Of a stretch of 64,000 bases of DNA, positions 1-64,000 are shown piece after piece; position 1 is the stretch's first letter, and each line of letters begins with the position of its first letter. The stretch comes from Methanoregula sp. Its GTDB lineage: Archaea > Halobacteriota > Methanomicrobia > Methanomicrobiales > Methanospirillaceae. Below the pieces are notes generated by a model, which did not search any database, was not told the origin of the DNA, and saw only the letters and a program-made list of their open reading frames with translations. The stretch lies in contig NZ_JAQTQD010000004.1 in NCBI RefSeq assembly GCF_028712425.1, positions 96,925 to 160,924 of the forward strand, in the 5' to 3' direction. Position numbers and translations under genes: made by a program.

Positions 1-920
1 CTGAGTGCTCTCTCCCGTACCGCGAATGCCGGCAGTGCATCAGCCACTGCCCCCAGTTCGCGGTTCAGGTCCCGTCCCCCAAGTTCCCGGGAAAAGAGCT
101 TTGCGCCGATACCGGCAACGAGAATCACCTGTGAACCATGGCTTCCTGCACAGGCCCGGACAGCATCGCAGACAGCCGTTTTCTGCCGCTCATGTGCCTG
201 ACGCGCAATCTCCAGTGCGCCCTCATCACCAATCTCGTCAAGATCTGCGCAGACTGCGCGTGCCAGTCTCCTGAGACAAGCGGTCCGGGTTTTCTCCTTA
301 TGGTCTGGTGTGTCACAGGTATATTCATCAGGAGTAATATGCCCCAGCACGAGATGGGCATCGGCGCTTGATGCAAAATACTCTGAACTGATCGGCGTAT
401 GAATCCCTTTGAGGTCCACGGATTGCAGGATGGCTGCAATGTTGGTTCGCAGCATTCCGGTATAGAGCAGGAAACCCTTCTGGAGCCGGTTCAGGTCAGT
501 GAGCCCGAGCAGCCCTTCGAAGTCCCCGAGCGGGATGATGTCCGCTGTTGTGCTGCCGATGTCCAGAAGAATCGCACCAGGATACCGTTCCCTGAGATAA
601 TCAGCCGATGCAAGCCAGTTCGCCGCCGCAAGCTGCGGGACCGGCCCTTCGTGGAATCTTGCATCTGTACCATAGAACCGGGCGCCCGGGAATGCTTTCT
701 GCACTTCTCCGGCAATAAAGGAGATACCCTGCAGTTTATTCTCAAAGCAGTCTGCAAGCTCCCCGCTCATAACAACTGCCGCACTGTTTTCCCCGTGCTT
801 CACGTAGGTTTTGAGCGTTTCAGCTATCGGCGCTTTTTCCCAGAGAGGACAGTAATGAATGTGGACGCCAGACGCATCCACCACCTTCAGGTTGGCCCCG
901 CCAACATCGATGCCAATCAT
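1..920 (-). CDS. mfnF: MfnF-like methanofuran biosynthesis protein (hydantoinase/oxoprolinase fold), 3' end cut by the window edge
   Basis: The minus strand is open from an ATG at 920 to the left edge, giving about 306 visible residues and no stop. The protein starts MIGIDVGGANLKVV, an ASKHA nucleotide-binding loop, and has a second phosphate motif, LLDIGSTTADIIP, near residue 130. This pattern fits the H4MPT-linked C1-transfer/hydantoinase family to which MfnF belongs; MfnF joins the phenol and furan halves of methanofuran. The ATG overlaps the TGA of mfnD by four bases (ATGA), so the two are translationally coupled, and the neighbour supports the pathway. The family call is good; the exact MfnF step is inferred from family and context. 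Confidence 0.82.
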   Translation of the reverse strand, partial: MIGIDVGGANLKVVDASGVHIHYCPLWEKAPIAETLKTYVKHGENSAAVVMSGELADCFENKLQGISFIAGEVQKAFPGARFYGTDARFHEGPVPQLAAANWLASADYLRERYPGAILLDIGSTTADIIPLGDFEGLLGLTDLNRLQKGFLLYTGMLRTNIAAILQSVDLKGIHTPISSEYFASSADAHLVLGHITPDEYTCDTPDHKEKTRTACLRRLARAVCADLDEIGDEGALEIARQAHERQKTAVCDAVRACAGSHGSQVILVAGIGAKLFSRELGGRDLNRELGAVADALPAFAVRERAL

Positions 921-1804
921 AGCCTGGTAACCTTCCCGTTGCAGTCGAACCTGGCCCGGCCGCCGAAATGCACTGCATCGGGGCCGTTTCCTTTCGATGC
1001 AGACACGAGGATTTCGGCAATTTCCTCTTTCATGCAGGCCGCAATCCCGACAATGCTCGTCGTGATCCGTGGATTGACATCAACGACCCATACCTTGTCC
1101 GCAACAATAACGTCAACGCCGCAGTATCCCTGGCAGCCGAGAACAGTCGCCGCCTTTACCGCGGTGTCAATGATCTCCTTTTCCCGGTCGGGGTGGACCG
1201 GTGTCTCCCCGCCAAGGTACTGGAATGTGCCGTCGGGACCGACTGTGATCTCCTGCCGGTTGACGGCAAGGACGACCGGCGGTTTTCCCGAATAGTATGC
1301 GCAGGCATCGCCAATCACCCGGTTGATGACCATGCTGACCGAATAGTTTTCCCCCAGGATAAACTCCTGCGAAAACTCCCCTTCCCCAGGAGATCCCGTT
1401 GAAAGCCTGACTCCCTGCGAACCGCACCCTTTGATGGGTTTGATCACGTGTTTTCCGGAACCCGGAACCGCAGGAACCGGCACGCCATTCTCTGCAAGGA
1501 TCTTCCCGGTCGATTCTTTATTTGCGCAGAGCGCTGCGGCCATGAACCCGCACCCGAGGTTATGGATTGCCTGCTCCAGCAGGAACGTGTATTTCGAGAG
1601 CAGGTGATCGGGAGCAATGACAAGGCCCATGTCACAGGTTGGAGCAAGGCACGCAATCTCATCCGCGAAGGCACCCGGGCCGGGAAGGACAACCTCATGC
1701 CCGCAGCGCTCAAAACTCGACTTCAGTACCGCGACCATTGCTGCACCTTCGTTGGCGAGAGCAGGTTCGTGGGCAATTGTATATTCGGCAAGGAGGACCT
1801 TCAT
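917..1804 (-). CDS. mfnD: Tyramine--L-glutamate ligase (ATP-grasp, methanofuran biosynthesis)
   Basis: This 295-residue protein begins MKVLLAEYTIAHEP and has an ATP-grasp core: a lysine-glycine loop HVIKPIKGCGSQGV near residues 118-131 and the metal-binding VVDVNPRITTS near 247-257. MfnD adds the first glutamate to tyramine in methanofuran synthesis, and the length and motifs match that family. A GAGGG lies directly before the ATG. The gene leads a two-gene minus-strand unit with the mfnF-like gene. The divergent surE starts 75 bases away, so the short intergenic region must hold both promoters. ATP-grasp membership is certain; the substrate follows from family resemblance and the adjacent methanofuran gene. 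Confidence 0.85.
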   Translation of the reverse strand: MKVLLAEYTIAHEPALANEGAAMVAVLKSSFERCGHEVVLPGPGAFADEIACLAPTCDMGLVIAPDHLLSKYTFLLEQAIHNLGCGFMAAALCANKESTGKILAENGVPVPAVPGSGKHVIKPIKGCGSQGVRLSTGSPGEGEFSQEFILGENYSVSMVINRVIGDACAYYSGKPPVVLAVNRQEITVGPDGTFQYLGGETPVHPDREKEIIDTAVKAATVLGCQGYCGVDVIVADKVWVVDVNPRITTSIVGIAACMKEEIAEILVSASKGNGPDAVHFGGRARFDCNGKVTRL

Positions 1805-1878
1805 CCCTCAATTCTTTGCGCTGCAATGAAATTACCCTATCCAATCGGTGAGGTATTTCTGCTTTGCCGGAAAAGTGA

Positions 1879-2670
1879 ATGAATGCGATGAAACCCTCGA
1901 TCCTGCTGACCAATGATGACGGCGTGAGCTCAATCGGGCTCTGGGCCGCCTACGAAGCTCTCCGACCCATTGCGGATGTCACCGTGGTGGCACCCGCCAC
2001 CCAGCAGAGTGCTGTCGGCAGGTCGATCTCGATTTTCGAGCCGCTGCGGGCAACGCAGGTCGTGATCAATGGTGAATCAGCGTGGGCTGTTGCCGGGAAA
2101 CCCACGGATGCCGTGATCATCGGTCTGTACTCGCTGAAACTGAACCCTACCATCGTTGTCAGCGGGATCAACATCGGGGAGAATCTCTCGACAGAATCTA
2201 TCATGACCTCCGGCACGGTCGGTGCTGCACTTGAAGCATCCAACCAGGGGACCAAGGGGATTGCATTCTCTCTCCAGGTGGAGGACCAGGGTGATAAGTT
2301 CGATGACCCCCGCACTCATGGCCAGAGTTTTGCTGAGGCTAAAAAGGTTGTGCGCGATGTTGTCTCCCGCGTGCTCGCATCCGGGTTCCCTCCCGGTGCC
2401 GATGTCATCAACGTGAACATCCCGTCAAAGGTGACGGGGGAGTACGAGGTGACGCACCTTGCCGGTAAGCTCTTCCATACCGGAGTTGAGAAACGTCTCG
2501 ACCCGCGGGGAAGGCCGTACTTCTGGATCAACGGACCGCTGGTGGAGGATGCAGGGGAGGGGACCGATGTCCACGCGGTCCGGAAGGGGAATGTATCGAT
2601 AACTCCCATCACCCTTGACTGCACGGCCTACGGAACGCAGGACGCGATCCGGAAGATCTTCTCTCCATAA
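1879..2670 (+). CDS. surE: 5'-nucleotidase SurE
   Basis: A 263-residue SurE phosphatase that removes phosphate from nucleoside monophosphates in a metal-dependent reaction. The diagnostic LLTNDDG metal motif sits at residues 9-15, followed by VVSGINIGEN near 92-101 and the SGTVGAALEA segment near 112-121. Length is usual for archaeal SurE. Two in-frame ATGs compete: 1879 (MNAMKPS) and 1888 (MKPSILL); the second gives the more typical SurE N-terminus. A T-rich stretch follows the stop, before rpiA, which has its own TATA element, so surE is probably monocistronic. Confidence 0.92.
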   Translation: MNAMKPSILLTNDDGVSSIGLWAAYEALRPIADVTVVAPATQQSAVGRSISIFEPLRATQVVINGESAWAVAGKPTDAVIIGLYSLKLNPTIVVSGINIGENLSTESIMTSGTVGAALEASNQGTKGIAFSLQVEDQGDKFDDPRTHGQSFAEAKKVVRDVVSRVLASGFPPGADVINVNIPSKVTGEYEVTHLAGKLFHTGVEKRLDPRGRPYFWINGPLVEDAGEGTDVHAVRKGNVSITPITLDCTAYGTQDAIRKIFSP

Positions 2671-2710
2671 CCTCCGTTTTTTTGGGGCCTGCATGCCGCA
2701 GAATCACCAG

Positions 2711-2721
2711 TTTTAATTATT
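2711..2721 (+). promoter_or_regulatory. TATA element for rpiA, probably leaderless
   Basis: TTTTAATTAT is centred about 30 bases before the rpiA ATG at 2746. The archaeal TATA-to-start distance of about 26 bases would put transcription within a few bases of that ATG, and no ribosome binding site precedes it. A leaderless message is inferred. Confidence 0.5.
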
Positions 2722-2745
2722 CTCGAACCGATACGTTTCACTGAC

Positions 2746-3459
2746 ATGGACGAAAAGGCGCGCGCTCTCATGGCGGCAAAGTCCGCTGCGGGGTTCCAGG
2801 CAGCGGATATGGTGGAAGACGGCATGGTCATCGGTCTCGGGACCGGATCTACCGTGTATTACATGATCGAACGGCTCTCTGCGCGCGTCCGCGAGGGCCT
2901 GCACGTGACCGGCGTCCCGACATCGTTCCAGACTGCCATGAGGGCGCGTGAATATGCTATCCCTCTCACGACACTTGACGACCACCCGATCATTGATATG
3001 GCCATTGATGGAGCGGACGAGGTTGACCCGCACCTTAATCTCATCAAGGGCCGGGGGGCTGCCATGACGCGGGAGAAATGCGTTGCAGCAGCAGCATTCC
3101 AGTTCATCGTTGTCGTGGACGAGGCAAAGGTCGTTTCCCGCTTCGCCGCCCCGGTTCCCGTGGAAATCCTGCCGTTTGCGGTAACTCCGGTCGTGGCCCA
3201 GCTCCGCGGGCTCGGGTGCCGCCCGGTGATCCGCGAGGGAGTGAAAAAGGACGGCCCGGTCATCACGGACAACGGAAACTTTATCGTTGACTGTACGTTT
3301 CCGTCCATAGCCGATCCAGCAGGGCTCGAAAAGGCGATGGCAGAGATCCCCGGCGTAGTCGAGAGCGGCCTTTTCTGCGGTTACGCAAATAAGATCACCG
3401 TGATCGTGGGAAATGAAAAAGGGATTAAAAAGATAACTTCAGCGGATATAGTGCCGTAA
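2746..3459 (+). CDS. rpiA: Ribose-5-phosphate isomerase A
   Basis: A 237-residue RpiA that interconverts ribose 5-phosphate and ribulose 5-phosphate, supplying ribose for nucleotides. Seen are the GLGTGST phosphate loop near residue 31, the DGADEVD motif with catalytic acids near 88-94, and KGRGAA near 101-106, all family hallmarks. The last 21 bases overlap the 3' end of the convergent regulator gene on the other strand. This archaeal form lacks nothing expected of the family. Confidence 0.95.
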   Translation: MDEKARALMAAKSAAGFQAADMVEDGMVIGLGTGSTVYYMIERLSARVREGLHVTGVPTSFQTAMRAREYAIPLTTLDDHPIIDMAIDGADEVDPHLNLIKGRGAAMTREKCVAAAAFQFIVVVDEAKVVSRFAAPVPVEILPFAVTPVVAQLRGLGCRPVIREGVKKDGPVITDNGNFIVDCTFPSIADPAGLEKAMAEIPGVVESGLFCGYANKITVIVGNEKGIKKITSADIVP

Positions 3460-3813
3460 TTTCTGGACAAGTGCCAGCTGGTTGTTGGCTTCCTTCTTCT
3501 TCTCTTTCTCGATGCTGTCCATGATCTCCTGAATGGGTTTTGACAGCTCGTAGATCTTTACCGGGCGGCCTTTGCTCTCGGCCTTGCTCTCGCGGCTGGT
3601 GATCCAGTCCTGCTCCATCAGGTAGCGCATCGCAATGCTGACCTCGGGCTGCCGCAGGTCGGTCCCGCGCTCGATAGCCCGGGAGGTTGCTTCAGGAGTG
3701 TTGGCAAGGAATACAAGGACCTTGGCAACATTTCTCTTCGTTCCAATCTCGATGAGGAGATTTGCAAACTCCTCCTCCTTCTCGGTAAAGTACATAACGC
3801 TCTCAGTTCTCAT
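3439..3813 (-). CDS. Small winged-helix transcriptional regulator
   Basis: A 124-residue protein whose residues about 20-95 read as a winged helix: an opening helix FANLLIEIGTKRNVAKVL, then RAIERGTDLRQPEVSIAMRYL as a recognition helix and a basic wing around SKAESKGRPVKIYELS. The C-terminus is a charged helix rich in KEKKKE, perhaps for dimerisation. It looks like the conserved archaeal TrmB/ArsR-like regulators found in methanogens, but I cannot name its targets. A TATA element sits about 56 bases upstream of the start. Its tail overlaps the end of rpiA by 21 bases in opposite orientation. Confidence 0.8.
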   Translation of the reverse strand: MRTESVMYFTEKEEEFANLLIEIGTKRNVAKVLVFLANTPEATSRAIERGTDLRQPEVSIAMRYLMEQDWITSRESKAESKGRPVKIYELSKPIQEIMDSIEKEKKKEANNQLALVQKLRHYIR

Positions 3814-3864
3814 GCATCACATCCATCAGATTTTCATCTTACATATTACAATTATCTAAATTAG

Positions 3865-3874
3865 GATATATAGG
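3865..3874 (-). promoter_or_regulatory. TATA element for the winged-helix regulator
   Basis: On the minus strand the sequence reads CCTATATATC, centred about 56 bases upstream of the ATG at 3813. That predicts a leader of about 30 bases, and GATGTGATG just before the start could act as a weak ribosome site. Confidence 0.5.
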
Positions 3875-4025
3875 CTCTGTTATTGGCAGGCAACCAGTGC
3901 CAACTTTTTATATTATGAGAAACCGGCAGTTCAGGTTTTTCAGCCTCGCTGATCCCCGATACCTGCACAGTGACAGGTGAAGAAATAACCATAAATCATT
4001 ACCTTTTAGAGAAAAGTAAAAAGAA

Positions 4026-4586
4026 TTACAGGAGCCCGAGGCTTCGTAAGTCCGAGAGGATCTTGACAACCGCCTTCTTGGCATCTTCCGGTTCCTTGCC
4101 CCCGGTGATAATAAGTTTGCCGGACCCGAAGAGGAGGACGACGACTTTCGGGTTGTCGAGACGGTACACGAGCCCGGGGAACTGCTCGGGCTCGTATTCG
4201 ATGCGGTCGAGGTTGAAACCCACCGCGATCTTGTTGAGGTTGATGGCCGTGGCAAGGTCGGCGGATGTTACGATATTCTGGATCTTATACTCCAGCTTCT
4301 TGGGGATATCGATATCGAGTTTGCGCAGGAGGTTCCCGAGAATATTGAGCCCTTTACTCAGGCTGTCGATGCTCTTTGCTCCGGTAAGCACAACCTTGCC
4401 GGACCCGAAGACCAGTGCAGCTATCTTCGGGTCCTGCATCCGGAGAACTACGCCCGGGAACCGCTTCTTGTTGTATTCGGCATCCTTGATTTTGGAAGCA
4501 AGAGCGGGGAGATCAAGATAGTCCGTCACCTTTGCTGAGGCAACGATGTTCTCGATCTTGAGGGAGTCTTCTGGCCGTACCTTCAT
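4026..4586 (-). CDS. tbp: TATA-box-binding protein TBP
   Basis: A 186-residue general transcription factor that binds TATA boxes and recruits TFB and RNA polymerase. It is made of the two direct repeats typical of TBP: IENIVASAKVTDYLDL...FGSGKVVLTGAKS and IQNIVTSADLATAINL...FGSGKLIITGGKE. I chose the ATG at 4586 (MKVRPEDSLKIEN); a GTG at 4601 would add five residues, but the AT-rich TATA element about 27 bases before 4586 suggests a leaderless transcript starting there. The C-terminus is short, without the acidic tail seen in some archaeal TBPs. It is encoded apart from other transcription genes. Confidence 0.97.
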   Translation of the reverse strand: MKVRPEDSLKIENIVASAKVTDYLDLPALASKIKDAEYNKKRFPGVVLRMQDPKIAALVFGSGKVVLTGAKSIDSLSKGLNILGNLLRKLDIDIPKKLEYKIQNIVTSADLATAINLNKIAVGFNLDRIEYEPEQFPGLVYRLDNPKVVVLLFGSGKLIITGGKEPEDAKKAVVKILSDLRSLGLL

Positions 4587-4608
4587 ATTTATAAATGCCA
4601 CAAAACAG

Positions 4609-4618
4609 TATTTAAAAA
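4609..4618 (-). promoter_or_regulatory. TATA element of the tbp gene
   Basis: The minus strand reads TTTTTAAATA about 27 bases before the tbp ATG at 4586, which fits a leaderless message. A second AT stretch, TTTATAAATA, touches the ATG itself and is too close to serve this start. TBP binding at its own promoter could allow autoregulation, but that is inference. Confidence 0.45.
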
Positions 4619-4641
4619 ATTGGGTTCATATCCCGGGAAAA

Positions 4642-6534
4642 TTATTCATCAAGAGTGGATATGTCGCCAGGGTCCATGCCCATCTCTTTTGCCTTGAGGA
4701 CGCGGCGCATGATCTTGCCGCTCCGGGTCTTGGGAAGCGAGGTGACGAAATCGATCTCGGATGGCATGGCAATGGGGCCGAGCGTGATCCGGACATGGTA
4801 CAGGAGTTCATTCTTCAACCGGTCGCTTGCCGTATGGCCCTGGCGAAGGATGACAAACGCCTTGATGATATTGCCCTTGACCGGGTCCGGCTTACCGATA
4901 ACCGCGGATTCGGCAACGGCCTGGTGGGAGACCAGCGCGCTCTCGACTTCGGCGGTACCGATATTATGGCCGGCAACAACGATAAGGTCGTCAGACCGCC
5001 CGAGCACCATGATATACCCGTCCTTGTTCTTCACAGCAAGGTCGCCAACCGCGTAGTATCCGGGGATTGTGTGCCAGTACTTGAGATACCGCTCCTCATC
5101 ATTGTAGACCGAACGCATCATCGAGGGCCACGGCTCTTTTATTGCAAGGAACCCACCGGTACCCGGGGGCACCGGCTTTCCGTCCTTATCCACGACATCT
5201 GCCACAACACCGGGAATTGGCTTGCCGGCAAACCCGGGCATCATTGGTTCGCCCACCGTTGTCGTGACCATCTGCATCCCCGTCTCGGTCTGCCACCAGG
5301 TGTCGATGAGGGGACACTTGCCCTTGCCGACAACCCGGTAGAACCACTCGAATGCCTCAGGATTGAGCGGCTCGCCAACCGAAGCAAGGATACGGAGTGA
5401 GCTGAGGTTGGACTTGTCCGGCCATTCCTCGCCCAGTTTCATGAACATCCGGATAGCCGTCGGTGCCGTGTAGAAGATCGTGACCCCGAACTCTTCGATC
5501 ATGCGCCAGTACACGCCGGGGTCCGGGAAATCCGGGGGACTCTCAGTGACAACCAGGGTTGCCCCGAGCGAGAGCGGACCGTAGACAACATAGGAATGCC
5601 CCGTGATCCAGCCCGGGTCGGCAGTACACCAGTACACGTCGTTGTCTTTGATATCGAGGACATTCTTACTGGTGTAATGTGCGCCGACCATGTATCCCCC
5701 GCAGGTGTGGACAATCCCTTTTGGCGCCCCGGTGGATCCGCTCGTGTACAGGATGAAGAGCGGGTCTTCTGCGTCCATGATCTCGGGCTCGCACTCCGGG
5801 CGGACATCCTTGATCATATCATAGAAATCGATCTCCATCTCGCTGTGGATCTCCACAGGCTGGTGGAGCTCGCGACGGAGGACCACGACATACTCGACGG
5901 TGGGGGCATTGATGATCGCTTCTTCAATGATGTGCTTCAAGGGGATGGTCTTGCCCCGGCGGAAGGTTGAGTCCGCGGTGATGACGACCTTTGCACCGCA
6001 GCCGGTGATCCGGCTGTTGAGTGCGGCTGCCCCGAAACCGCCGAAGACTACACTGTGGACCGCACCGATGCGTGCGCAGGCGAGCATCGAGATGATCTGC
6101 TCCGGCACCATGGGCATGTAGATGCAGACGCGGTCGCCTTTCTTCACGCCGAGTTTTTTTAAGCCGTTTGCGACCTTCAGCATCTCACGGAAGAGCTGGC
6201 GGTAGGTATAGATCCGCTCGGTATCGTCTTCGCCCCGCCAGATGAGCGCCACCTTGTTCTTGCGGGAGCTCATGACGTGGCGGTCAAGGCAGTTGTAGGT
6301 GATATTGGTCTTCCCGCCGACGAACCAGCGGGCGAAGGGGTAGTTCCACTCCTTCACTTTCTTATACGGCGTGAACCAGTGGAGTTCCTTTGCGGCCTTG
6401 TCCCAGAATGCGTCAGGGTCCTTGAGGAACTCATTGTACGCTTTTGTGTAGTCACCTATCCAGCTGTTCTGCTTGCAGGAGTGATCGGGCGTGTACGTCT
6501 TCTCGCTCAGTATGACATCGAATTGTTCTGCCAT
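4642..6534 (-). CDS. acs: Acetyl-CoA synthetase (AMP-forming)
   Basis: A 630-residue Acs that makes acetyl-CoA from acetate, ATP and CoA with AMP and PPi as products. The adenylate-forming P-loop YTSGSTGAPKG lies near residues 262-272, the DTWWQTETG motif follows, and the catalytic lysine is in SGKIMRR near residue 608. The N-terminal ACAS domain and the full length match bacterial and archaeal Acs. In a hydrogenotrophic methanogen it supplies acetyl-CoA for biosynthesis from acetate. It is transcribed away from the ADP-forming enzyme across a 400-base divergent region, so the cell has two chemically distinct acyl-CoA synthetases side by side. Confidence 0.96.
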   Translation of the reverse strand: MAEQFDVILSEKTYTPDHSCKQNSWIGDYTKAYNEFLKDPDAFWDKAAKELHWFTPYKKVKEWNYPFARWFVGGKTNITYNCLDRHVMSSRKNKVALIWRGEDDTERIYTYRQLFREMLKVANGLKKLGVKKGDRVCIYMPMVPEQIISMLACARIGAVHSVVFGGFGAAALNSRITGCGAKVVITADSTFRRGKTIPLKHIIEEAIINAPTVEYVVVLRRELHQPVEIHSEMEIDFYDMIKDVRPECEPEIMDAEDPLFILYTSGSTGAPKGIVHTCGGYMVGAHYTSKNVLDIKDNDVYWCTADPGWITGHSYVVYGPLSLGATLVVTESPPDFPDPGVYWRMIEEFGVTIFYTAPTAIRMFMKLGEEWPDKSNLSSLRILASVGEPLNPEAFEWFYRVVGKGKCPLIDTWWQTETGMQMVTTTVGEPMMPGFAGKPIPGVVADVVDKDGKPVPPGTGGFLAIKEPWPSMMRSVYNDEERYLKYWHTIPGYYAVGDLAVKNKDGYIMVLGRSDDLIVVAGHNIGTAEVESALVSHQAVAESAVIGKPDPVKGNIIKAFVILRQGHTASDRLKNELLYHVRITLGPIAMPSEIDFVTSLPKTRSGKIMRRVLKAKEMGMDPGDISTLDE

Positions 6535-6940
6535 GAAAAACCCCGATTTTACACTATTAATAATGAGTGATACAAAATAAAGGCTGTCGTTTTCGTTTGC
6601 AGAAAAAAGGCTCGGATTGGCGTTTAATGCTTATTATAATCCCCATTTCTATTTAATGCGGTGCTTCTCCAATATTTTCTGAATCCGGGCTCAATTCATC
6701 GTTTTTCCGGAACATTTTTGCGCGCGGCATATCTCCCGCTGCCAACCGCGGCATATCCGGGCCTGTTTCTCCCGTAGTTTCCCATACCTTTAAAACAGGC
6801 CTGTTCCGATTTCTATCCGTTACTGTGAACGACGGTACTGCAATGGGCACCGATTCAGGGATCCTCCTCATTCACCCGCCCGGGCAGGCGGTTCCGGTTA
6901 TAGTAGATCCAGTACAGTGGAAAAGTTTGTGGTGATGTTT
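6535..6940. promoter_or_regulatory. Divergent promoter region between acs and the ADP-forming synthetase
   Basis: About 400 bases without a convincing gene. It is AT-richer than its surroundings, with several TTTAATG/TTATTATAAT stretches at 6630-6658 that could serve either side. CTTTAAAAC at 6788-6796 is a plausible TATA element for the plus-strand gene, giving a leader of roughly 120 bases. A minus-strand reading frame here (6653-6871) has no recognisable protein features. Confidence 0.4.
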
Positions 6941-9007
6941 ATGGAAAGGACCATGTTATCGGAATCCGAGGGTTATGATCTCCTCAAGGGATACGGAGTA
7001 CCGGTACCCCAGTACCGGATTGTGATGACCCCCCACGATGCCGCGGATGCTGCCGAGACCATCGGCTTCCCGGTCGTGATGAAGATCATCTCCCCGCAGA
7101 TCATTCACAAGAGCGATGCGGGCGGCGTTGTTGTTGGTGTCGGCAGCCGCGAGGCTGCTGTATCCGCATTCGAGAAGATCATTGCCGGTGCGAAAAAGTA
7201 CAACAACGATGCCGAGATCAAGGGTGTCATTGTCGAGCAGCAGGCCGAACCCGGCCTCGAACTCATAATAGGTGGGAAGACTGATCCGGCCTTTGGCAAG
7301 GTCCTCACATTCGGCATGGGCGGTACGCTCGTCGAACTGATGAAGGACATCACCCTCCGCATTCTTCCGCTCGATGAGGAGACCGTCCGCCAGATGGTAA
7401 AGGAGATCAACGGTTACCCCCTCATCGCAGGTTACCGGGGCATGAAGCCCAGGGACGAGGAAGCGCTCGTCTCCACCCTGATGTCGGTCAACCGTTTCTT
7501 CCTCGAGAGCGAGAATGTTGTCGAGTTCGACATCAACCCGCTCCGCCTCTATGAGCAGGGCGCACTGGCCGTTGATGCCCGTGTTATTGTCACCGATGCA
7601 CCCGTACGGGAAGAGGCCCGCCCCGAGCGGCCACCAGTGCCCATGGAATTCTTCAACCCCCGCTCGATCGCGGTTGTCGGTGCATCCCAGGATACATCCA
7701 AGATGGGCTATGCCGTCATGCATAACCTCCTTCACTTTCCCGGGCAGCTCTACCCGGTCAACAACAAGCGCTCCGAGATCCAGGGGCTCAAGGCATACCC
7801 GAACATCACCGCAATTCCCGCGCCAATCGATCTTGCAGTAATCACGGTCCCGGCGATCCATGTCCCCCGTGTCATCGAGGAGTGCGGGGCCAAGGGCGTC
7901 CCGATGGCTGTCATCATCACCGCCGGGTTCAAAGAGATGGGCGAGCACGGGAAAGCGCTTGAAGACCGTATCGTCTCCATTGCCCGGAACCACGGCACCC
8001 GGCTCATCGGCCCGAACTGTCTGGGCATGATCATCCCCCCGCGGGGCATCGACACCACGTACGTTCACCAGTCCCCGCGGCCCGGCAACATCGCCTTCAT
8101 CTCGCAGAGCGGCGCGATCATCAATACTGTTGTCGACTGGAGCCTGTCTAAGAACATCGGTTTCTCCGCGGTCATCAGCGTCGGCAACCAGGCAGACCTC
8201 GACTTCCTCGATTATATCCGGTTTGTCGGCAAGGACGATAAGACCCGGGCCATCATCCTCTACATCGAACAGATCACTGACGGCAAGGCCTTCATGGAAG
8301 TCGCTGCCGATGTTGCAAAGTGCAAGCCCATCATCGCCATCAAGTCCGGTTCGTCCAACCGGGGACAGGCCGCGGCATCGTCGCACACCGGCTCGCTCTC
8401 CGGCTCCTATGATGTGTACATGGAAGCGTTCCGGAAGTCCGGTATCATCGCTGTCCATACTCTGACCGGTGCGTTCCTCGCCGCCCAGATGCTCGCCCAC
8501 CGCAAGCGCTACCCCAAAGGCAAGCGTGCGGTCGTTGTCACAAACGCCGGCGGTTTTGCTGTCCTGTCATCGGATTACGCGGAACGCTACGGTGTCGAGA
8601 TGATTGACCTCCCGCAGGAAGTCATTGACGAGATGAACGAGTTCCTCCCCGAGTTCTGGAACAAGGGCAACCCGATCGACCTTTTAGGCGATGCAAACGA
8701 GAAGCGCTTTGAGAAGACGTTCACTGTTCTCGCAAAGCACGCCGACCTCTGGGACATCGCGTTCATCGTCGGCTTCCCGAACCTTGTCCTGAACTCTGAG
8801 CAGATGGCCCGCCAGATCCTCAAGTTCTCGGCAGCAACCGAGAACCGGCTCGTGGCAACGCTCCTTGGTGGCGCATCGATGGACGTGGGCCGCGAGATGT
8901 TAAAGGAGCACGACATCCCCAGTTTCGAGGAGCTGGACTATACCTACCGCGTCATGGGACGCGTGCTCTGGCAGAAGTTCCGCGTCAAGGCGCCGGGACT
9001 CTTGTAA
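6941..9007 (+). CDS. acdAB: ADP-forming acyl-CoA (acetyl-CoA) synthetase, fused beta-alpha subunits
   Basis: A 688-residue NDP-forming acyl-CoA synthetase that interconverts acyl-CoA + ADP + Pi with acid + ATP + CoA. The order is beta-then-alpha: an ATP-grasp domain (residues about 1-220, with MKIISPQIIHKSDAGGV), a CoA-binding Rossmann domain from about 227 (FNPRSIAVVGAS), the SQSGA ligase motif near 388 and the catalytic phosphohistidine in SSHTGS near 482. I start it at ATG 6941 because GGTGA lies five bases upstream; an in-frame GTG at 6917 is the longer option. Direction in vivo and acyl substrate cannot be read from sequence. A run of eight T follows the stop. Confidence 0.93.
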   Translation: MERTMLSESEGYDLLKGYGVPVPQYRIVMTPHDAADAAETIGFPVVMKIISPQIIHKSDAGGVVVGVGSREAAVSAFEKIIAGAKKYNNDAEIKGVIVEQQAEPGLELIIGGKTDPAFGKVLTFGMGGTLVELMKDITLRILPLDEETVRQMVKEINGYPLIAGYRGMKPRDEEALVSTLMSVNRFFLESENVVEFDINPLRLYEQGALAVDARVIVTDAPVREEARPERPPVPMEFFNPRSIAVVGASQDTSKMGYAVMHNLLHFPGQLYPVNNKRSEIQGLKAYPNITAIPAPIDLAVITVPAIHVPRVIEECGAKGVPMAVIITAGFKEMGEHGKALEDRIVSIARNHGTRLIGPNCLGMIIPPRGIDTTYVHQSPRPGNIAFISQSGAIINTVVDWSLSKNIGFSAVISVGNQADLDFLDYIRFVGKDDKTRAIILYIEQITDGKAFMEVAADVAKCKPIIAIKSGSSNRGQAAASSHTGSLSGSYDVYMEAFRKSGIIAVHTLTGAFLAAQMLAHRKRYPKGKRAVVVTNAGGFAVLSSDYAERYGVEMIDLPQEVIDEMNEFLPEFWNKGNPIDLLGDANEKRFEKTFTVLAKHADLWDIAFIVGFPNLVLNSEQMARQILKFSAATENRLVATLLGGASMDVGREMLKEHDIPSFEELDYTYRVMGRVLWQKFRVKAPGLL

Positions 9008-9010
9008 ATA

Positions 9011-9020
9011 CTTTTTTTTG
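9011..9020 (+). terminator. T-rich terminator after the ADP-forming synthetase
   Basis: Eight consecutive T residues begin five bases after the stop codon. Archaeal RNA polymerase commonly terminates at such U-runs without a hairpin, and none is seen here. Confidence 0.5.
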
Positions 9021-9173
9021 TGCTCTTGAGAAATTATTCAGTTATTGCTGACGTTCTCGGTGCTTTGCTCGAACAATTAAAAAGAAAATACGTCTGTAAA
9101 AATCTTTTTCACAATGCACTCAGTGGAATAACGAGTGTGACCTCCTCTCTCATCGAAGAACGCCGATGCGTTC

Positions 9174-9365
9174 AGGAGAAGGTCAACGACCTTCTCCTGC
9201 CGCAGGTCTGACGACCTGTGGCATTCTACAACCTCCCTACAGTCGGTCCCCAGTGGGGGAGTCCGAATGGTTCATCAGGACCATGAGGAAGGAGAAGAAC
9301 CCGAAGGATTCTTCGAGGGCGAGAAGATGCCGCGCATCTTCTCGTCTCGCAGTCCGATGACTGCG
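9174..9365. repeat. Two paired-hairpin modules plus a single hairpin (variable-stem repeat family)
   Basis: Three structures lie in the 794-base gap after the synthetase. Module one: arms AGGAGAAGGTC (9174-9184) and its exact complement (9188-9198) around loop AAC, then CAGGTC (9203-9208), loop TGAC and GACCTG (9213-9218). A lone hairpin at 9294-9314 has GAAGAA/TTCTTC ends. Module two: arms CGAGAAGATGC (9320-9330) and complement (9334-9344) around CGC, then CGCAGTC (9348-9354), loop CGAT and GACTGCG (9359-9365). The arms differ between modules but remain complementary, and the first hairpins share GA(G)AAG/CTTCTC ends. The rest of the gap (9020-9170, 9370-9640) shows only a short AT-rich stretch and no gene. 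Confidence 0.75.
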
Positions 9366-9640
9366 AAGACAGCCCAAGGCCGCAAGCCCCCTTGACCCCC
9401 CCGTTTCATTTTTTTTAGCTCGCATATGGTAAAGTTCCACGGGGCGAGGGTCGACAGACCCCGAGCGCCCGTGGCTCCATCCCAAACTAACACAATCCCA
9501 CATAGGTTTTCAACAGAACCGAGAAATCTTATCGAATGTATCTCGCTATGACAAATTTTTTTCCACCAGAGATGCATCATCAGATGTAATGACAACGTAT
9601 TACCCCTCTAAAATGAGGAAATATCTGGCATAGGGATGAA

Positions 9641-9745
9641 CGGTAATTGAGGCCGCCGCGAAGCGTTCTTCGATTTCGGCTACAGTCATCCCTTCGGGGT
9701 ATGGAGCATCAGCCTCTATCTTTGTGATTGAGGCTTTCAATAAAC
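9641..9745. repeat. Dispersed ~100-bp repeat, copy 1 (pair with 42361-42463)
   Basis: The first 20 bases, CGGTAATTGA then (A)GGCCGCCGCG, match the start of the copy at 42361 apart from one base, and CAGTCATCCCTT(C/T)GGGGTATGG is shared further in. The tails also resemble one another (GATTGAG..T.TCAA.AAA). Between the shared blocks the sequence differs; the second copy has perfect hairpins there while this copy has degenerate ones. It is intergenic, between the ADP-forming synthetase and a small minus-strand gene. Confidence 0.7.
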
Positions 9746-9801
9746 TAAAAATGAAGATATTCGAAGAAGCCCTATTTTAGATGAATATTAAAATTGTTTT
9801 C

Positions 9802-10071
9802 TCACCACCGGAACTTCCTTCGCCTCTTTTCTTTCTCCTCAAACGAAACGATGAAGTAACTGTGGATCTTCCTCTCGTCATCCAGCAGGATCTCAAGGTA
9901 GAGTTCCATCATACGGTGCTCGAACGCGGCCGCGATCTGGTCGGCGCCGAGCTCGACAAAACCCAGCGCATGCAGCTCCTTCTCCACTTTGCTCACCGGG
10001 TATCTCCGATTGGTTGAGACGAGTCGTTCGACATGCCGTTTCATCCGCAGCTGCCATCCTGCATTGACCAT
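9802..10071 (-). CDS. Small uncharacterised protein
   Basis: An 89-residue protein if started at ATG 10071 (MVNAGWQLRMKRH), where GAGG lies about nine bases upstream; ATG 10044 (MKRHVERLV) would give 80 residues. The body RRYPVSKVEKELHALGFVEL and the helix AAAFEHRMMELYLEILLDDE read as compact, soluble and coding, and the C-terminus EEKEKRRRKFRW is strongly basic, which suggests nucleic acid or ribosome contact. I recognise no family. The downstream flavin reductase-like gene lies upstream on the same strand with about 110 bases between, so they may or may not be cotranscribed. Confidence 0.55.
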   Translation of the reverse strand: MVNAGWQLRMKRHVERLVSTNRRYPVSKVEKELHALGFVELGADQIAAAFEHRMMELYLEILLDDERKIHSYFIVSFEEKEKRRRKFRW

Positions 10072-10180
10072 GCCAGTATGCCTCGATCCGGTAATAGATG
10101 CTGGTTCCTGATTAAGATATGGAAGCGGGCATAGGCATATGCCGTAGCCTGTTAAAAAAAGAAAAAGATTGTTGTTCTGG

Positions 10181-10741
10181 TTATTTCTTCTGGAATTTCT
10201 TCCCGGCCGAGAATGCCTTATCGAGCTGGGGCCCGACCCCGAAATACGTAGACTGTGCATAAACGATCGGATCTATTTTCGTCAGGTCCGGTTTTTGGTC
10301 CGTGACGCAGGACTTGTTCGCGTGGATCTCCACGATCTCACCGATATAGAGCAGGTGGCTCCCGCAGTCAACTGATTTGAACAGTTTGCATTCGATATTG
10401 ACCGGGCACTCTTTTGCCATCGGGGCGGTCTGTGTCTTTCCGTAAAACGAAGTGTAGACCTTCGACTTGTCCTCTTTTTCCCCGGAAACAATGCCGCAGT
10501 AGTCTGCTGCCACAACGTCCTTTGCCGCGGGCACGTTCAGGCTGAAGGTCTTGTTCTCCTCGATCCCCTTTGCCGTGTGCCGGACATGGTTGATCGCAAC
10601 GCAGACCATTGGCGGCGCCATGCAGGCAACCGTTGCCCATGCAGCGGTCATGTAGTTGGGCTTTCCGTTGACGTTTGCACCCACGAGAAGGGTGGGCATG
10701 ACACTCATATACGGCATCGGGCCGAGCGTGACTTTCTCCAT
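10181..10741 (-). CDS. Flavin reductase-like (FMN-binding) protein
   Basis: A 186-residue member of the flavin reductase-like domain family, the split-barrel FMN-binding proteins common in methanogens. The N-terminal pattern is typical: MPTLLVGANVNGKPNYMTAAW, then PPMVCVAINHVRHTAKGIEE and TFSLNVPA, followed by the conserved DYCGIVSGEKEDKS block. It probably binds FMN and exchanges electrons with a partner flavoprotein or ferredoxin; the partner is unknown. It is transcribed away from the MoxR operon across a 430-base divergent region. A highly charged C-terminus, GKKFQKK, ends the protein. Confidence 0.88.
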   Translation of the reverse strand: MEKVTLGPMPYMSVMPTLLVGANVNGKPNYMTAAWATVACMAPPMVCVAINHVRHTAKGIEENKTFSLNVPAAKDVVAADYCGIVSGEKEDKSKVYTSFYGKTQTAPMAKECPVNIECKLFKSVDCGSHLLYIGEIVEIHANKSCVTDQKPDLTKIDPIVYAQSTYFGVGPQLDKAFSAGKKFQKK

Positions 10742-11000
10742 GGTAAATCCCGGATGTGGTTGGCAGGACTAAGGAATAAGCATATCCCTTTCCCTTCATT
10801 ATGTCGGGTGCTGGAAAAAATGTAAAGTATATTTTCCAAAAAGAAATCTGTTTTATACTGATTGACATAACTCTGTTTCAGACCCCTGACACTACAGGGA
10901 CATAAGAAAATGCGTGGTGCGATGATCGGATCTCCGGCGGGACCCGCCATGCGGGACCTGTCCGGCCTCCCGGTTATTCCAGAAACCATTTAACTGACTG

Positions 11001-11008
11001 TATAAAAA
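11001..11008 (+). promoter_or_regulatory. TATA element for the MoxR operon
   Basis: TATAAAAA lies about 170 bases before the moxR ATG. Transcription would start near 11030, at the foot of the folded leader described next. The part of this gap between 10742 and 11000 shows no gene. Confidence 0.45.
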
Positions 11009-11024
11009 CATCATGATACGGGAT

Positions 11025-11133
11025 CTCCGCGACGTGTGTAACGTGCACGAAGGGCAAAACTCGCGGAGGGGGCTCAGGCAGGGACTGCCCGGAATACACA
11101 GAGCCCCGCTCCCGTTCATGTGGCATGAACGGG
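11025..11133 (+). ncRNA. Strongly structured leader RNA upstream of moxR (candidate cis-regulatory RNA)
   Basis: Three consecutive helices are visible. The first pairs CTCCGCG (11025-11031) with CGCGGAG (11062-11068). The second pairs GGGGCTC (11069-11075) with GAGCCCC (11101-11107) and encloses a nested GGCAG/CTGCC hairpin (11077-11089). The third is a perfect ten-base hairpin, CCCGTTCATG (11111-11120), loop TGG and complement (11124-11133). The block ends 40 bases before the moxR ATG and begins about where the TATA element predicts transcription to start. I recognise no known riboswitch; an independent small RNA is the alternative. Confidence 0.45.
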
Positions 11134-11173
11134 TAAAAAGACCGGCCCGGTAAAACCAGACAAACGTGATACC

Positions 11174-12160
11174 ATGAATGCAGAGATTGCCCAGTTGACA
11201 AATGATGCAAAGGCTCATGCCGCTACGCTGGATGCGATCAGGAACGAGATGAAGACCGTCATTGTCGGGCAGAACGCGGTCATCGACCGGCTGCTGATGG
11301 CGGTCTGCGCTGACGGCCATGTCCTTCTCGAAGGCGTACCGGGCATAGCCAAGACCCTGACCATCCGCACCCTCTCGCAATGCGTTGACTGCAGCTTCAC
11401 GCGGCTCCAGTTCACCCCCGACCTCCTCCCCGCCGACATCATGGGGACGAAGATCTTTAACCAGAAGGACGGGAGTTTCTCGACCGTAAAAGGTCCCGTC
11501 TTCTCCCACTTTATCCTGGCCGACGAGATCAACCGTGCACCGCCCAAGGTCCAGTCGGCGCTCCTTGAGGCCATGCAGGAGAAGCAGGTCACCATCCAGG
11601 GCGACACGCACGTGCTTGCTCGTCCCTTCTTTGTGCTCGCCACCCAGAACCCGATCGAGTCCGAGGGGACGTATCCTCTTCCCGAGGCGCAGGTCGACCG
11701 GTTCATGTTCAAGGTCCTGATGACCTATCCGGAGATGAGCGACGAGGTGACGATCCTTGACCGGTTCACTGAAGGGATCGCCCTTGACCCAAAGAAGGTG
11801 ATCTCGTCAGAGGAGATCCTGAAGATCCAGGCTTTCACCCGGAAGGTATACGCTGATGCCGCCATCAAGCGATACGTCAGCGCGATCGTTGACGCCACCC
11901 GGAAACCCGCGGATTACCATCTTGACGAAGCACGCTACATCGCGCTCGGCGCGTCCCCGCGGGCATCGATCTTCCTGATCCTGGGCGGCAAGGCCCATGC
12001 CCTGCTCGCGGGCCGGGGATATGTCATCCCCGAGGACATCAAGGCCGTTGCCCACGACGTGCTCCGGCACCGGATCATCCTCAACTACGAAGGCGAGGCC
12101 GATGGGATCACCACCGACGCGATCATCGACCGCATCCTTTCCGTGGTGAAGGTCCCATGA
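11174..12160 (+). CDS. moxR: MoxR-family AAA+ ATPase
   Basis: A 328-residue MoxR ATPase, thought to act as a chaperone that activates partner VWA-domain proteins with metals or cofactors. Walker A is GVPGIAKT near residues 54-61, Walker B is LADEINRAPP near 115-124, and the sensor segment LATQNPIESEGTYPLPEAQ follows, all standard for MoxR. It is the first gene of a four-gene plus-strand unit with DUF58, VWA and a large secreted-membrane protein, the classic MoxR/Bat arrangement. What client the system matures is unknown. Its leader is unusually structured. Confidence 0.95.
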   Translation: MNAEIAQLTNDAKAHAATLDAIRNEMKTVIVGQNAVIDRLLMAVCADGHVLLEGVPGIAKTLTIRTLSQCVDCSFTRLQFTPDLLPADIMGTKIFNQKDGSFSTVKGPVFSHFILADEINRAPPKVQSALLEAMQEKQVTIQGDTHVLARPFFVLATQNPIESEGTYPLPEAQVDRFMFKVLMTYPEMSDEVTILDRFTEGIALDPKKVISSEEILKIQAFTRKVYADAAIKRYVSAIVDATRKPADYHLDEARYIALGASPRASIFLILGGKAHALLAGRGYVIPEDIKAVAHDVLRHRIILNYEGEADGITTDAIIDRILSVVKVP

Positions 12161-12236
12161 CAGCAACCGTCATTTCCATAACCGCAGGCAGCACGCCACG
12201 TCCACAAATCCATGTCCTTTTTAGAGGGGATGGCGC

Positions 12237-13133
12237 ATGGAAGACCGCAGCGAACTGATCCGCCAGATCCGGAAGATCGAGCTCTCGACCGGTATCTTGG
12301 TCGAAGGTCTCCAGTCCGGGCTCCACCACTCGGTCTTCCGCGGGCAGGGAATAGAGTTCGCCGAGATCCGGGAGTACGTTCCTGGCGACGACATCCGCTC
12401 GATTGACTGGAAAGTGACCGCCCGCTACAACCACCCGTTTGTCAAGGAGTACATCGAGGAGCGCGACCAGACCTTCTACTTCATGGCCGACATCTCCGAC
12501 TCGGGGTCGTTCGGCTCGGAGACCACCAAGCAGAAGAAGATCCTCGAGCTCGTGGCAAGTCTCGGGTTTGCTGCGCTCAAAAACAACGACCGGGTCGGCC
12601 TCCTGCTCTTCTCGGACCGGGTGGAGAAGTTCATCCCTGCCCACCGGGGCAGGAAGCACCTTGTCGGGATCCTCAACACGATGATCAACCACAAGCCGGT
12701 CTCGGACCGGACCGACCTCGGGGTTGCCGCCCGCTTCCTCGCAAAGGTTCTCTCCCGGAGGAGTTCGGTCATCATCCTCTCGGACTTCATCTCGCCTGAT
12801 TTCATGCGGCCCCTCCGGATCCTGCGCCAGCGCCACGAAGTGATCGCGCTCCGGGTCCGGGACGAACGCGAGCGCGAGCTGCCGGACGTGGGACTCATCG
12901 AGCTCGAGGACCCCGAGACCGGCGAGCAGGTGCTTGTCGACACCTCGGACGAGGAGTTCCGGGAGCGGTACCGGGAACTGGTTTGTGAGGCCGAGACAAC
13001 CCTGCACCACGACCTGGCGCGGCACCGCATCCACGACCTTGCGATCTCGACGGACGAGCCGTATGAAATCCCACTGAAACGGTTCTTTTCCGGTATAGCG
13101 GGAAGGAGGGACCATTATGCCGGGATTCTATGA
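12237..13133 (+). CDS. DUF58 domain protein (MoxR partner)
   Basis: A 298-residue DUF58 protein with a VWA-like fold. The family signature GDDIRSIDWKVTARYNHPFV lies near residues 49-68, and the D-x-S-x-S metal site is represented by DISDSGSFG near 85-93. There is no membrane segment, so it is probably cytoplasmic and meets MoxR there. Start ATG 12237 is preceded by GGGGATGG. It overlaps the following VWA gene by 17 bases, so the two are coupled. The 76-base gap after moxR has no visible terminator. Confidence 0.93.
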   Translation: MEDRSELIRQIRKIELSTGILVEGLQSGLHHSVFRGQGIEFAEIREYVPGDDIRSIDWKVTARYNHPFVKEYIEERDQTFYFMADISDSGSFGSETTKQKKILELVASLGFAALKNNDRVGLLLFSDRVEKFIPAHRGRKHLVGILNTMINHKPVSDRTDLGVAARFLAKVLSRRSSVIILSDFISPDFMRPLRILRQRHEVIALRVRDERERELPDVGLIELEDPETGEQVLVDTSDEEFRERYRELVCEAETTLHHDLARHRIHDLAISTDEPYEIPLKRFFSGIAGRRDHYAGIL

Positions 13134-14067
13134 TCCGGTCTGGCTGCTGGGCCTCTTTGCGATCCCGGTCCTTGCCGCCATGTATTTCTGGATTATGCGG
13201 CAGAAAAAGACCGAGGCGATCCGGTTCTCCCGGCTCGCGTTCGTGAAATCGGCGCTGGGGGATGCGAAGAAATCGAGGCGGACCCACGTCCTCTTTGCAA
13301 TCGCCATTGCTGCGATTGCCCTGCTCTTCATCGGCCTTGCCGACCCCCACATCCCGCTCGAACAGACACGGGAAGGGGTGAACGTTGTCCTTGCCATCGA
13401 CGACTCCGGGAGCATGCAGGCAACGGACTACCAGCCGTCCCGTATTGAGGCAGCCAAGAGCGCCGCAGACACGCTCCTGAAAAACCTCGATTCCAAGGAC
13501 TATGCGGGTGTAGTCATCTTCGAATCCGGTGCATCGACTGTCGCCTACTTAAGCCCGGACAAGGACCGGGTCCGCGAGAAACTTGCCGCGGTCTCCGCAC
13601 GGTCCGGGCAGACCGCGATCGGCGACGGCCTTGCACTCGCGATCGACATGGCCAAATCCATCCCCAACCGGAAGAGCGTTGTCATCCTCCTCTCGGACGG
13701 GGTGAACAATGCTGGCGTCATCTCGCCCGATGAGGCCGTGACATTCGCAAAGTCTGCCGGCATCCCGGTATACACGGTCGGCATGGGCTCCTCGGAGCCC
13801 GTGGTGCTCGGCTACGACTGGTTCGGCAATCCCCAGTATGCCCAGCTGGATGAGACAACGCTCCAGTCCATTGCCACGCAGACCGGCGGGAAGTACTTCA
13901 AGTCCGTCGACGGCCAGACCTTAAAGGAAATCTATGGCAGCATGAACCAGCAGATCATCCGCGAGAAAGAGGAGACAAGTATCAAGAATGTCTTCATCTT
14001 CGGCGCTCTCATCCTCCTCGTCCTCGAACTCTGGCTGCGCTATGGAAGGGGGCGGGTCATCCAATGA
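13117..14067 (+). CDS. VWA-domain membrane protein (BatA-like)
   Basis: A 316-residue protein with two N-terminal hydrophobic helices (residues about 4-24 and 55-76), a von Willebrand A domain from about 85 to 275 with the intact metal-site motif AIDDSGSMQ near 92-100, and a C-terminal helix (about 288-306). The topology matches BatA-type proteins, with the VWA domain between the membrane helices. It overlaps DUF58 upstream and the next gene by four bases (ATGA), consistent with a stoichiometric complex. Substrate unknown. Confidence 0.93.
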   Translation: MPGFYDPVWLLGLFAIPVLAAMYFWIMRQKKTEAIRFSRLAFVKSALGDAKKSRRTHVLFAIAIAAIALLFIGLADPHIPLEQTREGVNVVLAIDDSGSMQATDYQPSRIEAAKSAADTLLKNLDSKDYAGVVIFESGASTVAYLSPDKDRVREKLAAVSARSGQTAIGDGLALAIDMAKSIPNRKSVVILLSDGVNNAGVISPDEAVTFAKSAGIPVYTVGMGSSEPVVLGYDWFGNPQYAQLDETTLQSIATQTGGKYFKSVDGQTLKEIYGSMNQQIIREKEETSIKNVFIFGALILLVLELWLRYGRGRVIQ

Positions 14068-15617
14068 AGTATCCCGTCCTTGTCCTCCTGCTCGCGGTTG
14101 CGGCGGCCCTCATCCTCCCGGTCGTAGCCGCGGAGATCACCTTCTCGGCAGACAGCAGCGAATATTTCTTCCCTCTCGGCGCAACGGCAACCGTACCCAT
14201 CACGGTGACGAGCACCTACGACCATGACATTGACGGGACCATCCAGTTCACGACAACCGAGCAGCTCCAGAACAGCGGCACCGTGATGTACAGCACCAAG
14301 AACCGCGTGTATTCCGACACGATCTCGCCGGGCACCGCCCAGATCGGGCTCGATGGGGGAACGTCAAATGTTGAGAAGAGCCTCAAGGTGCAGATCGTGT
14401 ACGATTACACGGATACCTCACCGGTCCAGGTAACAATGCCGGAGATCGTCATTCATTTCGTTTCGCAGGTCCCGCAGCAGTCCGGCGCACAGGCCCCGGT
14501 CGCCAGCACGAGCGGCCCGGGCACCGGCAATGTTCCTTCGGGAAGCTCGGTCCAGATCGTCCAGCAGTCGGTCTCTGTCCAGCAGCAGGCCGGCCGTGAC
14601 GGTACGCTCCAGCAGGCACTCTCAAACGGCCAGCAGGCAGAGAATACGAATGCCCTGAAAGAACAGCTGCAGCGGGAAGCGCAGAAAACGCAGCAGGACA
14701 AGGCCTCGTTTGAGGAAGCCCTGGGTAACGACCCCCTGCTTTCCTCGGTCAACGAGAGCCTTGCGGCTGACGGTTTCACCCGGCAGTCCCTCTCATCGAA
14801 CCCGTCCTCCGGCAGTTCCGGTTCGTTCTCCATGGAATACCGGAACGCAGCCGGAGAGAGCGTCTCGGTCGGCGGTTCGATGGAGAACGGAATCGTCCCC
14901 TCCATACAGGAACGGTCAAAAGCCCCGGTCAATGTAACAGCGCCGCTTGCATCCAATGCAACGTACAAGGCTATGGCACAACAGCTCCAGGACAAGGGCT
15001 ACCAGCGGAACAGCACGGCCCTGGACCTCTCATTATCCGGCGCAACAGTAAATCTCACGTTCCAGGACCGGCAGGGGAAGCCGGCGTTTATCAATGCCAC
15101 GACCAGCAACGGGAACGTGACACAGATCAGCCTTGAGACGGAGAAAGAAGCACCGTTCGATTACCTGCCCATATTGGCATGTGTCGTGATCGGGGCGGTA
15201 GCCCTTGTTGCAGCCTGGGTCCTGTACCGAAAGCTCCGCAACCGGCCGTTGCCCGTCCATCTCCCTGTGGCCAACGAGAACCTGTACGAGGAGCCGTTCG
15301 ATCACCGGAACGCTGCACGCAAGCTGCTGGCGCAGGCAGAGGTAGCGTATGGGGATGGCGATCCGGCAGCTGCATGCGGGTTTGCCGGCCAAGCGCTCCG
15401 GCTCCTCCTCGCGTGCGAGAACGGCGTGAGGCGCGAGCTCACGAACGCCGAGCTGGTCGCGTTGCTGCAGTCGAAGGGACGGGACGCCCGGAGCGTTGAC
15501 GACGTGCTTTCGTGGTGTGCCGATGTGGAGTTCGCGCGGGGTGTGGTGGATGAGGGAGAGTTCTCCCGCATCACCGCGTTTATCCTCGATAGTATTGATC
15601 GCACGCAGGCACGTTAA
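14064..15617 (+). CDS. Secreted-then-membrane-anchored protein of the MoxR/VWA operon (BatD-like position)
   Basis: A 517-residue protein with a signal-like N-terminus (MKYPVLVLLLAVAAALILPVVAA), an extracellular beta-rich region to about residue 135, a Gln/Ser-rich low-complexity linker (about 140-270), a second folded region, one membrane helix near 366-390 and a cytoplasmic tail of about 125 residues that looks helical and TPR-like (HRNAARKLLAQAEVAYGDGDPAAACGFA). The arrangement resembles BatD/DUF4129-type partners of MoxR systems, but I cannot assign a family with certainty. A T-rich stretch follows the stop, probably ending the operon. Confidence 0.8.
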   Translation: MKYPVLVLLLAVAAALILPVVAAEITFSADSSEYFFPLGATATVPITVTSTYDHDIDGTIQFTTTEQLQNSGTVMYSTKNRVYSDTISPGTAQIGLDGGTSNVEKSLKVQIVYDYTDTSPVQVTMPEIVIHFVSQVPQQSGAQAPVASTSGPGTGNVPSGSSVQIVQQSVSVQQQAGRDGTLQQALSNGQQAENTNALKEQLQREAQKTQQDKASFEEALGNDPLLSSVNESLAADGFTRQSLSSNPSSGSSGSFSMEYRNAAGESVSVGGSMENGIVPSIQERSKAPVNVTAPLASNATYKAMAQQLQDKGYQRNSTALDLSLSGATVNLTFQDRQGKPAFINATTSNGNVTQISLETEKEAPFDYLPILACVVIGAVALVAAWVLYRKLRNRPLPVHLPVANENLYEEPFDHRNAARKLLAQAEVAYGDGDPAAACGFAGQALRLLLACENGVRRELTNAELVALLQSKGRDARSVDDVLSWCADVEFARGVVDEGEFSRITAFILDSIDRTQAR

Positions 15618-15666
15618 GCCGCAAAAGTACCGGGGCGAACACCCGCCCCCTTTTTTGTCTTTTGCG

Positions 15667-16497
15667 TTATGTGTCCCGGAGTTCCTTCCAGAGGCTTAGT
15701 TCAAGGCAGCTGTCCTTCACGTTCTGCTCCATCTCCTGGTAAAGCGCAAACGGCACCGAGAACGTGAGTACATCCTTGCCGAGCGTGGGACGGACCGCCT
15801 TCCGGGCCGAGAGATCGGTGAGACCGACAACTGCCCGCGGAGAATCCGAGTCCCCTTCTGCAAAGGTACAGACACCTATTGCCTGGCAGCCCGCAGCACT
15901 GGCGGCAACAAAGACCCCGTTCATGACATTGCCGGTCGAAAAATTCGCAAGCGTTGAGAGCGCTGCGATCTGGTCGGCGTTTGCGACAAAGACGATGCTC
16001 TTGATCTTCTCGTTCTCGTCCGCCTGCGTGACCGGCTTCATGACAACATACCGATCCTTCGCATCATAGACGGGAAGGTCCCGTAACCATCTTTTCACGA
16101 CAGCCGGGTTCTTTAAGAACCGTTCTCCTTCCGCAAGCATCATTTTCTGGCGGTCGTTTGGGCACTGGTCGATGACCGCCCGGTAGGCCGTTTTGTCTGC
16201 GGCCCCGGCTAAACCGTTTGAGAGGAACGAGCAGAACCCTTCTTCGCTTCCGGCCGCATGCTTATCGAGCGGCCGCCCGAATCCGAGACCCATACAACCC
16301 CCGGCGCAGGTGGTGGTCTCGCGGGAGAAGACTGCCATCTTCCCGTCCTTTGCCACCTTGGCGAAGAACCACATCACGCAGCCCCAGGTCCCTGGCTTGA
16401 ATTCAAAGGCCTTCTCCGGTTTCTTATCGGTCCATACAATGGCGACCGGGTGCGTCTTTATCCCGGCCGCCCGGGCGATCTCACTTGGGGGTACCAT
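15667..16497 (-). CDS. DUF169 domain protein
   Basis: A 276-residue protein with the DUF169 pattern seen in many methanogens: a PPSEIARAAGIKTHPVAIVW opening, a GTWGCVMWFFAKVAKDGK segment, then TTTCAGGCMGLGFG with three cysteines and glycines, and a C-terminal FSVPFALYQEMEQN. Conserved cysteines suggest metal or cofactor binding, yet no function is established. I start it at ATG 16497, where GAGG lies nine bases upstream; an in-frame ATG at 16623 would add 42 residues that lack the family pattern and overlap the neighbouring gene. Confidence 0.8.
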   Translation of the reverse strand: MVPPSEIARAAGIKTHPVAIVWTDKKPEKAFEFKPGTWGCVMWFFAKVAKDGKMAVFSRETTTCAGGCMGLGFGRPLDKHAAGSEEGFCSFLSNGLAGAADKTAYRAVIDQCPNDRQKMMLAEGERFLKNPAVVKRWLRDLPVYDAKDRYVVMKPVTQADENEKIKSIVFVANADQIAALSTLANFSTGNVMNGVFVAASAAGCQAIGVCTFAEGDSDSPRAVVGLTDLSARKAVRPTLGKDVLTFSVPFALYQEMEQNVKDSCLELSLWKELRDT

Positions 16498-16619
16498 GGC
16501 AGGGTCCTCAATGACGGGCAGAGCATCCGGGTCTAAAAAGCCGGTGATCAGCCCGTCAGGTAATCGTTGGATGGTCGCGTGTCGATAAATAATTACCGGA
16601 TGATACCTGGATCGCCCGC

Positions 16620-16934
16620 TCACTTCCCCGAAGAATCCAGCCGTTCTTCGAGCCGGACAACCGTTGTCTTCATGGATTCAAGGGATGCGTTGATCCGGGC
16701 AATCTCCTCCCGGTTCTTTGAGTCCCCGGCCGCCATCCGGTCCACGAGTGATTCTATCCAGAGTTTCAGGTCCCGTACAAGCAGGATTACGACAACCGCG
16801 ACGAGAACGGTGATGATGATAATCGGTGTGATGACTGCCCAACTGGTGAGCGCCGAAAGAACCGATATCGCACAGAGCACTACACCCAGTAGAACAAGAA
16901 AGATGATCCGTTTCAAATCCATGTTTTTCCTCAA
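16620..16934 (-). CDS. Small membrane protein with coiled-coil tail
   Basis: A 104-residue protein with two closely spaced hydrophobic helices (about residues 9-28 and 33-53), followed by a charged helical tail, EEIARINASLESMKTTVVRL, with heptad spacing that suggests a coiled coil. Starts at residue 1 (MRKNMDLKR) or residue 5 are both possible. No family is recognised. It lies between DUF169 and the PAS-HTH regulator on the same strand, with 90 bases to the latter. Confidence 0.7.
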   Translation of the reverse strand: MRKNMDLKRIIFLVLLGVVLCAISVLSALTSWAVITPIIIITVLVAVVVILLVRDLKLWIESLVDRMAAGDSKNREEIARINASLESMKTTVVRLEERLDSSGK

Positions 16935-17024
16935 TCCTCAGGAATTAATTCGTAATCCCTGTTGCCACATGAATCAGACCTCTGCCGCTTGAGTTTCTCC
17001 ACAGTCCTGCGAGGGCCACGCCGC

Positions 17025-19151
17025 TCATTTCCTTTCTCTGATATTCCGGACACATACAAGGGCAAGATCTTTGCCGAGATACCTGACCGGGATCGCGTAC
17101 GTTTCGACGTGGATCTCGCTCCCGTCGAGCCGAATATACACCATGTCATGGGGCGGGGATAACTTCCAGTCGCGAAATAGTGTCTGTGCCCGTTGCCGAA
17201 TGAATTCATGATAATCGCTGCGGACCCGGTCGAACAGGGAATCCTTATCAAGGTCGTTCTGGGATAATGCCCTAAAGAGACGGATGGCGGCAGGGTTCAG
17301 GTGGATGAACTTCCATGCCGATGCAATATAGATCGGAGCCGGGATGGCGTCGATGGTGTTCTGTAGCATCTCATCGTTTTCCACGAGAGCATTTGCCAGC
17401 CTTATCCTCTCTGTGATATTACGGGCAAAACAGAAGATGACTTCCGTATGTCCCTGCATCACGCAGACCAGGCCGATATCCATGTTGAGAAGGCGGCCAT
17501 CCTTGCACCGGTGCCGCGTCTGGAAACAAAGCTGCTTGTTCTTACGCAGGCATTCCAGGGACCGTTCCCAGAGTTCCGGAGTAAATGCAGGATCCAGAGA
17601 AGAGAGTTTCATCGTGCAGAGTTCTTCCCGGGAGAAACCGGTTGTCGCACACACGGTGTTATTGACATAGTGGATGTTTGCATTGGTGTCCATCCAGAAA
17701 ACTTCGTCATATGCATTATCGACAGAAAATTTCAGGAGCCGGAACCTGTCCTCTGACTCCCTGCGTTCTGAAATATCCCGGATAAAAAAGCAGCAGGTCT
17801 CGCTATCGTCAAAAAAGAAGAAATTACCCAGGACCTCCACCGGGATCGTCTTATGGTTCCTGTCCTGGATCCGTGCCTCAAAGAGGATAAAGCCGTTCTG
17901 CTTTACCGATATCCAGATTTCCTCCCAGGAAACCGGTAACGACGGATTGGTCACGGCTGGCCGTAAAAAGACCGGTACATCACCGGGCCCGACCCCAAGC
18001 ACACTGAGTGCTGACTTGTTGGATGCGGTGACCGATCCGTGTTCATCAGCCCAGACAATCATCTCGCTGGTATTGTTTATACAGAACTGGGCCTTCTGCA
18101 GGTTCTTCTCGCTCTCCTTCCGCCTCTGGATCTCCGCGAGCAGGTACCGGTTGATCCTCAAGAACTCTTCGCTCTTCTCCCTCACCAGCGCCTCGGCATT
18201 CTCGTGATAATACTGGAGCTGCTTCTGGATCTCTTTAAGTTCCGTGATATCGGTGCCGTGGGAATGGATTTCTGCAATAACCCCGTCACGGAATATGGCC
18301 CGGTGTCTCCACCGGACCCAGCGGAATTCTCCAGTGGGGGCAAGGGTACGGTGTTCGATAACATGTTCAGGATTTTCAGGGCTGATGGAGCGGTACATCT
18401 CCCGCGCAGCCTGCTGGTCTTCCACCGAGGCCCGCGGCCAGTATCTTGTCCCGATCAACTGTTCGCAGGGTACCCCAACAAAGCCGGCGAATGCAGGATT
18501 TGCGGCGAGGATCGTGCAGTTGGGTAACGATCGTACGATAAATTCCGTCTGTACATTGGTAAGTGCACGATACCGTTCTTCAAGAAGGGCAATTTCATTC
18601 CCTGCGGTTTCTGCAAGGGTGATATCCTGTATATGCAGGGCGCTGCCGGTGGTGTAATCAGGGTAAACGACCGGAATGCTCCGAATGGTGTAATGCTCCT
18701 TTTTGTCCTCCTTCACGCACGTGAACTTTACCGGCTCCCCGACCGCAGAAAATCCGGTTTTTGCCAGGTCCTCGACCGCGTTCTGTTGGAAGAGGGGAAC
18801 GGGAAGAGACCGGATCGGATGCCCAGCAATCTCTTCTTTTACACAACCAGCCCATGCGTAAAAACCGGCATTAGCATCAACGGCACACAGGTTCCGGTTA
18901 ATGCCGATCATATACTCGGGGCACATCTCGGCCAGCAGCTCGAACGGCGCACGTTTTGAGACAACAAAGATCTTTGCCTTGCCAAGGTACCTGAGATCGA
19001 GTCTTCCCTGCTGGAAGAGGATTCTTAAGTATTGTGCCGTTGTGTTACGGTTCATACCGAGAGCAGCAGCAATGTCCTTAACCATCATTCCTTCAGGATG
19101 GGGAGAGAGTATCCGGAGTATTGATGCGAGGTTGTCCTGGAGATTGTGCAT
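17025..19151 (-). CDS. PAS-array transcriptional regulator with N-terminal winged helix
   Basis: A 708-residue protein. Residues 1-65 form a DNA-binding winged helix (MHNLQDNLASILRILSPHPE, then VKDIAAALGMNRNTTAQYLR). About five PAS segments follow, near 75-185, 200-320, 350-455, 460-580 and 590-700, several ending in the PAC-type DITE/DISERR/NITERI motifs; a coiled coil lies near 320-350. No kinase or output domain follows, so the likely mode is sensing by PAS and direct control by the N-terminal helix. I start at ATG 19151, since the frame upstream has no domain content. Ligand unknown. It is divergent from the small protein and acetate-transporter operon and is a candidate regulator of it. 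Confidence 0.85.
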   Translation of the reverse strand: MHNLQDNLASILRILSPHPEGMMVKDIAAALGMNRNTTAQYLRILFQQGRLDLRYLGKAKIFVVSKRAPFELLAEMCPEYMIGINRNLCAVDANAGFYAWAGCVKEEIAGHPIRSLPVPLFQQNAVEDLAKTGFSAVGEPVKFTCVKEDKKEHYTIRSIPVVYPDYTTGSALHIQDITLAETAGNEIALLEERYRALTNVQTEFIVRSLPNCTILAANPAFAGFVGVPCEQLIGTRYWPRASVEDQQAAREMYRSISPENPEHVIEHRTLAPTGEFRWVRWRHRAIFRDGVIAEIHSHGTDITELKEIQKQLQYYHENAEALVREKSEEFLRINRYLLAEIQRRKESEKNLQKAQFCINNTSEMIVWADEHGSVTASNKSALSVLGVGPGDVPVFLRPAVTNPSLPVSWEEIWISVKQNGFILFEARIQDRNHKTIPVEVLGNFFFFDDSETCCFFIRDISERRESEDRFRLLKFSVDNAYDEVFWMDTNANIHYVNNTVCATTGFSREELCTMKLSSLDPAFTPELWERSLECLRKNKQLCFQTRHRCKDGRLLNMDIGLVCVMQGHTEVIFCFARNITERIRLANALVENDEMLQNTIDAIPAPIYIASAWKFIHLNPAAIRLFRALSQNDLDKDSLFDRVRSDYHEFIRQRAQTLFRDWKLSPPHDMVYIRLDGSEIHVETYAIPVRYLGKDLALVCVRNIRERK

Positions 19152-19194
19152 TCGTTCCAAAACCTGGATTTTTTCTGAATAAAACGTGAATGAA

Positions 19195-19300
19195 AGTATA
19201 TTATGCAAGGCATTAATGGGATGCCATTGGGTAAGTATATTTTCACCTTTGTTCTTCAAAACTTGAGTAAAAGTGATCGGATGCCATCGACCCGATGGGG
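19195..19300. promoter_or_regulatory. Candidate operator region between the PAS regulator and the satP operon
   Basis: GGATGCCAT occurs at 19219-19227 and again at 19279-19287, 60 bases apart. Each copy lies in a palindromic setting: GGCAT...ATGCC at 19209-19225 and CCATCG-ACC-CGATGG at 19284-19298. Two AGTATATT stretches nearby could be TATA elements for the minus-strand regulator. Binding by the PAS-HTH protein is a guess based on position. Confidence 0.35.
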
Positions 19301-19423
19301 GGCAATCCGTTAGCGGACTCATAACGGTCTTACCATTCGGCGTCTTTCTGTTCGGTATCTGTATGGTGGAACGGAACGCTGCCATTGCACATGGTGAGGT
19401 CGGCATCATGACTGGTGACTGAT

Positions 19424-19636
19424 ATGACGGAACAGAGGAAGCGGGTCTGGGAAAACGAGGCGTTACCAACAGGGCAGGCAAGGCAAAATGCTGCCGAGGC
19501 CGGCAGGATCCCTGCCTGGGATCCAAAGACACCCGATGCAAAAAAAACACTGGAAAACTACAAACAGAACCTGGAGCGCCTGTCGAAAGAACTGGACGAG
19601 TATTTTTCGATGAGGCGCCTGATGCCCCGGGAGTAA
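19424..19636 (+). CDS. Small charged protein upstream of satP
   Basis: A 70-residue soluble protein, MTEQRKRVWENEALPTGQAR..., rich in charged residues, with a C-terminal helix (DAKKTLENYKQNLERLSKEL) likely to form a coiled coil. ATG 19424 is favoured because GGTGA lies five bases upstream; a GTG at 19415 is the longer choice. I recognise no family. It lies 183 bases before the acetate transporter on the same strand. The ribosome site and sequence character make it believable as a gene. Confidence 0.55.
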   Translation: MTEQRKRVWENEALPTGQARQNAAEAGRIPAWDPKTPDAKKTLENYKQNLERLSKELDEYFSMRRLMPRE

Positions 19637-19819
19637 GGGGGGAAAAGGTGTTCACGTACCGTCATGGGAACGGAACCGGAGATTTCCGGCATGCTCCCTG
19701 CAGGACATCCTCGTCATCAACGGGACGCCCCCCTCCGGGGCAAACCGTGCCAGTTTTGTATGCCTGGCCAAACCGGCCGACTTGGATTAGACAGATGAAA
19801 TTTCAGGACAGTGTGATTC

Positions 19820-20422
19820 ATGACATCAGCAGCAACGATTGATGAAGTATTCAAGAACGAGATACGGATATCCGACACGACCGCGAACCCGGGAGCCCTT
19901 GGCCTGCTGGCGTTCGGGCTGACAACGATCATCCTGAACCTGCACAATGCCGGGCTTTTCGGCATGGGCTCAGCAGTCTTTGCCATGGGCATATTCTATG
20001 GCGGCATCGCACAGGTTATTGCCGGTATCATGGAATGGAAGAAGAACAACACATTCGGCATGACCGCATTCATCTCGTACGGGTTCTTCTGGATCGTGCT
20101 GGTATTCATGATGCTGATGCCGGCACTGGGGTGGACCGGTGCGCTGGACAAGGTATCGCTCATCTGCTACCTTGCACTGTGGGGCCTTTTCTCCCTGGTG
20201 ATGTTTGTCATCACGTTACGGCTCTCGAAAGCGCTCCAGGTTGTCTTTGGCTTGCTGGTCCTGCTTTTTGCGCTGCTGGTCACCGGGAACGCACTGGGCA
20301 GTGAGATGATCCTCCATATTGCCGGCATTGAGGGAGTTCTCTGCGGTCTCTCTGCAATGTACACCGGCCTTGGGGAAGTCATGAACGAAGTGTACAAAGA
20401 CAAGATTGTCAACCTCGGGTGA
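19820..20422 (+). CDS. satP: Acetate uptake transporter, SatP/GPR1-FUN34-YaaH family
   Basis: A 200-residue integral membrane protein with six hydrophobic helices. The family signature [19 protein letters not shown] is at residues 23-41, and the second-helix segment [20 protein letters not shown] matches the GPR1/FUN34/YaaH pattern. Members move acetate or succinate with protons, or act as acetate channels. A GTGAT precedes the ATG. Its stop overlaps the ribosome site of the next gene (GGGTGA), so it is tightly coupled to a chemoreceptor gene, which suggests that acetate transport and signalling are linked in this organism. Confidence 0.92.
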
Positions 20423-20427
20423 ATACC

Positions 20428-21906
20428 ATGATCGAGTTAAAAGACATGATGGAGATGTTTGAGAAGAATCCTCTTTCACAGGCACTTCTCGACAATGAGT
20501 TGCGAATCGTGCTGGAAAACCCGGCATTTGAAAAACTGTCGGGATACAACAAGGACCGCCTCCGTAACATGAAGTTCACGGATTTCAAGGACAAGGGCAT
20601 GATCAAATACCTTGAGAATTCTGGTGAATCTGTTGTTGAAGCGATCAGCAGGAAAGCGACCACGGTCGGCCAGAGTACCCTTGAGACTCCTGCCGGAGTC
20701 CATGTCGTGATACGGACGAACATGCCCATCTTCGATGAGAAGGGAGAGGTCAAGTTCGTTTACGTTACGTACAACGATGTCACGAAGATCGTAAAGACAC
20801 AGAAATTCATGGCGGCGGATGTTGAAGTCCTGTCTGGGGCGTATGCAAAGATGGCTGCCGGGGACCTCACTGTCCGGGTTGAACTTCAAAAACCTGATGA
20901 AGATACCCTGGAGGTTCACAACACCATCATCAAGCTGCGGGATGCTGTCCGCGGCATTGTTGTTTCCCTCGAGAAGAACATCGGCGATGTCAACGGTCAG
21001 ATGCAGAACCTGACTTCAACGGCAGACAATGCAACGAAGAGCGTCGAGGACGCGTCCAAGAGTGTCAACCAGATCGCAAAGAATGCCGGCATCGTCTCGG
21101 AGAACGCCCAGAAGTCGGCGGAGGGCATCGAACAGATGTCCAAGGCAATGCAGGATATGAGCGCCGCAGTCGAGGAGATCACGTCCAGCATGGAGAGCGT
21201 ATCCTCCCAGGCCAACAATGCAAAGGACTCTGCCCGGACCGGTGCCGTCCTTGCCGAGAATGTCAATAAGGACATGGTGGAGATCACGACATCTACTGGA
21301 ACGACCTTTGCAGTCATCAAGGACATCGAGAAACAGATGACCGATATCGGCAAGATCATCGTGCTGATCCGCGACCTTGCAAGCCAGACCAACCTTCTCG
21401 CGCTCAATGCCGCGATCGAAGCAGCCCGCGCGGGAGAGCACGGCAGGGGCTTTGCCGTTGTCGCATCGGAAGTCAAGTCGCTGGCACAGGAGTCCCGTTC
21501 GAGCGCCGAGAAGATCGAGGAGATGATCACGCAGCTCAACATTGCCACCAAGAAGGCAGCCGATGGCATGGAGGGCGCCCAGAACATGGTGAAGAAGGGC
21601 GCAGCCGAGGCGCAGCAGGCACTTGAGGCATTCAGGACAATCCAGAAAGCGGCCGAGACCGTTGCCAACAGCGCCTCTGAAGTCGCCGCCGCGACCGAGG
21701 AGCAGGCTGCAACCACCGAAGAGATCACGGCAAGCGTCCACGAGGTGGCAAACCTGATCGAACGGACAGCAAAGGAAGCGGGTGATGCTGCTGCAGCTAC
21801 CGAGGAATCCGCTGCCGCCATTGACGAGATCACAAAGATGATCCAGACCGTTAATGACGTGGCCGTCCAGGCAATGGAAGCAAACAAGAAGTTCAAGGTG
21901 GACTAA
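20428..21906 (+). CDS. Soluble methyl-accepting chemotaxis protein with PAS sensor
   Basis: A 492-residue chemoreceptor without membrane helices. An N-terminal PAS domain (about 10-120, [20 protein letters not shown]) is followed by a HAMP-like linker (about 128-175, [14 protein letters not shown]) and a long MCP signalling coiled coil. The kinase-control tip is intact: [20 protein letters not shown] near residues 313-332. ATG 20428 is chosen because GGTGA sits five bases upstream and overlaps the satP stop. It should signal through CheW and CheA; cheW is next, cheA is not in the window. Confidence 0.93.
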
Positions 21907-21925
21907 CGCAGGGAGACGGTTGCCC

Positions 21926-22459
21926 ATGTCAGCAAAGGCAAGCGAACCTGTTGCGGTAAGAAAGGGTCCCGCCACGGTAGAGAAAATACCTGATACCATC
22001 CAGATCGTGGAGTTCGTGCTCGGCAACGAACACTTTGCCATCGACCTGTTCGATGTTAAGGAAGTCGTGGAGTATACTACGATCACAAAACTCCCCAACG
22101 TGGCCCCGTACGTCCGCGGGATCATCGATCTTCGCGGCGAGATCACCATGATCATCGATTTGAAACAGCGTTTAAACATCACCGACGCAAGTGTCCTGCC
22201 CGTTGAATCGTCGCGGATCATCGTCCTCGACGAAACAATCTCTTCGTTAAAGACCGGGATACTTGTGGATGACGTGACGTCGGTCTCCACGTTCGAGGGG
22301 AGCCAGGTGGATCATACCTCCGCTTCCGTGAACCGGGATGACACCTCTATCCTCGGTATCATCAAGCGGAAGGTACGTGTCCGCGACCGGGAGACCAACG
22401 AACTTATTATCTGGATCGATATCAAGCAGCTGCTTGGCGATATCGACGCTTCCCCTTGA
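21926..22459 (+). CDS. cheW: Chemotaxis coupling protein CheW
   Basis: A 177-residue CheW, the adaptor that links chemoreceptors to the kinase CheA. The core starts at about residue 24 with IQIVEFVLGNEHFAIDLFDV, then VVEYTTITKLPNVAPYVRGI and IDLRGEITMIIDLKQRL, all standard CheW motifs. Start ATG 21926 has GGGAG nine bases upstream; in-frame extension into the MCP gene is unlikely. It is the last gene of the satP-MCP-cheW unit and is followed by a strong terminator. Confidence 0.95.
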   Translation: MSAKASEPVAVRKGPATVEKIPDTIQIVEFVLGNEHFAIDLFDVKEVVEYTTITKLPNVAPYVRGIIDLRGEITMIIDLKQRLNITDASVLPVESSRIIVLDETISSLKTGILVDDVTSVSTFEGSQVDHTSASVNRDDTSILGIIKRKVRVRDRETNELIIWIDIKQLLGDIDASP

Positions 22460-22464
22460 TCCGG

Positions 22465-22501
22465 TGTTCCAGTGTGGACCACTGGAACATCTTTTTTTTT
22501 T
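22465..22501 (+). terminator. Hairpin plus T-run terminator after cheW
   Basis: TGTTCCAGT (22465-22473) pairs perfectly with ACTGGAACA (22481-22489) across a seven-base loop, followed by C and a run of T residues. This looks like a bacterial-style intrinsic terminator six bases after the cheW stop. Confidence 0.75.
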
Positions 22502-22602
22502 GCGTACCTGTTGTTCCTGCTCTGGAGCCGGTAATCCTGGGAACCGCCCCCCAGAATTCCCCCGATGAGCAAAAAAGAAAAAAATCTCTCCAATTAAGAT
22601 CC

Positions 22603-23157
22603 TTATTTCACCAGTGCCCGGCCCAGATCCTTTGCTTTTTGCAACGTCTCCGGGAACTGTGCAATATCTTCCGGCAGGAGGCAGCGGTTCTGGCAGATGA
22701 ATCCCCCGTCCGAAAAACCGAGGAAGCCGAAGACGAACTTGACGTAATCGTTAACCGGCTTCATGGCCTCGGGCTCCATTCCTCCGCACGTGAGCGCGAC
22801 CGCCAGCTTCTTTCCTTTCGGGAAATCCGTGGTGAAATCCGACTTGACCAGGGCATAAAGCCGGTCGATGAACGGGTACGCCTGGGCGTTCAGCCGGCCC
22901 CAGTAGATCGGGGAGCCCAGCACAACAGCGTCTGCGCCCTCCAGTTTTTCGATAAGCGCCGTCATCTCATCTTCGATAACGCAGCCGTCCTCAGTCTTGC
23001 ACTTATTGCAGCCGAGACATGGCTGGATGTTCATCATGCAGAGCCGCACGATCTCGGTCTTTGCCCCGGCTTCCTTTGCGCCGGCAAGGATATTCTCGAC
23101 AAGCGTCTGGCTGTTTGCGCCCCTCCGGGGGCTTGTTACAATTCCGAGGACTTTCAT
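22603..23157 (-). CDS. NADPH-dependent FMN reductase / iron-sulfur flavoprotein-like
   Basis: A 184-residue flavodoxin-fold protein. MKVLGIVTSPRRGANSQTLV holds the FMN phosphate loop, and IQPCLGCNKCKTEDGCVIED carries the compact cysteine cluster (CxxCxxC plus C) of archaeal iron-sulfur flavoproteins. SPIYWGRLNAQAYPFIDRL is the conserved FMN-site segment. Such proteins move electrons between ferredoxin and other acceptors, possibly in oxidative stress defence. It is followed upstream on the same strand by a MerR regulator gene, about 130 bases away. Confidence 0.88.
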   Translation of the reverse strand: MKVLGIVTSPRRGANSQTLVENILAGAKEAGAKTEIVRLCMMNIQPCLGCNKCKTEDGCVIEDEMTALIEKLEGADAVVLGSPIYWGRLNAQAYPFIDRLYALVKSDFTTDFPKGKKLAVALTCGGMEPEAMKPVNDYVKFVFGFLGFSDGGFICQNRCLLPEDIAQFPETLQKAKDLGRALVK

Positions 23158-23285
23158 GATCGCTCTAGACTGATGATTTTGCGCGAAGGGTAATAAAAGG
23201 AAGAGGGCCGGTGCCACAGGAAACCGCACAACCGGCCTTATAGCGCTGCATGGCCTTCGCGTAATCCGCCGCCGTTTCCGGCAGG

Positions 23286-24146
23286 TCAGTGCTGCTGCCG
23301 CAGGGCATCCATGTCGATGGGGATCTGCAGCTCGGTGAGGAGCTCGCTCTCCGCGACAACGTTCGGGTCCGTGAGGTAGATTTCCCGGCAGGCGCCGTTT
23401 CCTACAAAGCCCCTCTCCTCCGCGTATGCCTCGATACGGCTCCAGGCTGCCTGGAGACCGGAGTACGATCCTTTGTGGATGAGGGAGAGGCATTTTCCGC
23501 CCGGCAGGGTCCGGACATCCATCTCCGCATCCGTGAGCACAACCCGCCCGGTGATCGGTGCAGCGCACTCCATTGTCGCATCCTTCTCCCGGTACTCGTT
23601 GTCGAGATACAGGGTCATGAACGGCCCGGTCACTTTCAGGCCGGTCCTCTGGTTCTCTTCCGAAAAGATCTGGCCGCAGAGTGCCGGCATGAGCCGCGAG
23701 ATGGTCTCGCCGTACGGGCCGGTCCCTTTCTTTGCAATGATCCGCTGGGGCGGGATTTCCTTGACAAGAGGTTCGTTCAGTGACATATAGATCAACTCTA
23801 ATGAGGCGTCTTCGTCTGCGAGGATCGCCTCGATCTGTTGTAACCGGCTGACTTCGGACCGGATCTCCTGCCGTCTCCTTGCAAAGAGTGTGCGGATGGT
23901 GTCCGTGTCACGCCCCTCTTTTGCCGAAAGGAGATCGCCGATCTCGGCCGGGGAGAACCCGAGCGTGCAGAGCGTCTTGATGGAGACGCCGCGTGCGATC
24001 TGGGCGCCCGTGTAATACCGGTAGCCCGTGCAGATGTCCTTTACCTGCGGCACGAGCAGGCCCCGTTCATCGTAAAACCGGAGCGCTTTCTGGCTGAGCC
24101 GGGTGATAAGCGAGAACCGGCCGATGGGGATCTGGTCGCCTGCCAT
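23286..24146 (-). CDS. MerR-family regulator with GyrI-like ligand domain
   Basis: A 286-residue regulator. Residues 6-75 are a MerR winged helix (IGRFSLITRLSQKALRFYDE, then YRYYTGAQIARGVSIKTLCT), followed by a dimer helix and a GyrI-like effector-binding domain (about 125-286, with HKGSYSGLQAAWSRIEAYAE). This is the BmrR-like layout that responds to drugs or other hydrophobic ligands. It probably controls itself and the adjacent flavoprotein. MerR regulators are more usual in bacteria, so transfer is possible, but base composition looks like the surroundings. Confidence 0.9.
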   Translation of the reverse strand: MAGDQIPIGRFSLITRLSQKALRFYDERGLLVPQVKDICTGYRYYTGAQIARGVSIKTLCTLGFSPAEIGDLLSAKEGRDTDTIRTLFARRRQEIRSEVSRLQQIEAILADEDASLELIYMSLNEPLVKEIPPQRIIAKKGTGPYGETISRLMPALCGQIFSEENQRTGLKVTGPFMTLYLDNEYREKDATMECAAPITGRVVLTDAEMDVRTLPGGKCLSLIHKGSYSGLQAAWSRIEAYAEERGFVGNGACREIYLTDPNVVAESELLTELQIPIDMDALRQQH

Positions 24147-24332
24147 TGTTACACTAACCTGTGCGCTGCAAGAGCAAATAGGATGCCGGAGTCTCCTGTG
24201 GGGGAGAGTTCCGGAGATGGGGAATCGATCACAGATAATTTCCCGGCAACCGGATGTGTGAATCCTATCGTAATACCCGTCAGTCCGGTGTCAAGGATCG
24301 ATCAAAAGGAGAGCCAAAAAATGATGAACTGT

Positions 24333-24749
24333 TTATTCCTGTACGATAGTAACACCGGTCTTCCGGAAGTGCCGGTCGAAGGTATAGATCTCATCGATGC
24401 CGAGGCGTTCCATGATGATAAGGGCGAGCGCATCGTTGATGCTGATGGAGTATTTCTTTGAAAGACCGATGCTCTCGCGGTAATCGTCAGCTGAAACCGG
24501 CTCGATGGATAGTGTGGATTTTATCAGGAGCGCCGACAGGAAGTCGCAGGCAAACTGTAGCGTGGCAGCATCTTCGAGTACATTGGCCACTTCGCTCAGG
24601 TGGACCGTGGTCGTTATGACCGGCTCGCCATCGTTCACCCGCAAAAAGATCTCACGTGCCGCTTTTTTCTTCTGTTGTACCGCATCCGGCAGAGAACCCT
24701 TCGGCTTCAGGACTGCGTAGATGAAGACGCTGGCGTCAATGAACCGCAT
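24333..24749 (-). CDS. vapC: PIN-domain toxin VapC
   Basis: A 138-residue PIN-domain RNase, the toxin of a VapBC pair. The acidic catalytic residues are visible: D5 in MRFIDASVFIYA, E52 in VHLSEVANVL, D near 105 in SINDALALIIM and D near 123 in YTFDRHF. VapC enzymes cut tRNA or rRNA when released from VapB. Its 5' end overlaps vapB by 14 bases. A stretch of DNA resembling its 3' end occurs at about 29655. Confidence 0.9.
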   Translation of the reverse strand: MRFIDASVFIYAVLKPKGSLPDAVQQKKKAAREIFLRVNDGEPVITTTVHLSEVANVLEDAATLQFACDFLSALLIKSTLSIEPVSADDYRESIGLSKKYSISINDALALIIMERLGIDEIYTFDRHFRKTGVTIVQE

Positions 24750-24972
24750 CTTTCCTCAGGCCCTTGCGGAGCTTATGGTAATTGTCAAAGTGCTCCGCTT
24801 CGACTTCCACGGCATCCACAAACCGCGAAAGGTCTGCATCCGCAGGCCGGATCTCGAGATGGTCGTCCTCGTCAATGACAACAACCGAACTGGTCCGGAG
24901 CCGGGCCCGCCATGCTTTCGGGAGGATGATCCTTCCCTGGGCATCAACCGGTTTGATCTCCACTTTTGGCAT
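24736..24972 (-). CDS. vapB: AbrB/MazE-type antitoxin VapB
   Basis: A 78-residue antitoxin with an N-terminal SpoVT/AbrB swapped-hairpin domain (VEIKPVDAQGRIILPKAWRA and VVVIDEDDHLEIRP) and a charged C-terminal helix that would wrap around VapC. It is the upstream gene of the pair and presumably represses the operon. The 14-base overlap with vapC is typical. The 5' region contains AATTAATTG and TAATAAAAC stretches that could form the promoter. Confidence 0.9.
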   Translation of the reverse strand: MPKVEIKPVDAQGRIILPKAWRARLRTSSVVVIDEDDHLEIRPADADLSRFVDAVEVEAEHFDNYHKLRKGLRKDAVH

Positions 24973-25087
24973 AATTCACCAGAAATTAATTGTTTCACCA
25001 GATAATAAAACAATTGCCATTTTTTGAATACCCATGGCGCGAATGTATCGTATCCTTGATCATCAGCGAGGAAATATCTCCCGCCTC

Positions 25088-25909
25088 TCACACCGACCCG
25101 GCCCATGGCTCATGGAAGAACCGTTCCCGGTCCGCCACAACAATCCCTGCTGCAACCGCTAGCAGCAGCACCGTGACGATGCACTTGGTGAACTGTTCAG
25201 CCGGGATATAACTCATCGCGACATTTGCGGAGAGGTGAAAGAGGAAGCAGGCAACGATGCTCCGGTTGTTCCGGTAGAAGAGCCAGTTGACGATGAAGGA
25301 GATCGCAAAGACACTAAGAAAAAAATTTGCCGTGTACAGTCCACTCGACAGCAGGCTGTTGTGGTAGAACCCGGAGATGAAGAAGAGCGGGATATGCCAG
25401 ACTGCCCAGAGAAGGGCAAACCAGAGGGTTGCGACAAACAGCGTGTACCGGCTCCGCAGGCTGTCCATCCCGTACCCCCGCCATCCCGCCTCTTCAAACG
25501 CCGGGGCAAGGAAGAGTCCGACAAGGCCCTGGATGGTCAGAAAAACCGCCCCGAGCCGGATGGTGAACTGGTCCGGTGATTTCCCGAAGAGAAGGGAGAT
25601 GCCGATCGCGACACACATCACGGCCGGGACCAGGAAGAGAATGACCGGCAGCGTCCGGATGTCGATCCTCTTAAGGCTGAATAACCGGTCCTTGTAATCG
25701 CTCCAGAGTGCCGGGCTCTTTGCCCGCCAGAACATAACGAGCGCGGCAACGAGCGGCCCGTTGAGCCCGGCAACCACCAGCAGGCCAGTCAGTTCTCCGG
25801 ATCCGCCATGGTTGCTGAAGTATGCGGCAGCGAACAGAATTGGCCAGGTGACCGCATACGCGATGAGGAAGAAGAGAGCGGAGTGGTATTTATGCGGGGT
25901 GCCGGTCAT
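25088..25909 (-). CDS. CPBP-family intramembrane glutamic protease
   Basis: A 273-residue protein with about eight hydrophobic helices. The catalytic motifs of CPBP/Abi proteases are present: EEAGWRG near residues 139-145, AVWHIPLFF near 168-176 and FHLSANVAMSY near 222-232. The archaeal and bacterial family includes prenyl-protein-protease relatives with roles in peptide maturation or immunity. The substrate cannot be read from context. It is a single gene, with vapBC downstream and a TetR gene upstream on the same strand. Confidence 0.92.
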   Translation of the reverse strand: MTGTPHKYHSALFFLIAYAVTWPILFAAAYFSNHGGSGELTGLLVVAGLNGPLVAALVMFWRAKSPALWSDYKDRLFSLKRIDIRTLPVILFLVPAVMCVAIGISLLFGKSPDQFTIRLGAVFLTIQGLVGLFLAPAFEEAGWRGYGMDSLRSRYTLFVATLWFALLWAVWHIPLFFISGFYHNSLLSSGLYTANFFLSVFAISFIVNWLFYRNNRSIVACFLFHLSANVAMSYIPAEQFTKCIVTVLLLAVAAGIVVADRERFFHEPWAGSV

Positions 25910-25979
25910 CGGGATTGCCTGCAGGGGAGTTGTGCAGGCATGGGGATAAGCGGATCGGGCAGTCCTGGTCCCGCATCCC

Positions 25980-26687
25980 TTATCCTTCCGGCTTTGTCAG
26001 GACAAACCCGTAGCGTGCAAAACATTTGACATCGGGGGATTTTCCGTCCGGTGCAATGGCCGGCAGGATGAACCGGAAGAACCGGCTGCAGTACTCTTCG
26101 TACCCGAACCCCCCCTCTTCGATCACGAGTTTCCATTTCTCTTCCATGGAGAGGATGCCCATGAAGGAGATCATCAGGTACATGGATGTGAGGAACGGGT
26201 CGAGATCGGCCCGGATCGATCCGTCGTCAATGCCCTGCCGGACCGCGTCCCGCAGCACCATGCGGCACGACCCATATCCTTTCCCGATCTCTGCAGTGCA
26301 CGGATTCTCTTTCGAGAACCGTTCGGATCCGTAGAAGTGGATCATCCGGAGATATTCCGGGTGTTCCTGTGAGAACCGGTAATAGGCCTGGCCCATCAGG
26401 ACGACTTTGACAATACCCGGTGCGTCCGTTGCCATGCACTCCGCAAATTTCTCCTTCAGGAGTGCAATGCCCCGCAGCACGATGGCAGCGTAGAGCGCCT
26501 CCTTGTTCTCGAAATAGAGATAGATTGTCGCCTTGTTCAGCTCGACTTCGCGGGCGATCCCGTCCATCGAGACCTCTTCGTAGTTCTTCGCAAAGAAGAG
26601 CCGTTCGGCTGCATCAAGGATCTCCGTCCTCCGCTGCTCCTTCTCCCGCTGCCTCCGTTCGGATATCCCCATGGTCTCCTCATGCAA
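25980..26687 (-). CDS. TetR-family transcriptional regulator
   Basis: A 235-residue regulator with a TetR/AcrR helix-turn-helix at about residues 15-65 (RRTEILDAAERLFFAKNYEE, then VELNKATIYLYFENKEALYA) and an all-helical ligand domain. It overlaps the 3' end of the EFR1 flavodoxin gene by eight bases, so the two form an operon with the regulator second. Likely control of that operon, with an unknown ligand. ATG at 26687 and at 26672 (MGISERR) are both possible. Confidence 0.92.
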   Translation of the reverse strand: MHEETMGISERRQREKEQRRTEILDAAERLFFAKNYEEVSMDGIAREVELNKATIYLYFENKEALYAAIVLRGIALLKEKFAECMATDAPGIVKVVLMGQAYYRFSQEHPEYLRMIHFYGSERFSKENPCTAEIGKGYGSCRMVLRDAVRQGIDDGSIRADLDPFLTSMYLMISFMGILSMEEKWKLVIEEGGFGYEEYCSRFFRFILPAIAPDGKSPDVKCFARYGFVLTKPEG

Positions 26688-27483
26688 TGAAATATTCCGG
26701 TTCCTTTCGTTCGCTATACAAGGTGTGCAGGCGCAGCTGTGCGTCTTTCAGGAGCCCGGGTTTCATGATCCGGGCATGCGACGGGCACTGCCGGATGCAG
26801 GCACAGCAGGTGATGCAAAGCTTGGTATCGATTTTCTTTACATCTGACGGATCGACAGCCCCGGCCGGGCAGCGTTCCGCACAGGTCCCGCACTGCGTGC
26901 ATGCATCGCTGACTTCAATGAAGTCCAGGGTCCAGAGTCGGGAGTCCCCGCGGTACGGGAACTCGCCCGGGATGTCTGCCTCCGCGATCTGCGTGAAGGA
27001 TGGTGCGGCCTGCAGTTTTTCCCGGATTTTTTTACCGAACGCTTCTGCACGCAGGAGATCGTTTTTGTCCGGACGGCCCTGTGCGGTCGGGACCGCGGCG
27101 TCCGAGAACGAGTGCTCACCAATGAAGGCACAGCCCGCGATTGTTTTGCACCCGGATTTCGTTACGATGTTTTTGAGCTCGAGCAGAGCATCCTCGTACG
27201 TCCGGTTGCCGTACAGGACAACGCAGACCGTGGGCGTGTTACGGGCAACGATTGCGTTGAGCCAGTTACGGACAATGGCCGGCACCCGGCCCATGTACAC
27301 GGGTACGCCGATGATGAGCAGGTCGTTTTCTGATGTCCGCAACGGCTGCACTCTCGCTGCCGGTGTTGTAATGTCGATCTCTTCTGTGGTGCCCGAACTT
27401 ACGCCGCGGGCAATCGCCCGGACAACATTCTGTGTTGTGCCGGTGGGCGAGAAGTATACGAGTTTTGCTGAGGTGATGTTCAT
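26680..27483 (-). CDS. EFR1-family ferrodoxin (flavodoxin plus two 4Fe-4S clusters)
   Basis: A 267-residue electron carrier. Residues about 1-165 form a flavodoxin-like domain with FMN loop FSPTGTTQNV; residues about 185-240 hold two ferredoxin motifs, CTQCGTCAERCPAG and CITCCACIRQCPSH. I start at ATG 27483 (MNITSAKLVYFSP), because sequence upstream is A/T-tract DNA without coding character. EFR1-type proteins are common in anaerobes and relay electrons to unknown partners. The downstream TetR gene overlaps by eight bases. Confidence 0.92.
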   Translation of the reverse strand: MNITSAKLVYFSPTGTTQNVVRAIARGVSSGTTEEIDITTPAARVQPLRTSENDLLIIGVPVYMGRVPAIVRNWLNAIVARNTPTVCVVLYGNRTYEDALLELKNIVTKSGCKTIAGCAFIGEHSFSDAAVPTAQGRPDKNDLLRAEAFGKKIREKLQAAPSFTQIAEADIPGEFPYRGDSRLWTLDFIEVSDACTQCGTCAERCPAGAVDPSDVKKIDTKLCITCCACIRQCPSHARIMKPGLLKDAQLRLHTLYSERKEPEYFIA

Positions 27484-27610
27484 GTTCTCTCGTTTCCTGA
27501 ATGTGCCGGACGGTGCCGGAAATTTTTTTGGATTTGGAAAATTTTTTGAAATTATTGGGCGTTCTGGAAAATTTTTGAAAAATTTTTTCACGCTGAACGT
27601 GCCAGGCCGG

Positions 27611-28009
27611 CTACAGGATCTTTTTCCCGGGCTCCGGGTCCGGCTTGACAAGATACACGCCCGTGATCTTCACGAGCACCGCGGACTTTGGTGAAAACTT
27701 CGGAAAACTTTCTTTCATCCAGGCAACATTCTCCCGGAAGATCTCATCGTTTGTGTGGACCGAGACCGTCCCCTTGATCTGGAACCCGCCTTTCTCCCCC
27801 CACCACGAAAGGGCGATCTCCGGGTTCTGCTTCAGGTTCGAAAGCGTCTTGTTGAAGTACTGGTCCGAGATGAGCAGCGTCGCGTCATCGCGGACTTTGA
27901 ACGCCGCGATCGGGACAACATTGGGGGTGCCGGACTTCGACGCCGTTGCGAGGAACGCGAGCTTCGCGGCCTGCAGGGATTGTTTGATCTCTGGTGTCTG
28001 GGTGACTAT
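27611..28009 (-). CDS. Pyridoxamine 5'-phosphate oxidase-like (PPOX) FMN protein with apparent ATA start
   Basis: A 132-codon minus-strand frame ends at TAG 27611-27613 and encodes a typical archaeal PPOX split barrel: TPEIKQSLQAAKLAFLATAS, GTPNVVPIAAFKVRDDATLL, ISDQYFNKTLSNLKQNPEIA, then ALSWWGEKGGFQIKGTV. Homology-like content begins at once, but an in-frame TGA lies three codons upstream and no ATG, GTG or TTG occurs before the conserved part. An ATA at 28007-28009 has GGTGA six bases before it, exactly where a start is expected. Either ATA is used, or the start has mutated and the gene is dying. It probably binds FMN or F420. Confidence 0.8.
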   Translation of the reverse strand: MVTQTPEIKQSLQAAKLAFLATASKSGTPNVVPIAAFKVRDDATLLISDQYFNKTLSNLKQNPEIALSWWGEKGGFQIKGTVSVHTNDEIFRENVAWMKESFPKFSPKSAVLVKITGVYLVKPDPEPGKKIL

Positions 28010-28134
28010 GATGATTCACCAACATATTTTTACCCGCAGTTATATTATAACTATTGGTTAGTTAATAACTGTGGGTTGGAAATGTGGGGAATCATGACTG
28101 CAATTCATCGTTACAATAAGGTTTTATCAACGTC

Positions 28135-28177
28135 GAAGAGCCTTTGGCTCTTCTCCTCGTCGGGGTTTGATAACCCC
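28135..28177. repeat. Paired-hairpin module
   Basis: The first hairpin is GAAGAGCC (28135-28142), loop TTT and GGCTCTTC (28146-28153). After an eight-base spacer the second is GGGGTT (28162-28167), loop TGAT and AACCCC (28172-28177). The GAAGA/TCTTC ends and the TGAT loop match the modules near 9.2, 35.5 and 54.1 kb, but the arms are unique. Flanking sequence 28010-28130 has no gene. Confidence 0.7.
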
Positions 28178-28320
28178 TCCGATCCGAAAACGGCTATAGA
28201 CGTGGTCCGGCAGCGTTTGGCAGGATGGATTGGCCTGGAACCCTTACCGGGAAAAAGAGGCTGTTAAAACGTGGCTAATATTTACCTCATCCCTCCGACG
28301 TAAAATTTGGGAAAATGAGT

Positions 28321-28354
28321 GAATTATTCCCTCATTTTGGAGAATTATTCCCTC
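28321..28354. repeat. Short direct repeat GAATTATTCCCTC
   Basis: The 13-base word occurs at 28321-28333 and 28342-28354, a 21-base step of two helical turns. The first copy is also within an AAAATGAG...CTCATTTT palindrome. A protein-binding site is possible; no gene starts nearby. Confidence 0.5.
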
Positions 28355-28427
28355 TGGATTGGTAACTGAAGGGAAACGGAGCCCGTAGAGGGCCCGGATT
28401 TGCGCAGGTGTCTATGATAGGTGCAGG

Positions 28428-28728
28428 CCGGAGCAGAGGTCCGGGAATTCTTCGATGTGGGACTGGCTATAAAGCCAGGAGCAGAAGAAGGATCCGCAGG
28501 ATCCTTTGACATGGGACTGGCTATAAAGTCAGGAGCAGAAGAAGGATCCGCAGGATCCTTTGACATGGGACTGGCTATAAAGCCAGGAGCAGAAGAAGGA
28601 TCCGCAGGATCCTTTGACATGGGACTGGCTATAAAGCCAGGAGCAGAAGAAGGATCCGCAGGATCCTTTGACATGGGACTGGCTATAAAGCCAGGAGCAG
28701 AAAAAGGATCCGCAGGATCCTTTGACGG
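28428..28728. repeat. 54-bp tandem array, five copies plus a degenerate half copy
   Basis: Units begin at 28459, 28513, 28567, 28621 and 28675, each 54 bases, with only two or three single-base differences between them. Every unit has two perfect hairpins: CTGGCT-ATAA-AGCCAG and AAGGATCC-GCA-GGATCCTT. A diverged part-unit lies at 28428-28458. Because 54 is divisible by three, several frames stay open, including an 18-residue peptide repeat on the plus strand (MGLAIKPGAEEGSAGSFD), but no frame has a ribosome site or a credible protein outside the array. The regular spacing without unique spacers rules out CRISPR. Confidence 0.9.
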
Positions 28729-28729
28729 A

Positions 28730-29160
28730 GAAATTCATTCTTCCGTCGGTAAGGTCCTGCCCAAAACCCCCTTCCGGTTCGTTTCGCGTGCTTATGTCCA
28801 GAAAAAACAGCGATCCTTTGTACCAGAGCGACTATATTGACATTTTTCCGGGCGCATTACGACCTCTGTCAGGGAATTAGACGATAAATTTCAGCTATTT
28901 CAAAAATGGTGTACCGTAATTCGCGAAAAAGTACGATCCTCTAAAAGTCGGTTTTTCAAAATGAGCCCGGATTCGAAAACGGGGCGTTTTACAGGGAGAT
29001 TGGTTTTGAGCGATTTAGCTCTCGGTTGGGAGGGGGTATTACGATGGAGTGGAGGACTCCCTGAATCAGGCCCCCTCGCGGGGCGTCGAATCCCTGGATA
29101 CAGGATGGATGCTGGAACGTAATCCTGGTGTTGTATTCGCGAGTCTGGATGTGTATAGGA
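28730..29160. other. Intergenic stretch without recognisable genes
   Basis: About 430 bases with short palindromes only, such as GAGCGATTTAGCTC and GGAGGACTCC. Reading frames on both strands are short and lack ribosome sites. Nothing else can be supported. Confidence 0.5.
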
Positions 29161-29460
29161 GTTTAAGTTTTTTCAAATCCGGTTGTGATCGCGTTTGAAA
29201 AAATTAAAACGCGATCCGGATCGCACGTGAAAAATTTTTTAACGCAGTCACGATCGCATTTGTTTTTTGAAAAATTTTTCCGGAAATCTGATTGCGTTCC
29301 GGGGTGTGCGCCGGAATTTTACCGGAGTTTTCGCGTTTAAAATTTTTACATTGCGGGGGTGATCGCGTTTGAAAAAAATTTTACGAGTGGGGCAGCGTTG
29401 AAAATTTTTTGAATGGGATCGTACGCGAATTTGTGAAAAGTTAAATGGGTTTAGTGAGTG
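29160..29460. repeat. A/T-tract cluster with recurring GATCGCGTTTGAAAAA words
   Basis: AAAAATTTTT-type tracts recur about every 40-70 bases (near 29228, 29268, 29338, 29372, 29402). GATCGCGTTTGAAAAA appears at about 29187 and 29360, and variants lie between them. At 29187-29216 GATCGCGTTT and AAACGCGATC form a perfect ten-base inverted repeat. Similar GAAAATTTTTT tracts occupy 27520-27592. The pattern suggests bent or easily opened DNA, a protein-binding array, or decayed repeats; no gene is seen. Confidence 0.55.
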
Positions 29461-29505
29461 TGGTTGATTTCTCCGGAATTGGCATCTGATATCACGAGTC
29501 TTACG

Positions 29506-29532
29506 CGCAAAAGGTCTGCCGACTTTTGCGCT
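29506..29532. repeat. Perfect hairpin GCGCAAAAG / CTTTTGCGC
   Basis: A nine-base stem encloses a nine-base loop that itself can pair as GTC-TGCC-GAC. It resembles the second hairpin of the modules elsewhere, and closes the A/T-tract region. Confidence 0.5.
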
Positions 29533-29570
29533 ATGCATTTACCTTGATTGTTGCGCTGCAACGAATTGCG

Positions 29571-29690
29571 ATCTTGCCCAGCGAGGCCCCGATGAGGCGG
29601 CCGAGCGACTCCAGGCGCAGCGTGGAGGGGGTGGAATCCTCTATTTCGGAATACTTATTCCTGCACGATAGTAATCCCGGTCTTCGTAAC
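29571..29690 (-). repeat. Degraded copy of the composite repeat at 35416, next to vapC-like 3' end
   Basis: In reverse orientation, a 20-base block starting GATTCCACCCCC, then GGAGTCGCTCGG and CCTCGCTGGGCAA match 35417-35449 and 35530-35545. The central hairpin part of that copy is missing here. At 29658-29689, 28 of 32 bases match the 3' end of vapC (24330-24361), ending in the same TIVQE-stop. Both look like decay remains rather than active genes. Confidence 0.55.
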
Positions 29691-29852
29691 GACCGTGTCG
29701 GACCCGGCAAACTTGGCCGCAAACGTACCAGCTTTCCGTAACCAATTCTTTATTTAGTTCCTGCCGAAATAGCAACCTGTCTTTCTCTCAGTCGTGCGCG
29801 ACACAGCATTCACCTCTTCCGTGTATCGACAGGGAACCAGCAAAGGCGTGAA

Positions 29853-30521
29853 ATGGACAAAAAGATCACAGTACCCGGGGAAGTCTCCTTTGTGGCCGGT
29901 CTCCTTCTGATCTCATTTGCCATATCTCTCATGGTGATCGCGGGATTCGGCATCTCAACTATCTCGTCGCTTCCTTATGTCCTCAGCTGCATCTTCAACC
30001 AGATCTCGTTTGGCATCTGGAACCCGATCTTCCAGATCTGCCTGCTTTGCCTGCTGCTCGCTATCACAAAGAGGTTCAAATCCGGGTACGTGATCTCGGT
30101 TGTCCTCTCGGTACTCTTCGGCCTGATCATAAACTTTTTCATGCATGCTGTTGCCGGCCTGCCAACGGAGTACTGGCAACGGCTCCTGTACTTTATTGCC
30201 GGTTACCTGTTCATGTGTGTCGCCATTGCCCTGATGGTGGGATCCAAAATTCCGCTGATGATAATCGACACGTTCCTCAATGACCTGACAATACATTTCC
30301 ATGTTACCTACCGGAGGATCAAGACCCTGTTCGATATTATCTGTGTGGTCCTGTCCGTGATATTGTCCATGGTCTTCCTCGGTCATCTGGAGGGCGTAGG
30401 TATAGGCACGGTCATCATGGCATGCATCACCGGCCTTGGCGTGCATGTGGTGAACACCACCCTGAGTAAAGTGATTATCATAAAACCGTGGAGCAGGTGG
30501 TTGGGAGAGAGGGTAAAATGA
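29853..30521 (+). CDS. Polytopic membrane protein, YczE/YitT-like (DUF6198-type)
   Basis: A 222-residue protein with about six hydrophobic helices; residues 10-45 (SFVAGLLLISFAISLMVIAG, then ISTISSLPYVLS) match the opening of YczE/YitT-like membrane proteins. A second half, MCVAIALMVGSKIPLMIIDT, repeats the pattern, so the fold may be an internal repeat. Function is unknown; some relatives are suggested to be transporters. A GGCGTGA lies just before the ATG. It is 124 bases upstream of a universal stress protein on the same strand and may be cotranscribed. Confidence 0.75.
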   Translation: MDKKITVPGEVSFVAGLLLISFAISLMVIAGFGISTISSLPYVLSCIFNQISFGIWNPIFQICLLCLLLAITKRFKSGYVISVVLSVLFGLIINFFMHAVAGLPTEYWQRLLYFIAGYLFMCVAIALMVGSKIPLMIIDTFLNDLTIHFHVTYRRIKTLFDIICVVLSVILSMVFLGHLEGVGIGTVIMACITGLGVHVVNTTLSKVIIIKPWSRWLGERVK

Positions 30522-30645
30522 CCCGTCGATCCAGGAAGATAATGACGACACAGGACATGACAGAGATGGCAGATATCACGAAAATGTGCGGGGACGTTTC
30601 CGTTAAGGTCCCGTTCCCGGATGGAGTGAGCGGGAGCGGACGATC

Positions 30646-31521
30646 ATGATACCGTACAAAAAAATATTGATCCCTACGGACGGGAGCAACGACACCAGGG
30701 CCGCCATCACGTTTGCCCTTGGCATGGGAAAGATCACCGGCGCTGAAGTCACGGCGATGTGCGTGAACGATGTCAGCAACTATGCAATATCGTGGGATGC
30801 ATCCGCTCCGGACATGGATTCGCCTCACTACCAGGCATGCGAGAACGCCGTGAGAACGGTGGCGGATCGGGGTACGCAGATGGGCGTCATCATCAGAACC
30901 CTGATAGTCACCGGTATCCCCGTACGGGAAATTATCGATGCCTCCAGAAATTATGACCTTATCGTTATGGGCACCACCGGCCGTGCCGGAGTCTCCCTTA
31001 TGCTTCTCGGAAGCGTGGCACAGAAGGTCATACGGTTTGCATCCTGCCCGGTACTCGTCATCCGCGGCGATCAACCGGGCGGCCCCGCGTGTCACCGGAT
31101 CCTGATCCCAACAGACGGGACCTCCATAACCCGGACTGCCATCACGCACGGGCTTGAGATGGCCCGGGCCTTCAATGCCGAAGTAACTGCACTCTCTGTC
31201 AGCAGTAGCCGGAGCATACGGATCCCTCTTCGCAGAAATGCCGGACAACTTACCCCTGATGCCGCACGAAAGGCTGTAGATTCTGTGGCCAATATGGGCC
31301 GGAGGCTTGGTATTGAGGTAAAACCTACAGTCGTTTTGGGGGCTGTCGCAAACGAGATCATCAGGGCTTCAGCCAATCATGACCTTCTTGTCATGGGGAC
31401 CAGCGGACGCACCGGCTTTGAGTACCTGCGCCTCGGGAGCGTGGCCGAGAAGACGGTCCGGCATGCCCGCTGTCCCGTGCTCGTTGTGCGGGCACCCGAA
31501 ACAATGCCCCCGGAGATATAA
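30646..31521 (+). CDS. Tandem universal stress protein (two UspA domains)
   Basis: A 291-residue protein made of two Usp domains (about 1-146 and 147-291). Each has the opening KILIPTDGS / RILIPTDGT and the ATP-binding loop G-2x-G-9x-GS: GTTGRAGVSLMLLGSVA and GTSGRTGFEYLRLGSVA. The ATP-binding form is predicted. Usp proteins help survival under stress, with membrane-protein neighbours common, as here. The intervening sequence before 31600 has a GCCTTGAC/GTCAAGGC hairpin at 31583-31599. Confidence 0.95.
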   Translation: MIPYKKILIPTDGSNDTRAAITFALGMGKITGAEVTAMCVNDVSNYAISWDASAPDMDSPHYQACENAVRTVADRGTQMGVIIRTLIVTGIPVREIIDASRNYDLIVMGTTGRAGVSLMLLGSVAQKVIRFASCPVLVIRGDQPGGPACHRILIPTDGTSITRTAITHGLEMARAFNAEVTALSVSSSRSIRIPLRRNAGQLTPDAARKAVDSVANMGRRLGIEVKPTVVLGAVANEIIRASANHDLLVMGTSGRTGFEYLRLGSVAEKTVRHARCPVLVVRAPETMPPEI

Positions 31522-31603
31522 ATGGAGAAAATCCCGGGTGATTGTCACGTCAGGGTTTTAAACTTTTAAGAAAAACGCAATCGCCTTGACCGTCAAGGCA
31601 GTA

Positions 31604-31675
31604 TACGCCGACAGGGACTCGAGTTCAGATTTTGGCGTTGGCAATGCCTAGTGATAACCGCATCACTATCGGCGC
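31604..31675 (-). pseudogene. Degenerate tRNA-Gly copy
   Basis: The minus strand repeats the intact tRNA-Gly at 31959-32030 over its full 72 bases. The acceptor stem is nearly intact (GCGCCGA with TCGGCGT), the anticodon loop TTGCCAA is kept, but the T stem is broken (CTGAA opposite CCCTG) and the anticodon stem has mismatches. It is best read as a decaying tandem duplicate. A full tRNA copy of this kind can also be left by integration of an element at a tRNA gene. Confidence 0.85.
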
Positions 31676-31920
31676 AGTAACCTCTTTCTGTGCCCCCTCC
31701 CCCTCCGGATACAAAAACCCCGCCGCCACCCTTGACATCCACGGCATCACAACCCACGTCAACACCACCACGAGTAACGTAACAAACACAACCTTCTGCA
31801 CCAAGAACGGCTCGCCATCAAGAAAAGGACCGGTGAGAAGGGAAATAATAATCGAGACCGGCAACGCCGCACACCAGGTTACGACCCCTGCCGGGTTTTG
31901 AGGACGGTTCTTGAAAAAAA
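31625..31920 (-). pseudogene. Start-less remnant resembling the membrane tail of ABM-domain (COG3224-like) proteins
   Basis: Between the two tRNA copies the minus strand encodes NPAGVVTWCAALPVSIII, a second hydrophobic stretch VFVTLLVVVLTWVVMPWMSR and AAGFLYPEGE. The order TW...P...LL.GP, then VVMP..(T/S)R and a final LYP is that of the C-terminal membrane part of COG3224-type monooxygenase-domain proteins. No start codon lies near its beginning: the only in-frame ATG is inside the intact tRNA. The frame also runs into the degraded tRNA at its end. A truncated remnant is the simplest view. Confidence 0.45.
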
Positions 31921-31958
31921 AGGCTCTCGCTCTTTTTAAAAAAATTCCAAAACCAGAG

Positions 31959-32030
31959 TGCGCCGACCGGGACTCGAACCCGGGTTTAGGCGTTGGCAAC
32001 GCCTAGTGATAACCACTACACTATCGGCGC
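31959..32030 (-). tRNA. tRNA-Gly (anticodon GCC)
   Basis: Seen as a complete 72-base cloverleaf on the minus strand: acceptor GCGCCGA/TCGGCGC, D arm GTGTAGTGGTTATCAC, anticodon stem TAGGCG/CGCCTA around loop TTGCCAA, and T arm CCGGGTTCGAGTCCCGG. The discriminator base is A and CCA is not encoded. All stems pair without mismatch. No intron is present. Confidence 0.97.
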
Positions 32031-32060
32031 AGTGTGCTCTACAATGTGGGTATTCATCTG

Positions 32061-32073
32061 ATTTAAGTATATC
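32061..32073 (-). promoter_or_regulatory. Likely TATA element of tRNA-Gly
   Basis: The minus strand reads GATATACTTAAAT, centred about 37 bases before the tRNA 5' end, which would leave a leader of about ten bases for RNase P to remove. Confidence 0.4.
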
Positions 32074-32105
32074 GAACAAAGGGCGGAAGGGATGAAAAGC
32101 TGCCC

Positions 32106-32225
32106 TCAGCGTACCGGGGAATAGTCCAGCTGGATCATGATAACTTCGGCCAGGTTCTTCCTTGCTTCTTCTGGAGTATGACCGCAACTCGCGATATCGA
32201 GTTCAGGGCAATATGAAGTGTACAT
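32106..32225 (-). pseudogene. HicB-like antitoxin remnant
   Basis: From ATG 32225 the minus strand encodes 39 residues, MYTSYCPELDIASCGHTPEE then ARKNLAEVIMIQ, the core of HicB-type proteins (YxAxCPELxxxSxGxTxEEA). HicB proteins have an N-terminal beta strand before this and usually a DNA-binding tail after it; the same frame extends upstream (RRFLKEGG) to a TGA at about 32283 without a good start, and ends early. GGGGGG precedes the ATG, so expression as a mini-protein is possible. No HicA toxin gene is adjacent. Confidence 0.45.
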
Positions 32226-32449
32226 TCCCCCCTCTTTTAAAAATCTTCGCAGTGGTGATGAGATCCTGTATGAGCCGCTTCCTATTCACCATTGTGTCGT
32301 TCCTGTTCAATATGGATGTGGTTGTCATCCTGATTTTTGCCTGTCGTGCCCGCACCGTGTTGCTGCCTTAAGTGCAGAAGCAGGATTATTTATTCAAACC
32401 GCCAGATAATATCCGGTAACGAGTCCGGCCAAGGAGCCGGGAAGACACT

Positions 32450-32890
32450 ATGACAAAAGCCAGGCAGGCAAAAAAGAATCCCGGAAAACGAAAGACTTCC
32501 GGTATCGATGGCGATCTTGAAACAATCACCGCAGCCGTACTTCCAAGGATTGAAGGTGTCGAGGCAATCTACCTTTTCGGGAGCCTGGCCCGGGGGGATG
32601 CGGATACCGGAAGCGATTACGATATTGTAGCGGTTGTCGACAGTCTCCCGGAGGCATATACCGAATCAGTCGCCGCAGTGAGACACGCCCTGCTTGGGAA
32701 GACCAGTCGGTCGGTTGACCTCATCATTCTTGATCATGACGACCTGAAGAGCGATTCACCGATCCTGTACGAGATCTCAAAGCACCACCGGCTTATTCAT
32801 GGCAGGGACGTTTTGTCCCGGGCAGTTCCGGGTGGCCGGAAGGTCCGCCCGATCGTCATGGACGGCGCCACAATCGGTTACCATGTCTGA
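32450..32890 (+). CDS. MNT-type nucleotidyltransferase (antitoxin of an MNT/HEPN pair)
   Basis: A 146-residue protein with a polymerase-beta-like nucleotidyltransferase fold: FGSLARGDADTGSDYDIVAV near residues 43-62 carries the GS and DxD catalytic motif, and a third acid is in VDLIILDHDD near 94-103. The N-terminal 15 residues are very basic. It overlaps the HEPN gene by eight bases. In MNT/HEPN systems the MNT enzyme neutralises the HEPN RNase by adding AMP to it; whether that happens here is inference. Confidence 0.9.
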   Translation: MTKARQAKKNPGKRKTSGIDGDLETITAAVLPRIEGVEAIYLFGSLARGDADTGSDYDIVAVVDSLPEAYTESVAAVRHALLGKTSRSVDLIILDHDDLKSDSPILYEISKHHRLIHGRDVLSRAVPGGRKVRPIVMDGATIGYHV

Positions 32891-33392
32891 TATCCACGAA
32901 GCGCGGGCAGTCCGGTACTTTGCCGATGCGCTGTTCGACCGCGACACCATCAGCCCGGCCCTTGAGAACCGGCTCTACCCGGTTGCGGTCTTCCATGCCC
33001 AGCAGGTTTGCGAAAAAGGCGCAAAAGGATGTCTCGCCCTGGAATCTATTGTCGTCGCCCGCGATCACCATGCATCGGATCTCTTCACTGTCCATGTCAT
33101 TCCTGCATCCGGTGAACTGGATAACCGGTTCCGGGAATTCCTCCCGGTCATGAGCCGGCTGGAAAGTTATTACATCCCGTCCCGTTATGGCGTTGATACG
33201 GCCGGTCGTGTCCATTACCTGAAATACAATCCGGCAAAGGTTACGGAAATGACCAAAACCGCGCTTGAGTTTCTCGAACTCTGTTTTGTATTCTTCGAGA
33301 CGCAAACCGGTAGGTCACTGCCCCGTTCGCGGGAAGGACTGGAAGAGTATTTCCTGAAAACATATTCCCCCTATATCCGCGGGCTTGAGTAA
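32883..33392 (+). CDS. HEPN-domain protein (partner of MNT)
   Basis: A 169-residue helical protein starting MSDIHEARAVRYFADALFDR, with the HEPN pattern AVFHAQQVCEKGAKGCLALE at about 38-57. The RX4-6H RNase motif of toxic HEPN proteins is not obvious, so it may belong to the non-toxic substrate-binding type. ATG 32883 overlaps the MNT stop. Together with MNT it forms a two-gene cassette, one of two toxin-antitoxin-like pairs in the window. Confidence 0.85.
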   Translation: MSDIHEARAVRYFADALFDRDTISPALENRLYPVAVFHAQQVCEKGAKGCLALESIVVARDHHASDLFTVHVIPASGELDNRFREFLPVMSRLESYYIPSRYGVDTAGRVHYLKYNPAKVTEMTKTALEFLELCFVFFETQTGRSLPRSREGLEEYFLKTYSPYIRGLE

Positions 33393-33469
33393 GGCGCGGA
33401 CGCGGAATGTATCTTCTGCCAAACGAATTCCACAGGATTTTTCTCCAAGATCGCTCAATCTTATAGCAG

Positions 33470-34096
33470 ATGATCCCTCTCTTCGTTGACTGTTCCGACA
33501 AGCTCGTTGTCATCTTCGGAGGGGGAAATGTTGCTGCACGGAAGGCTGCGTACTTCTCGGGAAAGTCGCATCTCACCGTCGTGAGCCGGTCGTTTGTCCC
33601 ACAGTTCAACAGCCTGCAGTTCACGCGGGTGGAGCTGGACCTCGACTCGATCAGCGACCTGAAGCTCTTGGACCTGATCCGGTACGCGTTCCTTGTGATC
33701 ACTGCGGTCTCGGACCCGGAGATCAACAACCGGGTCGGCAGGCTCTGCAAGGCCATGGGGATCCTGTACAACAACGCGGACGGTGAGAGCGGCGACGTTG
33801 TGCTCCCCGCGATCACGGGAGGCGACCACTACACGATCGCGATCAGCACGGACGGGTCGAGCCCTGCTGTCTCGCGGTTCATCCGCGAACAGATCGAGGA
33901 CGAGTACCCGGCGCTGGACGCGATGATCGCGTTGCAGAAACGGCTCCGCGAGGAACTGAAGAAGACGGAGCCGGACCAGGCAAAGCGGAACGCCATCCTC
34001 CGGAACGTGCTCGAAGACCACACGGTCTGGGAAGCGCTCTTCTCCAGCAACGATGCGGCCTGGGAAGATGTGAAGCGGAGGTACCTGCATGGCTGA
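33470..34096 (+). CDS. Precorrin-2 dehydrogenase / sirohydrochlorin ferrochelatase-like (Met8p/CysG N-terminal type)
   Basis: A 208-residue protein with an N-terminal Rossmann domain: MIPLFVDCSDKLVVIFGGGN binds NAD, followed by AARKAAYF and a Met8-like ISTDGSSPAVSRFIREQIE block near residues 124-142. The enzyme oxidises precorrin-2 to sirohydrochlorin on the route to siroheme, F430 and cobamide. It overlaps hemA by eight bases, which places it at the head of the tetrapyrrole genes. The ATG is preceded by an AT-rich CTTATAG stretch. Confidence 0.92.
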   Translation: MIPLFVDCSDKLVVIFGGGNVAARKAAYFSGKSHLTVVSRSFVPQFNSLQFTRVELDLDSISDLKLLDLIRYAFLVITAVSDPEINNRVGRLCKAMGILYNNADGESGDVVLPAITGGDHYTIAISTDGSSPAVSRFIREQIEDEYPALDAMIALQKRLREELKKTEPDQAKRNAILRNVLEDHTVWEALFSSNDAAWEDVKRRYLHG

Positions 34097-35366
34097 ATGC
34101 CAGACGGCACCGCTCGCGATCGCGGGCGTGAGCCACCACACCGCGAACGTGACCATGATCGAGGCGTTCCGCTTCCCTGACGAGCCCGCGTTTCTTGAGG
34201 CAGCCCGCAACCGGTTCCCGGGTGTGATGATCCTCCAGACCTGTAACCGCGTCGAGGTCCTGGTTGAAGGCGATGCAGACGGGCTCCGGGCGTTCCTTGC
34301 AGAACAGGGGAGAAAGGACTTCTTTGTGCACGAGGGCCCGGGAGCCCTCCGTCACCTCTTTTCCCTCGCGTCCGGCATCGACTCGATGATCGTGGGCGAG
34401 GACCAGATCATCGGGCAGCTCAAAAAATCGCTATCGGACGCACAGGAAGCCGGCACCGCAAGCGAGTTCCTCGAGACCTGCATCAACAAGGCAGTCCACG
34501 TGGGCGTGGAAGTGCGGCGGCGCACGCTCATCAACCGGGGCTCGGTCTCGATCGGCTCTGCCGCCGTACAGCTGGCAGAGGCCGAGATCGGGTCCCTTGC
34601 GGGAAAGCACATCCTTGTTGTAGGCAGCGGCGAGATGGGGCTCCTTGTAGCCCAGGCCCTCGCAGCGAAACACCTCACCGCGATGTACGTTGCGAACCGC
34701 ACGTACAAGCGGGCCGAGATCCTGGCCGGCAAGATTGGCGGCAAGGCCGTGAAGTTCAATGATCTTTACCGCTACATCACGCTCTCGGATGTGGTCATCT
34801 CCTGCACGGCCGCCCCGCATGCCGTGATAAAGCGGGCCGAGCTCGCCCATGCCATGCGGGACCGGTGCTGGCCGCCCGAGGGCCATCCCCGCCCCCTCAT
34901 CCTCGTTGACATCGCCCAGCCCCGCGATGTGGAAGAGGGCGCCGGCACGATCGATGGCGTCAGGCTCTACACCATCGATGACCTGCGTTCGGTAAACGAG
35001 CAGACCATGAGCACGAGAAAAGCCGAGGCCGACCGGGCGCACGGCTTTGTCGAAGCCGAGCTTTCACTCTTCCTCCGGCACCTGAACCGCAGGACTGCCG
35101 AGTGCTACCTTGCCTCGCTCCACACCTGGGCCGAAGAGGTCCGGGTCCGGGAACGCGAACGCGCCCTCTCCCGGCTCGGTGCAGCGGACGAGAAGACTGC
35201 GGCCGTCATCGATGACCTGACCCGGGTCCTGACAAAGAAACTCTTAACCGACGCCACCTACTCGATCCGCACCTGTGCGGAGGAGGGCGACGCAGTTTCC
35301 GCAGAAGCGCTCGTCAATGCTATCACGAAAGGCGACCGGATTGAGGGGAAGCCGGAGAAGGAATAG
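34089..35366 (+). CDS. hemA: Glutamyl-tRNA reductase
   Basis: A 425-residue HemA that reduces glutamyl-tRNA to glutamate-1-semialdehyde with NADPH, the first committed tetrapyrrole step. IAGVSHHTANVTMIEAF opens the catalytic domain, the nucleophilic cysteine is in ILQTCNRVEV near residue 50, the GSLASGIDSMIVGEDQI-type segment follows, and the NADPH loop is VVGSGEMGLL near 178. The C-terminal helical dimer domain is complete. Its product feeds HemL, encoded 3.4 kb downstream. Confidence 0.97.
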   Translation: MAECQTAPLAIAGVSHHTANVTMIEAFRFPDEPAFLEAARNRFPGVMILQTCNRVEVLVEGDADGLRAFLAEQGRKDFFVHEGPGALRHLFSLASGIDSMIVGEDQIIGQLKKSLSDAQEAGTASEFLETCINKAVHVGVEVRRRTLINRGSVSIGSAAVQLAEAEIGSLAGKHILVVGSGEMGLLVAQALAAKHLTAMYVANRTYKRAEILAGKIGGKAVKFNDLYRYITLSDVVISCTAAPHAVIKRAELAHAMRDRCWPPEGHPRPLILVDIAQPRDVEEGAGTIDGVRLYTIDDLRSVNEQTMSTRKAEADRAHGFVEAELSLFLRHLNRRTAECYLASLHTWAEEVRVRERERALSRLGAADEKTAAVIDDLTRVLTKKLLTDATYSIRTCAEEGDAVSAEALVNAITKGDRIEGKPEKE

Positions 35367-35415
35367 GGTGATCGCGATTTTTCTCAGTCTTTTCGGTTCC
35401 TCATTCTGTTGAAGA

Positions 35416-35625
35416 GATGATTCCACCCCCTCCACGCTACTCGTGGAGTCGCTCGGGGGAGTCGAAGACTTGCGTCTTCTCCAATCGAACCTCGCTGATG
35501 CGACGCTCGATTTCTGTCGACCCCTCGCTGGGCAACGGCTTATCAGCAAATCCATGTATTGGTAATTCCGAGGAATCCTCAGCGCCCCCGCCCCCATTGG
35601 GGGCTGGGCTGGCGCAAGGGGGGGT
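35416..35625. repeat. Composite intergenic repeat with paired-hairpin module
   Basis: This fills the 320-base gap after hemA. Segments match other copies: GATTCCACCCCCTCCACGCT (35417 on) also at 29640 in reverse, CCTCGCTGATGCGACG (35490-35505) also at 53869, and GGTAATTCCGAGG then CCCCCGCCC align with 53990-54020. Hairpins inside are GAAGAC-TTGC-GTCTTC (35464-35479) and TCGC-TGAT-GCGA (35492-35503). The end, GGCGCAAGGGGGG, recurs at 54150. A plus-strand frame is open through it to a TAA at 35566, but has no start or family. Confidence 0.75.
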
Positions 35626-35686
35626 GATCACTTTTCCGATTTTTCAGATAATTGGATCAAAACAAGATCAAAAATTCATTTACTCC

Positions 35687-35929
35687 TCAGCCCGACAACC
35701 ACGCAATGACCAGCACCGCGTGGACCACAGCAAAAATGAGTGTCGCAGCCGCCATCCGCATATGCCACGCGAACGGGATGTTGTACTTTCCTTTCAGCAC
35801 CAGATACCCGAGCAGTGCGGTGATGAAAAGACAGAGAATGGTGATTATCCCAAACACAATCGCGAGCGGGAGACCAAAGACCGTCATGGAAGCGAGAAGT
35901 CCAAGCATAAACGCCTGATTACTTTTCAC
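35687..35929 (-). CDS. Small two- to three-helix membrane protein
   Basis: An 80-residue hydrophobic protein: helices near residues 8-24 (GLLASMTVFGLPLAIVFG), 26-47 and 58-78 (AATLIFAVVHAVLVIAWLSG). The histidine in FAWHMRMAA and another in VVHAV are reminiscent of haem-binding helices, but that is speculative. Start is GTG 35929 or ATG 35908; neither has a clear ribosome site. No family recognised. Confidence 0.55.
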   Translation of the reverse strand: MKSNQAFMLGLLASMTVFGLPLAIVFGIITILCLFITALLGYLVLKGKYNIPFAWHMRMAAATLIFAVVHAVLVIAWLSG

Positions 35930-35980
35930 GATAATAACGTTTGCGGATTGATTCCTTCAAATAAAAAAAATGGGATGGAC

Positions 35981-36637
35981 TCACGGGAGCTTGTTGTACG
36001 CTTTCTGTGCGATCGCAATCGCTTCCTTATCATCAATGACCGGTCCGGTAAACCGGATCACTTCGAGAACAGTGCCTTTGGCAAAGATGATCTCGAGATA
36101 GCCCTGACCGCAGGTCATCGTGTTCGATCCCTCTTTTGATATTGCGGTATCGGGAATGGCTCCGGAAGCGGGAGTGGGAACCGGGATTGCTACCTGCCCT
36201 TTGTCCGGCACGTAGCCGACAAACGCCCGGCTCTTATCCCCAAGACCGGTTACGGCAATATCGAAATATTCAAGGTCACCGCAGGACCGGTCTGCCCTGT
36301 TCACGTACTCGATGACATCCGGCATACTGCCTTCCTTATACCCGGCAAGGGAATGGAGGATCACGGTTGCCGGATCAGAGGATTTCGTATACTCCACGAC
36401 ATACCCGCCTTCCCAGCCGAGCGACCGGGCGAGCCGGCTCATATCCGCTGAACTCTTCTCCCTGCTCATCGTCATGACGTAGCCATCGGGAAGATCGGTA
36501 CGGTCGAGAGCAATCGAAGGAAGGGAGATCGCGGTTGCGGTCACGGGGGGAGGATTGGCCGTACTGGATGTGCACCCTGAAGCGGCAAGAACGCCGCACA
36601 GGAGAATCGCGAGAATCAGGTAAGGGAGATTGCGCAT
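35981..36637 (-). CDS. Putative lipoprotein
   Basis: A 218-residue protein with a signal peptide and a lipobox-like end, LILAILLCGVLAASGCTSS, so it is probably exported and anchored at the cysteine. The mature part contains ALDRTDLPDGYVMTMSREKS and a closing FAKGTVLEVIRFTG block, and looks like the small extracytoplasmic domains common in Methanomicrobiales. No enzymatic motif is seen. It is in a run of small minus-strand genes between the two tetrapyrrole blocks. Confidence 0.8.
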   Translation of the reverse strand: MRNLPYLILAILLCGVLAASGCTSSTANPPPVTATAISLPSIALDRTDLPDGYVMTMSREKSSADMSRLARSLGWEGGYVVEYTKSSDPATVILHSLAGYKEGSMPDVIEYVNRADRSCGDLEYFDIAVTGLGDKSRAFVGYVPDKGQVAIPVPTPASGAIPDTAISKEGSNTMTCGQGYLEIIFAKGTVLEVIRFTGPVIDDKEAIAIAQKAYNKLP

Positions 36638-36695
36638 TATCTATCATACCCCCGTGCGAATAAAAAAGATGTCGCTGCCATGCCCGCCGGCAGGA

Positions 36696-36944
36696 CTATT
36701 TCTGCTCCTGCTCTTCCTGCGTGCCCCTGATGCAGTAGTAGGCTTTCTTCAGGCCGAGCTCCTTTGTCACCGGGCACGATGGGCAGATGCAGCCTTTCTT
36801 CTCGAACACGCAGTCGGCACTCTTTCCGGTGACACAGAATAAGAGTTCCTCTCCCGCCCGCATGCACTCGTTGTAGCTCGGGCAGGGCCCGCAGATGCAT
36901 TTCTTCCGGTTTTCATCAATGAATGTCTGGTCTTTTGTGTCCAT
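36696..36944 (-). CDS. DUF2769 cysteine-rich protein
   Basis: An 82-residue protein with ten cysteines arranged as CICGPCPSYNECM and a second CICPSCPVTKE, the DUF2769 pattern found in methanogens. The spacing suggests metal binding, perhaps iron-sulfur or zinc. GGTGGGGAG precedes the ATG. Function unknown. Confidence 0.88.
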   Translation of the reverse strand: MDTKDQTFIDENRKKCICGPCPSYNECMRAGEELLFCVTGKSADCVFEKKGCICPSCPVTKELGLKKAYYCIRGTQEEQEQK

Positions 36945-36999
36945 CTCCCCACCCCGTAATCAACAAGTAGATTATCCTCCTCTCCATGATAATTAAATC

Positions 37000-37737
37000 A
37001 TGCCTGCCCCGCTTGTTGGACGAAAGTTCGGTGTCAACATCATTCCCATCCCGGACAAGGCAATCTGCAAGAAGATCCGGGTCCTCGGGATCTCCGGGTC
37101 GAGCCGGCAGCAGCCGGTGATGAGCAAGTCCGAGGCGCTTCTTGACAAAGCCCTTGCCCAGTACCGGGAGTTCGGGTGCACGACCGAGTTCATCCGGTTA
37201 AAGGACCTGAAGATATACGAGTGCGAAGGAAACTATTCCGAGAACCCCGCGTACTGCACCTACCCCTGCCAGAGCTCGATGAAGTACGAGGACGACGAGA
37301 TGCAGAAAGTGTACGATGCGGTGCTTGCGTGCGACATCCTGATCCTCGCAACGCCGATCCGCTGGAACAACCATTCGGCCCTCGTCCAGAAATTTGTCGA
37401 ACGTATGAACGCCATCGAGAACCAGTACTCGTGGTTCGGCAACCGGCTGATCCAGAACAAGGTTGCCGGGCTCATCGTGATCGGCCACGTGGACGGCGTC
37501 CAGCATGTGTCGGGCAACCTGATGAACTTCTTCTCCTGGCTCGGGTTCCACATCCCCGAGGTCGCGATAGCCTCGTGGGTTGGCGAGAACGACGAGGACA
37601 CGACCAAGGACAAGGAGCTTATCGAGAACAACCGGTACACGCAGGAGGACTTGTCGAACCTTGTCGCAAGCGCCCTCCGGCTCGCGTGCGCCTTAAAGCA
37701 GCAATGCGAGAACGAGCAGAAATGCAGCGGGTTGTGA
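37000..37737 (+). CDS. Flavodoxin-fold NADPH-dependent FMN reductase-like protein
   Basis: A 245-residue protein. The FMN loop is IRVLGISGSSRQQPVMSKSE near residues 26-45, and ATPIRWNNHSALVQKFVERM is the matching segment in this family. Two cysteines near 84-90 (YCTYPCQSS) may bind a cluster or form a disulfide. A 25-residue N-terminal extension precedes the fold. The gene sits between the small minus-strand genes and hemB, with which it shares direction; cotranscription is not certain. Confidence 0.85.
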   Translation: MPAPLVGRKFGVNIIPIPDKAICKKIRVLGISGSSRQQPVMSKSEALLDKALAQYREFGCTTEFIRLKDLKIYECEGNYSENPAYCTYPCQSSMKYEDDEMQKVYDAVLACDILILATPIRWNNHSALVQKFVERMNAIENQYSWFGNRLIQNKVAGLIVIGHVDGVQHVSGNLMNFFSWLGFHIPEVAIASWVGENDEDTTKDKELIENNRYTQEDLSNLVASALRLACALKQQCENEQKCSGL

Positions 37738-37811
37738 CTCCCTGCCGGCCGGCACAGATACTGCAACCATAAATACCATGGACCAAAAAGTACTCACCAG
37801 AAGTAAAGCAG

Positions 37812-38810
37812 GTGGTGGCAGAAACGAGCATCTTTCCCAAACGCCGGATGCGGAGGACACGGTCCCGGAATATCCAGCCGCTCCTGCGCGAGGTCACGCT
37901 TTCAAAAAATGACCTGATCGCACCCCTTTTTGTGGACGAGAACATCACGGCAAACAAGCCCATCGATGCCATGCCCGGGCAGTTCCGGTACCCGGTTGGC
38001 GGCATTGCAGCGGAAGCCGAATCGCTCTGGAAGAAAGGGATCCGGGCTGTCCTCCTCTTTGGTATCCCAAAGGAGAAGGACGCTGAGGCAAAGTCGGCAT
38101 ACGACCCGCAGGGCGTTGTCCAGCAGGCAGTCCGGCTTGTCAAGGAGGCAGTGCCGGGCATGGTCGTCATCACGGACGTCTGCGCCTGCGAGTACACCGA
38201 TCACGGGCACTGCGGGATCGTGGGCGAGACAAGGAGCGGGACGGATCTCTTAAACGATCCCTCGCTTGTCCTGATGGACCGGATCGCCGTCAGTCACGCG
38301 GAAGCCGGCGTGGACATCGTCGCCCCTTCCTGCATGCTGGATGGGATGGTCGGCTCGATCCGCACGGCACTGGACGAGGCCGGGTATGACGAGGTCCTGA
38401 TCATGTCGTACTCCACGAAGTTCGCCTCGGCACTCTACGGCCCGTTCCGCGAGGCGGCGGACTCCGGCTTCTCCTTTGGCGACCGGTCCACGTACCAGAT
38501 CAACCCCGCCAACAGCCGCGAGGCGGTCCTCGAATCGCAGATGGATGCAGATGAAGGCGCCGATATCCTGATGGTCAAACCCGCGGGGTTCTACCTGGAC
38601 GTGCTCTCTGAGGTCGCAACGCTCGGCCTCCCTGTTGCAGCGTACCAGGTGAGCGGGGAGTACTCGATGATCAAAGCCGCGGCGAAGAATGGCTGGCTTA
38701 AAGAGCGGGAGACGATCATCGAGTCGCTCACCTGCATCAAGCGTGCGGGCGCCGATCTCATCATCACCTACTTTGCCGGCGAAGTTGCAGGGTGGCTTCA
38801 TGAACACTGA
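37812..38810 (+). CDS. hemB: Porphobilinogen synthase (delta-aminolevulinate dehydratase)
   Basis: A 332-residue HemB, joining two aminolevulinates. The catalytic lysines are in MSYSTKFAS near residue 202 and MVKPAG near 255, and the zinc-type metal site is [13 protein letters not shown] near 123-135, so a zinc enzyme is predicted. The start is GTG, either 37812 or 37815, with ATAAATACC about 36 bases upstream as a likely TATA element. It overlaps hemL by eleven bases, and begins the hemB-hemL-hemC-cobA run. Confidence 0.97.
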
Positions 38811-40059
38811 GAAGACGATGAAAAGCAGCGAGCTCTTTGACCTTGCAAAGACCCTGATGCCCGGCGGTGTCAGCAGTCCCGTGCGGGCGATCAAGCCCTA
38901 CCCGTTCTACACAACTGGTGCAAAAGGAGCGCACCTCGCAACTGCCGACAGGGCTGTGCTCATCGACTGCTGCATGGCCTATGGGCCACTGATCCTCGGT
39001 CACGCGCACCCGGAGATCGGCAGTGCCATCGAGGAGCAGCTGGCCCGCGGCTGGCTCTACGGGACGCCGTCGCCGTTCGAACCGGAGTTCGCAAAGATGA
39101 TCACCGGCGACCACCCGGGCATGGACATGGTCCGGTTCGTTTCGAGCGGCTCGGAGGCCACCATGGCCGCGATCCGGCTCGCCCGCGGGTTCACCGGCAA
39201 AAAAGACATCGTGAAGATCGAGGGTGGGTTCCACGGCGCCCATGATGCAGTCCTCGTCAAGGCCGGTTCCGGCGCCACCACGATGGGCGTCCCGGACTCG
39301 GCCGGGGTGCTTTCCGACCTCGTGGCCCACACACGGCAGGTGCCGTTCAACGATCCCGAAGCACTGGAGGCTGTCCTTGCGAAGAACAAGGACATTGCAG
39401 CCCTCATCATCGAACCGGTGATGGGGAACATCGGCCCGGTCCTTCCGCACGATAACTATCTCAAAGAGATCCGGGAGATCACGAAGGCGCACGGCGTCCT
39501 CCTCATCTTCGATGAAGTGATCACGGGATACCGTGTCGGCATCGGCGGGGCGCAGAAGAAATTCGGGGTAAAACCCGATCTCACTACCCTTGGCAAGATC
39601 ATCGGCGGGGGTCTGCCCATCGGGGCATTCGGAGGTCGGCGGGAGATCATGGAGCTCGTTGCACCGCAGGGACCGGTATACCAGGCAGGGACCTTCTCGG
39701 GCAATCCGCTCTCGCTCACCGCGGGCATAGCCACTCTCCGGTACCTGCACGGGAACGCGTCGCTCTACCGGAACCTCGAAGAGAAGTGTCGGGCCCTGGA
39801 AGAGGGCATCGGTGACATGAAGGGAGGGTGTTTTGTCCGCCTCGGCTCGATGTTTAAGTATTTCTTTAGGGCTTCGCCCCCGCAGAATTACCGCGAAGTG
39901 AAGGAGTGCGACACCGCTGCATTCAGGGTCTTCTGGAAGAAGATGCTCGATGCCGGGATCTTCCTGCCGCCCTCGCAGTTCGAGACCAACTTCCTCTCAG
40001 AAGCGCACACGGATCACGATCTCGCCGCACTGGCACAGGCGTACCGGAAATGCCGATAA
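38800..40059 (+). CDS. hemL: Glutamate-1-semialdehyde 2,1-aminomutase
   Basis: A 419-residue PLP enzyme that makes aminolevulinate. [19 protein letters not shown] is the family opening, [18 protein letters not shown] binds the cofactor phosphate, and the PLP lysine is in [16 protein letters not shown] near residue 265. ATG 38800 has GGGTGG upstream and lies inside the end of hemB. Its own end overlaps hemC by ten bases. The C-terminal region from about 360 has normal family content. Confidence 0.97.
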
Positions 40060-40934
40060 GGATAGGGACCCGGGGCAGTAAGCTCGCCCTTGTCCAGACA
40101 GAGACGGTAATCAAGAAACTCGATGATCTCGGGATAGAGTCCGAGAAGATCATCATCAACACGCAGGGTGATACCACGACCCATGTCCCGCTCCACGAGA
40201 TCGGTGGACAGGGTGTATTTGTCCGGGCACTGGACGATGCGATCCTTGCAGGCACCATCGATTGTGCCGTGCACAGCATGAAGGACATCCCGGCATTCCG
40301 CCCGAGCGGCCTTTTTACCGCAGCAATCCTGAAACGCGACTCGCCAGCGGATTACCTTGCCCACAAGGGTGAATTTGCCCACGTACGGGTCATCGGCACA
40401 TCGAGCACGCGCAGGAGGGCCCAGCTCCTCCGGCACGACCGGGGGATCACGATTAAGGACCTCCGCGGCAACGTGGACACGCGGATCCGGAAGATGAGTG
40501 CCGGCGAGTACGACGGTATCATGCTTGCCGAAGCCGGCCTCCAGCGGCTTGGCATCAAGATTGACGGCCGGCGGCTCCCGCCGGAGAAGTTCGTCCCGTC
40601 ACCGAACCAGGGCACGGTCGCGGTGGTCAGCAGGGCAGACCCGTCGCTCGTGGAGGTTCTCTCGGCTCTCGACCACCCGGAGACCCGTACCGATATCGCC
40701 ATCGAGCGGGCTGTGATGGAGAAGCTTGGCGGCGGCTGCTTCACGCCCCTTGGGATCTTCTCCCGCGGCGGGCACCTCATCGCCGAAGTGCTGTCGCTGG
40801 ACGGGACCCGGGCCGAGCGGATCGAGGTCGATGTAAAGGATATCGGCCAGGCCCGGGAAGAGGGCAGGAAGCTGAAGGCAAAGGCGCAGGGCCTCATAGA
40901 TGAAGCGTACAAGCAACTGGGGATTACCGGATGA
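40050..40934 (+). CDS. hemC: Hydroxymethylbilane synthase (porphobilinogen deaminase)
   Basis: A 294-residue HemC that assembles four porphobilinogens. [18 protein letters not shown] opens the protein, HSMKDIPA and [10 protein letters not shown] are conserved active-site blocks, and the cysteine carrying the dipyrromethane cofactor is in [10 protein letters not shown] near residue 230. ATG 40050 overlaps hemL and the 3' end overlaps cobA by four bases (ATGA). Confidence 0.97.
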
Positions 40935-41689
40935 AAGGAAAAGTTTACCTCGTAGGATCGGGACCGGGAGCAGAAGGGCTTCTCACGCGGCGGGGCCGCG
41001 ACGTGATTGACCGCGCTGAGGTCGTGCTCTTTGACCAGCTGCCGGGTGAGGAGATCCTCTCGACCCTTCCGGCCGGCGCAGAGAAGATCGATTGCGGGAA
41101 ATACGGCGGGAAGCACAACCTTGAGCAGGACGAGATCGAGGCGCTGATGGTGGACCGGGCACAGAAAGGGAAGATTGTTGTCCGGCTCAAGGGCGGCGAT
41201 CCGTTCCTGTTCGGCCGGGGCGGCGAGGAACTCGAAACAGTCCGGGCTGCGGGGATCGAGGTCGAGATGGTGCCGGGGATCTCCAGCGCCCTTGCGGTGC
41301 CTGCATCGGTCGGGATCCCGCTCACGCACCGGAAGTACGCAAGCCAGGTCACGGTGCTGACCGGGAACGAGGACCCGACCAAGGCGGAACCGGCGCTTGA
41401 CTGGGAGCTGCTGGCAAAGAGCCGGGGCACGATCGTCATCCTTATGGGTGTGGCGAACCTTGCAAAGATTGCAGCAGTGCTGGTGAAGAACGGGAAAGCG
41501 AAAGAGACAAAGGTTGCCATCATCGAACGCGGCCTGAGAAAAGACCGCAGGGTCACGGCCGGCACGCTTGCCACCATCGCGGGCGAGGCAAAGAAGACCG
41601 GTGTCAAACCCCCCGCGGTCATCGTGATCGGCGATGTCGTAAACCTGTACGACCCGGCCGAGCCGGACCTTGTTCCCTGGAGGGACTGA
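40931..41689 (+). CDS. cobA: Uroporphyrinogen-III C-methyltransferase
   Basis: A 252-residue SUMT that methylates uroporphyrinogen III twice to precorrin-2, using SAM. Motifs are VYLVGSGPGAEGLLTRRG at the start, VVRLKGGDPFLFGRGGEE near 82-99 and VPGISSALAVPASVGIPLTH near 111-130. It closes the hemB-hemL-hemC run. No uroporphyrinogen-III synthase (hemD) domain is fused to it, nor is hemD next. The psiE-like gene follows after six bases. Confidence 0.97.
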   Translation: MKGKVYLVGSGPGAEGLLTRRGRDVIDRAEVVLFDQLPGEEILSTLPAGAEKIDCGKYGGKHNLEQDEIEALMVDRAQKGKIVVRLKGGDPFLFGRGGEELETVRAAGIEVEMVPGISSALAVPASVGIPLTHRKYASQVTVLTGNEDPTKAEPALDWELLAKSRGTIVILMGVANLAKIAAVLVKNGKAKETKVAIIERGLRKDRRVTAGTLATIAGEAKKTGVKPPAVIVIGDVVNLYDPAEPDLVPWRD

Positions 41690-41695
41690 CCAATC

Positions 41696-42151
41696 ATGAA
41701 AGTAATTTCTGGCATAGATAAGATTGAGAAGTGTATCTACGCAGCCCTGATGGTGATGCTTGTTGTCGTCCTTATCACTGCCATGGCAGATCTTGCCATA
41801 CTCCTCTTTAGTGCACTCGTCACAACAAGCCCGATCCTGATGGAATCATCTGAGATGATCAATGTCCTCGGAGCGTTCCTGCTTGTCCTGATTGGCGTTG
41901 AACTCCTCGACACCATCAAGGCATATTTCCGTGAGAACACCATCCATGTCGAGATCGTGATCCTGCTTGCGGTCATTGCCGTGGCGAGGAAGGTTATCCT
42001 GATGGACCCCTCGAACATGAACGGGTTCGAGTACGGTTTCGAGATGATGAGCATTGGTGTCATCATTGTCGGTCTCACTGCCGGATACTACCTCATTAAG
42101 AAGGCCGGGATAACTATTGGACCGGGTGGCGTGAAGAAGAGCGGGGAGTAA
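41696..42151 (+). CDS. PsiE-family membrane protein
   Basis: A 151-residue protein with four hydrophobic helices. MLVVVLITAMADLAILLFSA, FLLVLIGVELLDTIKAYFRE and VEIVILLAVIAVARKVIL match the phosphate-starvation-inducible PsiE family. Six bases separate it from cobA, so it is likely in the same transcript, though a link with tetrapyrroles is not known. A T-run follows near 42186. Confidence 0.9.
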   Translation: MKVISGIDKIEKCIYAALMVMLVVVLITAMADLAILLFSALVTTSPILMESSEMINVLGAFLLVLIGVELLDTIKAYFRENTIHVEIVILLAVIAVARKVILMDPSNMNGFEYGFEMMSIGVIIVGLTAGYYLIKKAGITIGPGGVKKSGE

Positions 42152-42360
42152 AAGTTACTTATTTTCTCTTCAATCAACACCGATCTTTTTTTATAAGTAT
42201 TTCAAAGACTTGTTCTGAAAAAATGGATAATGCCGTTTCTACAATCTGCCATCTTCATGTCTGAATGATGAATGTCATATGACAGCTGGAAATTATAAGG
42301 GCTCCCCGCCTCATGGCTCATCTCAGGGCACAGCGGGGTAGTTTTCTTTACGGGAAGAGC

Positions 42361-42463
42361 CGGTAATTGAAGGCCGCCGCGGGGCGCCCTTCGGGGCGGC
42401 GGCAGTCATCCCTTTGGGGTATGGGGGCATCAGCCCCCATCAGTTCGATTGAGATTATCAACA
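42361..42463. repeat. Dispersed ~100-bp repeat, copy 2, with perfect hairpins
   Basis: Matches 9641-9743 at both ends. Here the inside holds GCCGCCGC...GCGGCGGC (42374-42403) and ATGGGGGC-ATCA-GCCCCCAT (42421-42440). On the other strand that second hairpin has loop TGAT, and its 20 bases recur exactly at 53790-53809. The bases 42152-42360 contain a T-run, a CCCCGC...GCGGGG inverted repeat and no gene. Confidence 0.75.
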
Positions 42464-42517
42464 AATTTTGATTGAGAGTGTCACAAGAATAAAAAGTGTC
42501 AATTCCCGTTTCAGCTC

Positions 42518-43318
42518 TCACGCCTTCCCGGTCCCGCTTTTCTCCATCGCTGCATCCTGCTCGTCGAAATACTTCTCCAGCATCACCAGCGATTCGAGGT
42601 CCACGTCCGCGAATGCATCGGGCCCGAACTCGAACGGGTTGTCCATGTCGTGGATGAGGAGGAGCAGGCCGATGAGCATGGTGGTAACAATGACAAAGAT
42701 CATCGTGCTCTCGAATATATTGTCCATGTGGAGGAAGAAGAGGAGCAGGACAACGCCCCCGGTAGCAAGCTCTGCGAGCGCATAGGCTGCGGGGATGAAG
42801 TCCGTGCGGATGATCACTTCGATGCGGTTGCAGATCTTATCGATGGCGCCCATCTCATTCCGGAGTTTGGCGATCAGGGGCGGTGCCACATTCAGGAACG
42901 CCAGCGTGCGGATATCGTTGTTCATCCTGTCCATAGCCTGGTTGACCGCGCTGAGCTCAAACCGGTTTTCCAGCAGGCTGTCGCGGATGGTGCGGTGGAG
43001 ATCCCGGATATGGGAACGGAAGATAATCAGGGTTTTCTCGTCAGCCAGAGGAAGCACCCGGCTGTCGTTGTACAGGGCTTTTAATGCCGTGGCGAGTTCG
43101 GACCCCACTTTCTCGCTCTCCTTGAAATCCGTGAACGTGCCGGTAAAAATGATTGCGATGGTGAAGATGGCGCCCGTGATGAACGCACCGACCACCCGGT
43201 TGACTGGTATGATGTCGTACCCGGCAAGATCGATTGCCGTACGGATAACCAGCAGGCCGAGCATGATGACCACGGCCTTGAACATGATGCCCCATTTCTT
43301 CCTGAATGCCAATTCCAT
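42518..43318 (-). CDS. Membrane protein resembling DUF4239/bestrophin-like proteins
   Basis: A 266-residue protein with two N-terminal membrane helices (about 10-30 and 40-62), a helical cytoplasmic middle (RSHIRDLHRTIRDSLLENRF...) and two C-terminal helices (ELATGGVVLLLFFLHM and STMIFVIVTTMLIGLLLLIH). The layout is that of DUF4239-type, bestrophin-like membrane proteins, with unproven channel function. ATG 43318 is used; ATG 43366 would add 16 residues, and neither has a clear ribosome site. Confidence 0.7.
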   Translation of the reverse strand: MELAFRKKWGIMFKAVVIMLGLLVIRTAIDLAGYDIIPVNRVVGAFITGAIFTIAIIFTGTFTDFKESEKVGSELATALKALYNDSRVLPLADEKTLIIFRSHIRDLHRTIRDSLLENRFELSAVNQAMDRMNNDIRTLAFLNVAPPLIAKLRNEMGAIDKICNRIEVIIRTDFIPAAYALAELATGGVVLLLFFLHMDNIFESTMIFVIVTTMLIGLLLLIHDMDNPFEFGPDAFADVDLESLVMLEKYFDEQDAAMEKSGTGKA

Positions 43319-43396
43319 AGGTACCCGGTGCGCTGTCCGGGATTTTAAGGTGCCGGTTAATTTCATCCAACGGCCTGATGCTCACAGGAACCGCGT

Positions 43397-44635
43397 TCAG
43401 GAAGGGCTGCCCTGCCGGTTCCGAAGCGCCATCGCAGCAGCATATCCGGTCGAGAACGCGGCCTGGAGATTATAGCCCCCGGTGTTCCCGTCAATGTCCA
43501 GCACCTCTCCGGCAAAGAAGAGACCGGGGATGATCTTTGATTCCATGGTCTTCTGGTTCACGGACTCAAGTGCAATGCCGCCACGGGTGGCCATTGCAAT
43601 GGAGAAGTCCCCGAGATGGTCGATGACAAACGGGAACTCCGTGCACCTTGTCACGATCTCCTTTCTCTGGCTGGCCGTTACATGAGCGCATGTGAGGTCG
43701 TCCGGAATGCCGGAGAGTTCGAGGATTGCTCTCATGAACCGGTCGGGCAGGTGAAGGCTGGTCATCGCAGTCCGGACCAGTCGTGTGCCCTGGGCCTGGA
43801 GGAGTGCTGCCAGGTCCCGGTCAAAGGCGTCGCGGGGAGCCTTCCCGGCAAACGATGCCCGGAGTGTGTCCCCGGGCGTGAAATACCGCGAGGCGTCGAG
43901 GATGCCCGGGCCGGAGAGCCCGGTGTGCGTGAAGAGGATGTCGCCGCAGAACGATCCGGTTTTCCTGCCGCCATGCCAGAGCGAGAAGGGGATCTCTTCA
44001 AACGAGATGCCGGCAAGACCGGCGAACGGGTAGTCCCGCACCGTGACCGGCGTGAGAGCCGGGAACAGATCCGTCACCGGCTGGCCGAGCCCTGCCGCAA
44101 GCCGGATGCCGTCGCCCGAAGAGCCGGTCTTCGGGTACGATGCCCCCCCGGTAGTGATGGCAACGGCCCGGACCGGAAATGAGCCTGTCGCGGTGGTAAT
44201 GAGAAAACCGTCTGCGGTCTTCTCCACGTCAATCACCGGTTCCCCGCACCGGACCTCAACGCCCCGCGTCCTGCATTCTCCGAGCAGCAGGGAGAGGACA
44301 TCGGCAGCCGAGCGGGTTTTCGGAAAGACCTTGCCGTTCTCTTCCGTCATCATGGCGAGCCCCCGTCCCGAGAAGAACCGGATGAGGTCCGTGTTGGAAA
44401 AGCCCATCAGCGCCGGTTTAAGGAATTTCCCGTGATCACCGTACCGGGTAAGGAAATCCCGGATCTCCCCGGCATGGGTGATATTGCATTGCCCGGTCCC
44501 CGAGAGCAGGAGCTTTTTTCCGGGTTGTTCGCTCTTCTCGAACAGCACAACGCGGCATGACGGCGATGTGGCATGGATCGCGCAGAAGAGCCCGGCCGGC
44601 CCTCCCCCGATAACAGCAACATCGTACGGATCCAT
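43397..44635 (-). CDS. NAD(P)/FAD-dependent oxidoreductase, HI0933/BaiN-like
   Basis: A 412-residue flavoprotein. VAVIGGGPAGLFCAIHA binds FAD at the N-terminus, followed by KKLLLSGTGQCNITHAG, the HI0933-family motif, and a C-terminal LFFAGEVLDIDGNTGGYNLQ block that closes the FAD site. ATG 44635 has GGTGA six bases before it. Members include BaiN, a bile acid reductase, but the substrate here is unknown. Confidence 0.93.
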   Translation of the reverse strand: MDPYDVAVIGGGPAGLFCAIHATSPSCRVVLFEKSEQPGKKLLLSGTGQCNITHAGEIRDFLTRYGDHGKFLKPALMGFSNTDLIRFFSGRGLAMMTEENGKVFPKTRSAADVLSLLLGECRTRGVEVRCGEPVIDVEKTADGFLITTATGSFPVRAVAITTGGASYPKTGSSGDGIRLAAGLGQPVTDLFPALTPVTVRDYPFAGLAGISFEEIPFSLWHGGRKTGSFCGDILFTHTGLSGPGILDASRYFTPGDTLRASFAGKAPRDAFDRDLAALLQAQGTRLVRTAMTSLHLPDRFMRAILELSGIPDDLTCAHVTASQRKEIVTRCTEFPFVIDHLGDFSIAMATRGGIALESVNQKTMESKIIPGLFFAGEVLDIDGNTGGYNLQAAFSTGYAAAMALRNRQGSPS

Positions 44636-44811
44636 GCCTTTCACCAGATCAATGCTCTTGTGGCACTTTTTAGTTTGTGCACGCGTGTAGTATCGCAGTG
44701 TGATAGCCTGCGCGGTCTTGCCCGGGCAGAAAAGAAAAAAGCCTTCCCCCTGATGAAATTTCCCTGTAACCATCATCCTTTAACGCCATCAAAGCCAAGT
44801 TCCGGTTACGC

Positions 44812-46194
44812 ATGATCGATGCACGCGAGAAGAAGACCATCCTCTTTGTGGCCGCACTCGCAGGTTTCCTCGTCCCCTTCACCAGTTCGTCCATAACCAT
44901 TGCCCTCCCGGCCATGGCGGTGCAGTTCAATGCAGACGCGGTGATGCTGGGCTGGATCACCTCCGCGTACATCATCTCCGCTGCCATCTTCATCGTGCCA
45001 TTCGGCCGCTTTGCCGACATTGCCGGGAGGAAGAAGATCTTCCTCTCTGGCGTCATCCTCTACACCATTGCATCGCTCGCCTGCGCTGTTGCACCATCCG
45101 TGGAACTGCTGATTGCGCTGCGGTTCATCCAGGGGATCGGGGGCGCCATGCTCTTCGCAACATCGCTTGCCATCGTTACGCAGGTCTACGGGCCGGGCGA
45201 ACGGGGATGGGCGCTTGGCATCACGATTGCCACGGTCTATGCAGGCCTCTCGCTTGGCCCGTTCCTGGGCGGGATCCTTACCGATCTCTTCGGCTGGCCG
45301 TCCATTTTCCTGGTCAATATCCCGCTCGGCCTCATCACCATCGCGTTCACGCTCAGTGGCATCCGGCACGAGTGGGCCGATGCAGCGGGCGAGACGCTCG
45401 ACCGGGTTGGGGCCGCCATCTACTGCATCATGCTCTTTACGTTCATCAACGGTATGCTCATCCTGCCGGACCCTGCCGGTCTTGCATGGATCGCTGTTGC
45501 TCTCGGTGCGGGCGCAGTCTTCCTCCGGTGGGAGCGGAACATGGATCATCCGCTAATCGATTTCTCGGTCTTCTCCGGCAACCGGACATTCGTCTTCTCC
45601 AATATCGCCGCGATGATCAACTATGGCGCAACGTTCGGCGTGGGTGTCCTGCTCTCGCTCTACCTCCAGTATATCCAGGGCTTCTCGGCAGCATCTGCCG
45701 GCTTCATCCTCGTGGCACAGCCCGTCATCCAGATGATCTTCTCTCCCATCGCGGGGCGCCTCTCCGACCGGATCGAGCCGCGTTTCGTCTCCACGGCTGG
45801 GATGGCCATAACAGCGCTCGGCCTCTCGTTCTGCATTCTCCTCACCCCGTCAACACCGCTCTGGGTCATTGTCGGAAGCCTCATGGTAATGGGCCTGGGC
45901 TACGGCATCTTCTCCTCGCCCAACACCAACGCCATCATGAGCTCGGTGGAGAAGCGTCACCTTGCCATCGCGTCAGGGATGAATGCCACCATGCGGTCAA
46001 CCGGCCAGCTCCTTTCCATGGCAATCGCGATGTTCTGCTTTGCGGTCTTTATCGGTTCAGAGACCATCACACCCGCGGTCTACCCGGGGCTGATGACCAG
46101 CGTTACGGTGGCTTTTGTCATCTTCACTGCCCTGTGCGTGATCGGCATTGCGGCCTCATGGGTGCGGGGAACGATCCACACCGATACAAACTAA
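44812..46194 (+). CDS. MFS drug transporter, EmrB/QacA-like (14 helices)
   Basis: A 460-residue protein with about fourteen membrane helices. The opening FLVPFTSSSITIALPAMAVQ, the motif A-like GRFADIAGRKKIFL and motif C region GLSLGPFLGGILTD place it in the DHA2 proton-antiport family. The substrate is unknown. It is a single gene between convergent and divergent neighbours and looks full length. Confidence 0.93.
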   Translation: MIDAREKKTILFVAALAGFLVPFTSSSITIALPAMAVQFNADAVMLGWITSAYIISAAIFIVPFGRFADIAGRKKIFLSGVILYTIASLACAVAPSVELLIALRFIQGIGGAMLFATSLAIVTQVYGPGERGWALGITIATVYAGLSLGPFLGGILTDLFGWPSIFLVNIPLGLITIAFTLSGIRHEWADAAGETLDRVGAAIYCIMLFTFINGMLILPDPAGLAWIAVALGAGAVFLRWERNMDHPLIDFSVFSGNRTFVFSNIAAMINYGATFGVGVLLSLYLQYIQGFSAASAGFILVAQPVIQMIFSPIAGRLSDRIEPRFVSTAGMAITALGLSFCILLTPSTPLWVIVGSLMVMGLGYGIFSSPNTNAIMSSVEKRHLAIASGMNATMRSTGQLLSMAIAMFCFAVFIGSETITPAVYPGLMTSVTVAFVIFTALCVIGIAASWVRGTIHTDTN

Positions 46195-46216
46195 AGGGCC
46201 GGATGGGAAAAAAGGA

Positions 46217-46504
46217 TCAGTGCACCGGGTGCTGGTGCTCCCGCCGCTGCTTCAGGGCCGTGGTGTAATGGTGCCGGAGTTCTTCCTTCTCCTCAGGCGA
46301 AAAGTCTTTTTTCTTGTTTGCGTGGAGGTGCTTTTCCATCTGGCGGACAATGTGCTCTGCCTCATGGTGGTCCTGGACTTCGAGATACATCGGCGCCTTG
46401 CTCACCTCGTACGCGTGCCCGCAGGTGGGACAGAGTTTCCAGCGCTGGAATTTGTCCACGTACGTGAACGTCACGCACTGCGGGCAGCGTATGATGAGGT
46501 ACAT
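46217..46504 (-). CDS. DUF1922-type zinc-ribbon protein
   Basis: A 95-residue protein. MYLIIRCPQCVTFTYVDKFQ then RWKLCPTCGHAYEVSKA gives a four-cysteine ribbon; the rest is a charged helix ending in REHQHPVH. It fits the DUF1922 family of archaeal zinc-ribbon proteins. Start ATG 46504; an upstream extension is unlikely. Unknown function, possibly RNA or protein binding. Confidence 0.85.
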   Translation of the reverse strand: MYLIIRCPQCVTFTYVDKFQRWKLCPTCGHAYEVSKAPMYLEVQDHHEAEHIVRQMEKHLHANKKKDFSPEEKEELRHHYTTALKQRREHQHPVH

Positions 46505-46671
46505 AATCAGATGGTGATCTACGCGACCATGATATATACATATCGGCATGGGGCGCGGGTATGGGTGTGAGGTGCTCTCCCGCGGAAAGCCTGCCCCCGG
46601 AGCGGCAGATCCGCATTTCACCATCTCATTCCGAAACCCTGATATCGGCTGTTTGTCTCATAGAGATCTGC

Positions 46672-47424
46672 ATGACTGAACCGATCCAGGTCATCGGTGT
46701 GCAGGGCCTCCCCCTCATTAAAAAGGGCGACGATGTTGCAGCGCTCATCTGCGACCGCGTTGCGATCGCTGAGGGCGACATCCTCTGCATTGCCTCGACC
46801 ATCTACTCTAAAGCGAAAGGCTTTACCCGGCCCCTGTCGGAGATCACGCCCTCAGAGCGTGCGATCCGGCTTGGCGGTCTGAACGGCGAGGACCCGCGCT
46901 TCGTGCAGGCAGTTCTCGATGCGTCCACCGATATCATCATGGAGCACCCGTTCATCCTCTCCGAGCTCTCGTTCGGGCATATCGGTGTCCGGGCAGGCGT
47001 GGACCAGAGCAACATCGAGGACGGCATGGTGATCTTCCTCCCCCCCGACCCGATGAAGGCTGCCGAAGATGTCCGCGAGCGGATCCGGAAGATCACCGGC
47101 AGGAATATTGGTGTCATCATCACCGACACCTGCGGGCGGTCGTTCAGGCGCGGCCAGACCGGGAATGCCATCGGCTGGAGCGGGATGCAGGCGATCCGCG
47201 ACTTCCGGGGCGATACGGATCTTTTCGGGCACGTGCTCAAGATCACGGAAGAGGCGGTCGTGGACGAGATAGCGGGTTTCTCCAACTTCGTGATGGGCGA
47301 GAGCAATAATGGCGTCCCTGTTGTTCTCTTCCGGGGCTGCCCGCAATGGACAGGGCACGACAACCTGTACTTCTCGGGTGAAGAGGATATCACGCGGCGC
47401 GTGCTGAAAAAAGAGTGGTCGTAA
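46672..47424 (+). CDS. cofE: Coenzyme F420:L-glutamate ligase
   Basis: A 250-residue CofE that adds gamma-glutamates to F420-0 with GTP. The opening IQVIGVQGLPLIKKGDDVAA, GDILCIASTIYSKAKG, and the TDTCGRSFRRGQTGNAIGWS block near residues 146-165 are characteristic of the family. Start ATG 46672 is preferred over earlier frame extensions without family content. F420 is the main electron carrier of hydrogenotrophic methanogens, which supports the taxonomic assignment. Confidence 0.95.
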   Translation: MTEPIQVIGVQGLPLIKKGDDVAALICDRVAIAEGDILCIASTIYSKAKGFTRPLSEITPSERAIRLGGLNGEDPRFVQAVLDASTDIIMEHPFILSELSFGHIGVRAGVDQSNIEDGMVIFLPPDPMKAAEDVRERIRKITGRNIGVIITDTCGRSFRRGQTGNAIGWSGMQAIRDFRGDTDLFGHVLKITEEAVVDEIAGFSNFVMGESNNGVPVVLFRGCPQWTGHDNLYFSGEEDITRRVLKKEWS

Positions 47425-47431
47425 AAGAGGG

Positions 47432-47596
47432 TTATCCGGGGAAGGCGATCTTGAGCGCCATGATGATGATGCCGATCGCGGCTGCGACAACCATCACGGT
47501 GATGGGGCTGATATGGATTGCCCGCCGGTCCTCGCTCTCGTAATAATTGACCAGTCCCGCTGAGGAGAGTAATCTGCCACCTTTCTTCTTTGCCAT
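47432..47596 (-). CDS. secG: Preprotein translocase subunit Sec61-beta (SecG)
   Basis: A 54-residue protein, MAKKKGGRLLSSAGLVNYYE then SEDRRAIHISPITVMVVAAA, with a single C-terminal membrane helix. This is the archaeal Sec61-beta pattern; the protein stabilises SecYE in the membrane. It is convergent with cofE, seven bases apart, and was too short to be obvious by size alone. A TATA element lies 26 bases before its ATG, so the message is probably leaderless. Confidence 0.93.
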   Translation of the reverse strand: MAKKKGGRLLSSAGLVNYYESEDRRAIHISPITVMVVAAAIGIIIMALKIAFPG

Positions 47597-47616
47597 GCAA
47601 ATATATTTCATTTTTC

Positions 47617-47627
47617 GCTATATAAAA
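47617..47627 (-). promoter_or_regulatory. TATA element for secG
   Basis: The minus strand reads TTTTATATAG, about 26 bases upstream of the secG ATG at 47596. It is too close to the divergent amidohydrolase start at 47639 to serve that gene. Confidence 0.5.
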
Positions 47628-47638
47628 GAGAGATACGC

Positions 47639-48682
47639 ATGACTGAAAAAAGCCCGCAGATCGTGTCCGGACTGGCGCTCCTGGGAGAAGAGCTCGCACC
47701 CGAAAAGGCAGATATCATCATCGAGCACGGCACGATCACGGCAATCGAAGAGAACCCCCGGGCCCCGCAGCTCTGGATCTGCCCGGCGCTCTTCAATGCT
47801 CACACGCACCTTGGCGACACCATTGCAATGGACTGCGGGGCAACAGGCGACCTAGTTTCGCTGGTCACTCCCCCGGACGGCCTGAAGCACCGGCTCCTGC
47901 GGGCTGCTCCCCGTGCCGATCTTGTTGCCGGTATGCGGGCGAGTATGGAGGGGATGATTGCTTCCGGCACGGCCGGCTGTGCGGACTTCCGCGAGGGGGG
48001 TCCCGGAGGGGTTGCAATGCTGCGGGATGCCGGCGCGGATCTCCCGTTCCATGCCATGGCCTTTGGCCGTGACGGGGGCGAGCTCGTTGCAGACGGCCTC
48101 GGGGTCAGCAGCGCCCGGGATGTCGCGGGTGTTGAACGGATTGTTGCGGAAGCGAAAAAAGCGGGAAAGAAGGTGGCGTTCCATGCCGGGGAGCGGGATG
48201 CAGGGGATGTTGACGCTGCCCTCTCGTTTGACCCGGACTTCATTGTCCACGGAACCCACGCGACAAAGAAGCAGCTCCGGACCTGTGCGGAGAAGGGGAT
48301 TCCCATAGTCATCTGCCCGCGGTCCAACTGGAGGCTGGGCGTGACGGCTTCGGCAAAGAAACCCCCCGTCATGCTGATGCAGGAACTCGGCTGTACGGTC
48401 TGGCTCGGGACAGACAATGTCATGTTTGTTCCCCCGGACCTGGGTGGCGAGATGGCGTTCGTCTCAACCCTGTACAAAACAGATCCCGCAGGAATCCTCC
48501 GTTCCGCAGTAGCCGGATCGGTGCTGACCGGCTCTCCGTTTTTCATCCGCCCCGGTGCGCGGGCACGCCTGCGGATCATCGACCCGGAGCAAAATACGCT
48601 CAAATTCAGCCATGATCCGGTTACATCCCTGGTTATCCGGGCTCCGTTTTCCTGCCGCGGCACAAGGGTTTTTAATTCGTAA
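47639..48682 (+). CDS. Amidohydrolase-family protein (TRZ/ATZ-like deaminase fold)
   Basis: A 347-residue metal hydrolase. Metal ligands are visible: FNAHTHLGD near residues 53-60, FHAGERD near 180-186, VHGTHAT near 202-208 and WLGTDN near 259-264. The order HxH, H, H, D is that of the TRZ/ATZ and cytosine-deaminase group. Substrate unknown; deamination of a purine or other heterocycle is plausible. It is divergent from secG with a 42-base gap. Confidence 0.9.
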   Translation: MTEKSPQIVSGLALLGEELAPEKADIIIEHGTITAIEENPRAPQLWICPALFNAHTHLGDTIAMDCGATGDLVSLVTPPDGLKHRLLRAAPRADLVAGMRASMEGMIASGTAGCADFREGGPGGVAMLRDAGADLPFHAMAFGRDGGELVADGLGVSSARDVAGVERIVAEAKKAGKKVAFHAGERDAGDVDAALSFDPDFIVHGTHATKKQLRTCAEKGIPIVICPRSNWRLGVTASAKKPPVMLMQELGCTVWLGTDNVMFVPPDLGGEMAFVSTLYKTDPAGILRSAVAGSVLTGSPFFIRPGARARLRIIDPEQNTLKFSHDPVTSLVIRAPFSCRGTRVFNS

Positions 48683-48720
48683 ATTAAATGAAAGAGGCAT
48701 GTTTGTTTTGGGTGATTCCG

Positions 48721-49149
48721 GTGTTTGCTAATATCCTGGTTGCACTAGACGGCTCACCGGCCGGGCAGAAGGCGCTCGACCGTGCTGTCGAACTTGCCCG
48801 GGCAGGCGAAACAAAACTGCACGCGGCCTATGTTGTTGAAACCGGTCTTTTTTCGTCCCTCCCTACAGACAATACCGTCGAGATCATGTATAATGTCCTC
48901 AAAAAAGAGGGCGATGCGGTTCTTGACAAGGCAAAGACCGATGCCGCGTCACATGGCATCACCCTTGCCACGCACCTCAAGTTCGGTCATGCGGGCAGCG
49001 AGATCATCGCCCTTGCCGACAAGGTAAAGGCAGACCTCATCATTGTCGGTTCCCACGGCAAGAGCCAGACCGACCGGCTCCTCATCGGGAGTGTTTCCAC
49101 GTTCATCGTGACCCACAGCACGGTTTCTACCATGGTGGTGAGATCATAA
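48721..49149 (+). CDS. Universal stress protein
   Basis: A 142-residue single Usp domain, starting VFANILVALDGSPAGQKALD. The ATP loop is GSHGKSQTDRLLIGSVS near residues 113-129. GTG 48721 is chosen because GGTGA lies five bases upstream; an ATG at 48688 is possible but adds residues foreign to the family. The CBS gene follows after five bases, so they are probably cotranscribed, a common pairing for energy or stress sensing. Confidence 0.93.
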   Translation: MFANILVALDGSPAGQKALDRAVELARAGETKLHAAYVVETGLFSSLPTDNTVEIMYNVLKKEGDAVLDKAKTDAASHGITLATHLKFGHAGSEIIALADKVKADLIIVGSHGKSQTDRLLIGSVSTFIVTHSTVSTMVVRS

Positions 49150-49154
49150 CGGAC

Positions 49155-50003
49155 ATGATTGTCAAAGACTACATGACATCGGACGTTGTCAACGTCGAGA
49201 TCCCGGGCAACCGGGACGATGTCTTAAAGATCCTCAAGCGTACAGGAATTTCCGGCGTCCCGGTCATCAAGAACAAGAAGCTCGTCGGGATCATCACGAG
49301 AAAGGATCTCCTCAGCAAGCCCGAAGAGACCCAGCTCGGCCTTTTGATGACGGCAAAACCCGTTACCATCGGGCCTGACATGGAGATGAAAGAGGCGGCC
49401 CGGATCCTGGTAACAAAACGCATCCGCAGGCTGCCGGTTGTCGAGGACCACCACCTTGTCGGCCTCCTCTCGGTTGCCGATGTTATCCACGCCCTTGCGC
49501 AGGTCAAGTGTCGTGAGGAGATCAAGGATAAGTACACGAGCAAGTCGTTTGCCCTCTGGGAGGAGACTCCCCTGCCGGTCGTGGGCCGGGTCATGGAGAT
49601 ATCCGGTGTCGATGCCATCCCGATCCTTGATGCCGAGAACCGGCTCAAGGGGATCATCTCAGAACGGGACCTGATCCGGAACTCAAGCATCGAGGACTCG
49701 GTCGGTGTCTCCGACTTCTCGAACGGGACCGATGATGACGAATGGACCTGGGAGAGCATCCGGGACAACCACACCATCAGCTTTGGGATCTCCAAGGTCC
49801 AGCTGCCCAACCGCCCGGTCAAGCTTGCCATGGTGAAGAATGTTGTTGCCGTGCCGGCAAACGCGGAAGTGAGCGAGTGTGCGCTGAAGATGCGGCGTTC
49901 CCGCGTTGACCAGCTGCCCGTCGTGAACGGAGACAAGAAACTGGTTTCCATGCTCTACGACCGTGAACTGATCCGGGCTTTTTGCCATGAAGATTCTGAA
50001 TAA
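49155..50003 (+). CDS. Four-CBS-domain protein
   Basis: A 282-residue protein made of four CBS motifs in two Bateman pairs: repeats begin near MTSDVVNVEIPG (residue 6), MTAKPVTIGPDM (66), GRVMEISGVDAIP (144) and MVKNVVAVPANA (226). CBS pairs bind adenine nucleotides or SAM and report energy status. No enzymatic or DNA-binding domain is attached, so it acts on a partner. A short gap links it with the Usp gene. Confidence 0.93.
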   Translation: MIVKDYMTSDVVNVEIPGNRDDVLKILKRTGISGVPVIKNKKLVGIITRKDLLSKPEETQLGLLMTAKPVTIGPDMEMKEAARILVTKRIRRLPVVEDHHLVGLLSVADVIHALAQVKCREEIKDKYTSKSFALWEETPLPVVGRVMEISGVDAIPILDAENRLKGIISERDLIRNSSIEDSVGVSDFSNGTDDDEWTWESIRDNHTISFGISKVQLPNRPVKLAMVKNVVAVPANAEVSECALKMRRSRVDQLPVVNGDKKLVSMLYDRELIRAFCHEDSE

Positions 50004-50088
50004 AAACCTTTATCTTTTCACATAGCCCCAAGTACTTTCAAGCGCTTTTACCTAATTTCAGCGTTAATATATTTTTGAGGTATCTCAT

Positions 50089-50730
50089 ATGCCTGAACAG
50101 TTACCGGAGTCCATGAAGGGGACGACCACCATCGGGATTGTCTTTGCCGAAGGAGTCATCCTTGCAACCGAGAAACGGGCGACCATGGGCCTCATGATCG
50201 CCAGCAAGAAAGCCAAGAAAGTCTACCAGGTCGCAGAACGGATCGGCATGACTACGGCGGGAGGCGTTGGCGATGCCCAGCAGCTCGCCCGCATCCTGAA
50301 CGTGGAGTGCAACCTCTACCAGATCCGCCGGTCGCGCCCGATCACGGTCGGGGCAACGGCAACGCTCCTCTCGAACTACCTGAACCAGAACCGTTACTTC
50401 CCGTATTACGTCCAGCTTTTAGTCGGCGGCGTTGACGAGAAAGGCCCGAGCGTCTACTCCGTGGACGCGATGGGTGGTGCAACAAAGGAAGAGGAGATCG
50501 TTGCCACCGGTTCCGGCTCCCCGATGGCCTACGGTGTCCTCGAGGACCGTTACAAGCCGGGCATGACCGAAGAACAGGCAATCGAGATCGCGGTCCGTGG
50601 CCTGAAGTCGGCCATGAAACGCGATGCCGGGTCCGGTGAAGGGATCCACGTGGTAGCCATAACTAAAGACAAATTCCAGACTCTTTCCGAGGATGCTCTC
50701 AAGAAATACCTTGCCAAGACATCAGCATAA
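50089..50730 (+). CDS. psmB: Proteasome beta subunit
   Basis: A 213-residue proteasome beta subunit. An 11-residue propeptide, MPEQLPESMKG, is removed to expose the catalytic threonine T12 of TTTIGIVFAEGVILATEKRA. Aspartate and lysine partners (T-E-K-R) and the C-terminal helix are normal. GAGGT precedes the ATG. A T-rich stretch follows the stop and aCPSF1 begins 24 bases later. Confidence 0.97.
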   Translation: MPEQLPESMKGTTTIGIVFAEGVILATEKRATMGLMIASKKAKKVYQVAERIGMTTAGGVGDAQQLARILNVECNLYQIRRSRPITVGATATLLSNYLNQNRYFPYYVQLLVGGVDEKGPSVYSVDAMGGATKEEEIVATGSGSPMAYGVLEDRYKPGMTEEQAIEIAVRGLKSAMKRDAGSGEGIHVVAITKDKFQTLSEDALKKYLAKTSA

Positions 50731-50753
50731 TCTTTTTTTAGGACGTTTATTGT

Positions 50754-52664
50754 ATGCAAATTGAAGAGCGGTTAAAAGAACTCAAAGACAAGATCAATGA
50801 CAAGGTGCCCCGCGGCATCAATGTAACGCAGGTCGAGTTTGAAGGTCCGGAACTTGTCATCTACACTGACGACCCCAAGCGGTTTGCCGATGAAGCTGAC
50901 CTGATCCGGATCCTGGCCCGCGACCTGCGCAAGCGGATCGTGGTAAGACCCACCATCCTCGAAGACCCTGAAAAAGCCCACGGGGAGATCAAGTCCGTTG
51001 TCCCGGAAAATGCCGGTATTACCGATATCTTTTTTGATGCCGACACCGGCGAGGTGCTGATCGAGGCCGAGAAGCCGGGCGTTGTCATCGGGAAGAACGG
51101 GGCAACGCTCCGTGAGATCACAAAGGCCATCGGCTGGACCCCCAAAGTCGTGCGGACACCCCCCATCGAGAGTTCCACGGTCAAGCAGGTCCGGCAGTAC
51201 CTGCGCTCGGTCAACGAAGACAGGAAGCAGTTCCTCCGTACCATCGGCCGGCGGATCCACCGCGACCTCCCGCCACGGGGGGACGAGACTGCACGAAAGG
51301 ACCAGTGGGCCCGTGTCACTACTCTCGGCTGTTGCCGCGAGGTTGGCCGGGCCGCGTTCCTGCTCTCGACGCCCCACAGCAAGGTGCTCATCGACTGTGG
51401 TGAGAAACCCGACAATGCCGGTGCTACCCCGTACCTCTATGTCCCCGAGATCTACCCGCTCTCCTCGCTCGATGCCGTTGTCCTGACACACGCCCACCTG
51501 GACCACTGCGCTCTTGTCCCGCTCCTCTACAAATACGGGTACGAGGGCCCGGTCTACTCCACGCCCCCGACCCGGGACCTCTCGGCAATGCTCCAGCTCG
51601 ATTACCTTGATGTTATCAACAAGGAAGGCCGGAAGGTGCCCTACAGCTCAAACGAGGTCAAGACCTACATCAAGCATTCTGTCACGCTCAACTACGGCAG
51701 CGTGACGGACATTGCGCCGGACATCAAGCTGACGTTCCACAATGCCGGCCATATCCTTGGTTCAGCCATCGCCCACTTCCATATCGGCGACGGTATGTAC
51801 AACATCGCGTTCACCGGCGACTTCAACTATGCCAAGAGCCGGCTCTTCAACCCGGCCATCAACCAGTTCCCGCGCCTTGAGGCCCTCTTCATGGAGAGCA
51901 CCTACGGGGGCAGCAACGATTTCCAGCAGGCCCGGGCTGATTGCGAAGGCATGCTGTACGAGACCATTAACAGGGTGCTCCAGCGGGGCGGCAAGGTCAT
52001 CATCCCGGCCTTCTCGGTCGGCCGTTCGCAGGAAGTCATGCTCGCCATCGAGGAAGGCATGCGGACAAACAAGATCCCGAAAGTGAAGATCTACCTTGAC
52101 GGCATGATCCGTGAGGCAACCGCGATCCACACCACCTATCCCGAATACCTCAACACCGACCTGCGCAACCAGATCTTCCGCGAGGGCATGAATCCCTTCC
52201 TTGCTGAATGCTTCCAGCAGGTGGACAGCCAGGAACTCCGCGAGAAGGTTATCAGTGGCGATCCCTGTGTCATCATCTCGACAAGTGGCATGCTCAACGG
52301 GGGTCCGGTCATGGAGTATCTCATGAACCTTGCACAGGACGAGAAGAATGCGCTCGTCTTTGTCGGGTACCAGGCCGACGGGACGTACGGCCGCCGGATC
52401 CAGAAAGGCTGGCGCGAAGTCCCGATGGGCAGGAAGGGGACCATAACGATCAACCTCGAGATCGTTACTGTGGATGGGTTCTCCGGCCACTCCGACCGCC
52501 GGCAGCTGATGAACTACATTGGCCAGATCTCGCCCCGTCCCGAGAAGATCTTCTGCATCCACGGCGACGAGAACAACACCATCGACCTTGCCAGTTCTAT
52601 CTACAAGCGTTACCACATCGAAACCCACTCCCCCCTGAACCTCGAGACCTACCGCATGGTCTGA
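50754..52664 (+). CDS. Archaeal CPSF-type beta-CASP ribonuclease (aCPSF1)
   Basis: A 636-residue RNase with N-terminal KH domains (about 1-175; VVIGKNGATLREITKAIG near 106), a metallo-beta-lactamase core with the zinc motif THAHLDHCALVP near 245-256, and a beta-CASP domain ending in VDGFSGHSDRRQL near 580. aCPSF1 is the general transcription-termination and 3'-end factor of archaea, related to eukaryotic CPSF73. It follows psmB, an arrangement seen in methanogens. Confidence 0.97.
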   Translation: MQIEERLKELKDKINDKVPRGINVTQVEFEGPELVIYTDDPKRFADEADLIRILARDLRKRIVVRPTILEDPEKAHGEIKSVVPENAGITDIFFDADTGEVLIEAEKPGVVIGKNGATLREITKAIGWTPKVVRTPPIESSTVKQVRQYLRSVNEDRKQFLRTIGRRIHRDLPPRGDETARKDQWARVTTLGCCREVGRAAFLLSTPHSKVLIDCGEKPDNAGATPYLYVPEIYPLSSLDAVVLTHAHLDHCALVPLLYKYGYEGPVYSTPPTRDLSAMLQLDYLDVINKEGRKVPYSSNEVKTYIKHSVTLNYGSVTDIAPDIKLTFHNAGHILGSAIAHFHIGDGMYNIAFTGDFNYAKSRLFNPAINQFPRLEALFMESTYGGSNDFQQARADCEGMLYETINRVLQRGGKVIIPAFSVGRSQEVMLAIEEGMRTNKIPKVKIYLDGMIREATAIHTTYPEYLNTDLRNQIFREGMNPFLAECFQQVDSQELREKVISGDPCVIISTSGMLNGGPVMEYLMNLAQDEKNALVFVGYQADGTYGRRIQKGWREVPMGRKGTITINLEIVTVDGFSGHSDRRQLMNYIGQISPRPEKIFCIHGDENNTIDLASSIYKRYHIETHSPLNLETYRMV

Positions 52665-52680
52665 TAACAAGAGGGCGCAC

Positions 52681-53736
52681 GTGAGAGAGACGGTCACTCT
52701 TTTCTTCGGTGTCTTCTCTGTCATGGCGTTATCCAACGCCATCGTCCCGGTCCTCCCCGCGTTTTCCGACAGCCCGTCCTGGACAGGGGCCATCTATGCT
52801 GCATATTTCCTCGGGGCGTTCATCAGCACGCTGCCGGCCGGTATCCTCTCGGACCGGTTCGGTCCCACCGCCCTCATGCGTACCGGCCTTGCCCTGACGG
52901 TCGCTGGCGGAGTAGTGCTCCTTCTCTCCGGCAGCGCTCCCGTAACCCTTGCCGGGCGTTTTGCAGAAGGCATCGGTGCCGGCCTCTTCATTGCCCCGGC
53001 CATGGCTGCGGTCAACCGGAGAACCGATCACGAGAAGATGAGCGGGTACTTCCTTGCCCTCCTCAATGCCGGTCTCGTCTTTGGCCTCATCGCTGCCGGT
53101 GTGCTCTCGACCCGGTCCGGTCTGCCGGCTGCCGGCCTCCTCCTCTTTACTGCCCTTTCTGTCATCCCCCTCATAGCCGGTCTCGTATCCCGGGAGCGCC
53201 CTCTTCCACCGTCCGGCCAGGACCTTGGCGTATCATGGAGCATTCTCCTGGAGTTCCGTTGGGTGCTGTACTCGTCAGTGGTCCTGATTGGCGCAACGGG
53301 CGTTGCAACGGCGCTGTTCCCCGATCACTCCGCCCTCCCTGCAGACACGGCCGGGTTCTGGATTGCCGGCATGAGCATCGCCACGATCGTTTCAGTTCTC
53401 CTCATTTCCCGGTTTCCGCTGAATGAGACCCGCATGATCCAGTTCTCATCGATCCTGATGGCCTGTGGTATGCTGCTCCTTGCATGGTCGCCGGCCGGGC
53501 TTCTCGTGCTCGGGGCAGTTGCCGGCCTCGTGATGATAGCCCAGATGTCTCTCCTTGCTGAAGTACGGGAACACCAGGGAATTGCCATGGGGCTCTTTTC
53601 CACATCCAGTTACCTGGGCATGGCGCTCCTCCCGTTCCTTGCCGGCATTGTTGCCGACCTTTCGGGGATTTTTGCCGCGTTTGCGGTTACCGCCGTCTTT
53701 TCCTGCACAGTTGCATTCGTGGTTGGCAGGAAATAA
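52681..53736 (+). CDS. MFS transporter (12-helix, sugar/drug type)
   Basis: A 351-residue protein with about eleven to twelve membrane helices. GILSDRFGPTALMRTGL is the loop-2/3 motif and FAEGIGAGLFIAPAMAAVNRR matches MFS. It starts at GTG 52681, 16 bases after aCPSF1, with GAGGGC upstream. The protein is shorter than the usual 400 residues because the C-terminal half has short loops. Substrate unknown. Confidence 0.88.
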   Translation: MRETVTLFFGVFSVMALSNAIVPVLPAFSDSPSWTGAIYAAYFLGAFISTLPAGILSDRFGPTALMRTGLALTVAGGVVLLLSGSAPVTLAGRFAEGIGAGLFIAPAMAAVNRRTDHEKMSGYFLALLNAGLVFGLIAAGVLSTRSGLPAAGLLLFTALSVIPLIAGLVSRERPLPPSGQDLGVSWSILLEFRWVLYSSVVLIGATGVATALFPDHSALPADTAGFWIAGMSIATIVSVLLISRFPLNETRMIQFSSILMACGMLLLAWSPAGLLVLGAVAGLVMIAQMSLLAEVREHQGIAMGLFSTSSYLGMALLPFLAGIVADLSGIFAAFAVTAVFSCTVAFVVGRK

Positions 53737-53789
53737 TTCCCGGATAACCGTCCTTTGGGAAAAAGTTCAGGAGAAATCCTCATTCAAAT

Positions 53790-54175
53790 ATGGGGGCTGA
53801 TGCCCCCATACCCCCGGTTGCGATGAACGGCCGCCAAATTCGAAGGCTGATGCCATCTCCAGGTAATCCTCGCTGATGCGACGATCACCCCCCGAAGGGC
53901 GAGTCGAAGGTATCACTTCTCCACAGCCTGCGACTGTCCCCGCGGCGGCATCAATTACCTCTTCGAATCGATGCAGTTTTTCCTATGCGGGTATTACCGA
54001 GGCAACTCCTGCACCCCCGCCCTGGGGGGTGTCGAACCTCTTCAGAAGTGAGACATGAGAAGAACCTGCAAGGTTCTTCGAGTCAGGGGAAGTTCGAAGA
54101 TTTCCCAACGGGAAATCTTCTCATCCTCCAGGTCTGACGACCTGTCGGAGGCGCAAGGGGGGCGATAATTACCCG
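53790..54175. repeat. Long composite repeat region with five hairpins
   Basis: It fills most of the 530-base gap after the MFS gene. Seen are ATGGGGGC-TGAT-GCCCCCAT (53790-53809), GGC-TGAT-GCC (53845-53854), TCGC-TGAT-GCGA (53870-53881), GAAGAACCT-GCA-AGGTTCTTC (54059-54079), GAAGATTTCCC-AAC-GGGAAATCTTC (54096-54120) and CAGGTC-TGAC-GACCTG (54129-54144). The last two form a module like that at 9174-9218, sharing the second hairpin exactly. Other blocks match 35416-35625, and GCGGCGGC(A)TCAATTACC matches the 9.6/42.4 kb element on the other strand. No gene is present. Confidence 0.8.
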
Positions 54176-54267
54176 AAGACAGAATTCTTCAGAAAAGAAA
54201 AAACAGCCCTCCGTTCTCTTGAATCAATAGATTCATCAGGCTTCAGGGAAACATTCGTCATGAGAAA

Positions 54268-55251
54268 ATGCGGTACACAATCCTGATCCTTTCACTCCTT
54301 GTCCTGCTCCTGTTCATGCCGGCAGTCCAGGCCGAGGACACAAATGAATGGACAGCCCTCGGGAACGCAGCGCTCGATGCAGGGAAATATTCCGATGCGC
54401 TTACGTACTTCAACAATGCCCTTGCCCAGGATGCAAAGCATGCCACCGCTTTATCGGGGAAGGCCACAGCACTCAATGGGTTGGGCAATTATTCGGCAGC
54501 GCTTGAAGCAGCCGATGCAACGCTTGCCCTGCGCTCAAAGGATGAGCGTGCCATTACCGCCCGGGCGCTCTCCCTCTTCCGGCTCCAGCGGTGGAGCGAG
54601 GCTGTCACGGCATATGACGCCATGTTTGTATTCCAGCCGAATCTCGCGGGACCCTGCTGCAACCAGGGATACGCATACATGCAGCTGAACAATTCGGCGG
54701 CTGCCATCACCTCCTACAAGAAGTGCACCACCCTTGATACCACCAACCTCATGGAATGGAACAACCTCGGGCTCGCCTACATGAACGCAGGCGATTACGC
54801 AAGCGCCATCTCCGCCTTCGACACGGCGACTGCCATCACCATCTTCAATGCCACGTCGTGGAACAACAAGGGGAAAGTCTATGTTGCACTCGGGCAGTAT
54901 AACGATGCCCTCACCTGTTTCAACAAGGCGCTCGGTATTGATCCGAATTTTGCTGAAGCAAAAGCGAACAAGGAAGAGATGACCGGCAAGAGCCAGACGT
55001 TCTATTATTCCGCAACAACGGTCGCAACCCCCCCCACACTCAACCGGCTCGGGACAACCCCGGCAACACCCGCCCCGGAGGAGACAATCATGGCAACCCC
55101 TTCGGCTTCACCTGTTGTAGAGCCATCGGTGGTCACCACTACGATCCCGGTTGCAGCGAAAACGACCTTCTCCCCGCTCTCCCCGGCAACCGTAGTGCTC
55201 GCCCTTATCGGGGCAGCAATAGCGGGGGCATACCTGGTGGCACGGAAATAA
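54268..55251 (+). CDS. Exported TPR-repeat protein with C-terminal anchor
   Basis: A 327-residue protein with a signal peptide (LILSLLVLLLFMPAVQAEDT), six to seven TPR units from about 25 to 235 (EWTALGNAALDAGKYSDALT, then WNNLGLAYMNAGDYASAISA and WNNKGKVYVALGQYNDALTC), a Thr/Pro-rich linker (about 250-300) and a C-terminal membrane helix (TVVLALIGAAIAGAYLVARK). The protein is therefore displayed outside the cell, held by the C-terminus. Function unknown; TPRs mediate protein contacts. Confidence 0.88.
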   Translation: MRYTILILSLLVLLLFMPAVQAEDTNEWTALGNAALDAGKYSDALTYFNNALAQDAKHATALSGKATALNGLGNYSAALEAADATLALRSKDERAITARALSLFRLQRWSEAVTAYDAMFVFQPNLAGPCCNQGYAYMQLNNSAAAITSYKKCTTLDTTNLMEWNNLGLAYMNAGDYASAISAFDTATAITIFNATSWNNKGKVYVALGQYNDALTCFNKALGIDPNFAEAKANKEEMTGKSQTFYYSATTVATPPTLNRLGTTPATPAPEETIMATPSASPVVEPSVVTTTIPVAAKTTFSPLSPATVVLALIGAAIAGAYLVARK

Positions 55252-55259
55252 TCCGGCCC

Positions 55260-55275
55260 ACCCCCTTTTTTTATT
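55260..55275 (+). terminator. T-run after the TPR gene
   Basis: CCCCCTTTTTTTTATTG follows within ten bases of the stop, fitting an archaeal T-rich terminator. The opposite-strand peptidase gene ends shortly after. Confidence 0.45.
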
Positions 55276-55306
55276 GTAGTTCAACGGGAATGATCCAGAA
55301 AAAAGG

Positions 55307-56485
55307 TTATGCCGGCTTCCCGGCATACTGCTGCATCACGTCCCGGTAGATCTCCACCGCTTTCTCAAGGGACACGATAGTGACGCGTTCATTGACGGCA
55401 TGCAGGCTCTCGATCTCGCCGGGCCCGTACTCGATGACCCGGAACCCGGCACCCCGCAAGTGCCGGGCATCGCTTGCCGCCCACTGCACGAAGGGGAACG
55501 AGGGTTTGTTCCAGGCGCGTTGTACTGCCTCGCAGGTGACTGTTACGATCCGCGATAACGGGTCGGTGATGGTGGGGACATACGCCTCCTGGGGAGTGAC
55601 GACGGCATTGTTTGCGTGAGCCTTGATCTCGGCAATGGTCTCGGGAATCGAGCAGCCCCATGGTACCCGTATCTCGAGTTCAAGGGTGCAGTGCTCTGCC
55701 ACGACATTGGACTTCTCCCCCCCGTGGATCGTCCCGGGGTTGAAGGTCAGCCGCTGTAAGGCATCGCTTACGCCTTCGATCCTGAACTCTTTTCCAAGGA
55801 CTCCGGCCGAGCGATCAATGATCTCCTGCAGGGAAGCATCCACCGGGTACTCGCGGTTGTACAGGATCTTTACCCATTCCAGGAAGGGCACTGCTTCCAT
55901 GATGGCGCTCCGGCCCACGACAGGGTAGAGCGAACCATGCGCCGGGATACCGGAGAAGGCGATCTCCATCCGGCAGAGCCCTTTCTGCCCGATACTGGGA
56001 TGGAGGGCCGGTGTGGGCTCGGCAATGATGCAGTCGCAGGGCGAAAGCACTTTTTTTGCAAGAAGGAAACGCGTCCCGTTCTCGCCCCCGGTCTCTTCAT
56101 CGCAGACGAAGGTAAGGGTGGCCGGCACGTCCCCCCCTTTTTCGGCAAGGGTCTCGCACGCGGAGAGGATTGCCGCACAACCGCCTTTCATGTCGGTTGC
56201 CCCTCTCCCCCAGACACGGCCGTCTGCGATCTCACCGGAGAATGGGGGCCGGGACCAGTTGTCACCGGGTGCCGGGACAACGTCAACATGGCCGCAGAGC
56301 ATCAGTTGGGCGTCTTTTTGTATGGCCACAAGGTTATCCATGCCCTGCCCGGCACCGTATATGGTTGAGCGGATGCCGATGCCATTTAGGAACTCGCGGA
56401 TGTACTCGATCACTTCTGCGGTTGTCCCTGGCGGGTTCTCGCTTTTGATCTTCACGAGATCCGAACAGATACGGCTGACATGCAT
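55307..56485 (-). CDS. M20-family peptidase/deacylase (ArgE/DapE-like)
   Basis: A 392-residue zinc hydrolase. Metal ligands and general base are visible: CGHVDVVPAPGDNW near residues 63-76, GRGATDMKGG near 92-101, VCDEETGGENG near 129-139 and EPTPALH near 158. The dimerisation insert is present. The family removes acyl groups or amino acids in lysine and arginine synthesis; which substrate it uses is not clear. It shares a strand with an unknown gene and a phosphotransferase. Confidence 0.92.
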   Translation of the reverse strand: MHVSRICSDLVKIKSENPPGTTAEVIEYIREFLNGIGIRSTIYGAGQGMDNLVAIQKDAQLMLCGHVDVVPAPGDNWSRPPFSGEIADGRVWGRGATDMKGGCAAILSACETLAEKGGDVPATLTFVCDEETGGENGTRFLLAKKVLSPCDCIIAEPTPALHPSIGQKGLCRMEIAFSGIPAHGSLYPVVGRSAIMEAVPFLEWVKILYNREYPVDASLQEIIDRSAGVLGKEFRIEGVSDALQRLTFNPGTIHGGEKSNVVAEHCTLELEIRVPWGCSIPETIAEIKAHANNAVVTPQEAYVPTITDPLSRIVTVTCEAVQRAWNKPSFPFVQWAASDARHLRGAGFRVIEYGPGEIESLHAVNERVTIVSLEKAVEIYRDVMQQYAGKPA

Positions 56486-56503
56486 GACAATAATCCTGTG
56501 GTC

Positions 56504-57010
56504 TTACGGGTTCTGTGAACAATATGCGGAGAAGAGCGTGTCAAGCGATGCGCCGACATAGATGCTCTTCAAGAACTCGGTGTCGAAAAACTCGTCGATG
56601 ACTGCGAAGAAAAAGTTCGCCGGGAGCGCGGACTTACTGTCCGGGTCGATCACGATCCGGAAACTCCGGTAACCCGCTTCGTCTTCAGTATCATAGATCA
56701 TCTGCCAGAGCGAGGGGAGAGCGTTGAACTTTTCCGGGTACTTCTCTTTAAGCCAGTTCACAAAACCCGCAAACTTTGCCCGGTCGCCTTTCTTCTCCTC
56801 TTCGACACGCCAGCGCATATATTCGGCGCCGATGATGTTCTTTGGCGAGCCGTAGTTGTAGGCGTAGATCCCGGCCGTGTAATCGATGTGGGCGAGAGAG
56901 TCGATGAGGTAGAAGTAGAGGACCTTGTTGAAGCCCGATGTATCCTGCAGCATCAGTGACTTCCCGTACAGGTAATCGAGGACGGTCAGGTATTCGTTCT
57001 CTTCCGGCAT
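56504..57010 (-). CDS. Uncharacterised soluble protein
   Basis: A 168-residue protein, MPEENEYLTVLDYLYGKSLM, rich in aromatic residues (YLYGKS, YAYNYGSP, FFFAVIDEFFDTEF), predicted mixed alpha/beta, with no signal or membrane segment. I recognise no family or motif. It lies 19 bases before the M20 gene on the same strand and may be in its transcript. Codon use and the stop-free frame support a real gene. Confidence 0.75.
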   Translation of the reverse strand: MPEENEYLTVLDYLYGKSLMLQDTSGFNKVLYFYLIDSLAHIDYTAGIYAYNYGSPKNIIGAEYMRWRVEEEKKGDRAKFAGFVNWLKEKYPEKFNALPSLWQMIYDTEDEAGYRSFRIVIDPDSKSALPANFFFAVIDEFFDTEFLKSIYVGASLDTLFSAYCSQNP

Positions 57011-57094
57011 ATCGGTTAAGTTCGATCTTGGATTGTAAATACGTTCTCTTGATACACAGGTGAGAGAGAACGGTGAAAAAAGGAAAAGGACCGA

Positions 57095-57886
57095 TCAGAA
57101 CAGGTGACGGATCTGTTTCTTCCATTCATCCGTCATGAACCCGTAGATGGATCCTGCGGTTACCGGGAGCCAGGCCAGGATCTCCTCGCGGGTGAGCCCC
57201 GAAGCTGCGCAGTATTTTTTCAGGTATGCTTCGGCAATCTCATGGTTCCCCATGTAATAGTCCATGTAGGTCCTGCAGGCATCACCGGCAGGAGCGCCGC
57301 AGGCCACTTCTGCCCAGTCGATGATGATGTACTTCTCGCCATCAAAGAGGATGTTGCCCCCGTGGAAGTCTCCGTGGCAGATCGCAAGCCCGTCAGGGAG
57401 TCTGGCGAGCATCGCGTTCAGGCGTTCCTTTTCATCAGGGGTCAGCCCCGGGCTTACCTGGATGTTTGCGCCAAGGACATTTCTCAGGGAGCGGAATACC
57501 CCTATCTCCACCTTGTGCATCGCTACCTGCATCTCCACGACCTTGTCAAGGGTCTCTTCCATCCTGGACGGGTCCTCGATCGCGATATCCAGGAGGCTCT
57601 TTCCCTTCACCTGGTCCATGATGATGGCTGTCTGGTTAAGGAACGATTCAACGGCGTAAACCTTCGGCACGGGTATTCCCATTTCACCGACCAGCGCGAT
57701 GTAAAACGCTTCCATGAAGGGCTGGTAGTGCGGCTGGTTCTCCCGGTAGACTTTCGCGGCAATATTGTTCCTTGCGTATACGGCTGCGGACTGGCCAAGC
57801 CCGACCAGGTCGCCATAACGTTTTTTAAACTCTTCGTTGTTCTTTGGTGGTGCATGGGTCGGGGTCTCGGTTTTCTCTTCTGCCAT
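57095..57886 (-). CDS. APH-like phosphotransferase (kinase fold)
   Basis: A 263-residue protein of the aminoglycoside phosphotransferase/choline kinase fold. The catalytic loop ICHGDFHGGNILFDGE lies near residues 167-182 and the metal aspartate in IIDWAEVACGAP near 184-195; a nucleotide lysine is in NIAAKVYREN near 45. It likely phosphorylates a small molecule; a true antibiotic role is not implied. The start ATG 57886 is supported by the family pattern. Confidence 0.88.
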   Translation of the reverse strand: MAEEKTETPTHAPPKNNEEFKKRYGDLVGLGQSAAVYARNNIAAKVYRENQPHYQPFMEAFYIALVGEMGIPVPKVYAVESFLNQTAIIMDQVKGKSLLDIAIEDPSRMEETLDKVVEMQVAMHKVEIGVFRSLRNVLGANIQVSPGLTPDEKERLNAMLARLPDGLAICHGDFHGGNILFDGEKYIIIDWAEVACGAPAGDACRTYMDYYMGNHEIAEAYLKKYCAASGLTREEILAWLPVTAGSIYGFMTDEWKKQIRHLF

Positions 57887-58174
57887 AGGATGTCACCGTC
57901 TGCCCGAAGGTTTCGCGAACCCGGGCATATAGGGAATGGAAAGATGTTGGCAGGCAATTTCCTAAAGCCTTTGCCATGAACGCAGTTGGTCCTGGTAATT
58001 CACAGACAGGGTATCGGCTCGCGTGGAGGAGAAAATTGCCCGTATATGATGATAATTCATAAATGCTAAAGGAAAAGAAGTCCATTATACGGATAGTATG
58101 GAACAGCGTTACGTTTGCCCTGCACGATCACGGTTATCCCGTTTGGGATTGATACGATCCAGGAGCGTTCCCGC

Positions 58175-59434
58175 ATGACAGGAGACACCCGTCAGGATCC
58201 GGCGTCTGTACGGTCAAATATTTGGGAATTTAACTTCACGCTCGAAACAGTCCTCCTGCTTGTCCTGGGCATATTCATGCTCATCTTCGGCATCCTCCTT
58301 GTTTTTATCAATACAGGGGCGTTGCCCTATACTCCTGACAGTACCTACGGGCTTTTCCTTGTCCTTGTCGCGCTGCAGGTTATCACGATGGGAAAGACGC
58401 CGTTTGGCGAGGTCCGGCGCACATGGCTTGTCATCATTGCAGGGATCTGCGCCGGGATCCTTGGAATGACGGCATGCTTCATTCCCGGTGCACTCTCCGG
58501 CATCATCCATGATCTCGTGGGGGCCCTTCTCCTTGTTGGCGGTATCGCGCTTCTCCTCCAGCTGGTCTTAAACAAAGAGAAAGCTGCGTTATGGATCCGG
58601 ATCCCGGGAATCCTGCGGCACCTCACGGTTGCCTGCGGCCTGGTCTACACGCTTTCGGTTCTGCTGGGCCTTATCACGCTCCTGCCCGGTCTTGTGGACA
58701 ATGCCGTCACCTCGGTATTTCTCATCCTCTCCGGCCTCAGCCTGTTCTACCTTGCGTGGAGCATCCAGAAAGCCTACACACTTTATTCACCGCAGGCAAC
58801 GCAGTCTGCCGGGCCTCTTCCCCAGGGCTCCGGGAATGTCCCGTTCTTTTTCCGCGATGCGCCCATCTCGTTTACGTTCGCGCTCCTCCTCTTCCTCGGG
58901 GTTCTCTTAGCCCTTCTTGCCGTGCTTCTCGTGCCGGTTAACCTCGGCCTCATCCCGTTCTCGCCGGACGGCCAGCTCGGGCTCCTGATTGTTATCATGG
59001 CAATCCAGTTCCTTGCCATGGGCGAGACCCCGGTTGGCCAGTTCCGGCGCACGTGGCTGATCCTTTTTGCCGGCCTGCTCTTCGTGACGCTTGGCTCGAT
59101 AGCAAGCATTGTGCCGGGGGTTTTGACGCCCGTTCTTGTAGTTACCCTTGCCACACTCAACATCTTTGGCGGTATCATCCCGCTGACAATCCGCGTGCTC
59201 CCGGTATTCAGGGCACTGATAAACCCGCCGGCTCAAAAGGCTGTGATCCCGCCCCCGCTCAAAAAGCTGCTCATCACCCAGAGCGTGCTCAACATCGTGG
59301 GAATCCTCTTCGGCCTCTCCATGCTCCTCCCCGGTGTCATCCCCGGCCTGGTCGTGGCTGTCATCCTCTTTGCCAATGGCCTCCTCCTCTTCGTGCTGGC
59401 ATACATCCTTTCAACCCTGACGGCACCGGAGTGA
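58175..59434 (+). CDS. Membrane protein made of two internal repeats
   Basis: A 419-residue protein with about twelve helices. The two halves align: LVFINTGALPYTPDSTYGLF and VITMGKTPFGEVRRTWLVI in the first, LVPVNLGLIPFSPDGQLGLL and FLAMGETPVGQFRRTWLIL in the second. The TPxGxxRRTWL loop is well kept in both. ATG 58175 has AGGAG nine bases upstream; an in-frame TTG at 58115 is not favoured. I recognise no named family. Confidence 0.8.
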   Translation: MTGDTRQDPASVRSNIWEFNFTLETVLLLVLGIFMLIFGILLVFINTGALPYTPDSTYGLFLVLVALQVITMGKTPFGEVRRTWLVIIAGICAGILGMTACFIPGALSGIIHDLVGALLLVGGIALLLQLVLNKEKAALWIRIPGILRHLTVACGLVYTLSVLLGLITLLPGLVDNAVTSVFLILSGLSLFYLAWSIQKAYTLYSPQATQSAGPLPQGSGNVPFFFRDAPISFTFALLLFLGVLLALLAVLLVPVNLGLIPFSPDGQLGLLIVIMAIQFLAMGETPVGQFRRTWLILFAGLLFVTLGSIASIVPGVLTPVLVVTLATLNIFGGIIPLTIRVLPVFRALINPPAQKAVIPPPLKKLLITQSVLNIVGILFGLSMLLPGVIPGLVVAVILFANGLLLFVLAYILSTLTAPE

Positions 59435-59603
59435 GACTCCTTTTTTCATTCCCTGTTTTTAAAAGAGATGCGCTGTTGGGGATATTTGGCTCATGCTCAT
59501 GATCCCGCCCGGATTTTTTTAATCCGTTGATGCCCTGTCGGTCGTTGTCTCCGCCCCGGTTCGTGTTACTCCCGGGTCCGGGCGAACGCGGATTGCTGCG
59601 TGG

Positions 59604-59874
59604 GGGGGTCGGGCGGTGTACTTCTTGTGCATCAGGTCCATGGTTCCCGGCTCCGGAAATGTGAGCGGTAATCTTGTTTTTCCGTCGGGTGGATCAGAAA
59701 AAAAGCTCGTGTTCCCTGCGCAAAATCCGATGCTGGAGAAAGGCCCCGGGTCACTAGTACACCGCCCGACCCCCCCATCCACTCATGCAAATATCAGGAA
59801 AATTCCGACAATTTTATGAGAGTAAATGAACGCTCCAGGCAAGGGGCTGCGTGACGGGGGTCGGGCGGTGTACT
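59604..59874. repeat. Three exact copies of a 19-base word (two direct, one inverted)
   Basis: GGGGGTCGGGCGGTGTACT occurs at 59604-59622 and 59856-59874 on the plus strand and at 59756-59774 on the minus strand. The two direct copies are both preceded by GCTGCGTG. The first and inverted copy frame a 170-base segment. No gene lies in this 547-base gap between the membrane protein and moaA; frames here are short. Confidence 0.85.
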
Positions 59875-59981
59875 AAAAAAATTGAGGATGAAAAGGGATG
59901 CTTCTATCCAGTATTGAAATCTGACCATACATTTCAGGGCATAAAATTGACAGAGTCCTCTACTTCGGGAGGCTTTACCGT

Positions 59982-60860
59982 TCACTTATAAAATGGCTCG
60001 CGAGATGCGACAGCCTTCACGAAAAGATCTTCAAGTTCCTTGCCGGTCTTCCCGCGGATGTCGATGTGGTTGTCGGCCCGGAGCAGGCAGGGTTTCAGCT
60101 TCCCGTCCGAAGTCACGCGGAGACGGTTGCAGAACTTGCAGAACTCGGAGTTGTGGAGGGGCCGGACAACTTCGACTTCCGCACCGTCAAGGCAGTACTT
60201 CTTGCGATGGTGCATCCGGCGCGTGATGATCGTCTTCGCGCGGGCGGCAAGGGAATCCTCAAGCCCGTTCAACTGGGAGTGGTGCTCGCAGTTGTTGAAA
60301 TTCATCAGCTCGATCAGCTGGAGGACAAGGTTGCGATTGCCCCGGATATAGGCGAGGAAGTCGTCAATCTCATGGTCATTGATCCCTTCGAGGACGACCA
60401 TGTTGATCTTGATGGGCGTGAGGCCGGCATCGAGCGCAGCCTGCACGCCCTCCAGGACTTTTTTGAGCGAGTCGTGGCCGGTGATCTTCTTGTATGTCTC
60501 GGGAATGATGCTGTCGATACTGACGTTCACCCGCTTCATCCCGGCCGCTTTTAACTCCTTTGCATACCGGGCAAGCAGGATCCCGTTCGTGGTCATCGAC
60601 GACTCCATGTCCGGGGGTACGGACCGGACAATGTCGATAATGTCCTCCCGCAGGAGCGGTTCGCCACCAGTGAACTTGACGCTCCGGATCCCGAATTTTG
60701 CCGATACGCGGAGAATTTCCCGGATCTCCTCAAGCGAGAGTTCGGCCTCCGGTTTCACTTCTCCCTCGCGGTGACAGTAGATACACTTCAGGTTGCACCG
60801 GGGAGTGAGGCTGATCCGGATGTTGCTTACCGGGCGGTCAAAGGAGTCCTTTAAGAGCAT
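59982..60860 (-). CDS. moaA: GTP 3',8-cyclase (radical SAM, molybdopterin biosynthesis)
   Basis: A 292-residue MoaA. The radical SAM cluster is CNLKCIYC (C22, C26, C29), with TGGEPLL near 64-70, and the C-terminal cluster motif is CKFCNRLRVTSDGKLKPCLL near residues 246-265. Both clusters are complete, so GTP is predicted to be the substrate in molybdopterin or tungstopterin synthesis, needed by formylmethanofuran dehydrogenase and formate dehydrogenase. It follows rlmE by ten bases on the same strand. Confidence 0.95.
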   Translation of the reverse strand: MLLKDSFDRPVSNIRISLTPRCNLKCIYCHREGEVKPEAELSLEEIREILRVSAKFGIRSVKFTGGEPLLREDIIDIVRSVPPDMESSMTTNGILLARYAKELKAAGMKRVNVSIDSIIPETYKKITGHDSLKKVLEGVQAALDAGLTPIKINMVVLEGINDHEIDDFLAYIRGNRNLVLQLIELMNFNNCEHHSQLNGLEDSLAARAKTIITRRMHHRKKYCLDGAEVEVVRPLHNSEFCKFCNRLRVTSDGKLKPCLLRADNHIDIRGKTGKELEDLFVKAVASREPFYK

Positions 60861-60870
60861 GGCTGGTTGT

Positions 60871-61452
60871 CTACCCGTAAAAGTTCTTGGCGATAACGTA
60901 TAGTTCTGTGCTTCCTTTCCTGCTCGATTTGGTATTCATTGTCCTCACCGAGTGAAAGTGCTGCTTTGTGTCATTGTAGAAATCCGGGAAGTCTGTCCCC
61001 TGGAAGGACTTAACGGCAAAATTCCCGCCCTGCTTGAGGACCCGGCAAGAAAAGAGCAGCGCCTGTTCGTTCAGCTCAATGATCCGGGCCTGGTCATAGC
61101 TCTTGTGCCCCGAGAGCTTGGGGGAGGCATCGCAGACAACAACACTGACGACATCGATCATTGACTGCAACTCCGCGAGCACTTCAGGATCGTTGATATC
61201 CCCGACAATGGTCTCGACCCCGTCAAGAGCTGCGATCGGATTGAGGTCGATGCCGATGACTTTTCCCTTTGTAAGAGTCCGCTCCACCTGGAGCCAGCTC
61301 CCCGGGGCTGCCCCGAGATCAACGATATTGTCGTCGTCGCGGATGATCTCGAACTTCTTCTGGATCTCCATGAGCTTATAGGCTGCACGGGAGCGGTATC
61401 CCTCCAGCTTTGCCCGCATGTACGTCTTGTCATATCCCCATTGTGAGCCCAT
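60871..61452 (-). CDS. rlmE: 23S rRNA 2'-O-methyltransferase RlmE/FtsJ
   Basis: A 193-residue SAM methyltransferase, MGSQWGYDKTYMRAKLEGYR. The K-D-K-E tetrad can be seen: K near 27 (AYKLMEI), D in VCDASPKLSG near 112, K in VKSFQGTDF near 149 and E near the C-terminus. VDLGAAPGSWLQ is the SAM-binding loop. It modifies the ribosomal A loop. ATG 61452 is used; an in-frame ATG four codons upstream also fits. Confidence 0.92.
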   Translation of the reverse strand: MGSQWGYDKTYMRAKLEGYRSRAAYKLMEIQKKFEIIRDDDNIVDLGAAPGSWLQVERTLTKGKVIGIDLNPIAALDGVETIVGDINDPEVLAELQSMIDVVSVVVCDASPKLSGHKSYDQARIIELNEQALLFSCRVLKQGGNFAVKSFQGTDFPDFYNDTKQHFHSVRTMNTKSSRKGSTELYVIAKNFYG

Positions 61453-61557
61453 GGCGCTGATCATTCCCCGCAATACGCGAAATCGTGGGTTTAAACCCAA
61501 AACACTATAATTATCATATGCCGATATACTGTATTAGAGTTTGTTAAGGGGTAACCG

Positions 61558-62301
61558 ATGTTAAAAGCAACCATTGATGCAGACACGTTCAGGGAAGCAA
61601 TCGAAGCAATCTCGGCCCTCATCCCTGAGTGCCGCCTGCACACGGACGAGAGCGGTTTCTCCACGCGGGCTGTTGATACAGCAAACGTGGCGATGATCTC
61701 CCTCACACTCAGGAAGGAAGCGTTCGACACCTACAAGGCGACAAAGAGCCAGCTCGGCATTGACTTAATGAAGATGAAGAACATCTTCGGCATGGCCGAC
61801 AAGGGCGACCTGATCAGCATCGAGATGGCGGACAATGCCCAGAAGATGTCGGTCTCGGTCCACGGCTACCACTACTCGATCACGCTGCTTGACACGAACA
61901 CGATAAGGAAGGACCCGAACCCGCCGACCATCAACCTGCCCGGTAAGATCGTGATCAAGGGCGAGGACCTCAACAACGCCATGAAGGCCGCTGCCGTGAT
62001 CTCGGACAAGATTGCGCTCGGGATCAACCCGAAAGACCAGACGTTCTACCTTGTTGCGGAAGGCGACACCGATCACATCCGGCGCGAGTTCACCAAGGAC
62101 GAGCTTGTCTCGCTTACCCCGGCAGAGGCCCGCTCGCTCTTCTCCCTCGATTACCTCAAGGACATGGGCAAGGTCATGAGCAAGGCCGAACAGGTCGAGA
62201 TCTTCCTTGGCATCGACCACCCGGTCCGGTTCTCCTTCGATATTGCGGGCGGCAACGGCCATGTCGAGTACCTCCTCGCGCCCCGTATCGAGGCTGACTA
62301 G
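61558..62301 (+). CDS. pcn: DNA polymerase sliding clamp (PCNA)
   Basis: A 247-residue PCNA. Two similar domains start with MLKATIDADTFREAIEAISA and the second with NLPGKIVIKGEDLNNAMKAA; a conserved DTANVAMISL segment and a C-terminal YLLAPRIEAD close it. It encircles DNA and tethers replication and repair enzymes. The stop abuts the ATG of priL exactly, so both replication proteins are made from one message. GGGGTAACCG precedes the ATG. Confidence 0.97.
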   Translation: MLKATIDADTFREAIEAISALIPECRLHTDESGFSTRAVDTANVAMISLTLRKEAFDTYKATKSQLGIDLMKMKNIFGMADKGDLISIEMADNAQKMSVSVHGYHYSITLLDTNTIRKDPNPPTINLPGKIVIKGEDLNNAMKAAAVISDKIALGINPKDQTFYLVAEGDTDHIRREFTKDELVSLTPAEARSLFSLDYLKDMGKVMSKAEQVEIFLGIDHPVRFSFDIAGGNGHVEYLLAPRIEAD

Positions 62302-63393
62302 ATGGAGTATTCCCCGTCGGCAAAGGAACTCTCCCATTTCCCTTTTTTAAAAAAAAGCCAGGACCATATCAAGGGCCGGTTTGCAACGCTTGATGCTGTA
62401 CTGAAGGACAAGCGCGGCGAAGCCCTGGTTGAGCGTGCCCTTGCCCGGGTCCAGGATGCGATTACTCCCAAAAAGACATTCACCCCTGATGTGTCCGGGA
62501 CACCGGAGGAGGAGATCGCGGCATACGCCCTTGCCCGGATCATCGTCTCCTGCGTAAACGACCGTCAGGTGATCGACCGGCTGACCCGGTACGAGGCCGA
62601 ACGGGCATATTATTTCCTTGTCCACGAAGAGGACTGGAACCAGAGTTACAAGCAGGGAGATGGCGAGTATTCGCGGCTCTGTATCGTGCTTGCAGAAGAG
62701 TTGGGAATCCGGATCACGCAGGACAAGATGCCCTTTCTCGATTACGTCGAGATGGTGGCACCGCTCCACGATGACCGCTTCCACCTTGTCAACCGGCGGG
62801 TTGAGCGTGGGTTTGTCACGATAAAAAAAGAGGAGCGGTACGAGCTGGTGCGGGAACGCGTCCGCATGCTCCTCCGGCGCGATCTCCCGCACAAGGTCCC
62901 CGCATCGCTCTGCGAGAAGATCTCGCCCAAGGTCGCGCAGATCAAGAAAGCCTACCAGGAGCAGATGCTCGAACAGTTCGGTGCCGTGGAAGAGAGCGCA
63001 TTCCCCCCCTGTATGCATGCCCTCATCAAAGCCCTCACGGAAGGCGCTAACCTGACGCATGCCGGTCGGTTCTCGCTCACCTCATTCCTTCATACCATCG
63101 GAATGGATGTAAGCGGGATTGCGGCAATGTATGCCCGGTCGCCGGACTTCGATCCTGAAAAAACAATGTACCAGGTCGAGCACATCACAGGCCGGGGCGG
63201 ATCGGGCACGGAATATACAGCACCGGCCTGTGCCGCTATGCGGACCACCGGCCTCTGTCTCCACAAGGACCCGCTCTGTGAGAAAGTGAGCCACCCGCTC
63301 AGTTATTACCGGACAAAAAAACGAGACGCAAAGAACAGGCCGAAAAAAGCGGAAGAGAAGCCGGCGGATATACCGCCGTCACCGTCTACGTGA
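62302..63393 (+). CDS. priL: DNA primase large subunit PriL
   Basis: A 363-residue PriL, the regulatory iron-sulfur subunit of the archaeal primase. Four conserved cysteines for the 4Fe-4S cluster lie in the C-terminal domain: PPCMHAL near 234, APACAAMRTTGLC near 310-322 and DPLCEKVSHPLSYY near 327. The N-terminal domain is helical. It begins immediately at the pcn stop, which suggests translational coupling. The last eight bases overlap the convergent small membrane gene. Confidence 0.96.
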   Translation: MEYSPSAKELSHFPFLKKSQDHIKGRFATLDAVLKDKRGEALVERALARVQDAITPKKTFTPDVSGTPEEEIAAYALARIIVSCVNDRQVIDRLTRYEAERAYYFLVHEEDWNQSYKQGDGEYSRLCIVLAEELGIRITQDKMPFLDYVEMVAPLHDDRFHLVNRRVERGFVTIKKEERYELVRERVRMLLRRDLPHKVPASLCEKISPKVAQIKKAYQEQMLEQFGAVEESAFPPCMHALIKALTEGANLTHAGRFSLTSFLHTIGMDVSGIAAMYARSPDFDPEKTMYQVEHITGRGGSGTEYTAPACAAMRTTGLCLHKDPLCEKVSHPLSYYRTKKRDAKNRPKKAEEKPADIPPSPST

Positions 63394-63562
63394 TCTTATC
63401 GTTCACCAGGTATCCTGCACCGGAGAGGAATGTGATGAACCCGACAATCGCCGCAAGGTAGGCGATCGCGGCGGGCAGTGCCATAGGCAGGACTGCCAGC
63501 AGGATCACAAGGACAATAAATGCGGCAAGGCCGATGACAACATCAAGGAGTCGCGCGTCCAT
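63386..63562 (-). CDS. Small two-helix membrane protein
   Basis: A 58-residue protein on the minus strand: MDARLLDVVIGLAAFIVLVI, then VLPMALPAAIAYLAAIVGFI and a short TFLSGAGYLVNDKIT tail. The two hydrophobic helices are clear. It overlaps the end of priL by eight bases in the opposite direction. A possible DUF-type family, not named with confidence; the strong hydrophobic pattern supports a real gene. Confidence 0.65.
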   Translation of the reverse strand: MDARLLDVVIGLAAFIVLVILLAVLPMALPAAIAYLAAIVGFITFLSGAGYLVNDKIT

Positions 63563-63655
63563 TCATACTCTTTTCGATCCGGGAGGATATAGGCTTATCC
63601 ACCTGTTCCCGCACGGATGATAATGCGTAAATCCTGCGGGATCCACAGTTCATCT

Positions 63656-64000
63656 ATGGACCGACATGCCTGCATCGCCCTGATCAGGGGCCATATCAAA
63701 GACGAGCATCTCATCCGCCACTGTCTTGCCACCGGCACGGTCATGAAACACGCGGCCCGGCATCTCAAAGAGGACGAGTCCTGCTGGGAGCGGATCGGGA
63801 TCCTGCACGATATCGACTTCGAGGAGATCGGTGGAGATATGCAAAGGCATGGTGCGGTTGGAGCGGACATCCTTGAGACAGAGGGGATCGATCCTGCTGA
63901 AGCGGAGGTTATCCGCAGGCACAACCATTTCCTGCACCAGGGCGCCTATACACAACCAGTAGAGATAGTGCTCCAGGCTGCCGACAGCGTTTCGGGGCTT
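63656..64000 (+). CDS. HD-domain hydrolase, cut by the right edge
   Basis: The visible 115 residues start MDRHACIALIRGHIKDEHLI. The HD signature is complete as far as seen: HLIRHCLATGTVMKHAARHL, then GILHDIDFEEIGG and later IRRHNHFLHQGAYTQPVEIV and AADSVSG. Such proteins cleave phosphates from nucleotides or signals. ATG 63656 is chosen on domain start; an in-frame ATG at 63617 would add 13 residues, and GGATATAGG at 63583-63591 may be its TATA element. Confidence 0.85.
   Translation, partial: MDRHACIALIRGHIKDEHLIRHCLATGTVMKHAARHLKEDESCWERIGILHDIDFEEIGGDMQRHGAVGADILETEGIDPAEAEVIRRHNHFLHQGAYTQPVEIVLQAADSVSGL

Follow-up and report, generated by a model that had tools for sequence, protein, structure and literature searches.

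The tandem array in the window, the 64,000-nucleotide stretch of Methanoregula sp. DNA analysed here, very probably grew head to tail from a single copy of a dispersed, non-coding double-hairpin module, and its unit belongs to a family of such modules that includes the elements at 54030-54149. The full reading, i.e. an expanded dispersed module that is itself a small, selfish, mobile-like palindromic repeat, seems to us likely. Architecture, dispersal, uneven copy number, recurrent tandem growth and a one-copy orthologous site are observed, and from these we infer, with a modest preference over a functional role, that the modules are selfish mobile DNA.

TRF applied to the window returns 28458-28726 with a period of 54, 5.0 copies and 98% match, in agreement with an earlier note that had described five near-identical 54-bp units; the interval given there, 28428-28728, does contain the array but is some 30 bp too wide on its left edge (Table 1). 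The units differ pairwise by 0-3 bases (units 1, 3 and 4 share one sequence, unit 2 is one base off and unit 5 two) and, being distinguishable, are not a plain assembly duplicate. Each carries the hairpins CTGGCT[ATAA]AGCCAG and AAGGATCC[GCA]GGATCCTT, with loops in square brackets. Two perfect hairpins per unit had been claimed, and both are indeed present; in unit 2 a C to T change turns one pair of the first hairpin into G.T, while units 1, 3, 4 and 5 have this hairpin in perfect form. The GAAG..CTTC frame and GCA loop that the unit was said to have in common with the hairpin at 54059 are likewise found in both. A unit folds into two hairpins with 9 nt of single strand between them, with z about -4.6 for a single unit, and the five units together give z of -11.2 (plus strand) and -8.4 (minus strand) relative to dinucleotide shuffles. 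The source assembly, a 2.67-Mb draft of 56 contigs, contains the array at one place only, and CAGGAGCAGAAGAAGG was rejected as a dispersed word of this genome, its matches at 2-3 mismatches outside the array being about as many as in the reversed control. A CRISPR array was discarded because the whole 54-bp unit is repeated with no unique spacers, and a phage origin because the phage collection gave no match. A sixth, diverged half-unit adjoining the array occurs in M. formicica too, and may be the remnant of an older module.

Table 1. Coordinates of the array, of module copies and repeats in the window, and of further arrays (positions are those of the window unless a genome is named; loops in square brackets).
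Feature	Location	Strand	Evidence or remarks
Tandem array, 5 head-to-tail 54-bp double-hairpin modules	28458..28726	- (module sense)	TRF, model R2, fold z
Array units	28458-28511, 28512-28565, 28566-28619, 28620-28673, 28674-28726	-	model R2, 31-42 bits each
Diverged half-unit adjoining array, GGCCGGAGCAG..GAATTCTTCGATG	28421..28457	-	sequence, alignment, inference
Single module copy, GTC-GAAGAGCC[ttt]GGCTCTTC-tcctcgtc-GGGGTT[tgat]AACCCC-TCCGA	28132..28182	+	R2 52.3 bits, E 1.6e-12
Module copy, GAAGATTTCCC[aac]GGGAAATCTTC-tcatcctc-CAGGTC[tgac]GACCTG-TCGGA	54093..54149	+	R2 64.5 bits
Module copy containing the hairpin at 54059	54030..54082	-	R2 50.5 bits
Module copy	9175..9223	+	R2 37.8 bits
Module copy	9263..9317	-	R2 54.3 bits
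Module copy	9320..9369	+	R2 28.5 bits
Element A, dispersed intergenic repeat left of array	28289..28409	+	
Element B, ~250-bp intergenic repeat, dispersed, directly adjoining array on its right	28728..29002	+	
48-bp module array	source genome C18:34925		counterpart in M. formicica also 48 bp
79-bp array, related single hairpin	source genome C18:85779		
60-bp module arrays	source genome C19:69457 and C19:69779		
Module array, 59 bp x 5.1	Methanoregula PD_MW2_B		
Module array, 49 bp x 4.3	G049, another family of the order		

In the minus-strand sense of the array, the module consensus reads TC-GAAG-stem-loop-stem-CTTC, followed by the 8-nt pyrimidine linker TCNNCCTC, a second hairpin, whose loop is often TGAT, and TCGG; no other part of the module is as constant as the linker CTTCTYNNSCTC. 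Detailed scans covered, in stretches, 400 kb of M. formicica and 461 kb of the source genome (G000). In M. formicica they counted 10 double hairpins with a GAAG..CTTC foot, where shuffled sequence had 0, and in the source genome 21, where it had 1; a few places are counted on both strands. Both sides of the stem had changed in 11 of 15 pairs counted over 27 modules, a figure that alone proves little, these modules having been preselected for stems. This circularity is avoided by two further tests. When sites were picked solely by the 12-nt linker CTTCTYNNSCTC, independently of the stems, hairpin 1 was present at 28 of 29 distinct intergenic sites (0.1 with shuffled flanks) and both hairpins at 19 of 29 (0.0 with shuffled flanks), against 1 of 29 for linker matches inside called genes. 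Model R2, trained on 18 modules with neither the array nor the copy at 28132 nor the orthologous unit of M. formicica among them, recovers all five array units (E 1e-9 to 7e-7) as well as the orthologous unit (E 9e-11), and it is because this model finds both the array and the 54030-54149 elements that the unit is assigned to the family.

The stems of the module at 28132 differ from those of the array, and M. formicica has other sequence at that place. In two other copies of element B, a double hairpin built like the array unit has been inserted. Element B itself is present in well over ten copies across the source genome and M. formicica, with a core, TAATTCGCGAAAAAGTGCGA..GGTTTTTCAAAATG, that is better conserved than its surroundings; a c-di-GMP-I hit in it (20 bits against a gathering score of 65.9, E 0.14) was taken as chance. 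Further left, at 27645-28005 on the minus strand, lies a frame without an ATG, GTG or TTG start in the window that resembles the M. formicica gene MVQLTGEIKESLQAAKLAFLATASKSG.., which seems to encode a protein of the pyridoxamine 5'-phosphate oxidase type.

Of the 39 Methanoregula genomes, seven are module-rich as judged by matches to model R1, namely the source genome (at least 147), M. formicica SMSP (G033, at least 142), G061 (at least 150), G014 (86), G019 (78), G002 (66) and G029 (56), and the remaining 32 have 0-11 matches. G000, G033, G019 and G002 form one clade (support 100/99) in an mcrA tree built without G061 and G029; G014 lies outside this main clade, a position that may be due to transfer or to a binning error. 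Weaker relatives of the module are patchy across Methanomicrobiales, where at least 68 of 231 genomes and at least 12 of 40 genera have one or more matches at E 1e-4, counts that run low owing to the stricter filters of the order-wide scan. A literature search on Methanoregula and intergenic repeats found no description of these elements, and the family appears to be undescribed; it is unusual for a small dispersed repeat to have stems that vary yet remain paired and, next to them, a linker that stays constant.

The orthologous region of M. formicica SMSP is 85-91% identical and holds exactly one unit, so that copy number has changed after the split of the two species. This unit stands 4-5 bases from those of the array, more than the 0-3 that separate the array units from each other; the recent origin or homogenisation that the earlier note had read from their near identity is thus supported, as is its suggestion of a module family in tandem expansion, for which the R2 matches at the array and at 54030-54149 speak together with the one-unit orthologue. 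Growth from one unit to five, with homogenisation, in the lineage of the window would be the simplest reading of these sequences; no outgroup carrying the array locus was found, and the direction rests on the similarity within the array. The same comparison bears on whether the array might instead be a repeat-bearing gene for a small protein, given that 54 bp is 18 codons and that open frames (109 and 139 aa) run through it on both strands. In M. formicica, however, a TGA breaks the plus-strand frame and the minus-strand frame loses its ATG start, Pfam gives no match, and the 49- and 59-bp units of relatives are not multiples of three. Accordingly, this candidate was dropped as extremely improbable, and the possibility that a coding gene spans the array, which the earlier note had itself named as adverse to its account, finds no support.

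Tandem growth of modules is recurrent: in the DNA stretches examined, all intergenic arrays with a period of at least 40 bp and at least 3 copies are made of hairpin modules. Their stems differ from one array to the next, so each array grew locally; some contain runs of N, which leaves their true copy numbers uncertain. Arrays of 49-bp modules, with TTCG loops and the same linker in the form CTTCTTCTGCTC or CTTCTCCTGCTC, are also seen in two genomes from another family of the order (L105 938-1132 and L104 1-239), and G000:C19:55705-56269 (L125) is an array with a period of ~227 bp that contains several modules in both orientations and adjoins a run of N. Near-identical, evenly spaced palindromic units might suggest a protein-binding DNA array, the alternative named in the earlier note, such as an architectural or partition-like site. 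Against this, arrays elsewhere keep the architecture and not the stem sequence, so that a sequence-reading protein would see different sites in each; the most constant part is moreover the linker CTTCTYNNSCTC, and the M. formicica orthologue is one unit, and we consider a binding array improbable.

Clusters of modules are intergenic in 35 of 39 cases. By the gene calls made for this analysis, their neighbours are convergent in 11, divergent in 10 and co-directional in 18, near the share of intergenic DNA of each kind, and modules are found in both orientations; a terminator or promoter role was rejected on this lack of positional bias. Where the flanking genes are syntenic in both species, most clusters are present in only one. 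M. formicica cleanly lacks two module-bearing cassettes, one of 434 bp at 53766-54199 of the window and one of 780 bp (G000:C18:85483-86262); the latter, which contains two modules and the 79-bp array, has TTTTAATTAT direct repeats on both sides, and another cassette shows only an A-rich overlap. No common ends were found in a search of such with/without cassettes. Other repeats have copies with and copies without a single module inside them, and the target duplications of single modules are weak (CGG or none). At one site common to both species, and hence older, the stems are eroded in both, a single case that fits decay rather than selection.

These observations also weigh on the possibility that the modules are transcribed as structured RNA, acting in mRNA stability or attenuation or as a small RNA with repeated protein-binding sites, of which the array would be a multi-site version. 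Strong RNA folding, the constancy of the linker and of the TGAT loop, and the pairing kept while stem sequence varies (partly by construction in the 27-module count, independently so at the linker-picked sites) all speak for such a role. Nevertheless, the modules show no preference among convergent, divergent and co-directional settings and lie in both orientations, turn over fast between sister species, and number zero to few in most congeners; Rfam, in addition, has no match at gathering score, by which a known structured RNA was set aside. We therefore regard the RNA reading as unlikely, whilst noting that selection for function could also account for the conserved linker, the TGAT loop and the perfect stems.

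Under the favoured reading as selfish DNA, the module would be a small palindromic element spread at the DNA level by an enzyme, and would probably be recognised by its structure, because the stems vary while the linker and feet stay. Its hairpins may promote replication slippage or unequal recombination, through which a single copy could grow into a homogeneous array. Y1_Tnp (PF01797) is absent from all seven module-rich genomes (G000, G033, G061, G014, G019, G002 and G029), and RVT_1 likewise has no match in any of them, which removes two obvious engines and led us to reject mobilisation by reverse transcriptase. Movement of a REP/REPIN by a RAYT (Y1 transposase) would suit short, extragenic, palindromic repeats that are dispersed and also clustered in tandem; however, PF01797 is missing from the module-rich genomes while five module-poor genomes have one, and the stems are not conserved in sequence, so that this very unlikely reading is already contradicted. 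More tentatively, and with limited confidence, we propose a new archaeal miniature mobile DNA that is read via its hairpin structure and constant single-stranded linker, not its stem sequence, depends for its movement on some enzyme other than a Y1 transposase or reverse transcriptase, and can amplify locally into arrays. The closed genome of the cultured methanogen M. formicica SMSP contains at least 142 module copies. A cultured archaeon could serve for studying both how the modules spread and how they grow in tandem.

REPINs are small extragenic palindromic repeats present in many copies, some in tandem (PMC3116915, which also names small dispersed repeats, SDR). The modules resemble them in being short and palindromic, with 35 of 39 clusters intergenic and 56 to 150+ copies, but the module-rich genomes have no RAYT, and the modules have variable stems, not conserved inverted pairs, in two unequal hairpins in direct order. 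The SDR of cyanobacteria (Elhai et al. 2008) are reportedly very small, some being inserted into other repeats; they belong to another lineage and would differ from the modules in sequence. Prokaryotic MITEs are non-autonomous dispersed elements (PMC10969869); for the modules, neither terminal inverted repeats spanning the element nor a parent transposon, sought as Y1 and RT, were identified. By architecture only, the nearest analogue is the double-hairpin elements (DHE) of Allomyces mitochondria, together with the repetitive hairpin-forming elements (RHE) of mitochondria in sponges (PMC2800124, citing Paquin et al. 2000), which are described there as short, hairpin-forming and intergenic, with copy numbers that differ in close relatives and, for Allomyces, without typical flanking duplications. 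Like these, the modules have two adjacent hairpins in one short element and differ in presence or absence between close relatives. Unlike them, the modules reside in an archaeal chromosome, where no sequence relationship would be expected and the comparison is one of analogy, and they possess a constant 8-nt linker, a GAAG..CTTC foot and repeated head-to-tail growth into arrays. We therefore report the module family as a member of neither the DHE, to which the analogy is one of architecture, nor the REPINs, from which enzyme and stem conservation set it apart.
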